DNA from: Microvelia longipes
Lineage: Eukaryota; Arthropoda; Insecta; Hemiptera; Veliidae
Length of the DNA stretch: 64,000 nt
Assembly: GCA_018340805.1 (NCBI GenBank)
Contig: JACMZG010001914.1
Coordinates: 8,432,424-8,496,423, forward strand
Direction: 5' to 3'
Made by a program: the position numbers and the translations under genes. Positions 1 through 64,000 of this stretch are shown here, piece by piece. The stretch's first letter is position 1. Each line of letters opens with the position of its first letter. The notes below the pieces were generated by a model. That model saw only the letters and a list, made by a program, of their open reading frames with translations. It was not told where the DNA came from and did not search any database.

Positions 1-299
1 GGCATAGGCATCTTCAGAATCTATATACAAACTACATTAATAAACTGTTAAAAAAAACACAATACATTAATGGAAATACTAAAAAAATTACAGCCTAAAA
101 AATAAAAATGATGTATAAATGATCATTATTTTAAATAAATAATGATGCTAAATAAATAAAAATATCATTTTAATTTTTTTGAAGCTGTGATTTTTCTAGT
201 CTTTCCATTAATGTATATTGTGTTTGTTTTGTTTATTAATTTTACTTGTTTATTAATGTAGTTTGTATATAGATTCTGAAGAAGCCTATAATGATAGGT
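1..299. repeat. Foldback repeat with hammerhead-like motif, left end cut by window
   Basis: Two arms are inverted copies of each other, about 1-95 and 184-299, both containing the run that reads taatgtagtttgtatataga on the right arm. The right arm carries CTGAAGA at about 274-280, then a short hairpin (CCTAT/ATAGG) and GAAA, which resembles the hammerhead elements further right. Stem I pairing is not convincing here, so ribozyme activity is doubtful. The left arm begins at or before base 1. Confidence 0.5.
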
Positions 300-845
300 G
301 AAATATATATATTAATTGAATAAAAAAATCAAAACTTTTTATAGAACTAAAGTTCCCTTGATCAAGCCTGAGGTAGAGTTCTATAAACTTTCCAGTGCTA
401 CAAAGAACAAACTATCCAAGTGTTATTTTATGCCGTAATTACATTATTTATTAAAAAAATTCTTTGTAATAGGTATGCCTGAATACAGATCGATCAATTA
501 ATTTGAAGATGTAGGCATCTAATATTTCGAGTCTAATTGGACCATAGTATTAATTATTTTGTCCATGCTAAAACAGAGTTCTAAAATAATTATCGCGCTG
601 AGGTCCCCAAGCACGGAAAATTTTGTTTTGGAAAATTTTGAGTGCTTGTTTCATTGCTTTACAATCCTCTTCTTGCAATGATTTATGCTTAACAATACCA
701 GTTTTGGTTTAATGCTTTTTCTTTGTTGACCAAATTTTCCAGAGCAATCATTTCAGTTTTAAAAAAACTTGCGTAAACTTTGGAGATAATTTTTAACTTG
801 ATTTGATTCAGTAAAAGGTACTATATAAATGTACAAAAAAGTACT
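300..845. other. AT-rich DNA, no gene seen
   Basis: No reading frame of note and no recognised repeat. If the exon at 849-1045 is real, this stretch is its first intron; no convincing acceptor followed by coding sequence was found. Confidence 0.4.
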
Positions 846-848
846 TAC

Positions 849-1045
849 AATATAGAGTTGAGGATATTTGCATCTGAATGAGTGTTGAGTAAAAGTGCGC
901 ATTCAGTTGGATCTACAGGTGTCTCAAATTCATACTGCAGTGCTGAACACTGGACTATTAGTAGCACTAGACTACATATACTTAACCTAAACAGAAAACA
1001 AACAAATTTATGAGTTGATGGTGATTGATTAATACGTACAGACAT
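849..1045 (-). CDS. Possible first exon of a secreted host protein
   Basis: The frame starts at an ATG in good context (AAAAATG, minus strand). It has a polar and basic N terminus, a hydrophobic stretch at about residues 15-31 (FVCFLFRLSICSLVLLIV) and a plausible signal-peptidase site after CSA (residue 35), then an acidic segment beginning LQYEFETPVDPTE. After two bases of codon 66 the minus strand reads GTAAGTAC, a near-perfect splice donor; without splicing the frame stops at once (66 residues). The upstream minus-strand sequence has a TCAGT initiator-like motif near 1150. Seen: the frame, the hydrophobic segment and the donor. Inferred: that this is exon 1 of a host gene running left out of the window. 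The family is not recognised. A chance ORF is a real alternative given the length. Confidence 0.35.
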
Positions 1046-2071
1046 TTTTAAAAGTTTACATTACACCAGAAGGATTATAATTGGTAACACTAACAACACT
1101 TTACAAAATCGCGCTACAGCGAAGCAAGTACTGTTTAAATACTGACTTTCTAACAGTAAACACGCAACGCTTGAGCAAAACTCTTAAACGCAAAAACGAT
1201 AATGTATAATTAATATGATTTATCCCACTCTATTCTTATCATCTACATAATATTTACTTATACGACACTCATGTATAGAAGTTGCAAAGGAAAAGGTAAT
1301 AAGTGCCTGTGTGTTATAAAATTATTATATGTCGTGAATTTTAAGAAGAAAATGACTTATGATATTTTTCTACCAGAGGAAATTTCGTTTCTGACAGGGT
1401 GATATTTTCGACTATAGAGAAAATAGGCTCTTCTTCTGAGGATCCTTTGATTCTCTACTCTAGAAGAAAACCTGTCTATAGTATTCATTATTATAAGAGA
1501 ATAGAGCGAAAGAGCTCTACGAAATTAAGCAATTTCGTAGATGGAAAGCAACGTGGTGATATCAAATCCAGAAATAAGTATTTTTAACTTGAACATATTG
1601 TAAATAAGTTGTAGTTGCTTTTAACGGGTGAACGCAGCGAAAGTAATTTCTCCTTAGTCTCCCTTTTTAGTTTATAGAACTCACACATTTTTAAATTAAT
1701 TAAATCATTAATATAAGTCATTAATTAAATTAATGACTTATATTCTATAATATTTTTCTTTACTAATCTGCAAATTAATTAATTTCTTGACGAAGTTAAC
1801 TTTTATTAACTTAATTTTGTGATATTTAATTCTAGTCTTTTTATTTTGTGTGTTTTTTTAATTTGTTGTTAATGTAGTGTTTAAGTTTATTTTTGCTGCC
1901 CTCAAGATGACCACAGAGTTGGGTGAAATAATCATCGCTAATTTGTAGATTAGTGAAGAAAAATATTATTGAATATAAGTCGTTAATTTAATTATTTAAA
2001 AAAATGAACGCAGCGACTTAATTATAAACATCTTTGAAGTCAAAAATAGAACCAATACGATTAGAAGCAAA
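1046..2071. other. No gene seen; possible upstream region of the minus-strand exon
   Basis: The first ~200 bases are less AT-biased than the surroundings and could hold the promoter of the minus-strand exon. The rest is AT-rich. A 62-codon plus-strand frame at 1399-1587 has no recognisable feature. Confidence 0.4.
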
Positions 2072-2244
2072 GATATCGACTATGCTATAGACACTAGTAC
2101 TCGATATCGCCTATACTATAGACACAAGTACTCGGTATCGCCTATGCTATAGACACAAGAACTCGATATCGCCTATGCTATAGACACAAGTACTCGATAT
2201 CGCCTATGCTATAGACACAAGTACTCGATATCGTCTATGCTATA
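2072..2244. repeat. 31-bp minisatellite, about 5.5 units
   Basis: The unit begins gatatcgcctatgctataga and continues cacaagtactc. One further unit lies at about 2545-2575, on the far side of a hammerhead element, showing that the element was inserted into the array. Confidence 0.85.
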
Positions 2245-2323
2245 ATAAACTGCGTAGGCTTCCGCGGTTATTGTCATGAAGATTTAGGTCTTCCGGTGGT
2301 GACCGCGTCAATGTAGAAGAAGA

Positions 2324-2365
2324 ATCCGACGTTTCGCTTCCACTGTGGGAGGCATCTTCAGGGAT
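2324..2365 (-). ncRNA. Hammerhead ribozyme motif, type I (left arm)
   Basis: On the minus strand stem I (ATCC) is followed by CTGAAGA, an extra T, an imperfect GC-rich stem II, GAAA, the zero-loop stem III ACGT, cleavage triplet GTC and the pairing strand GGAT. All core positions match CUGANGA...GAAA. Confidence 0.65.
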
Positions 2366-2455
2366 GTAGGACATCATGGATAGTTACATAATGCTCTACA
2401 AAACTGAACTAGTTCAGTTTTGTAGAGCATTGTGTAACTATCCATGATGTCCTAC

Positions 2456-2497
2456 ATCCCTGAAGATGCCTCCCACAGTGGAAGCGAAACGTCGGAT
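2456..2497 (+). ncRNA. Hammerhead ribozyme motif, type I (right arm)
   Basis: Same structure as the left arm: ATCC 2456-2459, CTGAAGA 2460-2466, GAAA 2486-2489, stem III ACGT 2489-2492, predicted cleavage after C2493 (GTC), and stem I partner GGAT 2494-2497. An extra T follows A9 before stem II, which is not standard. Confidence 0.65.
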
Positions 2498-2610
2498 TCT
2501 TCTTCTACATTGACGCGGTCACCACCGGAAGACCTAAATCTTCACGTCTATGCTATAGACACGAGTACTCGATGTTAAATTAATACACACTAACATTTTG
2601 TCCTTATTAT

Positions 2611-2847
2611 AATAAACTGCGTAGGCTTCCGCGGTTATTGTTATGAAGATTTAGGTCTTTCGGTGGTGAATGTAGATGAAGAATCCGACGTTTCGCTTCC
2701 ACTGTGGGAGGCATCTTCAGAGATGTTGGACATCATGGATAGAAACACAATGCTCTACAAAACTGAACTATGCTCCTTACAGTGGAGACGAAACGTCGGA
2801 TTCTTCATCTACATTGACGCGGTCTCCACCGGAAGACCTACATCTTC
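2611..2847. mobile_element. Palindromic hammerhead element, copy 2, with 13-bp target duplication
   Basis: The direct repeat ttgtccttattat lies at 2598-2610 and 2848-2860. The left end (aataaactgcgtaggcttcc) is the same as in copy 1, which fixes the element boundary. The right arm is shortened and has lost its CTGAAGA core; the left arm keeps a full core on the minus strand. Confidence 0.8.
2683..2724 (-). ncRNA. Hammerhead ribozyme motif, type I
   Basis: The minus strand reads ATCT, CTGAAGA, extra T, stem II, GAAA, ACGT, C and then GGAT. Stem I is ATCT/GGAT with one T-G wobble relative to copy 1, so pairing is kept. Confidence 0.6.
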
Positions 2848-2860
2848 TTGTCCTTATTAT

Positions 2861-3539
2861 GTTAGACAGCATAGTTACACTAACTGGGCATTTTTATCGT
2901 TAGTTAGAGATTCTGGTGCTACTAATTGTGTAGATATTGACTCTAATCTTCAATGTCTAGTAAACCTTGTAATGCTACTTACCTCAACTATAAATTACAA
3001 ATGAAAAATTACTCTCGGTATATGGTAATTGCAAAGATTTTAAAACTATTTAAAAATGATCCAGGTTTTTACATCAATAAATTATAAAAGCCGGTCATAT
3101 TATATTTTTTACAGTTAATAGAGTAAAATAATTCAACATACATCGTGAATGTTTTTTTATTATTTTTTTTTAGTTTTAGAAAAATAACTGGAATCAGAGT
3201 TATAACTTGAGGGAACCAGTTTTATGAATGAAACCGTCTGAGAATAGATTAAATTGATATAAAATGCATAATTAATAAATTATTTGTTTAAAATGTCTGA
3301 TTATTTTAAAATTAATGTTTTAAATTGGTTTTAGTTTTCTTGTCTTTCGATTAAGGTTTGTAAAAAAAAAGTAATGCTTTAGCCCTAAATATTTTAAAAC
3401 TATCTTTCTTCTTTTAGGGAAATTTGATTGATAAAAATTCCCTAATGAGATAGCTCGTGTGGTGTAGGGGGGGGTCCCAGGAGTGGGCCCATAATTTCAG
3501 AGATCACGAAATACATTTCTTCTATTTTTTATCTCTATT
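2861..3539. other. AT-rich DNA, no gene seen
   Basis: Only chance frames and AT-rich sequence were seen, with a short GC-rich patch (3458-3490). Confidence 0.4.
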
Positions 3540-3865
3540 TTGCAAAGGAAATACGCGTAACTATTCTGTTGGTTATACAAAACTATGCCTCTAATATTGG
3601 CAGTGCACCCCATTAATTGCACTAGTTTAGTTCTCAGACAGTTAAGGTTTCATGTTTGGTTTCTTTAAAGGTTTTAGCGCATTTCCTTTGAAAAATACAC
3701 AAAAAATGAGTAAGCATTATTATCACGTGCTTGATAATTGAGTAACTTCTTAAATGATAAAGCATAAACCGGATTCTTAAGTAAGAAATGGATTGTTAAG
3801 CACGGAAAAACGTATTCCAAAGGAAATTCGCCCGACATGCGGACCACATCGCGAGAATTTCGTTT
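3540..3865. repeat. RepB copy (inverted-repeat family)
   Basis: Shares gcgcatttcctttgaaaaat and gaaattcgcccgacatgcgg with copies at 32, 33, 48 and 63.6 kb. The gcggaccac end of the family resembles the head of the SINE at 32.9 kb. Confidence 0.7.
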
Positions 3866-4047
3866 TAAAGACTAAACCGATTTTAACTTGGTGTGTTTAC
3901 CAAAAGATTGCCCCAGGAACTAGAAAGTTACTTTACTTTTTTTTCTTACAAAACCTATTCTATCATTTAGGTTTTGATAAAAATTGCATCTAAGTAGGTA
4001 TTAAAAGTTCTACGTCTTGCTTCCACAATGGGGATTTTAAAGATTAA

Positions 4048-4155
4048 AAAGGTTGTATTTACCGCAAGTTGAAGAAGCAATCGAAGAATCAGCTACTGTC
4101 GATACTGGGATATTCATATCCAACAGCAAGTATCGACGGTAGCTGATTCTTCGAT
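4048..4155. repeat. Short foldback, truncated relative of the 37.8-kb hammerhead element
   Basis: It starts ggttgtatttaccgcaagtt like the element at 37800 and has the same terminal arm (gaagaatcagctac / gtagctgattcttc). The middle, including the hammerhead cores, is missing. Confidence 0.6.
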
Positions 4156-4288
4156 TATTTAAAAGATCATAGATTTTAGTTTGGGTTGCGGTAAGTTAAT
4201 ATCGCACATAATTAAGGAAATCTCTGACCTATTCAGCATCCTCCTTGACGGAGTCTTCACATATAGGTAAATCCTTCGTGGCAATAAC

Positions 4289-4461
4289 TGTGTTGGAATT
4301 GCGTGCTGGTTCTCTATATGATCTAACTATTTTAAATTAAAACGATTCCTTTCAATTCTCCAGTAACACTGTCAAATTTCTATATTTTATTAATCAATGT
4401 CAACATTTTAAAATAAATAAATAAATAAAACTAAAATTCAAATCTTTCTCGCTCCGCGACA
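4289..4461 (-). repeat. BEL element 3' LTR
   Basis: Begins tgtgttggaattgcgtgctg and ends gctccgcgaca, so it is TG...CA on both strands. It matches 7928-8101 except for a few bases. Confidence 0.9.
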
Positions 4462-4965
4462 CTCCCAGGCGAGTTATTCTTCTAGTGGATAAAGAGCTCT
4501 ATTAACTGTATTCTCTCCAACTGCAGCGCTTCTAATTTTTATCGCTGGAGAAATGTAACTCTTTGATTACGCCAATTCTTCATAGCTGTCTTGGCGTACC
4601 GGTACAGAGAAATTGTTGTCTCCAACAACAATTTCTTCAATTCTTGACTCTCTGCCACCACCTTCCAGCCTTGAATGTGGGTTCTCCTCCTATCTTAACA
4701 AGGCCAAATATTGTTCTTTCTAGATAATCCAAAATGTGTTAAGTATACTGTTGGCCTTTTATCCAACTGCTTATTAATTTCTCTCTTGAGGTTGTACTAA
4801 TAATTTTGTCTTAGTTAAGTTCAAAATTCCTTTAATGCCCAAAAAATCTTGCGGAAACTGTTGAGCATTGTCTGATAAAATTAATTTTGGAGCTCCCCTC
4901 CGCGAAACAAACCGCATAAGTGATGCTAACAATTCAACGGCAGTCATGTCATGTGAATAAACAAT
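4462..4965 (-). pseudogene. Remnant of BEL integrase core and C terminus
   Basis: Below the stop of the long ORF the minus strand continues with integrase-like sequence (MTAVELLASLMRF, then ILSDNAQQF, the usual second catalytic Asp). It then passes into a shortened, frame-broken tail with NWRNQRV-like residues. A frame change or deletion just after residue 950 of the ORF cuts this part off, and the region between the second Asp and the tail is much shorter than expected, so no complete DDE triad remains. Confidence 0.65.
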
Positions 4966-7824
4966 CTAACATTTTTGATTAACTGTTTGAAATTTAAAAT
5001 ATAATGGTCCAAAATAATCTAGTCCTGTGTTTTGAAAAGCTAAATTTTGATTTGTTCTGAATTCAGGAAGAGGGGCAAAAGGAGGCCATTTGAATTTTAC
5101 CCCTTCAATCTTTGTGCACGTTTGACAAGTCTTTAAAACCCAAATTATTTTACTTCTAGCCTTTGGAATCCAAAATAATTTACGAATTACAGCTAAAGTT
5201 TGATTGATGCCAGTATAAAAATGTAATTCATGAAAATAGAAAACTAATAATTTCGTAAAGTGATTTTTTCCAGGTATCAATATAGGAAATTTTTGATCAA
5301 AATAATCAGAGTTTTGTATTCGGGCTGAACATCCTAGTAAACCATCATTATCCATAAATAAACCTAACTGCTCTACAATAAAATTTCGTCTACCGACTTT
5401 TAAATCCTTTAAAATATCTGAGCAATACCTATTCTGAATATATTTAAACCATAATTGCTTTCCTAACTGATCAATTTCCAAATAATTAAGATTTTCTTTT
5501 TTAAAAAATTTGATATAATAATCAGTAATCCTTATTAATTTCTGGGTAGAATCATTTTCTAAAATTTGTTTAAATGGTGATTCTAAGATTTTGATGTTAT
5601 TAAAAATTATTTCATTTACATTTATTTTGTGGGTAATTTGCAAACATTTATGTATTGCTTCATTAATATTATTGTCTAACTGATCCTGAATTATTTTATT
5701 ATATTTTTCTAATAAATCTAATTCTTGTTTTTTAAACAAGGATTTAAGTCTAGCTAAAGCCAAAAAATAATTTTCATGTACCTCGGGGGGATATTCTCTC
5801 CAAGGCCTTAAAACAGAATAACTACCATTTACCATTTTTGTACTTAGATTGAAAGCTTGAACTGCCAGATCATCCTCTATTTCCATAGGACTTTCCCTAA
5901 TACCAATATTCTCTAAACTCCTTAGTTTCTCTATTTCTACACAACTATTTCTGCCTAATGGATAATCTGGTTTATCTAAGTATTTAAATTCGTTATCTAA
6001 TTCTTTAACAAATGTTGTACAACTAATCGACTCTTTGTTGGTTCCCCTTTTCATCCTACCACTAAGAATCCATCCCATCTTAGAGCTGACTAAATGTAAC
6101 CCTTTACTAACCTCAATTTTTTCTGTCTCTATTAAATCAAAGTAATATCCGTTACCAATAAGAATATCAATTTCTTGATCTGAAAATTCTATATCACCCT
6201 CTGCAAATCTTAAGTCTGGATATTTTTCTCTAATTTCCCAAGCCATAGGATTAATTTTGTATTCTTTCACAATCGTAGGTACCACATTAGCATTTATTTC
6301 GAAATTGTTACCATCTTTTAATTTAATATAAAAATTTACTGTAGATGTAGAATATGCCTTTGGAGTGTTACTACCAAAGGAATATATAGATACATGTTCC
6401 TTATTCTTTCTTTTAAGATTTAATAATTTAGCTGCCCTCTCCGTAATATAAGTTCCCTGGCTCCCACTATCCATCAAGACCCTAAACTTTTTAGTATCTT
6501 TAGATTCCCTATTAACTAATTGTACCACCGCAGTCTGTAAATTAACGCTAACCAGTTCCTCCTCATCACCTAAATCTGATTCTACACCTATTAAATTTGT
6601 GGATTTTTCATTTGATGTATCTTTTTTGCCTTCATCAAATTTTTTCGGGCACAGACTCCTATGATGATGTCTGTACTTCCTACAATAATAGCAAGGCTTG
6701 TTCACCTTACAGTCTCTAAAATTATGGGATTGGGACAGACAAATATAACAAGCTCCCTTTATTGAATTTTTTCTTTCTTCAATAGTTTTGAACTTGGTAC
6801 ACTCATCTGTCCAGTGTTTCTCTTTACAAAATCTACATATTTGTACTAATGCTTCAGAAGTATGTAATGCACCTGTTGTTGGATAAAATGGTTTACTAGT
6901 AGATAGTTTATTATTATAATCTAATATACCTCCGGTTTGTTTATATCCACTGAATCGAGCATCCAAATTTTCTCTAGCAGTTATAATCTTTTTCAAATTG
7001 TTTCTAAGCTCAGATGGTTTTAAAGAAGATACATCTTTTTCTTCTTCTAATTTAAGAATAACTGTTGGAGGAAACTTGGAAACTATAAGAGGTACCAACA
7101 AACCGTGACCGTGATTAATATCTTCTCCTAAAGACTCCAAAGAACGTAATATAATTTCAATTTTATCTAAAGTTTTCCGTAATTCTTTGGTTTGATCTTT
7201 AGAAGAATATATCAACCGTAATTCATCATATAAATTTGATTTAATTGTATCATTGTTACCAAAACGTTCTACCAGTAAATCAATAGCTACTTTATAATTT
7301 TGCTCAGTTAATGTCAAACCCGCTATACAATTTAAAGCATCTCCCCTCAAATATGACTTTAAATAATTAAATTTTACCACACTTCCGATATCCCTAGAAT
7401 GAACTGTTGTTTCAAATGAATCCCAAAATTCAGGCCATTTTTTTGTATCCCCATAAAATTTAGATATTTCAATTTTAGGTAATTTAACCTGCCCTGTTTG
7501 TTCATACGTGATCGCTTTAGGGGGCTCCTCCATTACTTCTAACTCGCTCAACATTTCATCTCCCTCAAAGCATTTCTCCATATGAACTTCTATTTCAGGT
7601 CCAATTACCATTTCCTCGTCAGGATTCCTATTCAAGATTTCTATCAATTGATTAATCATTTCCTTATACTTGTCCAGGAGACGAGTTAAATCTTTATGAA
7701 GTGTTTTAAGTTTATTACACTTGTACTGATTTTGGATTATTAATTCTTTTCCGGCATTAATAATTTCATTTAATTTCTTTTGAAACGATTTCAAACTAAT
7801 TTTTAATCCAGTAATGTTACTCAT
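4966..7824 (-). CDS. BEL/Pao Gag-protease-integrase fusion lacking RT and RNase H
   Basis: The ORF has 952 residues from the first ATG after the 5' LTR. Residues 1-70 are coiled-coil-like, and about 115-290 match the Gag region called DUF1759 (KFYGDTKKWPEFWDSF). Zinc knuckles follow: C330-X2-C-X3-H-X4-C, C359-X2-C-X4-H-X4-C and a third at C378-C392. The aspartic protease has D452-S-G. Residues 660-718 match the N-terminal edge of Pao RT (VLRPWREYPP). The sequence then goes directly to the linker and the integrase zinc domain (H865, H868, C900, C903) and the first integrase Asp (D936). The RT catalytic region and RNase H are absent, yet the frame is open. This is either a lucky in-frame deletion or a maintained non-autonomous form that supplies Gag and protease. 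Its products would act in cytoplasmic particles. Confidence 0.85.
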   Translation of the reverse strand: MSNITGLKISLKSFQKKLNEIINAGKELIIQNQYKCNKLKTLHKDLTRLLDKYKEMINQLIEILNRNPDEEMVIGPEIEVHMEKCFEGDEMLSELEVMEEPPKAITYEQTGQVKLPKIEISKFYGDTKKWPEFWDSFETTVHSRDIGSVVKFNYLKSYLRGDALNCIAGLTLTEQNYKVAIDLLVERFGNNDTIKSNLYDELRLIYSSKDQTKELRKTLDKIEIILRSLESLGEDINHGHGLLVPLIVSKFPPTVILKLEEEKDVSSLKPSELRNNLKKIITARENLDARFSGYKQTGGILDYNNKLSTSKPFYPTTGALHTSEALVQICRFCKEKHWTDECTKFKTIEERKNSIKGACYICLSQSHNFRDCKVNKPCYYCRKYRHHHRSLCPKKFDEGKKDTSNEKSTNLIGVESDLGDEEELVSVNLQTAVVQLVNRESKDTKKFRVLMDSGSQGTYITERAAKLLNLKRKNKEHVSIYSFGSNTPKAYSTSTVNFYIKLKDGNNFEINANVVPTIVKEYKINPMAWEIREKYPDLRFAEGDIEFSDQEIDILIGNGYYFDLIETEKIEVSKGLHLVSSKMGWILSGRMKRGTNKESISCTTFVKELDNEFKYLDKPDYPLGRNSCVEIEKLRSLENIGIRESPMEIEDDLAVQAFNLSTKMVNGSYSVLRPWREYPPEVHENYFLALARLKSLFKKQELDLLEKYNKIIQDQLDNNINEAIHKCLQITHKINVNEIIFNNIKILESPFKQILENDSTQKLIRITDYYIKFFKKENLNYLEIDQLGKQLWFKYIQNRYCSDILKDLKVGRRNFIVEQLGLFMDNDGLLGCSARIQNSDYFDQKFPILIPGKNHFTKLLVFYFHELHFYTGINQTLAVIRKLFWIPKARSKIIWVLKTCQTCTKIEGVKFKWPPFAPLPEFRTNQNLAFQNTGLDYFGPLYFKFQTVNQKC

Positions 7825-7927
7825 TTTAAGTTTGGTCGAAAATAAAATATAAATTAATCAAAAAATATTACGAAAAATCTTCAAATTGTTTTTTATTTTT
7901 TCCTTTACTATCGCTTCAATGCTACCA

Positions 7928-8101
7928 TGTGTTGGAATTGCGTGCTGGTTCTATATATGATCTAACTATTTTAAATTAAAACGATTCCTTTCAATTCTCC
8001 AGTAACACTGTCAAATTTCTATATTTTATTAATCAATGTCAACATTTTAAAAATAAATAAATAAATAAAACTAAAATTCAAATCTTTCTCGCTCCGCGAC
8101 A
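7928..8101 (-). repeat. BEL element 5' LTR
   Basis: Right-hand LTR; the 5' LTR because the ORF runs leftward. It should carry promoter and polyadenylation signals, which are not separable by eye. Confidence 0.9.
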
Positions 8102-8129
8102 ATAACCGCTTAAAGCTTTATTTACAACC

Positions 8130-8190
8130 GCTAACTTTAGTTATAACCGCTAAAAGCTTAAAAGCTTTTAGCGGTTATAACTAAAGTTCA
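8130..8190. repeat. Perfect hairpin next to the BEL insertion
   Basis: aactttagttataaccgcta is repeated in reverse complement with a 2-bp centre; the arms are about 27 bp. Confidence 0.8.
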
Positions 8191-8577
8191 GAATCTAAAC
8201 AGCATACGCTTGCTCACTTCATTATTTTATTAATTATTTATTAAATAAATGTTTAAAACCAGGGGGATCTAACTCTAGCGATTTGATTGTTCGTAGCAGC
8301 GCCAGTCTCCCAATGCAGCCGAGAAAATAGAAAGCTAGTCGGTTATAATCGGATACTCATGTATTTCCAGTAAGACAGAATACAGCTTACTTAACCTGAT
8401 TATTAGATATTTGTTATGACAACTCGTATATTTTATAACCATTTGTACAAGCTGATCAAGCTGATAGAATTTATAAGGTGATTCAATTGGAGGGTTTTTA
8501 TGAATAAAATTATTTTATCTCCAGAAGGATAATAATCAAAACATTTCGGGGCTTGTTTTTTTATGTAATAATGACCG

Positions 8578-8632
8578 TCATTATAACCCGGCGGGAAATA
8601 ATAATTTATTATTTCCCGCCGGGTTATAATCC
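8578..8632. repeat. GC-cored perfect hairpin
   Basis: attataacccggcgggaaat pairs with atttcccgccgggttataat around an AT-rich centre. It stands out in GC content from the region. Confidence 0.85.
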
Positions 8633-8896
8633 AGCTTAGCCAACTTAATTATTGAGTAGTTAAAATTACAGATTCAAAAATCTACGTAAAGAATTTTGAG
8701 TAAACAAAGTTATGTTGGCAGCAATGATTCATTAAATCCCAGCTGTCTGTAAACAAATAATTTCTTTATTAAATCTGTTTTGACGATAAATACCTACTTT
8801 TTTATTAAGTTTTTTCTTATCTTTCAAGTAATATTCCTGTTATATTTATCATAAAAGGATATAGTGCGGTTGTTTACGATAGAAAGTGATAATGAA

Positions 8897-9040
8897 ATGA
8901 TATTAATCGACATAGATGAATTGTTTCCCGATATCCCCGATAATCCTCAACCGTCTTGTATAGATGACGAAGCAAATACGGTTAAAAACATTTATTGCCG
9001 AATAAATCTAAAAGGTTGTATGATAAGGCGTATTATTTAG
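8897..9040 (+). CDS. Small ORF inside the TIR element, unknown
   Basis: The 47-codon frame starts MILIDIDELFPDIPDNPQPS and ends in basic residues (GCMIRRII). Its composition (D, P, C) is less low-complexity than chance frames nearby. It could be the tail of a lost transposase or a captured exon fragment. No family is recognised. Confidence 0.25.
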   Translation: MILIDIDELFPDIPDNPQPSCIDDEANTVKNIYCRINLKGCMIRRII

Positions 9041-9660
9041 GTATTTATATATTTTTGTTTATTATGATATTTGTTTGTTATGTATGTATGTGGTTATGTT
9101 GTATGTATAATATATTATACAATGTATTTTTGTTAATTTTGCATAAAATAGTATAATTATGTTTCACTGATTCTATATATAAACAAATACAGTTTTTTTT
9201 GTTTCATATATATTGTTTTTCCTTTTGGAGATAAAATTTTGTATGCAACATGTGAATTATAACCCCTATTATAACCCTCGTCAAGTTATCTTCCTCGGCA
9301 AGCCTCGGGAGCTAATTGTAATTAATCCCTCGGCTAAAGCCTTGGGATTAATATAAATAATTCCCTCAGCTTGCGCCTCGGGATTTATAAATCATGATTC
9401 CTCCGGCTTTCAGCCTTAGGAATCATTACAGTGACCAGGGTTATAATGGGGGTCATTATTCACTAGTTGCATAAATAACTATTTTTGACATTTCAGGTTA
9501 TATTCCAGAATTGACGTCATTGCAGGAATAAATAGTAAATTTTTAATGTTGACCGCCGATACAGATTTCTGCAATGACGTCACACGTCATTCATAAAAAC
9601 GTCAGGTTATAACCTCCGAATGAGTTTGGTTTGTTTACATTGAATTTAATCACCTTATTT

Positions 9661-10764
9661 AATTTCTAATAACTCGCCTTTTGTGTTTGATTGAAAAAAA
9701 TTTCTTTTAGTTTTTGCTTCTTTTTAATTCCTTTTAGTTTTGATTGTTTAATTCAAGGATTGGAGACATAAGGATATGCTTTTACTGTTTGCGTTACATA
9801 CAATACATTTTTGAATACCGCAGAGCCCCGAGTTTTTTAACTCTCTCCAATTTTTCCTATAAATTATAGTAGGTACACTGTGCCATTTTTTGATGCCCTC
9901 ATTCAGCTCGAAAATGTGCCAGTTTCAAAAGATCGAGTAAACATTCGTAAAAAGGCGGGGGGGGGGGGTGTGTTATGAGTTTTTATTATTCACGCTATTT
10001 CGGGGAACCAGCGCTAGTGTAGTAGTCTGTCAAAGGTAGAAGAAGAAGGATGTTGACAATCTTGCTGTATAGGGTTATATTATCTGTGTTTAAAGCCTCA
10101 CTCAGATGTTTTTTTTGTTATTAATCTCATAAACATATGATATGTAATCTCTGATTTTTTTCAAAATAAACTATCAAGGCTACCAACATTATTAACACAA
10201 ATACTAATTGAAACAAATGCTTTTTATTATTCTTGTTTACATGTATTTATATTAATTAAAGTTCGATAGTCAGAGGTAATAAATCGATATAAGGAGATAT
10301 CGAGATAATCGAGTTTTAATGTATTGACCATATTTGAATTCTTTAGTGGGTTTAATTATGAACGTGAGCTGTGAAGGCACCTTTAGTAATTATTTTATCT
10401 CTACAAGTTCAAACATAAAACGTGATATCTTAGTCGTTTGTTAATACATCATTGTATTATAATATCTTCAGAGTAAATTTCTTAAACTTAAATTAACCAA
10501 AAATTAAGCCCAATAAATAGATCTTGGTTTAGATTGTTATTCATTCATCGATAGCATACACAGCTAGCTGTGTTTAGATAACCTAACTGTTTCTTTCTGT
10601 TAACTGCTTTAGTCTGTAATTAGAAATGTTATTACTGAAGATCCTCTATCGGGTTGATTGTAAAACATCGAAAAATTAAACAAATTAACAGTATATAATT
10701 ACAGCAACTTTTATCAGAAGAAACAATGCGTTTTTAATACAATTTAAAAAATTAAAGTGCGATA
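9661..10764. other. AT-rich DNA, no gene seen
   Basis: A G-run (9956-9970) and AT-rich sequence only. Confidence 0.4.
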
Positions 10765-10905
10765 AGCTAATTGATTTATTATTACCCTAACACCTTACCA
10801 AGAAGGTTACAACTAGGTTTCACAGAGCCCCAAAGATGTTTTAAGCCTATTAGGATATTGATATGAGGAATGCTCCTTCTAGTAATATATCTCTATGGTT
10901 TTAAA
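10765..10905. repeat. RepD fragment
   Basis: Diverged copy of the family seen at 18.9-19.5 kb: cacagagccccaaagatgtt, then ctagtaatatatctctatgg. Confidence 0.6.
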
Positions 10906-11049
10906 ACACTTTCTGATCGAAACTCCATGTGAACTCCTACAATTTCTATGTAAACACAGAAACTACAATTTTACAAACATGTTGTTATAAGACTAGTAAA
11001 ATAATCCTAGACTCGAGTGAAACCTTACATTGATATAAACATAAACAGC

Positions 11050-11547
11050 AAAAATCGGGTACGGGGTTCCTCGGAACTTTTTATTATCACATCGGATTCG
11101 CTACGCTCATCCTCCATACTTCGGACTCGCTTCACTTGTCCTCAGAATGAACGATTCGCCAGATTTATACTGCAATAGGTCTTAGGACTCGTTTCGCTCT
11201 TCCTCAGATAGTAAATGCATCCGTTTCATTCCCAGCGCTAATCAGTACATTGACCACGCTCAATGTACTTTATACCAATAATGTACTTACTACCACGAAA
11301 CTTGTGGTACTTATTTATTGCGTAATGGTTTATACTTGTACCAAATTTCAACTCAATTGGATCATTTTCCGATTTTTTACAATTTTGTAAAAAAACGTCA
11401 CAAAAATAACATCAGCACGAGTCATTTGATAAAAATTAAACCAATGCTGATAATGACATGAAACTTAGCACATATGTCTTATACATTGATTTTTTGCAAA
11501 CATAATACTTTTCCTATATACCTACGGTATAAATGAGGAAAAGTAAA
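11050..11547 (+). repeat. RepA copy
   Basis: RepA starts aatc(a/g)ggtacggggtacctcgg and ends in a hairpin (acttttcctatatacc ... aggaaaagt). Its middle has gacgaacgaagcgagtcc-like direct repeats and a (CA)-rich stretch. No coding capacity is visible and its class is unknown. This copy is short. Confidence 0.7.
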
Positions 11548-11827
11548 ACCAATTTTTATCAAATATACTTACTTTATTAAATTAAAGTGAGTATCACCAA
11601 TACTTACTTACTTATTTAATAAAGTATAAAATTGATACTTTATTAAATTACATTAATATTTATTTTAATTAAATTTACTTAAGCCGCGCATAAGCCCAAG
11701 CTTTTGCGGCTTAAAAAAATATTTATTTTTTCTCCATCAATAAGTTAGATAGTTGCTCCAATAATAAAATTATTGTAAATAACTATTACACTAATTTATA
11801 TTAATTTGCATGTTTGTTTTTGTATTC

Positions 11828-11858
<31 letters not shown>

Positions 11859-12619
11859 ATGCTTGTACAATATTGTATTGGTTTACAAAACTTAAATACT
11901 ACAAACAAAGCATTTTAAAGCCTGGCCGTGGGCCGTCGCTGGAGTTGCTTTCATTATTTTGCACATAAATTAGAAAAACAATTTTCAATATCATAAATAA
12001 TCAATTAGAAATACATGCAAAATTTAATTATAAATAAAATAATTTTTTTTGTATTCTATAAACAAATGTATTTTATTAAAAAAATAATTCAATTCCTCTT
12101 CTTTATTTCTATTTCCTTTTTCTAATATTCTGCCTTATTCTATTTTTTAAGTAATTAGTCATTTTAAATTCTTATCTCAACAAGTTATAATTTATTCAAA
12201 GTTTGCCAACCTGCAAGGTGTAACTGCATCGAGCAAGGATGAATCCGCTACCATTTTTGGCAACTTGCAATTTAAATTCACTCCGTATAAATATATCATT
12301 AAAATTAATTACAACCATATCTCAGTGACGATAAATAGCCTACAATATTTCTTCATTACCTTATTCGTATTTTTTTATCTTTAATTATTTTATGTTACAT
12401 GTTTGTTTTTGTGTTTACCTTTTTAATTAATTATTATAAATTTTTTTTTATTAAGGAATACATTTAAAAAATAAGAAAGATAATTTATTTTTGTTTGTAT
12501 GCAATATATTTTATTTTTTAGCTTTATTATATTATTTGCAATATCTTTCGTTTTCTCGTTATGTTCATAAAAATATATTGTATCTATATATTGTAATTTA
12601 GTTATGTAATTCCTTTCTT
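11548..12619. other. AT-rich DNA with (ATT)n near 11826, no gene seen
   Basis: Short TTTATTAAATTA repeats at 11560-11660 and an (ATT)n run; nothing coding. Confidence 0.4.
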
Positions 12620-12623
12620 CCTA

Positions 12624-12624
<1 letters not shown>

Positions 12625-12714
<90 letters not shown>

Positions 12715-12735
12715 CATATATATATTTATATATAT

Positions 12736-12778
<43 letters not shown>

Positions 12779-12780
12779 TA
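12625..12780. repeat. (TA)n microsatellite
   Basis: About 155 bases of nearly pure TA. Confidence 0.95.
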
Positions 12781-14234
12781 AGTCATTCTGATGAGAACTC
12801 GCTAATACATTTTAAAATAATCGCTAAGGGATCACTGAAGCAATAGATGAGAAACTTATGCAATCTATGTCATGGTCATTGATGACTCAAAGTTTCGTCA
12901 CTCTCCCAAGATACTTCTTCAAGTTTTAATTGATCTAGTTGTTGCTAATTTATTATTTAGTAATAATCTTGAATGGAATGACTTGTTTGAATGACTTGAT
13001 GTTTTTAATTTTCCCCACTAATTACAGTAGTCTATAGAAAAAATATAGTGTTCACCCAAAAAATCCGAAATTGAAATTTCATCATAATCGTCTGTTTTAG
13101 GCACTTTGACCTTCTGAGCTACGACATTCTATTTGAGTGTACGACATCTAGTTGTGCTGCCCAGTATGATGACAGTTTATCAGACCGCAACCTATTTTTT
13201 CGTGAAAAAGACCAAAGAGGCTAAAATTTGAGAAAATGTACCCCTAAAAGTGACAGGTAAATTATCAAATTTTATTTTAATATTGGCCGTCATTTGAGAG
13301 TATGAGGTTTTGAATTACAAACTTTAAAGTTTTTAGATAGTGAGATCCTTCTAAATCCAAATAACTTATTAAAATATATTTTATGTAAAATTACAAAATA
13401 TTTATTGTAACTGCATTAATTAGCTGTAATCAAATCAAATAACCATATAGAGCAGTATTACCAATTAAAAATTGTAGTTTATTATTTACAGTTTTTATCA
13501 GGGTTGCGAAGCCGAAGTCGGCAATTTTTGAAGAAGTAGCGAAGTCGGCCCTTTTTTCATCGACTTCGACTCCTTAGTCCTTCAAAAATAAAAATAGTTA
13601 ATTTAAAACACTCTTTATATTACTCTACACTCATTAAGTAATTAGTTTATATTTATTTATAAATATTTACATCATATTTCGATTAATTATTTTATATTTA
13701 ATACTAATATTACATTATGTATAATTCGAATATAATTTTAATTTAGAAAATTAGAAATCAACAAAGAGTCGATGGGGCAAAAGAAAATTTCAGACTCCGG
13801 AGTCCGCAAAAAATTGCTTGACACTTGATTCTGGTTATTAATTAATTAATCCGCCTATTGTCTAATTTTTATTTTTTTTATTATTTTAATGTTATGTAGC
13901 ATTATTATAATTATTATTATTTATTTATTTATAACTTATTTTGTACACAAAGAAGTGTCAAGATTTGTTTTTTTTTAATTTTTTGAAAATATGATAACAA
14001 TTAATACAATTCATATTAATATTTCGTAAAATGTTAATAAAGTTTCTCACAGGAACTTTCTCTGCTAATATTTTAATAATTTTTCTATGATATAAAATAA
14101 AAACTTATTTTCACTGGACAAGTTTACGCACTGATAATTTATTGTGGATAATTAATAGAAATAATGATTTAAATTATTGCAATGGAAGTTTATGATTTAT
14201 TCATAGAAGTAATATACTGAACTTTAATACACTT
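12781..14234. other. No gene seen
   Basis: AT-rich. A small GC-richer patch at 13500-13590 has gaagtcgg repeats and could be an old dispersed repeat. Confidence 0.4.
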
Positions 14235-14890
14235 GAATGTAGGTTGTTGAATTGCTTAATAGCGAATTATCATCAGATAATTACGATTATGATGTTGTTG
14301 GCGAATTTTTTATTAGTAAATGATGCTTAGAAAGTTGTTTTGGCGAATGTTTTATCAGTAAATGATGCTTGAGGTTGTTTTGGCGATTTTTTCATGAGTA
14401 AATGACACTTATAAAACTGTTTTGGTAATTTTGTTTATCAGTAAATGACACTTTAAATCTGTTTTGGCAACTTTTTTTATCAGAAAATAAAGCTTATGAT
14501 GTTGATTTAGCGAATGTTCATGAGAAATTAACGCTTAAAAGGTTCTTTTAGCGAGTTTTTAGCAGCAAATGATTCTTATAAGGTCGTTCTAGCAAATTTA
14601 TATTAGATAATGACGGTTATGACGTTGTTTTAGCGAATTTTCAACAGCAAATGATACTTATTAAGTCGTTCTGGCTTATGACGTTGTTTTGGCGATTTTC
14701 GTTATCAGAAAATGATGCTTATAAGGTTGTTTTGGCAAATTTGTTACCACACCATAAAGCTAATGAGATCGTTTTAGCGAATTTTCAACAAAAAATAAAG
14801 CTTACAAGCTTGATTATGCGAATGTTCATTAGAAAATTACGATAAAAAGGTTCTTTAAGCGAATGTTTTAATCAGGAAATAAAGCCTATG
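14235..14890. repeat. Diverged tandem repeat, about 55-60 bp unit
   Basis: About ten units contain gttgttttggcgaattttt and cagtaaatgatgctta with many changes and indels. The frame at 14651-14845 comes from the repeat. Confidence 0.75.
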
Positions 14891-15039
14891 AGAGGATTCA
14901 GATGACTTTAGGGGGGAGGGGTGACCCGCATGTAGTTTTGCCTCCTATTTTTAAGTGATTAATTATTTTAATTGGAAACAAGTATGACCCTTCTCCTTGA
15001 ACTTAAATGTAACAATGTAGGAAAAGCAGACGACACAAT

Positions 15040-15185
15040 TTTTTTTATAATCTTAACTTACTCTTAGAGGAGTTTTCAATGAGGTTACACTGGGCCTATA
15101 AGAGTCCTAAAATGATGTTTCGGGCCTCTCAATGTATTGAGATAGGCTATGCCCCTCTTGCAATTGATCTCTATGCATTTAGCCA
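15040..15185. repeat. RepD fragment
   Basis: Shows cttactcttagaggagtttt, then ataggctatgcccctctt and atctctatgc, as in the 19-kb copies. Confidence 0.65.
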
Positions 15186-15549
15186 TAAAGGCACTTTTAA
15201 CTACGTATTCTAGGCCATTGCTGCAACTGCATAAAATCCCATAAATAGCTGGTTGGAAATTATTGCAATTATGGTTGTACTAAAACTGTGCGAAATATAT
15301 TGTTAAGATTATAACTATACGCAGACTAATCTATTTTACTGGATAAGTTATGAGAAGCGATATTTCTCTAACTTCCTACAGGTAAGAACTGACTAATTAA
15401 TCTTTGTAACCTGTTCTCTTAGTTATAAAATATAATCATTTTTCGTTAGGACCCTTGTAAATAGTTTATTTTTTTTTAATTTCCAAAGATTTTTATTTAT
15501 TGCCTTTTTAAGTTTTAATAAATAGTTAATTAAACTTTTTAATTTAACT

Positions 15550-16195
15550 TTTATATTTCTTATCCTTATTTATACCGTAGGTGAATAGGGAAGATATTGC
15601 GTATGCGAAAAATCTGAGACTGGGAAATTACCTGAATTGTCTGTTTGAGGTGTTTTTAAGACCTCTTGAGTGGTTTTTTATAAAGTTATCTGTCTGTGTG
15701 TGTGTGTGTTTTTATGTTATTATCGTAGCTCCCAGCTTATTTATACTACAGAGTTGAAACAAAGTAAAGAAATTAATCTTTTAAAAATAACTTTTATTTG
15801 CCGTCATTAACTGGAAATAATTACTCACCAAAAATTAAAAAATATATAAATATAACGTCAAAAAAATTCGGCACGCATGTAGGTCAGTATATGTTCCGTG
15901 TTTAATTTATTTTCAGCGTTATTTAATTTTTATGGAATTACTCATATATTTTTTTAGACGTAGTACGGTATAAATTTGGCGATTTTTACATTCTGAAGAT
16001 GAGGGTATTGAATCCGATCAGTCGAGATTGGCGATACGATTGGTAATCCGATTGGCGATACGATTGGTAATCCGATTGGCGATACGATTGGTAGTCCGAT
16101 TGGCGATACGATTGGTAATCCGATTGGCAATACGATTGGTAATCCAATTGGCAATACGATTGGCGAAATGTTTGGAGGTACCCCGTACCCGATTC
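15550..16195 (-). repeat. RepA copy with internal minisatellite
   Basis: The tail hairpin (cttatttataccgtaggtg) is at the left and the gaggtaccccgtacccgatt head at the right, so the copy is reversed. A tandem array has grown near the head end. Confidence 0.7.
16030..16165. repeat. 24-bp minisatellite in RepA
   Basis: Units of gattggcgatac plus gattggtaatcc, about 5-6 copies. The frames read across it on both strands are artefacts. Confidence 0.85.
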
Positions 16196-16971
16196 TTTAT
16201 TTACTATATCCTTTACCAGTATTTTCTAAACTCATTAAAACTTAAACTAAATTAGAGGCCACGCCTGGTTTTATTGCTATTCTTAATAAACCTTAACTTA
16301 AACAATGAAACAAATAAAACTTATTTAAATAAATCTCTAATTTAAGTTCTTTAGATGTCCTTAAAAATTAATACTATGACTTTATTATTAAACTTTAAAT
16401 TACTTTATTGTTATTACAGCTTTAAATCGTTATTAAGGACAGGACTTAGAATTAGTCGCGACACCAAGTGCAAATATTTAATTAAATAAAGAATGTTACT
16501 TAAATCATAAATAGATTAAGTTTGAATAATACTTTAGAATGATAGAGTAATTTAAGTAATAAAATCTAACGACATAAATAAGTACATAAGACATATAAAA
16601 ATATTTAATAACAATAATAAGTTTCCAATATTCATTATATCAAGGGATTATTGTATTAAAATTAAATTATAAAAAATAACAATAAATATAAATATAAACA
16701 AGCTCTAATAATGGAGCTAGGCTACCACAATTCCCTGGCTTATTTAATAAAATGTGTAAGACTGAAATTTAAAAAAACATTTCTTACAAAGCGGCCTACT
16801 TTCATGGATTAAATATCATAAAATTGCGCTAGCCGTGATGTGGTATGTGGTTGATGTCTAAATGGCATTTTTAGGTAGTAATAAAAATATTTGTTAGCAA
16901 AAACAGGTCAATATAAATTAAATGAGCTTATGACGTTGGTTTTGGTGGGGGGAATCACTGAGCTAGTTTAT

Positions 16972-17019
16972 ACATATACATACACACACACACACACACA
17001 CACTTACACACACACACAC

Positions 17020-17065
<46 letters not shown>

Positions 17066-17066
17066 A

Positions 17067-17104
<38 letters not shown>
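16972..17104. repeat. (CA)n-(TA)n-(TG)n compound microsatellite
   Basis: (CA) 16975-17020, (TA) 17022-17066, (TG) 17070-17105. Confidence 0.95.
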
Positions 17105-17109
<5 letters not shown>

Positions 17110-17139
17110 CTCTTGGCAGAGAGTAAAACTGTTGAATTT

Positions 17140-17530
17140 TAGTGGGTACCGGGCCATATGGGTGTCGTGGGTAATGAGGAAGCAGAAACCTTATTCATTG
17201 GACCAGAACCTTTCCTTCCCCTCTCAGCAACACATGCTCAAACACTCTTAGATAGTTGGTTAATAAACACTTTAAAACTTAACTGGCATGCCTTTGCTGG
17301 TTGCAGACATGCAAAAATGTTCATTACTGGGCCAATTGTAAAAAATACAAATTTTCTAATTAACCTCAGCAAGCCTTGCCTTAGGAACCTAGTTAGTGTT
17401 CTGAGCGGTCACTGTAGATCAAATAAACATCTTAATACTTTTGGCATAATCTCAGAGGCTAACTACCCAATGTGTACCCATTATGAGGAGACAGCCTTTC
17501 ACCTGCTTGCAGAGTGTGAGACTTTCTATA
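17140..17530 (+). pseudogene. Non-LTR retrotransposon fragment: end of RNase H and C-terminal domain
   Basis: The frame opens WVPGHMGVVGNEEAE, the last motif of retroelement RNase H, and continues to LSGHCRSNKHLNTFGI and CTHYEETAFHLLAECE. That is the His/Cys-bearing tail typical of Jockey/R1/I-group elements. An in-frame stop lies just upstream and a (TA)n tract cuts it at 17528, so only about 130 codons remain. It is a dead 3' fragment; the exact clade cannot be told. Confidence 0.8.
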
Positions 17531-17537
17531 TATATAT

Positions 17538-17612
<75 letters not shown>
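17528..17612. repeat. (TA)n microsatellite
   Basis: Pure TA apart from two interruptions. Confidence 0.95.
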
Positions 17613-17613
<1 letters not shown>

Positions 17614-17702
17614 TGTGTGTTTGTATGTACGAATGTTTGGTTCCCAGACGTGTTTATAGGATACGATAACTTTCCTATATTCGCTTTCTTGATCAAAATA
17701 TA

Positions 17703-18879
17703 ACTTGGTACAAAAATCAACCTCACTAATTTCTAATCCCTATTGTTTATAAAATATGTGTAACGTCATTAACTATGCACTTTTAAACTAGTAAATAAAC
17801 TTCTTTGATTTATACACCGTCTGAAGATAAAGTAATAAAGCTCATAGAAAGGTAACGTGTGCAAACAAAACAAGCTGGCAAGTGTAAAATTGAATTAGGC
17901 TTGCAAAGTTCTTATTTTAAAATATTCTGGAGAGGTGGTCCGCAAGCTGTTACATTTTTCTTTGAAATCCGTGCTGTCTTGATTATTAATTCAACACTTG
18001 TTTATGTTTTCGGTATTTGCTTTATAACCTGAGCAAGTAGCTTCAACAGTTTATTTCATTTTTCTAAATATCCAAAAAAATCGCGAAAAATTTAAATACT
18101 AAAATCAAATAGTGGTGGTATCTAAAACGAATTGTCTAATTTTTTTGCTAATAGCAATGCTTCTATTTTTCGAGAGATTGGAAAGAAATGCCATTGGTCA
18201 TTGTATAATAAAAATAATCAAATAATGGACAAAGTTGTCAACCACTTGTTGCTTTTATCTTTGGCTTTAAACAGCAAACAACTAATAAAAATATACAAAC
18301 CAATCTTTTTAATGCAAATTAATCTCTTAGCAACAAATTAAATAAAAAAAAACAAGAAGAAGGTCAGATATGCAATCTTCACAATGACTTAATTAGTTTA
18401 TAATTAATACACTTTTAAAAATAATAAAAGTGCCAAGTGTTTTGATAAAGGTGCCAAGTTTCATCTTATAACCTTGACATAGAAATAGAGGGTGGTACCC
18501 CTGCAACACCTGTTTTTGGAAGCTAAATAGTTGACATTGAAATATAAACGGTTTTTTCGCATTAATTTAATACGTGGTACAATTTAGCCATTAAGTTATT
18601 GTTCATTTAAATTGATCAAAACCATTAATATCTTTCTATAGTTAAAATGATAATGTTTAAGGTGATTAATGTTTAAGTGAATTTTATGATTAATGATACT
18701 TTGAAAGTTAAGTCGTTGCGTCAAAATATTTTAAACATTTTTAAAGTAATAGTAAAAATAAATAGTCCATTTTTTCTGTAAAGAATTTCGCTACAATGCA
18801 AATTTTAACAAATAAAATGTGTAAACAAATCACGTTTTTTACTAATACGTAAGAAAATTCTAGTATTGTGGCAGCGTAG
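17703..18879. other. AT-rich DNA, no gene seen
   Basis: Only short chance frames. Confidence 0.4.
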
Positions 18880-19530
18880 ATATATTATTACTAGAGAGGC
18901 CCTATAGGTTAAATTTTGAAACATCGATAAAGTAACCTGAACACCTTCGCTTATAAAATAATTAAATAGTGAGTACTAAATTACAATAACTTATATAGTA
19001 GAACGTTATAAATACAACTCAAAACACAAAAATTGTGCTGGAAGCCGAAATCAACTGATTTATTATAATTTTAACTCACTCTCGAAGGAGATTTTATTTA
19101 GGTTACACAGAGCCCTTGACCGCCCCGAAAAGATGTTTCAGGCTTCTCAATGTATTCAGATAGGCTATGACCCCTCTAGTAACATATCTCTATGCGTGGC
19201 AGCATAGAGATAGATTACTAGAGTCTCTAAAGGTTAAATTTTGAAACCCCAACAAAGTAACCTGACACCTTCGCTTAGGAATAGAATGAAATAATAAAAA
19301 TAAATTGCAATAACTTATACAGTAGAATGTTAAAAATACAAATCAAAACACAAACCATATTTGGGGAAGCCGAAAACAATTGATTTATTATAACCTTAAC
19401 TCACTCTTGGAGGAGGTTTCCATGATGTTACACAGAGCCCCTGAGAGCCCCAAAAAGATGTTTCAGGCCTCTTAATGTATTTAGATAGGCTATGTCCCCT
19501 CTAGTAACACATCTCTATGCGTGGCAGTAT
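18880..19530. repeat. RepD, two tandem copies
   Basis: Two ~330-bp units meet near 19200, joined by a short palindrome (ctctatgcgtggcagcatag). Both contain aaggttaaattttgaaac, cacagagccc and aagatgtttcaggc. Relatives are at 10.8, 15.1 and 35.9 kb. The unit has no coding frame. Confidence 0.8.
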
Positions 19531-19691
19531 ACCACTTACGTAAATTAGTAATATGACAAACTGATATAAGACAACAACCTTGTGGGTGCGTAGTGGCCAA
19601 AGCGCCAACGCTGCATTAAGCCCAAGAGGCAAAATACCTTTTGTTTTGAAAGTAACGAAGAAAAGAGTCACTCCACAAAACTATAAATTTA

Positions 19692-19732
19692 TTCAAAGCG
19701 CTTTCAACTTACATGAGGTCATCATCAGTGCC
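19692..19732 (-). ncRNA. Hammerhead ribozyme motif
   Basis: Minus strand: GGCA, CTGATGA, extra T, stem II GACCT/AGTT (weak), GAAA, zero-loop stem III AGCGCT, then T (CTT triplet). Stem I pairs over only two or three bases in this copy. Confidence 0.5.
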
Positions 19733-20090
19733 AGAGATAATTAAAAAGTCTATCACGGCTCACCGACATTGAGTTGAAAAAGAAGAGGAAGAATATTACT
19801 AATTCTATTGAATTTTTACGTATATAATGTCTTTCTTTTAGCTTTTTGTCGCTGCCAACTCTTGCAGCGTGCTTCTTATTACTTAATCTTTTACTGAAAT
19901 ACTAATTACTTTTGTAACTCTTTTATTACTCATTATTACAATTACTTAATTACACATTATTACTTCATTACGTAAAAGAATTAAAGTAACAGCTTAGAAC
20001 TATGCAACTAAACTAAAATATAAAATTGTGTGACAGATAAACATATATCTGTCATCACGACAGTGACACTGTTTTCTTTTAATTATCTCT

Positions 20091-20132
20091 GGCACTGATG
20101 ATGGCCTCATGTAGGTCGAAAGCGCTTTGAAT
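20091..20132 (+). ncRNA. Hammerhead ribozyme motif
   Basis: GGCA 20091-20094, CTGATGA 20095-20101, extra T, stem II GGCCT/AGGTC, GAAA 20118-20121, stem III AGCGCT 20121-20126, predicted cleavage after T20127. Stem I is weak (GGCA with TGAA); in sister copies the partner is TGCCA. Confidence 0.55.
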
Positions 20133-20879
20133 AAATTTATAGTTTTGTGGAGAGACTCTTCGTTCCTTTCATATTCAAAATCATACACCTTTTGTTTTAT
20201 TATTTAATATGGAAACACATTATTTCTAGTGAGATAGAATGTATGGAGACCAGTTATACATCCAATCTTTTTTAAAATTAAGATTCAGCGAATTATTATC
20301 TAATCAACTATAGGAATTTTTGTTTGTTTTTAAAGTTGTTGGTAATATTATTATCAGACAGCTTGGCGAGCACGATGTAAACAATTTCCATCTATTATAT
20401 TTGACATTTTAACGTTGTGTGATTATGTATTATTTCTTTGTATTATTATATTTTTATTCGGGAAATGAAAAAAAAATGTTAAATGTATGTGAAGAAAGTT
20501 TGAAGGATAAAGTGTTTAAACTTTACTTTTCTTTTTAAATAATTTTATGTTGTGTGATTTCTCAAATTAATTCCCTCACGAAGTTCTGACAAACTCAATT
20601 CTTTAGAACCTCAATTTCATGTATAAGGAAGAACTAGCGCTACCTAGTAGAGAACTTTAAAACTAAGAATATTGAGTGTTTTATTTAGACATAACATAAC
20701 ACAATATTTTACGCAATATACCTATCTAATGTTTAATTAAAGACATTGGTGCTGTTTAGGAATAAATTAATGGTGCAATATACTGTCACTAATTAATAAT
20801 TTAATAATATTTTTTGGTGTATTTTTATAAACCATAAGTTTCAAGCTTACAAAATCCAAAAAACTCATGGGTGTCAAAA

Positions 20880-21225
20880 TAGGAGCCATGTCTAGCGTAA
20901 AAAGTTGTGACCCTTTTTACGCATTGATAATTGGATAAGCTAAGTAAAAAGTTCCTAATTATGCTTGTAAATATACGAGGTCTTGGCGGTTTTACTTTGT
21001 GACTTGGCTATTACGCTGCGCACACAGAAGGACATGTATGTATTTTACGTGCGCATACATGTCTACTCTCTATACTAGACCTATAGTGCCACATTACCTC
21101 AAGCTGCATAGTGGCCAAGTCACAAAGTTAAACCTTTAAGACTTGGCATATTTACAAGCATAGTGTTGACTTAGCTTATCCAATGTTCTCACAAATTTTT
21201 ACGCTAGACTCGGCTCCTTTTTTTA
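20880..21225. repeat. Foldback element
   Basis: The arms 20880-21006 and 21113-21225 are inverted: ggagccatgtctagcgtaaa against tacgctagactcggctcc, and ttactttgtgacttggc against gccaagtcacaaagtta. No coding frame. Confidence 0.8.
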
Positions 21226-21562
21226 CACGTATGTGTTTTTCTTGAGATATAAACTTGCCTTAAAATAACATAAAAATTCGTTATTATTTAACCCCTCCCA
21301 CTTAGGTGGTTTATGAACTACTAACTCTAACAAAAATATTCCTTATTTTAATTGCTTCCCTATTTTAATTACCTACTTTAAAAATAAAAAAAAATGGGTT
21401 ATCAAAAGAACAACACATATATTAAATAAACAATAGGGTTGAATACATTCGCAAGATAGATTTTCAAACCAAGTTTCATTTTGATCCTAGAATGCATTCA
21501 AAAGATATCATGTCCAATAAAAACGACTAGGAACAAAATCTCGTACTTTCATTTACATACAC

Positions 21563-21628
21563 AACACACACACACACACAACACACACACACACAACACA
21601 CACAAACACACACACACACACACACACA

Positions 21629-21669
<41 letters not shown>

Positions 21670-21680
21670 TAAATATATAA
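21563..21680. repeat. (CA)n-(TA)n microsatellite
   Basis: Interrupted CA run followed by TA run. Confidence 0.95.
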
Positions 21681-22559
21681 TATTTATTTAAATATAAAAA
21701 AGTAACCTTTAAGACACTTTTAATGCGGACATAATAACGAGAAATCAATTATTTATTAATCGATACATCGCGAAGCATTTTGAAACAATTTATTGATATT
21801 TCTTGAAGCATATAACAATTTTGAAAAGTGCTCAAAGGCTCCATGTAAATTTTGTCGGGCTGTTTCTCAGCCAGTATTGCCACCGGACCGTGCCCTAGTA
21901 CGGTAGTAATTTAATTATTTATTAATTAATTTTATTTAATAAACATGCTTTTACAGAGATTACATTATTTTTTTATTAAATGTTTTTATTGTTGATTTCT
22001 TCAAATAAAAGTTTATAGACACCTTGTTATTTGGTCAGAGCAATAAACGTGTTAGTTAAAGTAATATCGATATAAATGCAATGATTGCTTTAAGAAAACG
22101 TTAGTTAAAGTTAAATGTATCTATATGCTATGATCTTGTAGGGACTTGATTTTATAATAAACTTTATGTTTATAAGAAAGATCAAGGATTTAATCAAAAC
22201 TAAATAAAAATAAATATTTCATGTATTTTACAATAAAATTGTAGTTCAGAGGTAATTTGATGTAGAAATTTAATAAAACTTGTGAGATGATACGATCAAG
22301 GCTAGGGTACTGATCTTATAGATTTCGATCAAGGATCTGTAGAGAATGATTATTAAAATACGTCGAATTCATATAGAACATAGTATTGTCGTATTTTAAA
22401 GGGAATTTTCTCCGAGGTTTATATCCCATTAGTGCATTAAAGGCTTAAAGCCCTAAAAATTTATTTAAAATAGGTTACATTTTAACATCTTGTAAACGAA
22501 TTTTTTGACTCTTAGTGACTCGATCTATTCACATTTTGTTACTACCGACATATTACGAC
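21681..22559. other. AT-rich DNA, no gene seen
   Basis: Nothing recognisable. Confidence 0.4.
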
Positions 22560-23095
22560 ATCTTGTGACCGAATCATTTTACTTCTTAAGACAGAATCAT
22601 TTGACATGATGTGACCATACTATATGGAATCTTGTGACAAAATCATTTGTCATCATGTGACCATATCATATGGAATCTTGTGACAAAACCATTCGACATC
22701 ATGTGACCATATCACATGAAATCATGTGACAAAATCATTCGACATCATGTGACCATATCATATGAAATCTTGTGACAAAATCATTTGACAACGGGTGACC
22801 GTATCATATAGAATCATGTGACAAAATCATTTGACATCATGTGACCATATCATATGGAATCTTTGACAAATCATTCGACATCATGTGACATATCATATGA
22901 AATCTTGTGACAAAATCATTTGACATCATGCGACCATATCACATGGAATCTTGTGACAAAATCATTCGACATCATGTGACCATATCATACGGAATCTTGA
23001 GACAAAATCATTCGACATCGTGTGACCAAATCATTTGACATCTTGAGACATAACCAATCGACATCTTGTGACCGATTCACTTGACATCATGTCAC
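22560..23095. repeat. 46-bp satellite built of two 23-bp halves
   Basis: Units read gacatcatgtgaccatatca... then gaaatcttgtgacaaaatca.... The halves are related to each other (gacatcNtGTGAC / aaatcttGTGAC), so a 23-mer was duplicated before amplification. There are about eleven units with point changes. Confidence 0.85.
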
Positions 23096-24254
23096 CAAAA
23101 TAATTGTTTCCTTTACTCGGGTTACAATATACCAAGTACTACAAATTTATAGTACTGATTATACGCATATGAGTACCTGGTGGAAAATTTCGGATATACT
23201 AACATTCCGTCTTTAAAATATGGGAAATAAATGGTCCTAGACCATCAATAATAATTTGTACTCTCAATTAGTTAAATCCCTCTCGTTCAAATTTACCATA
23301 TAGGTTTTTATTATCCAAATCTAATAATTTCGTTAACACTTTTTATATCTTAAAAAGCTAAATTTCTCATTATATTGACTGTTTTGGAAACTACATGTTC
23401 CATCCAGTACATGAAAACTCAAACCAATTTAAGTCTTTTGAAGTATACCATTATACTTGTCTTGTCATATAATTTATTTTATGACTTATTTTATTACGTG
23501 CTTGTTAAACCTCACGCACATAGAGAGAGTTTAATTCAAAGTGACTAAATTTACAAATTGCAAAATTGAAAAGCCGTTTATTTTAACTTCTAACCTATTA
23601 AATGTCATTTATATGTAAATTGCTTTTAAAATATAAATTTAAACTATGAGCACCAATAAACTTTAAAAATACATTGCATTTTTTAAAAAAAGATTTAAAA
23701 TGCTTTTAAATGTTGAAATTCAAAAAGGAAAATGATCACTGTAAAATAAATATAAAATGCAATTTATTCTGAAATTTGTAGATGTGATTATGAAAAAAAA
23801 AAATGAATTTCAGATATTTAGTTTATAAAATGACTACTGTGTTATTTTCATCTACTTCTTTGAAATTCCTCCTCATTTTAAATAAAATATTTACGTATGT
23901 ACAAATAGTAGTTTGGAATTTTGATATACAGTTCTCTGCATAAAAGTGCAAATTAAAGATAAACATTTATTACATTATAAAAATGTCAGCTGTAAAATCT
24001 GAGAGCCTGTAGTTCGCTTACTAATATTTATTTAGTTATTTGACGTACTTTTGTTGTGCTATAGCAATTTAAGTTAAGTAGGTATTAGTTTAACTAAGTT
24101 AGTTAAGTAGGTAGGTTAACTAAGTATGTTAAAGGGAATTTTCTCTGAAGTTTATTTGCTGTTGTTTAAAGGATTAAAGTAATAAAAATTAATCTAAAAT
24201 GGGTTAAATTTTAATATCTTGGAACGGATCCTTTGATACTTAGTGACTAATTTG
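23096..24254. other. AT-rich DNA, no gene seen
   Basis: Short gttagttaagtaggt repeats near 24075-24130; nothing coding. Confidence 0.4.
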
Positions 24255-24318
24255 ACACATTTTGTTACTACCGAAATAATAAAACAATAAACGCCTTAAA
24301 GCAGGCGTTCATTGTTTA
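24255..24318. repeat. Hairpin
   Basis: aataataaaacaataaacgcc pairs with ggcgttcattgtttattatt around an 8-bp loop. Confidence 0.75.
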
Positions 24319-24985
24319 TTATTGAGTAAGTTTTATTATAACTTTAAAAACATTAATATTTAATAGACTTTATAAAGAACTTGGACACTTCTATAGCATT
24401 GTTTTCATGAGATTGTTCATATAATATAAACTTGAATACAGAGAATTAACTCAATTTATAAAAACATTGTTGTAAAAATAAATAAATGCAGAACGACTGT
24501 TTCAAGTATATAATTTATTTCAAAAATGCACTGATAAATAAACTAGTATTTTACATACGCATAGTTTTTATGATACTTTTTATATGCAAAATAAAGTTCA
24601 TGTTCTAATAAAATGTATGAGATTAGTTTAAAACAAGAAAAATATAAATAGATAAAGTTTATTCTAGAACTATAAATTTTAAGTCCGTTTAATATTTAAC
24701 CTATTCTAAAGAGTTTTAAAAAAATATCTTAACATAAATAAATATGTTAATAAAATACTTACACGTATATACAGGGTGTCCCTCTGGACTTGACGAAACG
24801 TGTAAATAACAAAAAAATCATTCGTGTAAATAATAAAATAAATTTAAATTTTTTAAAAAAAGTCATTCTGATAAAAGCTCTGTATGTTTTCAAACTAAAA
24901 TTTTAGTTTGAATTAGTTTGAGTTTAGTATGTATAAGCTTTTTTTTAAAAAAATGGAAAATAATCTGACTGGTTTGAAATTCAAT

Positions 24986-25882
24986 ACTATAATACGACAC
25001 ACGGCTAAAATCAATCGACACCCCGCCAAAATCTCAATGCTTTCAACCCTCTCTTTTTAATAAAAAAATCCCTTCTTTTATGTAACAAAAAAAATTCCTA
25101 CTCTGGCAACACTGAAGTCAGGTTATGTTTGAATTTATTATTTGTTTTATTTGATATCGTATTTTTTATTTTTTAAAATTAGTTATTACTTTTTAAGAAG
25201 GAATATTGTTGTTTTATAAATTTCCAACTAATCTTGCTTTAAATTTGTTCGGGAAGTATGAATTAAGTGGAGTTAAAGTTGTTAATTACGTAATGCAATG
25301 GATCATAATAGTTCTTCGATAAAAGTTTGACGATTTAAATAAATTGTCAGCTATAATTACTTTTTCTCAAAACAAACTGCTTTTTTGTGTCAAGTTTGTA
25401 TAATTGAATGCGTATTGTTTCATGTAAAAATAATATAACACAATATGCATTCAAAACTTAAAAAGTCAAGACTGTCATCTATGAAAGACGTGGCATTTAA
25501 AAAAAATGCTGTCTTTGGTTGACAGAGCACAGAACCTGCGCTGTACTCAAATAGCAAGAAATGCTTAAAGAATACGTCAATGTCATCGTCAAATATAGGC
25601 ACTCAATCATATTACAACTCCGCAATAATTGGATGAATTGAACAGATTGGAATGAAACGAAACGAAACGCAGATTAATGAGCATAATAAAAGTGACAAGA
25701 GGTTACAAATATTTACAACCAGTGTTGCCTTTTTATGATTTTATTTACGAAAAAGGTATTTTTATACCGAGGTTGGCATGAGGTGAGAGGAAAGAGCGGG
25801 GTCGGTCTGAACCAATAGAATTCTTTCCCTCACAGATTTCTGGCGCGCTGTCAATTGATATTAGCCGTGTGTCGTACTATAG
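24986..25882. mobile_element. 0.9-kb TIR element (MITE-like)
   Basis: The left end actataatacgacacacggc and the right end gccgtgtgtcgtactatag are inverted over at least 48 bp, with weaker similarity further in. A lone end of the same family is at about 32853-32895. No transposase; the 60-residue minus-strand frame inside looks like chance. Confidence 0.75.
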
Positions 25883-25989
25883 AGTATACCTTCACGTAAT
25901 AAATAAATAAGTTTCGTTTCAGAAGGACAAGTACATTCATGATTTTTGTTGGATCACAAAAACTAAGCAGCATAATATGAATTAACCTG

Positions 25990-26129
25990 AGGACAAGCTA
26001 AGCGACTCCAAAAACGTGTTGGAGTATATAGTTAACGATGTTTACATTCTGAGGACGAGAGAAGCGAATACAAAGTAGGAGGAAGAGCGCAGCGAATCCG
26101 ATATGATAGGGAAAAGTTCCATGTACCCC
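25990..26129 (-). repeat. RepA copy, part 1 (interrupted by the capsid-element)
   Basis: Contains gaggacgagagaagcgaat and the head gaaaagttccatgtacccc; it resumes at 31042 with taccccgtaccc. The break falls exactly at the 6-bp target duplication. Confidence 0.8.
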
Positions 26130-26903
26130 AGTAGGGGAGAAAAGCCGATTCTGGAGCCTCCACCTCCTCCTCCACCTCCTCCTCCTCCTCCACCTCCTCC
26201 TCCTCTTCCTCCTCCTCCACCTCCTCCTCCACCTCCTCAACCATCTCTTTATAGTTTTATATCCCCCCTCTCTTTTGCTTTGCATAGAATAATAACAGTA
26301 ACATTAAATATGCTTTGCATAGAAATAAATAGGTCCATATAGGTAGAAGCAGGATGATTTTAGGTATGATCTAGTAGACCACCCTAGATTATGAAATGTC
26401 TCTCTTAGTAAAAGCCTTCCCACCACGTCAAGGTGGAGACACATCGGAAGGTGTACAGTGCCCCGTCCTCGCACTGTACTATGGCGACCATCCTCTTTAA
26501 AAAAAAATTCGCCTCTATATATTTTTTGTATTTTTTATATTTTTAATTTTTTTTGTATTTTTATATTTTTATTATTTTTTTATTTATAAATTTTTTTTAA
26601 ACGTATTTACAATTACACTTACATCTCGTTAGCGCCATATAGGTTTACGGGACGCTATGCCACGCCAGTGACCTTAAAAGATGAATATTGCGGTTTACGG
26701 GACGCTATGCCACGCCAGGGACCGCTCTGAGGGTTTACGGGTCGCTATGCCACGCCAGGGACCCTCTATGGGTTTACGGGACGCCATGCCACGCCAGGGA
26801 CCCAGTTATGGCACGCTTCGCCACACTAGAGTTCCATCTCGTATTTGCGGCAGCTGCTGAGACATGAGTGTAAGTGTAACATATGATTAAACTTTAAGAA
26901 TAA
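26130..26903. repeat. Left TIR of capsid-element
   Basis: Inverse of 30271-31041, with small indels. From the outside in it holds a (CCT)n-type tract (26158-26240), a segment with a short hairpin near 26412-26435 (ccaccacgtcaaggtggag), an AT-rich stretch, and four repeats of ggtttacgggacgctatgcc at 26642-26810. Confidence 0.9.
26640..26812. repeat. Tandem repeat in TIR, four units
   Basis: Each unit is ggtttacgggacgctatgcc plus acgccagggacc, separated by 6-18 bp. The same array is at 30365-30540 in the right TIR in reverse. Such subterminal arrays can bind a transposase or replication protein; here that is only inference. Confidence 0.85.
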
Positions 26904-26929
26904 CCGCGAAATAAATCCCCCACAAATGA

Positions 26930-27443
26930 AACTCACTTGGCTACACATGAAACCGGTAGTAAATTTATGGTTAAACCAAGTGCAGGCCCATTTACGAGCC
27001 ATTTATACAAACTCCATACTCGAGCATGAACGCAAGCAAATTTTTTATTATGCTTATGAAGGGGCAAGGCCTCCAGCTATAACTCAAGAACTAATTTTGG
27101 GACATTCTATCGCAAGTAAATCTAGAATGACGCAATTATTTGGCAAGTTTTTTCAAACGTACTTTTACCTTTTACGACAAAGTGTGTGTACCGATTAGAT
27201 AAAAGTTAAACACTAAATACAATCGCTCGTACTCAACATCACCGTCATCCCATTTATTCCGTGAAAATTAATGTAAGCCAAGAATTTGTTTCATAGATTT
27301 AGAATCTTGAATGTAATTTGCAGTAGTAAAAATAACCAGTTCGAAGACGATTTCGTCTCCAGGTCCAAACATGCGACTTTAACAATGACTTGCCCCTCAT
27401 TATCTACAAACCCTTGAATATCTATAATAGCGGTAGAAGGCAT
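26930..27443 (-). pseudogene. Decayed minus-strand gene of the capsid-element (DIQGF type)
   Basis: From an ATG at 27443 the minus strand reads MPSTAIIDIQGFVDNEGQVI. Coding then passes to a second frame (GDEIVFELVIF ... an in-frame TAA at about 27273 ... WDDGDVEYERL) and a third, His/Cys-containing stretch ending near the TIR. The DIQGF start and the later WDDGD motif match, as far as can be recalled, a family of uncharacterised insect proteins linked to mobile elements; the role is unknown and a nuclease has not been shown. At least two frame changes and several stops make it a pseudogene. A TATA-like tatataag lies at 27489-27496 (minus). The plus-strand frame 26926-27198 over it is its antisense shadow. 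Confidence 0.55.
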
Positions 27444-27488
27444 CTTGATGCGGAAGCCGAGATACAAATGGCCATATCCCCTTATAAA

Positions 27489-27496
27489 CTTATATA
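27489..27496 (-). promoter_or_regulatory. TATA box of the minus-strand gene
   Basis: The minus strand reads tatataag, 46-53 bp upstream of the ATG at 27443, a spacing like that of the two plus-strand genes of the element. Confidence 0.45.
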
Positions 27497-27504
27497 TTCA
27501 TCTT

Positions 27505-28140
27505 GTTGGAGCCGGTGTGGAGCCTATATGACCCCATTTAGAGCTATATCGGAGCCACTTAGAGCCAGTGTGGAGCCGATTTGGAGCCATCTAGAGCCTA
27601 CATGAGCCATCTTGAGCCTATATGAGTCGAATAGGAGCCACTTTGGAGCCATAGAGCCGTAGGAGCCAGAGGAGCCACTTTGGAGCCTATATGAGCCGAG
27701 AGCCTATATGAGCCAATTAGAGCCGCGATTTAGAGCCGAGCCTATATGAGCCATTTGGAGCCTATATCGGAGACATTTAGAGCCGCTTTGGAGCCATTTA
27801 AAGCCGATTTGGAGCCAATATGAGCCATTTAGATATGAGCCGGAGTGAGCCATTTAGAGCCGGAGGGCTATATGAGCCATAGAGCCGACCTATATGAGCT
27901 ATAGAGCCTATATGAGCCAGTTGGAGCCTATATGAGCCATTTGGAGCCGGATGGAGCCGCTTTGGAGCCTATTGAGCCATTTGAGCCGGAGTGGAGCCAT
28001 TATAGCCGGGAGCCTATGAGCCATTGGAGCTATATGAGCCAAGTAGAGGCCTATATAAACCATTTAGAGCCGCTTTGGAGCCTATATGAGCCATTTAGAG
28101 CCGATGTGGAGCCATCTAGAGCCGATTTGGAGTTGTGTTG
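27505..28140. repeat. Degenerate GAGCC array between divergent genes
   Basis: About 60 copies of gagcc, spaced mostly 9-12 bases apart (for example ggagccatttagagccgatt), fill the gap between the minus-strand and plus-strand genes. The plus-strand frames across it (rich in EP, WSH, LEP) are repeat translations. It may have expanded as a minisatellite or act as a control or replication region. Confidence 0.8.
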
Positions 28141-28204
28141 CAGCTAATACGGGTCTAACTGGAGTTTTTGAAGCCGCTTTAGCGGTGTTTTAGCTTTCGT
28201 TTAG

Positions 28205-28241
28205 TATATATATAGAGTTAGTGGAGCTCCAACTTTAGTAT
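28205..28241 (+). promoter_or_regulatory. Core promoter of the zinc-finger gene
   Basis: TATATATATAG at 28205-28215 and an initiator-like TTAGTATTG at 28235, about 30 bp later. The downstream gene at 29934 has TCAGTATTG in the same place. Confidence 0.6.
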
Positions 28242-28262
28242 TGAGCCAGACACCGAGCAGAG

Positions 28263-28630
28263 ATGTTCTCCAAGATACGTGATTCGAGCCTCTATAAGAA
28301 GAGATTTGAAAACTTGACATTTAGTTGTCCAGACTGCTGTAAAAAGTTTATACATAAAAAGAATTTACTTCGACACCAACGAGATAAACACTGTGAGGGG
28401 GTTGAACGCGAGGATGGTTCAGAGTTGGGATTCTACAAGGACGCCATTGCAGTAAACATGATAAGTCAATTGAAAACTATAATAACTCTAGCGAGGCAGT
28501 ATGTGGATCGGAAAAGGATAGAAAAGAAGAAGAAGAAGACGATGAGGAGGAGGATGAAGAAGATGATGAGGAGGATGAACCTATTGATGATGTAGTAAGA
28601 AAAAGACATAGAAGAGCCAAAAATGATTGA
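28263..28630 (+). pseudogene. C2H2 zinc-finger protein with acidic tail, frame-shifted
   Basis: From ATG 28263, residues about 20-45 form a C2H2 finger (C-X2-C-X12-H-X4-H, start FSCPDCCKKF). The original frame then runs into Lys/Arg/Met low-complexity and stops near 28596. In the next frame the same DNA encodes a long Asp/Glu tract followed by a basic end (RKRHRRAKND) and a stop at 28628-28630 that overlaps the next gene's ATG. This suggests a single frame change between about 28440 and 28530. The acidic tract and finger point to a nuclear DNA-binding or regulatory protein of the element. A TATA/initiator promoter lies directly upstream. Confidence 0.6.
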
Positions 28631-29831
28631 GATGTTAAATTTAAGTGAACACCCCGAATATGATGAATCTATAGAGAGTCTAGAGTATCATACTCACTAT
28701 CCGTACGCAAACTCAAAGCTAGACGTCGGAGAAGAGATACGGATTCCAGTACAACTCCAACATTTATACGCTTCCGAGTGAAATTTTTATATATTTGGAA
28801 CTATCATTTTTAAAAGAAGGGAAATACGGCACCGGCGAAGCACAGACTCATCAACAACGCCTTCCCGTTTTTATTCGACGAGATCCGGTATGAAATTTGT
28901 GGAGTTGAGATTGATAAAGTCAGAAACCCCGGAATGACTTCAACTCTAAAAGGAATTGCGTCTCACGCGCCTATATCGTATTCCCTAACAAATATGGGAT
29001 GGACAATACCCTTCAATGAAGTACAAGAAGAATCATCCACCCGGTACAACGTCTGTCTACCTTTATCCTCGTTACTCGGATTCGCGGAAGATTACCGAAA
29101 AGTTTGATAAACGTAAAGCAAGAGCTAATTTAGTAAGCCAGATACGATTCAAATTGTTACGCGCAGCATGTTCCATACGTCGATACGGCTTCACGGTCAG
29201 AAGTTCGCGAGAAAGTTAAAATTGAACTGCTATCGCTTTGTTGGAAAATACCTTACGTTTCGGTTAACGAAGTTCAGAAACTAAATTTAATTAATTATTT
29301 AAAAACAGAAAAAATAATTTCTCTCCATTTCCGAGCGTGGGATATGCACGAGTATCCGCTATTACCTACGTCAAACCGGCAAGTATGGTCGATTAAAACT
29401 TCGACTCAAGTCGAGAAACCGCGATTTTTAATTTTGGCCTTTCAAAAAGGTAGAAATAACGTCGTCGATAAGGCATCCAGTTGTTTCGATCACTGCGACT
29501 TGACAAATGTCAAGCTTTATCTCAATTCACGAGTGTTCCCCTACGATGATTTAAATTTAAAATTCTCCAAAATAAATTTGCTTTATTGTACCACATGTAC
29601 GCGCGTTTCAAAACGTCGTACTACAACACTTATCAGAGTCTACCGTACGTATCCTTTACAGATTTTAAGAATAAATGTCCTGTTGTAATCATTGATTGTT
29701 CGAAACAATCAGAGTCTATCAAAAAGGGTCCGGTAGATGTGAGATTAGAATTTGAATCTGAAAAAGATTCCCGGCAAATACTACCGTACTGTCTATTGTT
29801 ACACGATAGATTAGTTCAGTACAACCCCTGA
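28623..29831 (+). pseudogene. Double-jelly-roll capsid-like protein, broken
   Basis: About 400 codons from ATG 28623 (overlapping the previous stop) to TGA 29831. Recognisable blocks in order are a PSEIFIYLE strand, FLFDEIRYEICGVEID, GFAEDYRKV, FRAWDMHEYPLLP, VWSIKTSTQVEKPRF, FDHCDLTNVKLYLNS and a C-terminal CSKQSESIKKGPVDVRLEFE. These fit the double-jelly-roll-like family found in insect genomes and related to major capsid proteins of Polinton-type viruses. Breaks: frame changes near 28780, 28845, 29104 and 29583, and stops TAG TAA at 29131-29136. The protein can no longer be made whole. Length and block order suggest it was complete on insertion. Assignment is by pattern recognition, not by a search. 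Confidence 0.75.
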
Positions 29832-29888
29832 CTAGCATTGTGCATAAAATGACATGAATAGACATGTCTGGTCGAGGGGGGGAGTATG

Positions 29889-29925
29889 TATAAATAAAGA
29901 AAGCAGAGCAATAATAAATCAGTAT
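29889..29925 (+). promoter_or_regulatory. Core promoter of the 117-residue ORF
   Basis: TATAAATA at 29889-29896 and TCAGT at 29919-29923 (A+1 at 29921) are 32 bp apart, the normal arthropod TATA/initiator spacing. The start codon follows 13 bp after the initiator A. Confidence 0.7.
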
Positions 29926-29933
29926 TGCGCAAG

Positions 29934-30287
29934 ATGTCGACCATTTACCATCTAAGTGACGGTAAAAAGGTATTAGTTTGTTTAGTTAAAGGTGTAGCTT
30001 TCTTGAGATTAGAACATGGTAAAAGAAGTGTAAACATTCACGTGTCCGATTTTGAGTTGTTGAGATCCGCGAAAAATGAAATTGATAATTATTTTGTAAA
30101 ACGAAGTAAAGAAGATGTACAACTTGATCGAAAATTTGGTTTAATAAAAGTAAGATTGGTTAATCCTAAATTTCACGGACGTCAAGTTATTATTCGTCCG
30201 ATTTGTTCGAATGAAGAAGATAAAATATTTGTTTGTTTTAAAAAAACCAGAGTGGGATTTATTTTCGAGTTTATTCTTAGAGTTTAA
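29934..30287 (+). CDS. 117-residue protein of the capsid-element, unknown
   Basis: The frame is intact from ATG 29934 (MSTIYHLSDGKKVLVCLVKG), chosen because it is the first ATG after the TATA/TCAGT promoter. It has alternating hydrophobic residues, then IHVSDFELLRSAKNEI and a basic middle. The first ~55 residues have a strand-rich then helix pattern that loosely recalls PC4/p15 single-strand DNA-binding domains; this is a weak guess. The stop codon lies in the inner edge of the right TIR. It is the only gene of the element without a break, so it may be newer, shorter by chance, or under selection. Confidence 0.6.
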   Translation: MSTIYHLSDGKKVLVCLVKGVAFLRLEHGKRSVNIHVSDFELLRSAKNEIDNYFVKRSKEDVQLDRKFGLIKVRLVNPKFHGRQVIIRPICSNEEDKIFVCFKKTRVGFIFEFILRV

Positions 30288-31041
30288 ATCATATGTTACA
30301 CTTACACTCATGTCTCAGCAGCTGCCGCAAATACGAGATGGAACTCTAGTGTGGCGAAGCGTGCCATAATTGGGTCCCTGGCGTGGCATAGCGACCCGCA
30401 AACCCATAGAGGGTCCCTGGCGTGGCATAGCGACCCGTAAACCCTCAGAGCGGTCCCTGCGTGGCATAGCGTCCGTAAACCGCAATATTCCATCTTTAAG
30501 GTCACTGGCGTGGCATAGCGCCCCGTAAACCTATATGGCGCTAACGAATGTAAGTGTAATTGTAAATACGTTTAAAAAAATTTATAAAATACAAAAAAAT
30601 AATAAAAATATAAAAATACAAAAAAAAATTAAAAATATAAAAAATACAAAAAATATATATAGAGGCGATATTTTTTTTTAAAGAGGATGGTCGCCATAGT
30701 ACAGTGCGAGGACGGGCACTGTACACCTTCCCGATGTGTCTCCACCTTGACGTGGTGGGAAGGCTTTTTACTAAGAGAGACATTTCATAATCTAGGGTGG
30801 TCTACTAGATCATACTAAAATCATCCTGCTTCTACCTATATGGACCTATTTATTTTTATGCAAAGCATATTTATTGTTACTGTATTACACTATGCAAAGC
30901 AAAAGAGAGTGGTATAAAACTATAAAGAAGTGGGGAGGAGGTGGAGAGGAGGTGGAGGAGGAGGTGGAGAGGAGGAGAGGAGGAGTGAGAGGAGGTGGAG
31001 GAGGAGGTGGAGGCTCCAGAATCGGCTTTTCCTCCCCTACT
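30271..31041. repeat. Right TIR of capsid-element
   Basis: Inverse of 26130-26903. The ggtttacggg-type repeats are at 30365-30540 in reverse, the hairpin at about 30735-30765 and the GGA-rich tract at 30925-31015. A few indels distinguish the two arms. Confidence 0.9.
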
Positions 31042-31066
31042 TACCCCGTACCCAATTTTTATTTTA
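31042..31066 (-). repeat. RepA copy, part 2, after the capsid-element
   Basis: taccccgtacccaatttttat continues the RepA head cut at 26129; the first six bases are the target duplication. Confidence 0.75.
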
Positions 31067-31093
31067 TATAAACCTCAACAATCATTTGAGTTT

Positions 31094-31125
<32 letters not shown>

Positions 31126-31849
31126 CTTGTTTTTACTTTTTTTTTTTTGTCTTTTCTTTTTTTTCCCTTTGTTTTTTTTTTTCTATTGTTTTTTTCGTTT
31201 TTTTATTTTTCTTTATTTCTTACAAATATTTTCATCTAAATTCTTCGATTATTGGTTTAAAATAAATGCTTGCACTAATTACACTTTTTCATTGCAAGCA
31301 TCATTGCATTTCTACTAATATTATTTTATATTTGTCCTTATGTATTTCCCCTTGTCCCCATTTAATATATTTATATCGATTTAATTTATTCATATTTTAT
31401 TTACTCTATGAAACTACTTTATACATAAATGTATTTAATACGCACATTTTAATTCTAAACGCGTTTAATAATAGTGATTTTTTTTTAATTTACTGTCTCG
31501 ATGATTGAAGGTTAAGGTAAATTATTTAAGATCATGTTTATGATCTTGTATCGATTAGTGTTTGAAAAGATTGGATCTTGTAGATCAAGTTTATGAAGAA
31601 TTAGTCATGGATAATTTTTATATAAACGTTGAGTTCGGTTTGGACCTTTAAGTTTGGGAATGTATAATACAGGTTTTTATAGTCCGTGACTCCTGTATAT
31701 TTTTAAAACAGCCTGCAGACTACTGAAGATCAAGGTTCGATTTTTCGTGTAAAGTAAAGATTTTGTTTTTAAGTGAAAAACATAATAGTAGATGTACAAA
31801 CATAATGTAATGTACCTACGCTATACAACGAAATTATAATATAATAAAA
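31067..31849. other. T-rich stretch (31095-31225), then AT-rich DNA, no gene seen
   Basis: The T-run with scattered C and G gives long Phe-rich chance frames. Confidence 0.5.
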
Positions 31850-31995
31850 GAGGAAGAAGCCTCGCCACAAAAATATATTTCTTTGTAGCAAAGTTCTTTC
31901 AACCTAACAAGAGGCCATCATCAGTGCTAGCCGTTGAATAAAGAAGAGGGTGATAGATGAGTCTTATAGATTAGTAATAGATCAGTCTTATTACC
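31850..31995. mobile_element. Hammerhead element, GCGC family, one-armed copy
   Basis: Left arm gccacaaaaatatatttctt to the hammerhead, then a small inner hairpin (gaagagggtgatagatgag / ctattaccctcttc-like). The outer right arm is missing. Confidence 0.6.
31886..31929 (-). ncRNA. Hammerhead ribozyme motif with perfect stem I
   Basis: Minus strand: TAGCA, CTGATGA, extra T, stem II GGCCT/AGGTT, GAAA, stem III AG-AA-CT, triplet CTT, TGCTA. Stem I TAGCA/TGCTA is a full 5-bp match and differs from TGGCA/TGCCA of other copies by a paired change. Confidence 0.65.
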
Positions 31996-32034
31996 CTCTT
32001 CTTTAGTTACTTATCTTTAAGCTTAGTCAGTTAT

Positions 32035-32163
32035 CTTTAAGGGTTTTAGCGCATTTCCTTTGAAAATATAGACAAAATGAGTTACGAGCAGTGCTTGACA
32101 ATTGAGTAACTGCTTAGGTCCTAAAGCATGAACCGGAACCTTAAGCAAGGAATGGGTTGTTAT
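32035..32163. repeat. RepB fragment
   Basis: tagcgcatttcctttgaaaa to gcaaggaatgggttgtt, then cut by a (TA)n tract. Confidence 0.7.
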
Positions 32164-32174
32164 ATATTTATATG

Positions 32175-32310
<136 letters not shown>

Positions 32311-32937
32311 ATTAATTGTTTCATATTCAACTACTCGTGTATTATCATCAATAACACTGAACAATAGGATTATATATGCGTGTGTCTTTTGTATCTGATG
32401 AATAGAGGTTCCCTAATATGCGTGAATGACAAGTTTTTACAATTAATTTGTTTTTGTGTGGGCATAACATGCAAAGGTTGAGTCAAATTTCTTTCAATTT
32501 TAATCATTTCCACACGTTTGTTGTTGGTCCTTCAAAATATTGACTGTTTTATATTTATCTCGGCTTCTTTAGTTTTTGACAAGAAACTCGATCGAATATC
32601 TTAATTATTTTAACGTGTATATTTTGAAAGCTGGAGGTCTTGTCGAAGTCAAGTCTTTAGTTTTTCTGTTTATAGAAATGATAGTGGGTGGGATATTGAA
32701 ATAATTTTATTCTATAGTTAGACAGTTTAAAAATTCGTTCAGTTTATATTGAAACTGTCCGAAAATAATGCGAGGGAGCCAATAAGGTTAGTCCTGAATA
32801 TTAAACCACGCCCTCGATTTCAAATCATAAAATCTTATTGGTTCCTGAACACTATTTCCCGCGCTGTCAGTTGATTTCAGCCGTGTGTTGTACTTTTGTT
32901 TATTTTAGACTTAGTCAAGACAACTATGAGAACAAAA
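32311..32937. other. No gene; lone TIR end at 32853-32895
   Basis: cccgcgctgtcagttgattt and agccgtgtgttgtac match the right end of the 24.99-25.88-kb element. Confidence 0.5.
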
Positions 32938-33055
32938 ATTCTGGCGCGGTGGTCCGCATGTCGGGCGAATTTCCTTTGGATGCGTGCACTCAAACCCAGA
33001 GTACCTGGGTTCAAATCCTAGTAGGGACAATATTTTTTTTTTTTTTTTACCTAAT
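32938..33055 (+). mobile_element. tRNA-derived SINE
   Basis: The A box is like TGGCGCGGTGGT (32941 on), the B box ggttcaaatcc (33008-33018) is a perfect match to the pol III consensus, and the unit ends in a T-run (33032-33048). The head is tRNA-like but lacks a foldable cloverleaf anticodon arm, so it is not a tRNA gene. Confidence 0.7.
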
Positions 33056-33618
33056 ATAAGTTTACAACTACTAAATAAATAATTCCGGCGCGGTGGTCCG
33101 CTGTCGGGCGAATTTCATTTAGAATGCGTGTTTCCGTGCTAAACAACCCATTTCTTGCTTATGCAAGAACCATGCCCATTGCGTGGTTCCGGTTCATGCT
33201 TTAGAACCCAAGCAGTTACTCAATTGTCAAGCACTGCTCGTAACTCATTTTGTCTGTATTTTCAAAGGAAATGCGCATAATTATCCAGTTGGTTGTACAA
33301 AACTATGCCTCTAAAAATAGATGTACACACTATTATTTGCACTAGTTTAAAGCATAGTTACTTATCTTTAAGCTTAGTCAGTTATCTTTAAAGGATTTAG
33401 CGCATTTCCTTTGAAAAATACAGACAAAATGAGTTACGAGCAGTGCTTGACAATTGAGTAACTGCTTGGTTCTAAAGCATGAACCGGAACCACGCAATGG
33501 GCATGGTTCTTGCATAAGCAAGAAATGGGTTGTTTAGCACGGAAACACGCATTCTAAATGAAATTCGCCCGACAGCGACCACCGCGCCGGAATTATTTAT
33601 TTAGTAGTTGTAAACTTA
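33055..33618. repeat. RepB foldback, 220-bp arms
   Basis: Arms about 33050-33277 and 33400-33618 are almost perfect inverses and end in the SINE tail (taagtttacaactactaaat). The spacer has cagttggttgtacaaaacta. The SINE-like gcgcggtggtccg head is at the outside of both arms. Confidence 0.85.
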
Positions 33619-33619
33619 T

Positions 33620-33955
33620 ATAATGTAAAAAGCACGGAAACACGCATCCAAAGGAAATTCGCCCGACATGCGGACCACCGCGCCAGAATTATTTTCTAGT
33701 TGTAAACTTATATTAGGTAAAAAAAACAATAAAAAAATATTGTCCCTACTAGGATTTGAACCCAGGTACTCTGGGTTGAGTGCACGCATCCAAAGGAAAT
33801 TCGCCGACATGCGGACCACCGCGCCAGAATTATTTTCTAGTTGTAAACTTATATTAAGTAAAAAAAAAAAACGATAAGAAATTATGGACCCTTCCAGGAT
33901 TCGAACCCAGGTACCCTGAGTTTGAGAGGTTGTATTCATTCCGGACCACTGGTAT
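33620..33955 (-). mobile_element. SINE units in tandem, minus strand
   Basis: Reading leftward there are three heads: near 33950 (B box ggttcgaatcc), near 33832 (B box ggttcaaatcc) and near 33690. Each of the first two is followed by a T-run and the tail ttaatataagtttacaact. The frame on 33668-33877 is an artefact. Confidence 0.7.
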
Positions 33956-34339
33956 TCAACTCAGAGGCCCAAAAAACATAGAAAACGACACCCTACTTGA
34001 AATTTAATTTTCAACGACCGTAATTTTGGTTTTTTATAATTTTTGTGGTTTTTTCGACTTTTTGGTAACTTAAAGTGGTCGTATCGACTTCGGACCGGTT
34101 TCATTCGATTTAGCGTCTCAAAAAAACATAAATATTGACCTTTTTCGCGGCAAAAAATATAACCCTGAATTTTGCCGATTTTTTGAAAATTTCGCTGACT
34201 CAGCAAACCGGGTTGCTGACGTCACAAAAACCTGGTTTTCAATAGGGTTCGTGTCCTCCCAAAGGTTGATTTTTGTACCAAGTTTGGTTAAAAAATATTA
34301 ATCCGTTCGAAAGATAGAGTGTTAACAAGAAAGTGTCTA

Positions 34340-34452
<113 letters not shown>

Positions 34453-34494
34453 GCAAAAATTTTTTTTTCGTCATAAGGGACCTCTGAAACGGAT

Positions 34495-34570
34495 TTGTGT
34501 CGTGGTCCGAGGTTCGAATTCCGCCATGACGCCTATCCCATTAGGCGAATTTTCAAAGGAAATTCGCTAA
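34495..34570 (+). repeat. tRNA-like B box in a RepB-related repeat
   Basis: gtggtccgaggttcgaattc is followed by cgccatgacgcc and a ttcaaaggaaattcgc segment shared with RepB. Confidence 0.45.
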
Positions 34571-34705
34571 AAACTTAGGTTTACAAATATGTAAACAAAA
34601 TCTATGGTTGCTGAAAGGACCTATAATTTTGATGCGCTCGGTTGTCGAGTCATTCTAGAATTCCAATCCTCTCATCTAACAATAGCGAGAACCAAATACT
34701 GTTCT

Positions 34706-34945
34706 TTGTACGCCATGACGCAGACTCTTGTACGCCATGACACACCCCTTGTACGCCATGACGCAGACCCTTGTACGCCATGACGCAGACCCTTGTACGC
34801 CATGACGCAGACCCTTGTACGCCATGACGCAGACCCTTGTATGCCATGACGCAGACTCTTGTACGCCATGACACAGACCCTTGTACGCCATGACGCAGAC
34901 CCTTGTACGCCATGACGCAGACCCTTGTACGCCATGACGCAGACA
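34706..34945. repeat. 22-bp minisatellite, about 11 units
   Basis: The unit is cgccatgacgcagaccctt plus gta. Since 22 is not a multiple of 3, all frames stay open with the same residues (MAYKGLRHGVQG), which makes three false ORFs. The cgccatgacgc core also occurs in the repeat at 34530. Confidence 0.9.
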
Positions 34946-35904
34946 CTAGTTGAACCGATAGTTTTAAATTATAACGGAAACATAACTAAATATTTTTACA
35001 CCGTAATATAATACAACTCAAATTAAAATACCTAAACGAATTAATTTTCACTACATAATCTTCGTAGCTTTCTCGCTACTTGATTTCTCTAAACCACATT
35101 ATTGATACTGAAAACCTTCTTATTTCCTTATTTTAATCAATATTAGACATAAGCTAATACTTTAGACAGTGAGCCTTCTAGATGTGGGTTTGCGGTTTTC
35201 TTTATTTTTTTTTAATAAATGCCTGACGAGTTTAAATAAACTTTTAAATAAAGTGATAAAGCAAATTAAACTATTAATAACTGACACGAGAAACCTTATT
35301 TTTAACCGAGAAAGAAACTTTATTTAATATTTATCAGAGCACATTTCTGTGGATATTCAAGCATTTTTGTCGCTTTTTCTGTTTTAAAATATTGTGTTTA
35401 GAATATAAGTTTTCACATATAGATCGCTGATAATTTTTTTGAACAAATATCTTTATTTATTTAATTTTATACATTAATTATATAATTGGTTATTTAGTTT
35501 ATGCATATGGACCCATGGTAATGAAACATATTAGCCTAATAGGCGAAGATATTAACCTTCGCTTTATATGTAATTCGTTCACACGTGGGGTTTGGCAAGG
35601 GGTCCAACTCCCTGCTGTTGTTGTGTGAACGGGACTAACACGGAGTTTAACTCTGACACTCAACTCCATTTTTTATCGGAATAAATTATAGGTTAAAAAA
35701 TACCGTGTGGACAGTTGGGGTTGAACTCGATGCCAATCTCTCGTCTGAACGAAGTAATAGTTAACTCGGATAGACCGCTGGTTATCAAAGGAATTAACTT
35801 TATTGGTTACAGAGATTTTAAATATTTAAAGTATTTTTTTGTCCACGATCTAGCCCTTTCCAGATACTTAACCATTCATAATTTACTTTAACTCCACTCT
35901 ATTC
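34946..35904. other. No gene seen
   Basis: AT-rich with a moderately GC-rich stretch (35560-35780) that has gttgaactc/aactccat pieces; no recognised feature. Confidence 0.4.
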
Positions 35905-36204
35905 ATAGAGGTATTATTACTAAAGGGGCCCTATAGGTTAAATTTTGAACATCGAAAAAGTAACCTGACCATCTTCGCTAAAAAATGCAATCAAATAATC
36001 AGTACAAAATTGTATTAAGTTTTATAGAAGAACGTAAAAGTTCATATCAAAATACAAACAATTTGCGGGAAGCCAAAAACAATTGGTTTATTATAACCTT
36101 GACTCCTTCGTGAAGGAGGTTTGAATGAGGTTAGACAGAGCCCCTGAGAGCCCCAAAAAGATGTTTCTGACCTCTCAATGTATTGATAGGCAATATTCTC
36201 TCTA

Positions 36205-36207
<3 letters not shown>
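35905..36207. repeat. RepD copy
   Basis: ggccctataggttaaatttt to gataggcaatattctctcta, ending in a (TA)n tract (36207-36280). Confidence 0.75.
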
Positions 36208-36281
<74 letters not shown>

Positions 36282-36351
36282 ATGTAAGTATATGATAGAA
36301 TGCAGTGTAACAATAATATAAATTATAAAAAAATAAATATAAAGTATAATT

Positions 36352-36512
36352 TAAATTTTTTGAAGAGTGCAGTCCTATATAATATTAATTTATTTAATAA
36401 CTCTCACAACGTTTTATTGAGCGAAGCTCAACATCTTCGCTCAATGAAACGTTGTGAGAGTTATTAAATAAATTAATATTATATAGAACTGCAGTCTTCA
36501 AAAAATTTAAAT
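36352..36512. repeat. Palindrome with 75-bp arms
   Basis: aactctcacaacgtttt pairs with gaaacgttgtgagagtt and an inner stem attgagcgaag/cttcgctcaat closes an 8-bp loop. A GAAAC after the inner stem hints at a decayed hammerhead, but CTGANGA is lost. Confidence 0.8.
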
Positions 36513-36859
36513 TACATATATCATACCAGTCCAAAAAATTTACTCTTTTAAAAATAAAGTATTTTTTGTAAGCATATAATTTTTTACATGCATACAGACA
36601 TACACACACACTAACTAAATAATTAATAGCAGTAAATTTACTGCAGGGAGTTTTAATATTACCTGAAACGGACAACTTAGGTAAAATCCCGGTTTCGGAT
36701 TTTTATCGCAAAAAAACACTTTTCTTGTATAAGTACATGATAAATGGGAAAGTGTAAAAAAGAACAACTCAATCCAATTTGAAAATATTTTATATACTTA
36801 TACCGTATGCTAATAGTTTTCAAACATATTAAACATATCAAACATTAGTTTATCAAACA

Positions 36860-37405
36860 TTAATAAAGGGTATGAACACTCAAGAAAGTTGTAAATCTGT
36901 TTTCAAAAAATTTAACATACTGACTGTTCCTTCATTGTATATTTTTGAAAATATCAAATTAGCTAGATTAAATTTGCATAAATATTCAAAGCATGAGAAT
37001 ATACATAAATACAACACAAGGAACAAGAATAAAATAGTAGTTAAAAAGCATAAAAATAATTTTTATAAAAATACTACAGAGTATAATAGTTCTGTTTTTT
37101 ACAATAGTCTACCTAAAAACATAAAAGAAATAAAAAAAGATGCACAATTTATTAAAAAGACCAGAGAATTATTAATCTCTTCCACTCTTTACAATGTTAA
37201 AGAATTTTTTAAAAAGTAATTTTTAATTTATCTTTTAATTTTAGTAATTGAAAACAGATATTTATATGGTTTTATTAATTTTCTTAACTGTAAATTGTTT
37301 TATTTTTATTATATAATTTTCGAAAGTTATGATCTATTTTGACGCAAGCTTGTACTTCTATGTTTAAAAGCAAATAAAAGTTTTTTCTGATTCTGATTCT
37401 GATTC
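36860..37405 (+). mobile_element. 3' end of a non-LTR retrotransposon
   Basis: The frame 36872-37219 (VFKKFNILTVPSLYIFENI; HKYNTRNKNK; YNSLPKNIKEIK) matches the extreme C terminus of reverse transcriptases of RTE/CR1/Jockey-like elements. It is followed by a ~165-bp 3' UTR and a terminal (ctgatt)3 run at 37388-37405, a typical tail. The 5' part is missing, as in most such insertions. Confidence 0.75.
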
Positions 37406-37754
37406 ATATATAATACTTTATTTAATAAAATTCGCAATAAGTTTAGATATTTAGGTATTACATTACAAGGTGTTATGATATCCAATGACATGCAAATGAT
37501 TATATCAGATCGTTAATGTAAATGACGCATGTAACTTGAGACGTGCGGCGCTGCAGTCGCAAAGGTTAACCGAACCTAATCAACAAACACCCACGATTTG
37601 TCATTTTTAGCGTTCATTCAACTTGCTCTCGATGGCGATATTATGCTCTTGATATTTTAAGTTATTTTTAAATTTGAATTATTAACCTTATCGTTATAAC
37701 AAAGCAAATTACGAAACACGTTAGAAAGTTTCGTTGATACATATTCGATTCGAG

Positions 37755-37759
37755 ATTAG

Positions 37760-37790
<31 letters not shown>
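37755..37790. repeat. (TA)n microsatellite
   Basis: Short TA run bordering the hammerhead element. Confidence 0.9.
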
Positions 37791-37797
<7 letters not shown>

Positions 37798-37876
37798 AAA
37801 GGTTGTATTTACCGCAAGTTGAAGAAGCCATCGAAGAATCAGCTACCGTCGATACTTGCTGTTGGATATAATTATC

Positions 37877-37913
37877 ACTGGACTGGTTTCGGCATAACGC
37901 CATCATCAGCAGG
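37877..37913 (-). ncRNA. Hammerhead ribozyme motif
   Basis: Minus strand: CTG, CTGATGA, extra T, stem II GGC-GTTAT-GCC, GAAA, stem III AC/GT with a CA loop, triplet GTC, CAG. All core bases are present. Confidence 0.6.
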
Positions 37914-38046
37914 CGGGGCAACACTCGAGCTTTCAACTAATAAAGTTATATCAGTGATTAACTTCTAGTCTCAATGAGCACGACGAACCCTCTGAAGATC
38001 TCGTGTGTCGATCTAGTGTGCAACACTCGAGCTCGAGTGTTGCCCG

Positions 38047-38083
38047 CCTGCTGATGATGGCGTTATGCCAAAACCGGTCCAGG
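38047..38083 (+). ncRNA. Hammerhead motif with damaged core
   Basis: Stem I CCTG/CAGG and stem III ACCGGT are perfect, but GAAA has become AAAA, so cleavage is unlikely. Confidence 0.55.
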
Positions 38084-38129
38084 GATATTTATATCCAACA
38101 GCAGTATCGACGGTAGAGCTGATTCTTCG

Positions 38130-38132
<3 letters not shown>

Positions 38133-38193
<61 letters not shown>
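38133..38193. repeat. (TA)n microsatellite
   Basis: Pure TA. Confidence 0.95.
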
Positions 38194-38197
<4 letters not shown>

Positions 38198-38224
38198 ATA
38201 AATATACATTTTTTACTAAGTTGA

Positions 38225-39062
38225 CTGTCAATATGCGTGTTTTTCTATTATCATCGTAGCTCTCAGCGTATTTATAGTATAAAGTTAAATTACAAAACTA
38301 GGTTTAGTTGTAGTGACTTCATTAATTGTTATTTATGACTCAGCAAAAACTTCATAAATTCATAAAATACGGAAAATAAATAAATTGGTAATAAAATTAA
38401 ATTTGACACGCATTTAGTACCAATATGTAATCGAGAAACGTAATGAGTATATTATGTTGTCTGTTATACGAGAGCCAAAACGTCTTATTGATGTGACGTC
38501 AAAACAAACCATGAATTTTCGATGTAAAAATGGTTATTTTGTGATGAAACTTCTCTAAAAAAGCCTCGTTGCCGAATGATCTTTCTACCTCATTTGCAGC
38601 TTTATGACGTCTTAAAAATTTATATATTCCGGATAGCACAACTTGACTAACAGATTGATAAATGATAAAAGAAAAAAAAGTCTCTCCAAAAAACAAAACT
38701 TTATTGGCAAAGTGCTTTTAACCTAAGTAGAAGCCATCATCAGTGCAAAACCGTTGAGATGTTAAAGAAGTAGAGAAGTGGGTCTATGCTTTCTGACTAG
38801 GTATTAGAGTTAGATTCATGATGATGGCCTCTAGTTAGGTTGAAAGCGCTTTGTCAATAATGTTTTGTTTTGTGGAGAGACTTCTTTTCTTTTATTATTT
38901 ATGATGGACTCCATTCAAGCTAATATTTACTAGTATAACAGATTGATGTTCGTAACAAGTTCTTACTCTCTAACATACTAGCACTAGTAGATACGATGAT
39001 AACTGACAGTGTTTCCACTATACTTTTCCTCTATACCTGCAGTATAAAATAGGAAAAGTAAA
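38225..39062. repeat. RepA pieces, interrupted by a hammerhead element
   Basis: tatcatcgtagctctcagcg (38250 on) is RepA interior. The copy with ttccggatagcacaactt resumes after the insertion and ends in the tail hairpin acttttcctctatacctgca...aggaaaagt (39020-39058). Confidence 0.65.
38660..38935. mobile_element. Palindromic hammerhead element, GCGC family, 12-bp target duplication
   Basis: The direct repeat taacagattgat is at 38648-38659 and 38936-38947. The extension (tgatggactccattcaagct) is at the right, as in the reversed copy at 62.8 kb. Both hammerhead cores are damaged (AAAA for GAAA on the left arm, ATGATGA for CTGATGA on the right). Confidence 0.75.
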
Positions 39063-39647
39063 AAACCGGTGATTGTATCCAATAAATAATTGATGCAAGA
39101 TTGGTTAAAGCAATTTCAAATACAAGGTAACTAACACCATGTGTTTGTTTTAGGATAACAAGATATTCGTGAGATTTCGCCGATGATATCGTGGTGTCAC
39201 TTTCATGCATGCCTGAGGCATTTTACATAATAACTGTATTATTAGTTTTCGACTTGCTAATAATTTGATTATAAGATCGAAAGAAGTTCTTTCACCATAT
39301 ATATTAATTATTTCATTTTTTTTTAATTTGGTAACATTGGATAATACAATCAAAATATTTATGATTTTGTATCTTGGATGAAGTATTAAGTTTTGCTATT
39401 TAAATCTTAATTAAAATAGACTCACGGCTATTTAAAAGGGTATATTTCTATATTATTAAAGCTTTTGAGGAGGAATAGGTCCAAAATAGGAGGAATATAG
39501 GTCCCAATAAAGTTTTTTGTGTTTATATTTCTATCTAGGTTTTTTTTAATTAGATTTTTTCATAAATTTAATCAATAGTTTATTTTTCACCAATAATTTT
39601 AGATGACACTTGTAAAGATGAATGTTACATTAATTTTTTTTACTTTT
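39063..39647. other. AT-rich DNA, no gene seen
   Basis: Nothing recognisable. Confidence 0.4.
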
Positions 39648-40375
39648 CCTCATTTATACCGTAGGTATATAGGAAAAGTATTGTGTTTGCTAAATTCGAA
39701 ACCGGGATAAAACCAGAATTACCCGTTTCAGGTGATTTAAAGGCCTCCTGAGTGGTTTTCACACAGTTGTCTGTCTGTATGTATGTGTGTGTCTGTTATC
39801 ATCGTAGTGCCTAGTGTATGTGTATGTGCTAGAGAGTTAAAACTTTGCAGAAAAATGAATCTAACGCTGTAGATGTGCTATTCAGAAAATAATTTTTTAT
39901 GTCGTCACTAACCCGCAATAATGACTGCGAAAATTTAAAAAAAATCAAAAAGCGCGGAAAAATTATGCAAACCAATTGAAATTTGGCTCGCATGTAGCTA
40001 TGTATAAGACTAACATATGTGCCAAGTTTATTTTCATTATTAGCATTTGTTCAATTTTTATGGTACAACTGAAGTATGTTATTTTTAAATTGTAAAAAAT
40101 CATAAAATTATTTTTTAATTGAGTTGAAATTTAGTACGTGTATATTATAGTGTATATTTATAGTGTATGTATATAGTGTATATTTAGTACGTGTATACCT
40201 TTACTTATTAAATAAGTACACTATGTTTAGTTTTAATACGACAAGTATATCCATGATATTTTTTTATCATAAAAATTATGCAGCATTGAGCATGGTCAGT
40301 GCTGTATGGGTGACCGCTGAGAATGAAACAGATGCATTTACTATTTGAGGACAAGCGAAGCGATTTTACATTGTA
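39648..40375 (-). repeat. RepA copy
   Basis: acttttcctcatttataccg at the left is the tail; gaggacaagcgaagcg at the right is the head-proximal part. It includes cggtttc- and tatcatcgtag-type blocks shared with the other copies. Confidence 0.7.
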
Positions 40376-40904
40376 GCGAATATGCATTCGCTACAACGCA
40401 AATTTTAACAAATAAAATATGTAAACAAATCACAAATTACGTTTTACTAAAACGTTAGGAAATTCACATAATAGATAAGATATATGTAATATTACGGTAC
40501 TCCATTCTTTAATATTTTGTTAATGTTTTAATTCATTATCTACCAAGTAATATAACATTACATAACCATGCAATAAGAAATAACTTAATTGTATCATATA
40601 CTTTTACTGTCCTATTAAATAGTCAATAAATCATACAAATCTACAACGAACAAAAAAAGAGTTTCATATTCAGTAGGCTCTGAACACGAAGACGTAAACA
40701 TTCTTTTTATCTTAAAGTAAATGTTCAATGAACGAAATATCCATTGATGCGATGAAAAACTTAAAGAATTTTCTTATTCTATTTTATATCATATCAGTAT
40801 TTTTTTTTCTTATTTATTAACTATTATTCTAAGTGTTATTTTATGTTTTTCACTTTTTTAAGTTTCAATTTAATCATTGTAAGAGAACTTATACAGAAAA
40901 AGCT
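40376..40904. other. AT-rich DNA, no gene seen
   Basis: Nothing recognisable. Confidence 0.4.
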
Positions 40905-40943
<39 letters not shown>

Positions 40944-40955
40944 TATATATAATAT

Positions 40956-41029
<74 letters not shown>

Positions 41030-41038
41030 ATATATATA
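40905..41038. repeat. (AAT)n followed by (TA)n
   Basis: Twelve or so AAT units, then TA. Confidence 0.95.
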
Positions 41039-41938
41039 GATGTGGAACCATACAATTTTAGAGAGTCCATATTTTAAAAATTCAAAATTAGGATGGTTGT
41101 TGTTCGTTAACACTTTAATTTTTGTTAAATAGGCTATAAAACAATTCTTTGTTAGATTTTAATTGAAAATATGAAATAAAATAACAGTAATTGTGTTAAC
41201 TTTTAAAATAAATAATAAATTAAATAGTTATTAAAATTTAGGCTTTACATAATTTAAAAAAATAATTAATATAATAATTAATATAAAAGTTTCGTAATCG
41301 GAAAAGGGTTTGGTTCAAAGAAAAAAAAATCAAATACAAAAATTTAATACTTTTGACAGCGCTAAAATTAAGTCTTTGATTTATGATCTTTGTTTAGAAA
41401 TAATAAAATCAACATTAAATAAAATATAGAACCTGTTTTTTTTTTATTTGAATATTTATACTATATTTACAATAATTTTATGTATGTTAATCAATACTCG
41501 GTTAATGTAAGAAGTAATGAGAAAATTATTTTCAATTTAATATAATAACTCAGATATCTAGAATATATAAAAACATTAAAGAAAATAATGAAAACCCCTC
41601 GCTCTGTTTTATTATTAATTTCTAATATAATATACAACACATAGAGCTGACTGAATATTAATAAAGGAATAAATAAATAAAAATGGTGAGAATAAACAGA
41701 CAGACATATAGACAGGCTATTTGATAATATTATAACAACTCATGTTAATTCGAATACAATTTATTAGTCCGGTTATTTATGTGTAATTGATAAGGAGGCA
41801 CTAGTGAGACATTTTTGCACTTCAGTCTATTTTATTATATTTTAAGTATTTAAACATATTCTGCTTAGTTTAGGCAAAACAGGATAAAAACAAACATGAT
41901 CACAGAGTACTTAAAATTACTAACATTAATAAAAAAAT
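41039..41938. other. AT-rich DNA, no gene seen
   Basis: Nothing recognisable. Confidence 0.4.
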
Positions 41939-42747
41939 CAGGTACCGGGTACCTCGGAACTTTTCCTCATTATATAAGATTCGATATGCTCATCCTCCCA
42001 GCATCGGACTTGCTTCGCTCGTCCTTAGAAGTACAAGTCGTTTAATATATACTGCAACACTTCTTCGGACACGCTTCGTTCGTCCTCAGATAGTAAATAT
42101 GTTCGTTTCATTTCCAGAGGTCATTTATCCAGGCACTGAACACACTCGATGCTGCTTAACTTTTATGATCTACCAAAAATCATAGATAGACGTTGTATTG
42201 TTGCATTATAACGAAATTTAATACACTTATTTATTAAGTCAAGGGGTACACTTGTACTAAATTTCAACGTAATTAGCATATTTCTCGCGTTTTTACAATT
42301 TTTTAAAAAACGTATACAAATCATTTGATAAAAATTAAACTGGTGCTGATAATGAGATGAAACTTGGCACATATGTTAGTCTTATACACAGCTACATGCG
42401 TGCCAAATCTCAATCAGATCATTTTTTCGTGTTTTATGATTTTTCTAAATTTTCGGTAAAGCATTATTGCGGGAATCATTTTTGCGGGTTAATGACGTCA
42501 TAAAAAAAAATCTTTTCCGAATAGCACAACTACAGCAGTTGACTGATTTAAACTTTATAGCATAAATACTCTGGGCGCTACGATGATTAAAGACACACGC
42601 ACATGCAGACAGGGAACTTTGCGAAAACCACTCAGGAGGCCTTAAAAACGCCTGAAACGGATAATTCCGGTTCATCCCGGTTTCGGAATATTTTGAAAAC
42701 ACAATACTTTTCCAATATACTTACGGTATACATGAGGAAAAGTAAAA
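41939..42747 (+). repeat. RepA, the most complete copy
   Basis: From tcaggtaccgggtacctcgg to atgaggaaaagtaaaaa, about 800 bp. Parts in order: head; cgcttcgttcgtcctcag repeats; gctacatgcgtgccaaatct; ttccgaatagcacaactaca; a (CA)-rich stretch; gaggccttaaaaacgcctga; the tail hairpin. No frame of interest, so a non-autonomous element of unknown class. Confidence 0.75.
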
Positions 42748-44430
42748 AGTCTAGCAAAATTCTTAATTTTTAATCCTGTTTTGCCTAACCTGAGTGGAAT
42801 GTGTTTTTTTTAAATAAACGACGAATAAATAATGTTTATTTATGAGATGAACTTTTTTTCTGTCTCAGTATTTAGATATCTCTAGTTTCTGTTAATAGAA
42901 GATGAAATTTATATTCATATTTAAAACATGAAATAAACTGGAGTGAATTTTTACTGTCTCACTAGTGTTCCATCATCAATTAATTGCACTCATGAAGACT
43001 AACACAAATTCTAATGCGGTTATTTATGGATTTTATTATTTAATGAAATTGTTCGAAAAAGTTTAATTACGCTTTTTATGACAGATTAATTCATTTTGAA
43101 ATAAATTTATATTACTAAAAGTTAATATAATTTTAGTAACAATAATATAATTATTGGTATGAAGTGAATTTAGGACAACAGAAAAATTGAATCAGATTTA
43201 TAAATTATATTTATTTGGGAACCAATATCGCATCAAATCAATACTACCATACAATTTTGATAAAATAAATAACACCACAAAATTTTGATGTTTTTAAGCT
43301 GTGGGCTAAATGATTTGCAGTAAGGTTATTTTTATTTTATAGTAATTTTATTGTTTATTTCTTTTTCTGTTTGTTTTTTATTGTGATTTTTATCCATTAT
43401 AATTTGTTTATTTATATCTGACTGATTTTTTTAATAAAAAATTCGTATTGTTTTTTTGTAACTGATTGTTATCTAGGTGTTATTAAATTTATAATTTTTA
43501 TTATGCGCAAATAAATTTATATATTATTTATTTTTTTATTTGATAAATTATCATTTGTTTATATATTGTTTAAATCATAAATTGATTTTTTTTATTTGTA
43601 TTCTAAGGTAAATTCTCATTACTTGATTTTTTTAAACTTATTTATTTCGATATTATTTTTTTTACATTTTCACAAAACATATTTAATTACTTTAGTTTTT
43701 TGTTTAATTTGAACTCATATATTTCTCTATATAAATAATTATTTAAATTTAAAAAATAAATATTCGTAATAATATTATTATTAAACAAAATTAATATAAA
43801 TATTTAAAGTTGCCTTTACTAATTTATAAATAATATTTATTTAGATGTAAATTAGGAATAAAATGTATTCAGTCATAATGTGGGCGTAGAAACTAGAATA
43901 AAATATTTGGTCATAAATTTCTACCGATTTAAAATAATTTATGACATGTTGTAATTATTTTATTACAACATATATTTATTATAATTTATTACCTGACTGT
44001 TTTTTGTTAGATTTATTGAACAAGATTACGCGTTTGTTGCGATAAGTCGTGTTCTAATTGAATGTATGAGACATGCTTTCTTTATTGCACAAAATGAATA
44101 ACTCGATAATTGAGATAATGATTAATAAAAACAGCAAGTCTTGATAAAATTTTTCTGGATTAGAAAAAAGGGTACAGCGTGCATATGATGATTTTTCTTA
44201 CGAATTCGGACGCTTTGCTTTTTCATACAATTAATTCTGAGGAAGTTTTGCTCGTCCTCAAGATTATTAGGTAACGTCGGGTTAACTAACACCTGTTGTG
44301 CGATTAAATAAGATTACAAATAAAGAGAAAAAAAATCATTATTATTCTTGAAACATGCAAAAAATAACTGAAACAAAATGACAATGCATAAAAGAAGGAA
44401 GATAAAAGAACAGCATGTTTTGCGAAATCG
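42748..44430. other. AT-rich DNA, no gene seen
   Basis: Very AT-rich with TTTATT runs. At 44160-44270 a diverged RepA-like piece (gaggaagttttgctcgtcct) may be present. Confidence 0.4.
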
Positions 44431-45125
44431 GTGCATGTTTAGAAAAATAAAGAGCCATAGTAGGTCTACTGTTATGGTAAATTTAAAAAAACCCCGAGGA
44501 AGCATACTTAAGGATAATCGAAGTTTAGAAAAATAAAGAGCCATAGTAGGGCTACTGTTATCTTAAATTTAAAAATAAACCGAGGGTGCATACTTATAGA
44601 TAATCAAAGTTTAGAAAAATAAAGAGCCATAGTAGGGCTACTGTTATGGTAAATTTAAAAAAACCCCGAGGAAGCATTCTTAAGGAAATCGAAGTTTAGA
44701 AAATAAAGAGCCATAGTAGGGCTACTTATTGGTAAATTTAAAAAAACCCCGAGGAAGCATTCTTAAGGATAATCGAAGTTTAGAAAAATAAAGAGCCATA
44801 GTAGGGCTACTATTATGGTAAATTTAAAAAAACCCCGAGGAAGCATTCTTAAGGATAATCGAAGTTTAGAAAAATGAAGAGCCATAGTAGGGCTACTATT
44901 ATGGAAATTAAAAAAAACTAGGGTTAAGGGTAATATTCAAAGTTTAGAAAAATAAAGAGCCATAGTAGGCTACTATTATGGTAAATTTGAAAAAAAAAAA
45001 CTAGGGTTAAGGGTAATATTCAAAGTTTAGATAAATAAAGAGCCATAGTAGGGCCACTGTTATCGTAAATTTAAAAATAAAACGAGGGTGCATACTTAAG
45101 GATAATCGAAGTTTAAAAAAATAAT
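44431..45125. repeat. About 86-bp satellite, eight units
   Basis: The unit includes agtttagaaaaataaagagc, catagtagggctactgttat and accccgaggaagcattctta. Two units carry a different end (ctagggttaagggtaatatt), so two subtypes alternate. Confidence 0.85.
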
Positions 45126-45312
45126 AAATGGAGATAACCATTTAACTAATAATATGGTAAATACTTTGATATTATGTTCAGAATACATGAAGAGTCCTGT
45201 AATCATACTTTACTGCCTAGTTCGTATTTCTTTTAATTCTTTATTAGAATATTAGCAATGTATTTTAATATCATATAATATATATATTTTTTTTTGCGGT
45301 AAAGCAAAGCTG

Positions 45313-45548
45313 ATGCAGTGTATAAGATGATTTACTTGGAGGGTTTTTTATGAATGAAATTTATGAAAAGTTTTGGTATGTTAGGTTATAGTCCGGAATT
45401 GACGTCATTGCAGGAATAAATAGTAAATTTTTAATGTCGACCGTTTATACCAATTCCTGCAATGACGTCACACGTCATTCATAAAAACGTCAGGTTATAA
45501 CCTCCGAATGCGTTTGGTTTGTTTACATCGAATTGAATCACCCTATAA
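45313..45548. mobile_element. Short copy of the 8.47-9.66-kb TIR element
   Basis: Ends ataagatgatttacttggag and gaattgaatcaccctata; the middle shares gaattgacgtcattgcagga and aatgacgtcacacgtcattc. It looks like an internal-deletion derivative. Confidence 0.7.
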
Positions 45549-46890
45549 ATTTCTAACATCTTGCGGTAAAGCGTCATATTTTGACAGATTTTAACAAGTT
45601 TTTTTTTACTTTTTCTCATTTATATCCGCTTTGCGACCAAGAGGCGAAATGCGCTTCGTTTGGTAATACATTTATGTAATTACGAATAACTTCATGAGTG
45701 TATTTTTAAAATTTGCCGAAAGTTAGTTTGATCCTGGACTATTTTTCACAAAACTTATTAAAGGATGATAAAATCAACATTAAAAGTTAAAATCGTCTGC
45801 TTAATAGGAAAATTATTTAATGGGTTATTAACCAACATTAATAACCCATGAAAAAAGTTTGTTCTATCTTAAATTAATCAAACTTAAAGCTAAAGTCGTG
45901 AACAAAGAATTAAAAATACCAATAAAAATAAAATAATAGCATCTTAAAGCAGAGTTCTTTGAACTCAATCACCTTGACTTAGTGCTGCCAACTTACTAAC
46001 CAAAAAAGAACAAACTTTTTTTTTGAAATTTAGAAAATTCTCAATTCCAGCATTTTAATTATAACAGCTGAAATAAAATAAAAAACAATCTAAATTTTTA
46101 ATAGAAAAGTGAATTTTTTGATTAAATTATTGATTCATAATTTATAAAATTTAAATTTATTGTGTGACGTACATAGCAATAAATTAACATTTTATTTTTA
46201 TTAATAAATTTAAATGGTACTTATATAAGGCAATAAAAAAATCACCTTTAAGGTACGCACCCTCTTTTCCTTTGTAAGACAGATTAATATTTTTAATTCC
46301 TCACGCCCTTTAAAAATTTTAAATACAGTAAATTTCGGTGTTTAAAATTTTATATGTCAAAGAATAATCTTATAACTATAGCTTGAATTTTAATTTACAA
46401 ATAACTATAAATATTTTATTCCTTGCGGATATTGCAAAGAAATAAATTTTAATAGAAAAGGCATATTTTGTCGCTTACAAATAATTGATACAACGCTTAT
46501 TTTTAAAGCGTGTTAATAGCTTGCTTTTTAAGAGAGACTTAATTTGACATTCATATTTTGTTTGATCTTAATGTCAAGTTTTGACCCAGAAAATTTAAAG
46601 TGTAACATGCAAAAATATATTATTATTTATTGTTTTAGTTTTTTTTTACTTGTTCACTTTGCTTTTTTGGCTTCCTTCTTTGACACCTCTTTTATAAATT
46701 TTTTTGTCTTTATCATTAGCAGACTTTAACTTCGTCATTTCGAGTATTGGACCAATCAGGTTAAACAGACGGTAAATACATCATATCTGCCATAAGGCTA
46801 AAAATAATAGTTTCGGTAATGTGTGACGACAAAGTTATGCATTATTGTTAATTTGCAAGTACTGTACAAAGCAAAGTTTTACTGAGACTT
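45549..46890. other. AT-rich DNA, no gene seen
   Basis: A RepA tail-like piece may be at 45600-45635. The 61-residue frame at 46544-46729 is hydrophobic but has no other support. Confidence 0.4.
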
Positions 46891-46892
46891 AA

Positions 46893-47595
46893 AAAAGAAA
46901 ATCGAGTACAAAGTGCCTCGGGACTTATCCTCGGAAATCCTCGGACTTATCGGAAATCCTCGGGGGATCCTATCCTCCTCGGACTTATCCTCGAACTTAT
47001 CCTCGGAAATCCTCGGGACTTATCCTCGGAACTTATCCTCGGAACTTATCCTCGGAAATCCTCGGGACTTATCCTCGGAACTTATCCTCGGAAATCCTCG
47101 GAAATCCTCGGGACTTATCCTCGGGACTTATCCTCGGGACCTTATCCTCGGACTTATCCTCGGATTATCCTCGGGACTTATCCTCGGACTTATCCTCCTG
47201 GGACTTATCCTCGGACTTATCCTCGGGACTTATCCTCGGGACTTATCCTCGGAACTTATCCTCGGAAATCCTCGGGACTTATCCTCGGGACTTATCCTTG
47301 GGATCCTCGGACTTATCCTCGGACTATCCTCGGACTTATTCTCGGACTTATCGGGACTTATCTCGGAACTTATCCTCGGAAATCTTTGGACTTATTCTCG
47401 GGACTTATCCTCGGACTTATCCTCGGAACTACTTATCCTCCGGACTTATTCTCGGAACTTATTCTCGGGACTTATCCTCGGGACTTATCCTCGGAACTTA
47501 TCCTCGCAAATCCTCGGACTTATCCTCGGGACTTATCCTCTGAACTTATCCTCGGGACTTATCCTCTCCTCATCGGATTTTTCTCAACATGCTCT
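46893..47595. repeat. 13-15-bp minisatellite grown inside a RepA head
   Basis: About 45 copies of cctcgg(g/a)acttat. The left flank aatcgagtacaaagtgcctc and the right flank cctcatcggatttttctc match the RepA head before and after its single cctcggaacttttcctca. The 244-residue frame is a repeat translation. Confidence 0.85.
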
Positions 47596-47904
47596 CACGC
47601 CAAATTTCTCTTCAATTTATTCGATTAATTTTGTTCTGATGTCATAGTGATGTAATTTTTATTTCATGTTTATACATCAATTTAAAATTGTCTCATGTGT
47701 ATATTCTATTTTGTAACAATTTTTTTGGACCTTAAATCTGTTTAAAAAAATACAAAATAAATAAACTAAAACCAGAAATATATCAGATTTTAGTTTCTTT
47801 ACTATCTTATTATACTAAGATTTTTTTATTTATTTATTTTTTATTTATTTAAAATCGTAGTATTTCTGATTCTAAATAAAAAAAAAGTATTTAATAAAAA
47901 GCAA

Positions 47905-48150
47905 CAGTCTCTCCACAAAATATATTTAAATAGCAAACCTGATTTCAACCTACAAAAGTCATTATCAGGCTGACGAGAAGAGAGTAAAGAGCCTGTGGGT
48001 CCTTGTTAGTAAAGTCGCAGTCATAACTAACAAGGACTCACAGGCTCTTTAATTCTCTTCTCGCTGGCCTAAAGATGACCTTTGTAGGTTGAAAGCCGGT
48101 TTGCTATTTAAATATATTTAGTGGAGACACTGATGCTTATTATTAAGATT
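47905..48150. mobile_element. Foldback with degenerate hammerhead cores
   Basis: gtctctccacaaaatatatt against aatatatttagtggagac. The cores read CTGATAATGAC...GAAA (left, minus) and CTAAAGATGACC...GAAA (right, plus), each with a change in the invariant CTGANGA. Confidence 0.65.
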
Positions 48151-48219
48151 TATTTCACTTGCGCTGTCTATTTATAGTATTAAAGTATTTAAAAAAGTAT
48201 GCGTGGCATTACAAAAAAA

Positions 48220-48625
48220 ATTTTAGCACAAAGGTCCGCAGGCCGGGCGAATTTTCGTTGAAATGCGCGCTTTCTTACTTATCAATCCAATTTTTGCTTA
48301 ATTTTTTATAACCTGAGCAGTAATGTTACAACTTGGGATTTAATTTTTTTCGAATTTTTCACAGAAAATGCGCATATTTATCCCACAGATTATACACTAT
48401 ACAGAACAACATTATTTGAAGTCAATTAAAGCTCGGCTTATGCTACTTTTTAGCGCATTTTCTTTGAAAAATTAAAAAAAAAATAAAGAACAAGTTAAGA
48501 CGTTACTGCTCAATTTATTGAGCAGTAATATAAAGCGAAAAAGTAAGCAACAGTTGGATTGATAAGCAAGAAAGCGCCCATTTCAAAGAATTTCGCCTGG
48601 CTTGCGGACCTTTGCCCCAGATGTT
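48220..48625. repeat. RepB-related foldback
   Basis: aggtccgcaggccgggcgaa against ttcgcctggcttgcggacct, with tttagcgcattttctttgaa inside. Diverged from the 33-kb foldback. Confidence 0.75.
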
Positions 48626-48911
48626 CTTTCCATAAGACATGCAGTTTAGTTAATACACATATAGCTCATATGCAGGCAGACAAACTGGTAGAAATTACTC
48701 AAATTAATTAGAAAGATAAAATTTTAAACGAGTTATAGGATAAATGTCTTATCCTACGAAATATTTAGGTTCTAGAAAAATTAATTCCCCGTATAAAAAT
48801 GCCATTTGAAGTATAAACTTGAGATAGTATACAGAGCCATTGCTGATAAGACTACAAAAATTCTTAACTCCTTTTTTGAAACAATTATTTTAAAATTATT
48901 AATTAAATAAT

Positions 48912-48955
48912 CACGAATCTGACTATACTTAAAAAAGTATAGTCAGATTCGCCAA
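48912..48955. repeat. Hairpin
   Basis: cgaatctgactatactt pairs perfectly with aagtatagtcagattcg. Confidence 0.85.
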
Positions 48956-48971
48956 CCAATGAATGTATGGC

Positions 48972-49683
48972 AAAAATCAGGTACGGGGTACCTTGAAACT
49001 TTTACTCACCTCAGAATAAACAAACCGCCAAATTTATGCCGCAACACGTCTTTGGACGCGCTTGGCTCGTCCTAAGATAGTAAATACATTATTTTCATTT
49101 CGAGCGGTCACCCATCCACTGACCTTGCAAGATACTGCATAATTTTTATGATCCAACAAAACCCGTAGATATTGCCGTATGAAAATTACACTTTAGAAGG
49201 CATGGATTTTCACTCAATTTTTTTCTCGATATTTTAGCAACGTATAGTCATTTGATAAAAATGGAAGTAATGTGAGACAAAACTTAGCACATATGTTGGT
49301 CTTATATATGACTACATATGTGCCATATCTCAAATCCATCAAAACATTTTCCCACACCGTATGATTTTTTAAATTTTTGTTGAGTACCTAATTATTTCCG
49401 GTCAATAAAGTTGTATAAAAGTCCAGATAACACAACTACAGCTAAAGATTGATTTGTGTGCTTAGTTTCTAACTTTTGTAAGTTTCTAAGTTTCATATCT
49501 AGTTTTAGCTACGATGATAACATACATACACACAAAAACATAGACAGAACAATTTGTGGGAAACACTCAGAAATTCTAAAACACATGAAAATAATAATTT
49601 AGGTGAAATACTGTCTTTGGACTTTTAGTACGAACACAACACTTTTTCTTATGCTTCTACGCTAAGTATGAGGAAAAGTAAAA
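48972..49683 (+). repeat. RepA copy
   Basis: From atcaggtacggggtaccttg to the tail atgaggaaaagtaaaa. Confidence 0.75.
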
Positions 49684-49721
49684 ATGAATGTTACCTACAA
49701 TTAACGTGATTTTTTTTAAAT

Positions 49722-50075
49722 TTATTTAAAGACACTGGATGGGACTGGAATAATAACTTCTTTAAATAACTATATTTCGCCTGACCCCAGGCATACTCTT
49801 GTCTACAAACGTGAAAAAGTAGAAGAAATATAAAATTATAACATTACTCTATAGAAAAATATAAAAAATTAACAAGAAAATCCCTCTTTATATTTTCTTG
49901 TTAATTTTCATTTTTTTTCTTGTAATTTAAAGTAATGTTATAATTTTATATTTCTTCTACTTTTTCAAGTTTTTAGACATGACTATGTCTGGGGTCAAGC
50001 GAAATATAGTCATTTAAAGAAGTAAGAAGTTGTTATTCCAGTCCATACAGTGTCTTTAAATAAATTTTAAATGAT
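49722..50075. repeat. Foldback element, 140-bp arms
   Basis: tttatttaaagacactggat against gtccatacagtgtctttaaa; the inner arms include aagtagaagaaatataaaat and its inverse. Confidence 0.85.
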
Positions 50076-50499
50076 ACACAATACTGACAAATACTAATAA
50101 TATGTGGCTTTTATTTTTAATCAAAATTTAATCTTAAAAGTTTAACCAGAGACGGAATTTTAAGTACTCCCTGGTTTAACCTAATAATCACTAAAATTTT
50201 ATCCAATCACTTAAAGCTTTCAAACTGGACATTTTACTTAAAATTTAAGCTTACATTTATTCTAAGATTTTATACTTCATTTAATGTGTTTTGTGTTCCT
50301 CATGTAAAGCTAGAGGTCAGGCACTTTTAAAGGCAATATAATACGATGTTTTCTTTTCTAGCAAAATGGAATGTAGCAATTATTTTATTAGATCAATAAT
50401 TTATTTTTTGCTTGAAAAATCAGCAAAATATTAAAAATTTAGTTTAAGTAAGAATAAAGTTATAATTGTTCCACTAGAATTAAAAACAATTAATATATT
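50076..50499. other. AT-rich DNA, no gene seen
   Basis: Nothing recognisable. Confidence 0.4.
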
Positions 50500-50640
50500 G
50501 TCAGCCACAATTGTATAAAAAAATGATAACTGACTGGTTTCGACTTTACGTCATCATCAGAGCTGTTTGCAGACTGTTTACTGTCAGACTGTTAACAGCT
50601 CTAACTGATGATTTTTTTAAACATTATGGTGAGTTTATAC
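50500..50640. mobile_element. Hammerhead foldback, GTC family relative
   Basis: Arms tcatcatcagagctgttt and aacagctctaactgatgat flank a short gacagtctg-type centre. Only the left arm keeps a full ribozyme core. Confidence 0.6.
50528..50564 (-). ncRNA. Hammerhead ribozyme motif
   Basis: Minus strand: AGCT, CTGATGA, extra T, stem II GAC-GTAAA-GTC, GAAA, stem III AC/GT, triplet GTC, AGTT. Stem I is AGCT/AGTT, four pairs with one G-T. Confidence 0.65.
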
Positions 50641-51724
50641 CACTAAACCTCCACGAAAACAACTAATGAGTTATAATTATTCTTAAGTTATGTAGAACCA
50701 ATACAGAATGAAAACTCGTATCGGTTCCAACCGTGGGGTAGCATAGCAAGAAAAAAATAAAAAGAAAAAAATTAAGTTATTCATACTAAGTTTAAAATTA
50801 ACAAAGTTGATTGTCAATTACAGGAAGAAAAATACACTTACCTAGTCATGCTTGTTAATTATGTACAAAAAACTTGGAACAAAAAATAATTTTCAATATC
50901 TTGAGTCGGAAAATTCGGTAACTTTACGTATTTAATACAGGGGGGCTGAACTTTCGGGGGGGAAACACGATGTTGCCTGTTCGAAGACAGACAGACTGAC
51001 TGGGGTTGAAAAAATAACTGTGTAACGAAAATCACGAAGTGAGGGTAAAGGAGATCATAAAAATAGTAAGGATGTAACGGGGAGGACCTCCAGACTGAGG
51101 TCTCTAACCACTCCTTTACTCTATGATAACTTACTTATTTATATATGTCTACCGATAATTTATTAATTAAATTAGATTTAAAAAAAGTTTACAGACAAAA
51201 TGTATTTCTAAAAGTTATAGTTTTATTGTTTGTAAAATGTAAAGTTTAAAAAATTGTAGTTTTTTTAGTTACTCATGTTTATATATAAAATAAAAAATTA
51301 ATTGGATTTTTGTCAGAAATTAATTCGTAAAGTTATGTACTTATATATGTCATTTTGTTATGATTAAATAAATAATTTTGGGAAATAAGTAAATTGGAAA
51401 TTTGTATATTTGTTCCGGATTATAAATACGTTTGTGTACAAATATTTCTCAAGTTATGAAATAAAAAAGAATCAATGAAATTATTTTATTTTTACTTTGA
51501 GTTCGTGAAGCACTTTCACTCTCGTCTTAGTATTTAATTCAGTTTTTTTAGAACTCCCACTAGGTGCATGCCTATTGTTTAGGTGTTCCTTATAGGATGT
51601 AGGTTCTATTAGTGCTTGTCGTAAAGGTAGGTGTTAATGCATGATTGTATGTCTTTATTTTTCATTGTATGACGTATGACATACTAAGCATGTTCAAGAT
51701 TTGGTTGAGTTTTAGGAAATTAAA
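50641..51724. other. No gene seen
   Basis: AT-rich with a few GC-richer bases near 50930-51120. Confidence 0.4.
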
Positions 51725-51815
51725 GTTGTGTTTTAGCAAATATAAATTGTGTTTTAGCAAATATAATTTGTGTTTTAGCAAATTTAATTTGTGCTTTGGT
51801 AAATTTAGAACTCCC
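51725..51815. repeat. Short tandem repeat, about 24 bp, four units
   Basis: ttgtgttttagcaaatataa, with the last unit diverged. It gives the repeated CFSKY/F pattern in a chance frame. Confidence 0.75.
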
Positions 51816-52269
51816 ACTGGTTTTCAAGTTTTTTTAGATTTTCAGTTGTTTAGATGTCATTTCATTGTTCACAAATATGCCCCTTGATCTTTCATACAAA
51901 ATTGTTACACAAAAATGTCATCATCTAAAAACTTGAACTAAATTAAATAAAACTCAATGTTTGGATTTATTAATATAAGTAGGTAACATTGGTTTCTTTT
52001 CTCTTTAAGCATAAAACATGGGCTAGGGATGAGCAGTCCAATAGATCAAGATTGGACAGATGCAGCTAGTATAATTATATATTATATTTTAGACCAAGTT
52101 TATGGAAAGTAAAATATAATATTCCTTTTATTATCAAGTATGTTGATTTTTTTTTTTCAATACCTCAAAATCACACTTATAATAGTCCTTCCCACAAACC
52201 ATTCCTGAAGATTGCATCTCGATATCTTCGTTAGTTTCCGAGAAAAATATAGAAAGTCTTTCACGTGAA

Positions 52270-53953
<1,684 letters not shown>

Positions 53954-53960
53954 ATCCACC

Positions 53961-53961
<1 letters not shown>

Positions 53962-54040
<79 letters not shown>
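53962..54040. repeat. (TA)n microsatellite
   Basis: Pure TA on the right of the long-TIR element. Confidence 0.95.
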
Positions 54041-54042
<2 letters not shown>

Positions 54043-54571
54043 CTTTAGGAAGGTTTACTTTCTGAGAAATCTTTTGAGGGATATATTCTGTGGAAAAATA
54101 TTGAAAGATATTGTTCTTATAGATTAAAAATTTTTTTTTTTTATTATTTCTTTCTTAATTTAAGATAAAGACTATATACAGGTTGGATCAAGGGTAGAAC
54201 TTTAAAATTATTATAATTATACACAGGAGTTTGTCTTATCTTTAAATTATATTAACTTTTTCTAATTAATTTATCTTAAAAATGTCGTTCATGGCCGCAG
54301 TAGATTTCATTTGACAGAATTTAACTTATAATTAAAAATAGATAAAATAACGTAAGTTGTGTAGGTTTTAGATAATTAATTTTAGATATGTGCTGGAAAT
54401 TCGAATTAAAATAATGTTTTTATTAATCCAATCTAAAGATAAAGCGTTAGATGTCTGTCTTCCTTTAAATTTATTTTAAGTTTACAAGTTGAATCCGGTT
54501 CGAAGGATCAATTATTTAAATCGTCTTTACATTTAATCACATTTTTACATAATTATTCTTCCAGTATATTT
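54041..54571. other. AT-rich DNA, no gene seen
   Basis: Nothing recognisable. Confidence 0.4.
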
Positions 54572-54690
54572 AGGCTCGTATTCAAAGATATTTTCCTAAC
54601 CTAAACATAACATTTTCTTAAGGCCTCCTTAAGGGTTCCTTAAGGAGAATGTTAGGTTTAGATAAGGAAAATGTCTTTGAATACGGGCCT
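54572..54690. repeat. Foldback hairpin
   Basis: ctcgtattcaaagatatttt against aaaatgtctttgaatacggg, with an inner cttaagg palindrome. Confidence 0.8.
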
Positions 54691-54779
54691 TAGACTTGAA
54701 GTTAAGGCTTACTTTCCTCTCTCTACGAAAGAAACAAAAGCACTCTTTTCCTTATTTCTGGGGGTAAAAGCATTAATAA

Positions 54780-55244
54780 AAATCAGGTACGGGGTATCTC
54801 GGAACTTTTCCTCACCACATTGGATTCTCTGCGTTCATCCTTATACTAAGGATGACAATTGAAGTTATGCTAAAAAGTAGATCAAATTTGTTAGTCTTAT
54901 ATATGACTACATACGTGTTTAATCTCAAAATGATCAAAATAGGTTTCCGCATTTTATAGATTTCGAATAATTATTTTCAATAAATGACGTCATATAAACA
55001 CTATATTCCGGATAGCACAACAAGAACTAAAGGTTGAATTTTTACCAATTTTCACAACATCAATTTTCTAGCGTAAATGATTCTCAACTCTCTTGCATAA
55101 ATACAGAGGAAGATACGATGAAAATAGACAAACACACACACACACATACAACTTAGTGAAAAATACTCAGGAGGTCATATAAACACCTGAAACAGGTGTT
55201 TATATGACACATGAAGGTGAAATCCCGGTTTCGGATACTCTTGC
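54780..55244 (+). repeat. RepA copy, part 1 (interrupted by the gypsy element)
   Basis: Starts aatcaggtacggggtatctc and stops at ggatactcttgc; it resumes at 59356 with cttgcgagcac and ends with the tail hairpin near 59405. Confidence 0.8.
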
Positions 55245-55312
55245 TGTAATAAGGACGGTTTAAGCCTCGTTATAAACTATATTTAATATAATATGACATA
55301 GCTGTCATTACA
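55245..55312 (-). repeat. Gypsy 3' LTR (68 bp)
   Basis: tgtaataaggacggtttaag to gctgtcattaca. Compared with the other LTR it lacks 19 bp after ctatatt, with an ATT microhomology at the joint. Confidence 0.9.
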
Positions 55313-55320
55313 GTCCTCCC

Positions 55321-56652
55321 TCATAAGAAACTGCTATCCTCTTCTCTAGCTCCTTCTCTTTGCCTCAGTTGATCAGCGTGTTTTCTGTTAATCACTCCCC
55401 CGACTTTAACTTTATATGAGAGCTCTCCTGATCTCTCCTCCACTATTCCTGCTTTCCATCCGTTCCCATCTTCTTTCCATACCCATACTTCATCCCCCTT
55501 TTTAAATTCTCTTGTTTTATGTCCTTTATCGTGATATTTTTTCTGTCTCCATATTCGTTCTTGAATTGTTTCTTTATAATTAGGGCGAAGGTTGTCTAAT
55601 AGTGTAGGAATTCTTCGTCCTAATAACATATCTGCGGGAGATAACCCAGTAGTCTGTTGTGGTGTGTTTCTATAACTTAAAAGAAAAGACTGCAGTGCCA
55701 AATTTGGATCTTTTCCTTCCTTCCTACAACTCAGAAATCTTCTTTTAAATGTTTTTATTGTTCTCTCTGCTAAACCATTTGCCTTCGGATGATATGGAGT
55801 TGTTCTTATATGTTTGATGTTATTTTCTTCACAAAATGCTTCAAATTCTCTACTGGTTAGTTGTGGCCCGTTGTCTGAAACTATCTTGGATGGTACCCCG
55901 AATCTACAAAACCATTCTCTAAGTTTGTTAATAGTTGTCAATGTTGTGATTTTTTTTAGTTTAGCAATTTCGATCCACTTGGAGTATGCATCAATTAATA
56001 CAAGCCACTGATGTCCCTCGAATGGTCCTGCAAAATCAATATGCAGTCTTTCCCATGCTCGACTTGGTACATTCCAGGGGTATAGAGGAACCTCCTCTAT
56101 ATTATCCCGGTGTTCCTGGCATGCCTCACATCCACGAACAAAGTCCTCCACAGCCTTACTCATGCCAGGCCACCAAACATAGTATCTTGCCAAGGCCCGC
56201 ATAGCTGATATTCCTGGATGCCCCCTGTGTAAAATTTGTAAAGTTCTTTTACGTAACTGAGTTGGCACGATAATTTTTTCTAACCAGGTTAAAACTCCAT
56301 CTTCCCACTCGAGTTCATCTCTCTTTCTTTGATATTCGCCTAACTCCCCTTCAAGTTTCTTATTTGGCCATCCATTTTCAATATATGCTATTACCTTCTT
56401 CAGTGTAGAATCTTCCTTTGTTGCCTCTTGTAAGTGTCCTTTCTGATATAAACAATCTCTGTTTTCATTTATTAAAACCTTAATTTCTGAAGCCTCACTT
56501 TCCCATAATAATTTATCACTTTCTTGAATTGGCAGCCGTGACAACGCATCCGCACATACATTTTCAGCCCCTTCTCTATATCTAATAGTATAGTGATAAC
56601 TGTTTAGCTTTAGTGCCCATCTGACTAATCTGCCATTTGTGATTTTTGACAA
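55321..56652 (-). pseudogene. Gypsy integrase with RNase H tail
   Basis: A 443-codon frame, the last part of Pol. Residues 1-40 are the end of RNase H (CADALSRL). The integrase zinc domain has H142, H145, C175 and C178 around HPGISAMRALARYYVWWPGM. The catalytic triad is D206 (HIDFAGPF), D260 (IVSDNGPQ) and E296 (NGLAERT), with the classic 35-residue gap between the last two. A GPY/F-like module (W-K-A-G-I-V-E-E-R-S-G) is at 398-410. The ATG at 56652 is not a natural start; Pol enters from the RT frame across a break near 56685. The enzyme itself looks undamaged. Confidence 0.85.
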
Positions 56653-56685
56653 ATCCCTTTGAGTCCCGAAAATTCTTTCTAGTGG

Positions 56686-57800
56686 TTTGTGATCTGTTTC
56701 TAGAATAAATTTCTCCCATAGATGTACTGATGGAATTTTGTCACCCCATAGACTAATGCTAATGCTTCCCGGTCTATTGAAGCATATTTTTGTTCTGCTG
56801 AATTTAGCACACTGGAAGCAAATGCTACAGGTCGTTCCGACCCATCATCCATAAGGTGCAGCAGAACCGCGCCTAATCCATTCTCCGAAGCGTCACAAAC
56901 CACTTTGACTTGTTTGTTTAAGTCATAAGGTACCAATATATCTTCACTTGTAATAATATTTTTTACTTTGTTAAAACAGTCCTCTTCCACATGAGACCAT
57001 TTCCATTGTGTTCCTTTTCTCAGAAGTTGGTGTAAGACTTTGCATTGTCCTTGCAAATTAGGTGCAAAACGAGAATAATAATTTACCATTCCCAAAAACG
57101 ATTTTAACTGACTAACATTACCTGGTGATGGTGCCTTTTTTATTGCTTCTATTTTATCATTCATTGGGTGAATTCCGTCTTTGTCTATCATGTGACCAAG
57201 ATATTTCACTTCTTTTTCATAAAACCTGCATTTGTTCCATTTTACTCTTAAACCCCGTTCTTTAAGTCTTTTCATAACTTCTTCTACGGTTTTAATATGA
57301 ATTTCACTGTTGGGACCAGTAATAATTATATCATCTAATAAAAATACCAACATTTGGCAGTCTCCTAGCAATTCTTCCATGTACCGCTGAAAGACCCCGG
57401 GGGCTGATGAAATTCCGAACGGCATCCTGGTGTAGGAAAAATAACCATAGTGCATAGCAATGATAAGATACTGTTTTGAATCTTTATCCACCTCAATTTG
57501 CAAATATGCATCTTTTAGGTCGATGACAGTAAACCTTGTTCCATTCACTAACTTGGAAGTTAAATCTTCAAAAGTAGGCATAATGTGTTTATCCTCGATC
57601 ATATTTGGATTTAAAGTTACTTTAAAATCCCCACAAATCCTAATCTGCCCCTCAGGCTTTTTTACATTTACTGTCGGGGTAGCCCATTCAATAGGTGTTA
57701 CACTAGGGTCTACTTTTTCTATAATCCCTATTTTCTCTAACCTTTCCAATTCATTTTTTACCCCTTGTCTTAGTGGAAATGGGACCCTCCTAGCCGTAAA
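56686..57800 (-). pseudogene. Gypsy reverse transcriptase and RNase H
   Basis: The frame is open at least from the start of the palm-finger region (ATG 57749 is internal). Motifs: D77 in FTVIDLKDAY; MPFGISSAPGVFQRYMEELL; the catalytic D139-D140 as LLDD rather than the more common YxDD; the thumb; then RNase H D286 (VVCDASENG) and E328 (DREALALVYG). The frame ends at GRNLF where one base appears to be missing in a short A/T run near 56688. Upstream it is separated from the protease part by a change in an A-run near 57825. It copies the element's RNA in cytoplasmic particles. Confidence 0.85.
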
Positions 57801-58470
57801 TGCTATTGGTTTGGCATCTTTTTTTTAAAAATATTTTTGCTTTAACTCCCTTTGCAGTACCTAATTCGTCTTTAAAAATTTCTTTGTATTTTGTTTTTAG
57901 TTTTTCAATCTCTTTTAATACTTTTTCGTCATTATTAGTGTTATGATCCTCATTTATTTTACATATTCGGACTTCTGAAGGTAAATTAAGATTAAAAGCT
58001 ACTATCCAGGGAATCCCAAAAAGTGGAACATCGATAACATCTATTACAAATGTATTTAATGTTTTGGTGTTCCCGTTTAAAGTTACATTAACTGACAATT
58101 TACCTAATACTTTTAACATGTTTTTTCCATACCCCGAAACTTTAATCGTCGTTTCCGTTAATTTTGGATTTCCTAATTTATCCCAAAAGTTTCTATCTAT
58201 AGTTGAAATTCTAGCCCCAGAATCAAATTCCATATCACAATTCCGCCCGTTAATTTTAACTGTTATAACTGCCCTTGGATGTTTTCCTACTTTTCTAACT
58301 AATTTTATCTCATCATCCTCGGATTCAGTTTCATCACTCTGAAATTTTTCCACTTTTCTAGTTGTTTTTCTCTTTTCCCCCTCCATTGAGTATTTTTGTT
58401 TAGAATGACCTTTACTACTTTTACAAACTTTAGAAAAATGCCCAGTGCGGTTACAGAGCCTGCACGTCAT
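57790..58470 (-). pseudogene. Gypsy second zinc knuckle and protease
   Basis: 226 codons. Zinc knuckle C3-X2-C6-X4-H11-X4-C16, a charged linker, then the aspartic protease with D83-S-G (MEFDSGARIS) and the flap and substrate-binding region up to about 180. It lies in a different frame from both Gag and RT. The frame change at its end lies in a run of eight As (57822-57829). Confidence 0.8.
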
Positions 58471-59246
58471 ACCTCTTGCTGGACATTGAGCAAAGGATGT
58501 CGCTCATAACCACAATTCCAGCATTGTTGATTTTTACCAATCTTATAACTAAGTTCTCCCTTTTTAGAATTATTTTCAACTTTATGTATGATATTATTAC
58601 TACCACTAGTCCCTACTTCTTGTACTTCAGTGTGGGCCTTATCAATTGTATCGGCTAAATCAAGAACAGTATTGAAAGATACCCGTACCCCTTCATCATT
58701 CGTTCCTGCCGGCCACCTTTGCCTAATTTCTATTTCTAATTTAATGTTTTGACAACCTGCCACAAACCTATCTCTGAGCCTTTCGTCTATCGTTAATGCC
58801 GAATATTTGCAAGGTTTACTCAACTCTTTCAGCCTATCAGCAAATTGAGTTAAGGATTCAGATGTGTCCCTAACAGCTCTTTCAAAATGCATACGGGCAG
58901 CAAATATAGTAATTTCAGGTTGGTAAATCTTTATGAACCCTTGTTTTATTTGGTCTAAAGTACAATCGTCTAATGATTTTGGAATCATATGGTTCCGTAT
59001 TGCTCTGAGGGGTGTAGGGCCTACATAAGCTAATAAAAGATCTTTTCTTGCTATTTTAAATTCGTCTTGATCGCCTCCAAGTCCCTTAACCCTACACATC
59101 CTCTCGAATTGTTCGATATATTCCTCCCATGGATTCAATTTATCGTAACCATGAAAATGAAATTTTGACATTTTTAACGAAATGTCATTAAATACCTCCT
59201 CATCCTCTTCTTCCTGTAATATAACATTACTCCGTCTTCTAGGCAT
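58467..59246 (-). CDS. Gypsy Gag
   Basis: 259 codons from the first ATG after the 5' LTR (22 bp away). Residues 1-30 are charged, 30-200 form a helical capsid-like domain (PWEEYIEQFERMCRVKGL), and a basic linker leads to a zinc knuckle starting C242-X2-C245-X4-H250. The last Cys of this knuckle is only found in the overlapping frame, so Gag is probably cut short by a one-base loss near 58485, unless the element shifts frame here by programme. Confidence 0.8.
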   Translation of the reverse strand: MPRRRSNVILQEEEDEEVFNDISLKMSKFHFHGYDKLNPWEEYIEQFERMCRVKGLGGDQDEFKIARKDLLLAYVGPTPLRAIRNHMIPKSLDDCTLDQIKQGFIKIYQPEITIFAARMHFERAVRDTSESLTQFADRLKELSKPCKYSALTIDERLRDRFVAGCQNIKLEIEIRQRWPAGTNDEGVRVSFNTVLDLADTIDKAHTEVQEVGTSGSNNIIHKVENNSKKGELSYKIGKNQQCWNCGYERHPLLNVQQEV

Positions 59247-59268
59247 CTTTAATTTGTTACTGCGCCAC

Positions 59269-59355
59269 TGTAATAAGGACGGTTTAAGCCTCGTTATAAA
59301 CTATATTGTAAACATTAATAACAATTTAATATAATATGACATAGCTGTCATTACA
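59269..59355 (-). repeat. Gypsy 5' LTR (87 bp)
   Basis: Same ends as the 68-bp copy with 19 extra bases (gtaaacattaataacaatt). An LTR this short leaves little room for a promoter, so control elements may lie in Gag or the flanks. Confidence 0.9.
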
Positions 59356-59434
59356 CTTGCGAGCACAACACTGTTCCTATATACCTACGGAATAAATGAG
59401 GAAATATAAAAATAATTTGTTCGACAACTAAAAT

Positions 59435-59985
59435 TGTGAAGAAAAGCATAGTCTGTCTATCCAGAGTGTCTACCCTTCGTATAAATGCGCTCGCTCAAAG
59501 TTTTAGAAAATAGCACAAATTTCAGTTTTCTTGCAATATGTGCCTCCCTGTTGGTCGTGAGCGAAACATGATAACGTAATTTTTTAAAGCTGATAAAATT
59601 TCCTATAAAACAAGTGTTTAATCATTAACATCAGATGACTACAAGCAATGTTATGACTCTTACAAAAACAGCTAAAAGGTTGTTATTTTATGCAAAGTCA
59701 GTGAATTTCTTTAAAACAGAAATTGACTTCTTATTTATTTTTGACTATTTAACAAATGTCATACCTTTAGATTTAGTTATCCGATTTTGACGAAAAAACA
59801 CTCGTTTTATAGGAAATTGTATCTGCTTAAAAAAATACTCTCTTCATGTTTTGCACTCGACTGACAGAGAACCAATTATTGCAAGAAATTTGGAAATTGT
59901 GGGATTTTCTAATATTTCGAGCGAGCGCATTTATATGAAGGGCTCTGAATAGGTAAACTGGGCTTTTCCTTCATAATTTAAGGTA
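59435..59985. repeat. Foldback element, about 165-bp arms
   Basis: aaatgcgctcgctcaaagtt against ttcgagcgagcgcattta; outer ends agcatagtctgtctatcc and ggtaaactgggcttttcc are diverged. The spacer is AT-rich. Confidence 0.75.
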
Positions 59986-61329
59986 TACTTTCTAAAAAAA
60001 AATTGGTTTGAAGCAGTACAAAATGAGTCACATTTTTTAGACCTGGCTCTTGGACTATTATTGTCTTGAAATAAAAATCATTAACCTTTTTTTTCTGAAA
60101 ATAGTACCTAAATCCTGTTTTCTGTTATACAAAATTGCCTTTTAAATCATTTCTACCTCATAAGTTTTTAATGGCAGATATCATATGTAATAACTATTGA
60201 GGTATATGGCAATTAAACGGCTTTCTAAACGGGGGTTTAGAAGAAAACAAACTATGTTTGTTTGAGCCAAACAAAAGCTGGGATATGGTTGAGCCAAAAA
60301 AGCTGTTTTCGATAAAACAAATTAAGTAATGGTTTTTAACGTAAGAAATTCGAAAATTAGCCCAACTTATGACCGTCAAAATATTGCGTTCAAACCCAAT
60401 AATTAATCTTTGATCGCTAAATAGTGTTAATTACTGAATGATACACATTAAATTCACAAACCTAAATTTCATAATTCAAAAATTAACACTCTAAACTAGT
60501 CCGCATTGAACTCTTTGACCCTCCCCCCGTAACCTTGAAATTCGAACATGTCTTTAATTGAAAATTATATTTATAACCCGTATAAATTTAGTTATTAAAA
60601 AAGGATTACAATTTATTTAAAAGTCTTTAAATTAATAACTCACATTACCATTAATATCATATTTCAATAAGTACAGCTTGACCTCTAAGCCATAAATAAA
60701 ATTGAAATTATATCTATTGAAAAAATCAAATTAATAGTTTTAAAATTTAATTGGTTCGATTATTTTTTTTTAGTTTAATTTGATCTTAAGTATAATAATT
60801 GGAATAAATAACAAATTTTTATATTACTTATTAAATTTAAAATGAGCACGTCATGTATGGATTAAATTATATTTGCAGATTTAAGTATTATTACATATTA
60901 TATTTTATTGCAAATTAAAGGTCTATAATTTAGCATGTTTAATAGTTTATGCTGAATATAGGCTTTACTAATTTCTTAAATTTTTATAGACGGTATTTAT
61001 CTTTTCCTGTCCTGTAATTGTATGGAGAAGCATTGGGGTAGTAGTAGTAATATGGGGGGAGTGGTAGTAACTACTAGGCAAGTAGGCCACGTTGTGGGGC
61101 CCTTTTTGCCAGCTCCCTAAGATAGTGTTCTACTCTTTTTAATTTTAAGTGTAGGTATATTTAATCTAATCTAGACAGAAAAGCCGTGGATTTCTAGGGT
61201 TCCTCTCATGCTTTTTTTTAAGTAATCATACATAATTTCACTGAGTCTAGTGAAAACTAGGAACAAAACGTGCCTTCGCTGTTGAACCAAACCTCCATAC
61301 ATATTAAAGTACAAGGCAGACACACTTTA
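59986..61329. other. AT-rich DNA, no gene seen
   Basis: Short GC-richer piece at 61020-61130 (gtagtagtaatatgggggga); not recognised. Confidence 0.4.
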
Positions 61330-61608
61330 GTATTATAATGAATCTACTATGAGGGTCCTAAATTTTGCCTATACCCAGTTTCATTCAGGGTAAATGGTCT
61401 TAAACGAGTACCTGACAACGCACAGGCTCGAGACCACCGGCTTTACGTCCCTTCTGAAGGACGTGGTACGCAGAATTTGTATCCCTCTCATAAAAATCCC
61501 AGAGGACCGTGCTGGGATTGAACCCATGACTAAATAAACTCGGAAGTTTAAAGTCCATTCATTCTGTGTATTGGCCGCGTACCTTAACCACTACACCACG
61601 GGTGACTC
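61330..61608 (-). mobile_element. tRNA-derived SINE, second family
   Basis: Reading leftward from gtcacccgtggtgtagtggt (A box) to gggttcaatcccagcacgg (B box), then a ~200-bp body with agaagggacgtaaagccggt, a block like those shared by several invertebrate SINEs, to about ccctgaatgaaactgggta. The terminal tail is not clear. Confidence 0.7.
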
Positions 61609-61687
61609 TTCAGCATTGGGGTAAGAAAAAAATTCTGCACTTTCTCTCTTTTTCATCAAATGCCTACGTTTCACCTAGAAATTATAA

Positions 61688-61975
61688 AAATCGGATACAA
61701 GGTGTCTTGGCAAATTTCCTCATAATGTTTCCTCATTATTTGGATTCGTTTACTCACCCTTGCAACTTCGGACTCGCTCAAAATATGGAAACCACTTCAT
61801 TTATAATGCAGTATGTCTTTGGACTCGCTTAAGTTGACCAAAGACATTAAAAACGACTGTTATTTGTCCAATGGTCACCCTTCAGGTACCGACATCGCTC
61901 GTAGTTGCTTATTAAAACTTAGCATTCTAATTTATTTCATAAAGGGATATACTCGTGCCCAATTTCAACTCAAAT
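61688..61975 (+). repeat. RepA copy, truncated
   Basis: aaaatcggatacaaggtgtc to tcgtgcccaatttcaactc, then cut by the satellite. Confidence 0.65.
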
Positions 61976-61989
61976 AAATTAAAGAAAAT

Positions 61990-62795
61990 AAATAATAAAT
62001 TAGATAAATAATTTAAAGAAAATGAGGTAATGAGATTGTGGTCAAGGAGAGAAAAATAAACTAATGAGATTGTGGTCAAGGAGAGGAAAATGAGCTAATG
62101 AGATTGTGAAAATGAGCTAATGAGATGTGGTCAAAGATAGGACAATGAGCTAAGGGAATTGTGGTCAAGGAGAGTAAAATAAGTTAATGAGATTGTAGTC
62201 AAGGAGAGAAAAAAGAGCTAATGAGATTGTGGTCAAGGAGAGGAAATAAGCTAATGACATTGTGGTCAAAGAGAGGAAAATGAGATAATTAGATTGTGTT
62301 AAAGAGAGGAAAATGAGATAATGAGATTGTGGTCAAGGAGAGGAAAATGAGCTAATGAGATTGTGGTCAAGGAGAGGAAAATGAGTTAATGAGATTGTTG
62401 TCAAAGAGAGGAAAATGAGCTAATGAGATTGTAGTCAAGGAGATGAAAATGAGCTAATGAGATTGTAGTCAAGGAGAGGTGAGCTAATGAGATGTGGTCA
62501 AGGGAGGAGAATGAGCTAATGAAATTGTGGTCAAGGAGAGGAGAATGAGCTAATGAGATTGTGGTCAAGGAGAGAAGAATGAGCTAATGAAATTGTGGTC
62601 AAGAAGAGGAAAATGAGCTAATGATTGTGGTCAAGGAGAGGACAATGAATGAAATTGTGGTCACAGAGATGAAAATAAGCTAATGAGATTGTGGTCAAAG
62701 AGAGGACAATGAGCTAATGAAATTGTGGTCAAAGAGAGGACAATGAGCTAATGAAATTGTGGTCAAGGAGAGGAAAATGAGCTAATGAGAACCTT
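61990..62795. repeat. 34-35-bp satellite, about 22 units
   Basis: The unit is gagctaatgagattgtggtc plus aaggagaggaaaat, with many point changes and a few short units. Confidence 0.9.
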
Positions 62796-62814
62796 ATTAA
62801 ACGCTAAATGATTA

Positions 62815-63160
62815 GAATGAACATGAATGGAGTCCATTACAAATAATGAAAACTACGAAGTCTTTTCACAAAACAAAACTTTATTGGCAAAGCGCTTTCA
62901 ACCTACAAAGAGGCCATCATCCCAAACCTACAAACAAGTACAACAGAATAAAAAAAAACAAAATAAAATAATGTGAAAAAAAAAAACAATTATCTAAATT
63001 TACACTATTTAGATTACTTATTTACTTTTGTTTTGGTTTTTATTCTGGTGTACTTATTTGTAGGTCTTGCACTGATGATGGCCTCTTTGTAGGTTGAAAG
63101 CGCTTTGCCAATAAAAGAAATTTTTGTGGAGAGACTTGGTAGTTTTCATGACTTGCTAGT
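62815..63160. mobile_element. Palindromic hammerhead element, GCGC family
   Basis: Extension gaatggagtccattacaaat, then arms gaaaactacgaagtctttt... and ...gagacttggtagttttcat with a ~130-bp AT-rich spacer. The left-arm core is lost (GGGATGATGG); the right-arm core is intact. No clear target duplication was seen. Confidence 0.75.
63067..63111 (+). ncRNA. Hammerhead ribozyme motif
   Basis: TTGCA, CTGATGA 63072-63078, extra T, stem II GGCCT/AGGTT, GAAA 63096-63099, stem III AGCGCT, predicted cleavage after T63105, TGCCAA. Stem I has three pairs, one mismatch, then more pairing. Confidence 0.6.
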
Positions 63161-63630
63161 CCAGAAAGCAGCTAGTGACGAGCCTAATTGCATATTAGTG
63201 TTAGCCTAGTGAAAATTCTTTGAGCTAAATCATTTTGGTACCTAGTCATATGCACGACAAAATTTCCCGTGGTTATTAGGCGTCATTTAGGGGGAAATAA
63301 TAAGTCGGCTTATAAAAACACAGACGTGATAAAAATAATGAAAGACGGTAACCATATGCCGGAGTCTATTTGAGGTTAATATCCTGTTACATCAGATTAA
63401 CTTTTGATGAAGCCGCTAACTCACATGCAGCTTGAAACTGATTGATAAATCTTCATTAAGTCTCAGTTGTTTTAATTACTTGTCCTGTTTACTTGTTTTC
63501 TAGTTAAAACTTTAATTATATATTGCATTAGAATTTAAATTTTGAATTAAAATAATAATCACATGAAAAATATCCGGGCCTTATAAATAAAATATACATA
63601 AAGCTGTATGTGAGAAAAACTTAAAAAATT
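63161..63630. other. AT-rich DNA, no gene seen
   Basis: Nothing recognisable. Confidence 0.4.
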
Positions 63631-63840
63631 CCACCACGGTGGTCCACATGTCGGGCGAATTTCCTTTGGAATGCGTGTTTCCGTGCTTAACAATCCTTTT
63701 CTTGCATAAGGTTCCGGTTTATGCTTTATAACTAGAGCATTCACTCAATTATCAAGCCCACTACAACGTAACTCATTTTTTTTTTTTTTTTTTTTTTAAA
63801 GAAAAAGCGCAAATTTATCTGTTACCGCCTTGGCGGTTTC
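63631..63840 (-). repeat. RepB copy
   Basis: ggtggtccacatgtcgggcg, aatttcctttggaatgcgtg, then atgctttataactagagcat, and a T-run. Confidence 0.7.
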
Positions 63841-64000
63841 TGCACATAGCTTTAAACCCTGTTTATTTATTGTCATTTAAATTGTCCAGTTGATATATAT
63901 TTTTATTCTGTCATGTCCTGTCAATAGTTAGTTAATTTTAAGGTTTAGCAGTCAGGGAAAACTAGTGTCCCTTATAGTTCTTTGACGTGAAGTTAAATAG

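What the first reader, a model, noticed from the sequence alone, without database searches (positions are those of the whole stretch)
26124..31047. Small capsid-gene element with 770-bp TIRs and a 6-bp target duplication
Both ends are fixed twice over: by the inverted repeats and by the exact reunion of a RepA copy across TACCCC. The cargo is a double-jelly-roll capsid-like gene, a C2H2 finger gene, a 117-residue ORF and a minus-strand DIQGF-type gene. Polintons share the 6-bp duplication, AG ends and capsid fold but are usually 15-20 kb with polymerase and integrase. A 4.9-kb unit with capsid genes and no visible replication or integration genes would be a miniature, helper-dependent form or a separate virus-like lineage.
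Basis: partly seen in the sequence, partly recalled or inferred. Interest (0 to 1): 0.92.

Follow-up and report, generated by a model that had tools for sequence, protein, structure and literature searches.

The report
Miniature Polinton with zinc-fingered capsid
A shortened relative of a virus-like jumping element keeps its ends and its shell gene but lacks copying and insertion genes, so it probably depends on full-length relatives in the same genome; in several copies its shell protein carries an added zinc finger.

Summary

The host genome explains it. Of 18 paired copies read, 14 have exact 6-bp duplications. At 16 of 96 capsid sites polymerase B lies upstream. Reading between the two genes at one such site gave an A32-type ATPase, an rve-chromo integrase and a probable protease: a Polinton with the same repeats. 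The window element is its helper-dependent miniature.

It is not a plain deletion. Miniatures carry a DIQGF gene (13 of 14), a GAGCC array of 31-115 units at 9-11-bp spacing (14 of 14), and a C2H2-acidic leader in one open frame with the capsid start (5 of 13); none was found in three long loci. Capsid codons of 8 miniatures show dN/dS 0.20. Another short class carries the array with polymerase instead of capsid.

Best reading: a Polinton satellite with its own modified capsid. That the finger binds the array and steers packaging is inferred, untested.

The parts
26124..26129 (.). target duplication TACCCC, left
31042..31047 (.). target duplication TACCCC, right
26130..26919 (+). left terminal inverted repeat (790 bp), starts AGTAGGGGA; CCT tract, AT tract and four ~39-bp repeats (26635-26802)
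30254..31041 (-). right terminal inverted repeat (788 bp), 93.6% identical to the left
26930..27444 (-). DIQGF-type gene, frame-broken here; TATA box at 27496-27491; left limit approximate
27509..28123 (+). array of 51 GAGCC units on one strand, 34 of 50 spacings 9-11 bp
28263..28625 (+). C2H2-acidic leader (121 codons), in the frame of the capsid start but frame-broken here; TATA box at 28205
28626..29854 (+). double-jelly-roll major capsid protein gene (PF21738), 9 frame-breaking steps
29937..30287 (+). 116-aa ORF of unknown function, intact, stop included; TATA box at 29889; also in the three long loci

Best explanation
The element is a non-autonomous, helper-dependent miniature of a Polinton (Maverick) family with long members in the same genome. 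Shown: its repeats and ends are shared with long forms; at one long locus the genes read are polymerase B, A32-type ATPase, rve-chromo integrase, a probable protease, capsid and the 116-aa ORF; the miniature keeps only the last two of these. Shown in the copies read: miniatures have three additions, a DIQGF gene, a one-strand GAGCC array at helical spacing between two divergent TATA boxes, and a C2H2-acidic leader in one open frame with the capsid start in 5 of 13. Inferred: the helper's polymerase copies it from its ends as linear DNA and the helper's integrase inserts it. Inferred and untested: the finger on its own capsid protein binds the GAGCC array, so that array-bearing DNA is packaged preferentially. 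If so it is a satellite virus with a private packaging signal, and polymerase-only short elements with the same array could be packaged along with it.
Against: No binding, packaging or mobility evidence. Leader dN/dS 0.299 has an interval of 0.07-1.24. Eight of 13 leaders read are not open into the capsid, and the window copy is broken. Only 20 of 32 other sites from one search were read, chosen for likeness to the window's repeat. The one long locus read in most detail is composite, without a matching duplication at its nearest ends. The protease call rests on motifs seen by eye; no family hit. The tree is unrooted, so miniatures need not be a clade.
Confidence: 0.8

Rival explanations
1. Segment of a split (multipartite) genome: capsid-type and polymerase-type short elements, with related repeats and the same kind of array, are two segments of one virus, as proposed for Drosophila Vesanto virus.
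For: L038, L045 and L047 share repeat sequence and array with the miniatures but carry polymerase and no capsid hit. Vesanto virus segments have similar terminal repeats (PMC8363768).
Against: No short element with integrase, ATPase or protease was found among the 18 copies read; a one-piece form exists at 16 sites; the outer repeats of L038 and L047 do not match the window's.
Confidence: 0.15
2. Plain internal-deletion derivatives of the long Polinton, carrying capsid as passive baggage.
For: Broken frames in many copies; deletion-like and palindromic copies exist (L044, L045).
Against: DIQGF gene, array and leader were not found in long loci L034, L036 and L052, so they were added, not left over; capsid codons of miniatures show dN/dS 0.198 with interval below 1; TATA boxes at constant distances.
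Confidence: 0.12
3. The GAGCC array is a promoter or enhancer for the divergent DIQGF and capsid genes, with the C2H2 leader as autoregulator; no role in packaging.
For: The array lies between two divergent TATA boxes and on the capsid strand upstream of the leader in the 14 miniatures.
Against: In polymerase-type L038 the array lies beyond the 3' end of PolB, and it persists in gene-poor L044 (105 units).
Confidence: 0.35

Closest known systems
Polintons/Mavericks (class Polintoviricetes, family Eupolintoviridae, formerly Adintoviridae)
   Same: 6-bp duplication, long inverted repeats, AG ends (these three recalled and from the finding), double-jelly-roll capsid; the long relatives have PolB, integrase, ATPase, capsid
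   Different: 4.9 kb instead of 15-20 kb (size from PMC4028283); no polymerase, integrase, ATPase or protease; added DIQGF gene, GAGCC array and C2H2 leader on the capsid
Satellite viruses and virophages
   Same: carries its own capsid gene and apparently depends on another element for replication
   Different: the helper is a Polinton of its own family resident in the host genome; no particles known
Drosophila Vesanto virus and Bidnaviridae
   Same: small units with terminal inverted repeats, polymerase B on a separate unit
   Different: capsid here is double jelly roll; a one-piece form exists; integrated with 6-bp duplications
Non-autonomous DNA transposons
   Same: ends shared with autonomous copies, more numerous, lacks the mobility genes
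   Different: keeps a selected capsid gene and has added genes of its own

Membership tests
Polinton (window element itself) | 6-bp target duplication | tested here: met
Polinton (window element itself) | long terminal inverted repeats with AG...CT ends | tested here: met
Polinton (window element itself) | double-jelly-roll major capsid protein | tested here: met
Polinton (window element itself) | protein-primed polymerase B and rve integrase | tested here: not met
   six-frame Pfam scan of the element
Polinton (window element itself) | packaging ATPase and cysteine protease | tested here: not met
   the long form's protease itself has no Pfam hit, so for the protease this scan is weak
Polinton (window element itself) | 15-20 kb | tested here: not met
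   4,912 bp
Polinton (long form in the same genome) | PolB, integrase, ATPase and capsid in one unit | tested here: met
   all four read at one locus, PolB and capsid linked at 16 sites
Polinton (long form in the same genome) | adenain-type protease and penton | tested here: inconclusive
   162-aa ORF with protease-like motifs by eye, no family hit; 272-aa ORF not identified
Polinton (long form in the same genome) | 6-bp target duplication | tested here: inconclusive
Non-autonomous derivative of a Polinton | shares ends with autonomous copies and lacks their mobility genes | tested here: met
Non-autonomous derivative of a Polinton | moved in trans by the helper | not testable with these tools
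   only inferred from shared ends and TSDs
Satellite virus | own capsid gene, no replicase | tested here: met
Satellite virus | forms particles | not testable with these tools
   none
Segmented DNA virus of the Vesanto/bidnavirid kind | complete gene set spread over co-replicating segments with shared ends | tested here: inconclusive
   capsid-type and polymerase-type short elements seen, no integrase-type; one-piece form exists

The most novel reading that the evidence does not exclude
A Polinton satellite virus with a private packaging system: the miniature's capsid protein carries a zinc finger that recognises a helically phased GAGCC array found here only in short elements, so capsid-type and polymerase-type short genomes are packaged together at the expense of the long helper, approaching a bipartite virus.
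Probability: 0.27. Interest if true: 0.93.

Novelty: new variant of a known kind. Interest (0 to 1): 0.75.

Why it matters
Whether animal Polintons behave as viruses is still open. A derivative that drops replication and integration genes but keeps a selected capsid gene is indirect evidence that capsids matter for its spread. The leader and the phased array give a simple test (does one bind the other?). Such elements may have been passed over: the survey that established Polinton capsid genes removed elements under 10 kb as incomplete (PMC4028283).

Tried and rejected
No relative was confirmed in IMG/VR with capsid queries (one search used an ORF that proved to be out of frame) or the 116-aa ORF, nor in GTDB genomes with the capsid alignment. 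An 18-base TIR-tip pattern matched two IMG/VR contigs (L001, L002), about what chance gives by my rough estimate; not followed. Rfam: nothing at gathering scores. The tip and the 39-bp TIR repeats did not fold clearly better than shuffles.

'TIR tip repeats the array motif': strong in the window (0 of 1,000 shuffles), but GGAGCC stands at the left tip in only 7 of 18 copies, so dropped as a rule. 'C2H2 is a separate gene overlapping the capsid start': seemed so in the window, dropped. '90-aa plus-strand ORF at 26926': lies antisense to the DIQGF gene; dropped. 'Two-segment genome' was my first reading after and was demoted when PolB and capsid proved linked at 16 sites. Contig lengths of the 120 listed relatives showed no preferred unit size.

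Rows dropped before counts: capsid dN/dS used 8 of 14 miniatures (9 translated, L033 left out for stops; window, L035, L043, L048, L049 not given), leader dN/dS 7; the tree used 13 of 14 (not L035, which lacks most of the gene); the fusion reading used 13 of 14 (not L051, whose leader is split). Pairs in the pooled dN/dS are not independent. The open-frame lengths run across stops inside the match, so '500 or more' means that the frame is open upstream of the capsid; 7 of those 12 rows have stops inside.
Full report
What is there. The window lies in a 664.6-Mb, 1,470-contig assembly. At 26130-31041 is a 4,912-bp element flanked by TACCCC on both sides, with inverted repeats of 790 and 788 bp at 93.6% identity. 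Joining the flanks gives a sequence that matches three other copies of the flanking repeat across the junction. Between the two repeats there are 18 substitutions in 772 aligned sites and 25 indels; in a slightly shorter alignment 19 of 24 indels were single bases and 17 lay next to a like base. The capsid copy has 9 frame-breaking steps, all losses, and no in-frame stop in 405 codons. Decay and assembly error cannot be separated here.

The rest of the element. A six-frame scan finds no polymerase, integrase, ATPase or protease domain. A minus-strand DIQGF gene and a plus-strand C2H2-capsid frame diverge from a 615-bp array of 51 GAGCC units on one strand, 34 of 50 spacings 9-11 bp. TATA boxes stand at nearly constant distances: 57-58 bp before the C2H2 start in 11 of 13 copies, 59-60 bp before DIQGF in 12 of 14 (the window has 52), 48 bp before the 116-aa ORF in 11 of 12.

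Other copies. The inner repeat has 352 first-look candidates, 40 scored, which make 32 sites besides the window. Seventeen of the 20 hold both repeats; with the window that is 18 copies. Fourteen of 18 have exact 6-bp duplications, all different; two lie in TA repeats and are ambiguous (L037, L042), one is offset by a base (L038), one has none (L051). Fourteen are capsid-type miniatures (4.3-6.0 kb, and L040 of 9.2 kb with an inserted element), three carry polymerase instead (L038, L045, L047), one matched nothing but the DIQGF start (L044). Of the 14 miniatures 13 have the DIQGF start (not L049), 14 the array, 13 the 116-aa ORF (not L035) (window). Repeat-to-repeat divergence runs from 0.2% to 3.2%, so insertion went on over time.

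The helper. Capsid protein P0002 has 111 matching rows, 96 sites; polymerase has 103 rows, 59 sites (both searches scored only part of their candidates, so these are lower bounds). At 16 of 96 capsid sites the polymerase lies 2-9 kb upstream on the same strand; 80 have none. Reading 3.9 kb between the two genes at one such site gave, in order, an ATPase (Pox_A32 1.8e-7, above cut-off), a 272-aa ORF, an integrase (rve 1.4e-11, chromo 6.1e-6), a 162-aa probable protease (motif by eye only; no hit) and an 81-aa ORF. L036 and L052 show the same order in broken frames. The polymerase hits PF03175 at 3.8e-32 in L045 and has N-terminal C2H2 fingers in L038 and L047. Four of five long-form repeats match the window's at 88-92%; the fifth, L054, matches only its first 193 bp, at 80%. 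Apart from the unidentified penton this is a Polinton gene set. At that site the two nearest ends are 12.7 kb apart without matching duplications; the left flank instead matches the flank of a further repeat 23 kb away, so the site is composite.

Why the miniature is more than a deletion. In 5 of 13 miniatures read, the C2H2-acidic leader runs in one open frame into the capsid start; L033 and L050 then have stops further on in the capsid. Among near-full-length capsid rows genome-wide, the frame reaches 500 or more residues at 12 of 29 sites without polymerase, 5 of the 12 with no stop inside, and at 0 of 7 with polymerase. The 120 listed relatives are 392-428 aa, so the fusion is not usual among them; the other 1,238 were not seen. 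Leader, array and DIQGF start were not found in long loci L034, L036, L052; L053 has no C2H2 hit; L054 and L055 have no array. In the capsid DNA tree 13 miniatures and 3 long copies are parted by one branch (92/95; 90% of bootstrap trees); the tree is unrooted, so either side may be the clade. Pooled dN/dS among 8 miniatures over 120 codons is 0.198 (0.089-0.416); for 66 leader codons in 7 copies 0.299 (0.07-1.24), so selection on the leader is not established. TIR tips fall in four clusters, three of which hold both miniatures and long forms, and both ends of a copy agree in 17 of 18. This suggests exchange of tips with helpers while the capsid genes stay apart.

Signs of linear replication. 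L045 is a palindrome over its whole 8,691 bp (97%) with an exact duplication outside it. L044 has 1,265-bp inverted arms on either side of an array. In L039 the left end carries a reversed copy of the right end, capsid tail and 116-aa ORF included. Snap-back products of this kind are known from linear DNA genomes copied from their ends (established knowledge); protein priming here is inferred from the polymerase family.

How it probably works. The helper's polymerase and integrase act on the shared ends (inferred). The miniature supplies its own capsid protein, changed by a leader with one C2H2 finger, and offers 31-115 candidate sites at helical spacing (sequence shown; binding untested). The finger itself scores below Pfam's cut-off (18.5 against 25.2). 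The array's persistence in polymerase-type and gene-poor copies fits a DNA-level signal such as packaging better than a promoter alone, but a regulatory role remains possible; I hold the two about equal.

Literature. PMC4028283 (parts 1 and 2 of 4) gives Polinton size and gene set and says that elements under 10 kb were removed. PMC8363768 (passages) gives the segmented Vesanto virus and adintoviruses of 13-15 kb. PMC11071308, PMC12451622 and PMC6431247 were seen as passages. Searches for non-autonomous Polintons or Mavericks, for the PF21738 domain name and for zinc-finger and helper combinations, and the broader listings, showed no such element in the titles and abstract starts listed. The library is open-licence only and Repbase was not searched, so non-autonomous Polintons may be named there.

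Noticed in passing
L045:897-9587 (G000 C1361): 8,691-bp polymerase-type element that is one palindrome (97%), with an exact 6-bp duplication (TACATG): looks like an integrated snap-back genome.
   Followed up: partly
L039:725-6338: Left end carries a reversed copy of the right end, so the inverted repeat has grown over the 116-aa ORF and the capsid tail.
   Followed up: partly
C707:46883593-46906574 (L054, L053, L055, L034): Two PolB-capsid units in a row with three repeat ends; the outermost flanks share ATAATT 23 kb apart: nested or head-to-tail copies.
   Followed up: partly
G000 C558:59.82, C518:1.96, C562:34.34 Mb: A second Polinton lineage with capsids 43-46% identical to P0002, also linked to polymerase.
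   Followed up: no
G000 C518:35827942 and C510:45355619: Capsid matches inside reported open frames of 2,862 and 2,041 residues; may be runs of N or a fusion.
   Followed up: no
L038:4035-6317 (-), L045:5238-7415 (+): Polymerase with several C2H2 fingers at its start (L038) and an Endonuclease VII-like motif before the polymerase domain (0.0003-0.0006, below cut-off).
   Followed up: no
window 4966-7857 (-) and 55321-59300 (-): LTR-retrotransposon-like frames: a 963-residue uninterrupted Pao/Bel-like frame and a broken Gypsy-like one (named by eye).
   Followed up: no
BFVD entry R9XLG5: A Cotesia sesamiae bracovirus protein matches the capsid model at 17% identity with low TM-score; perhaps a Polinton remnant in a wasp virus.
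   Followed up: no
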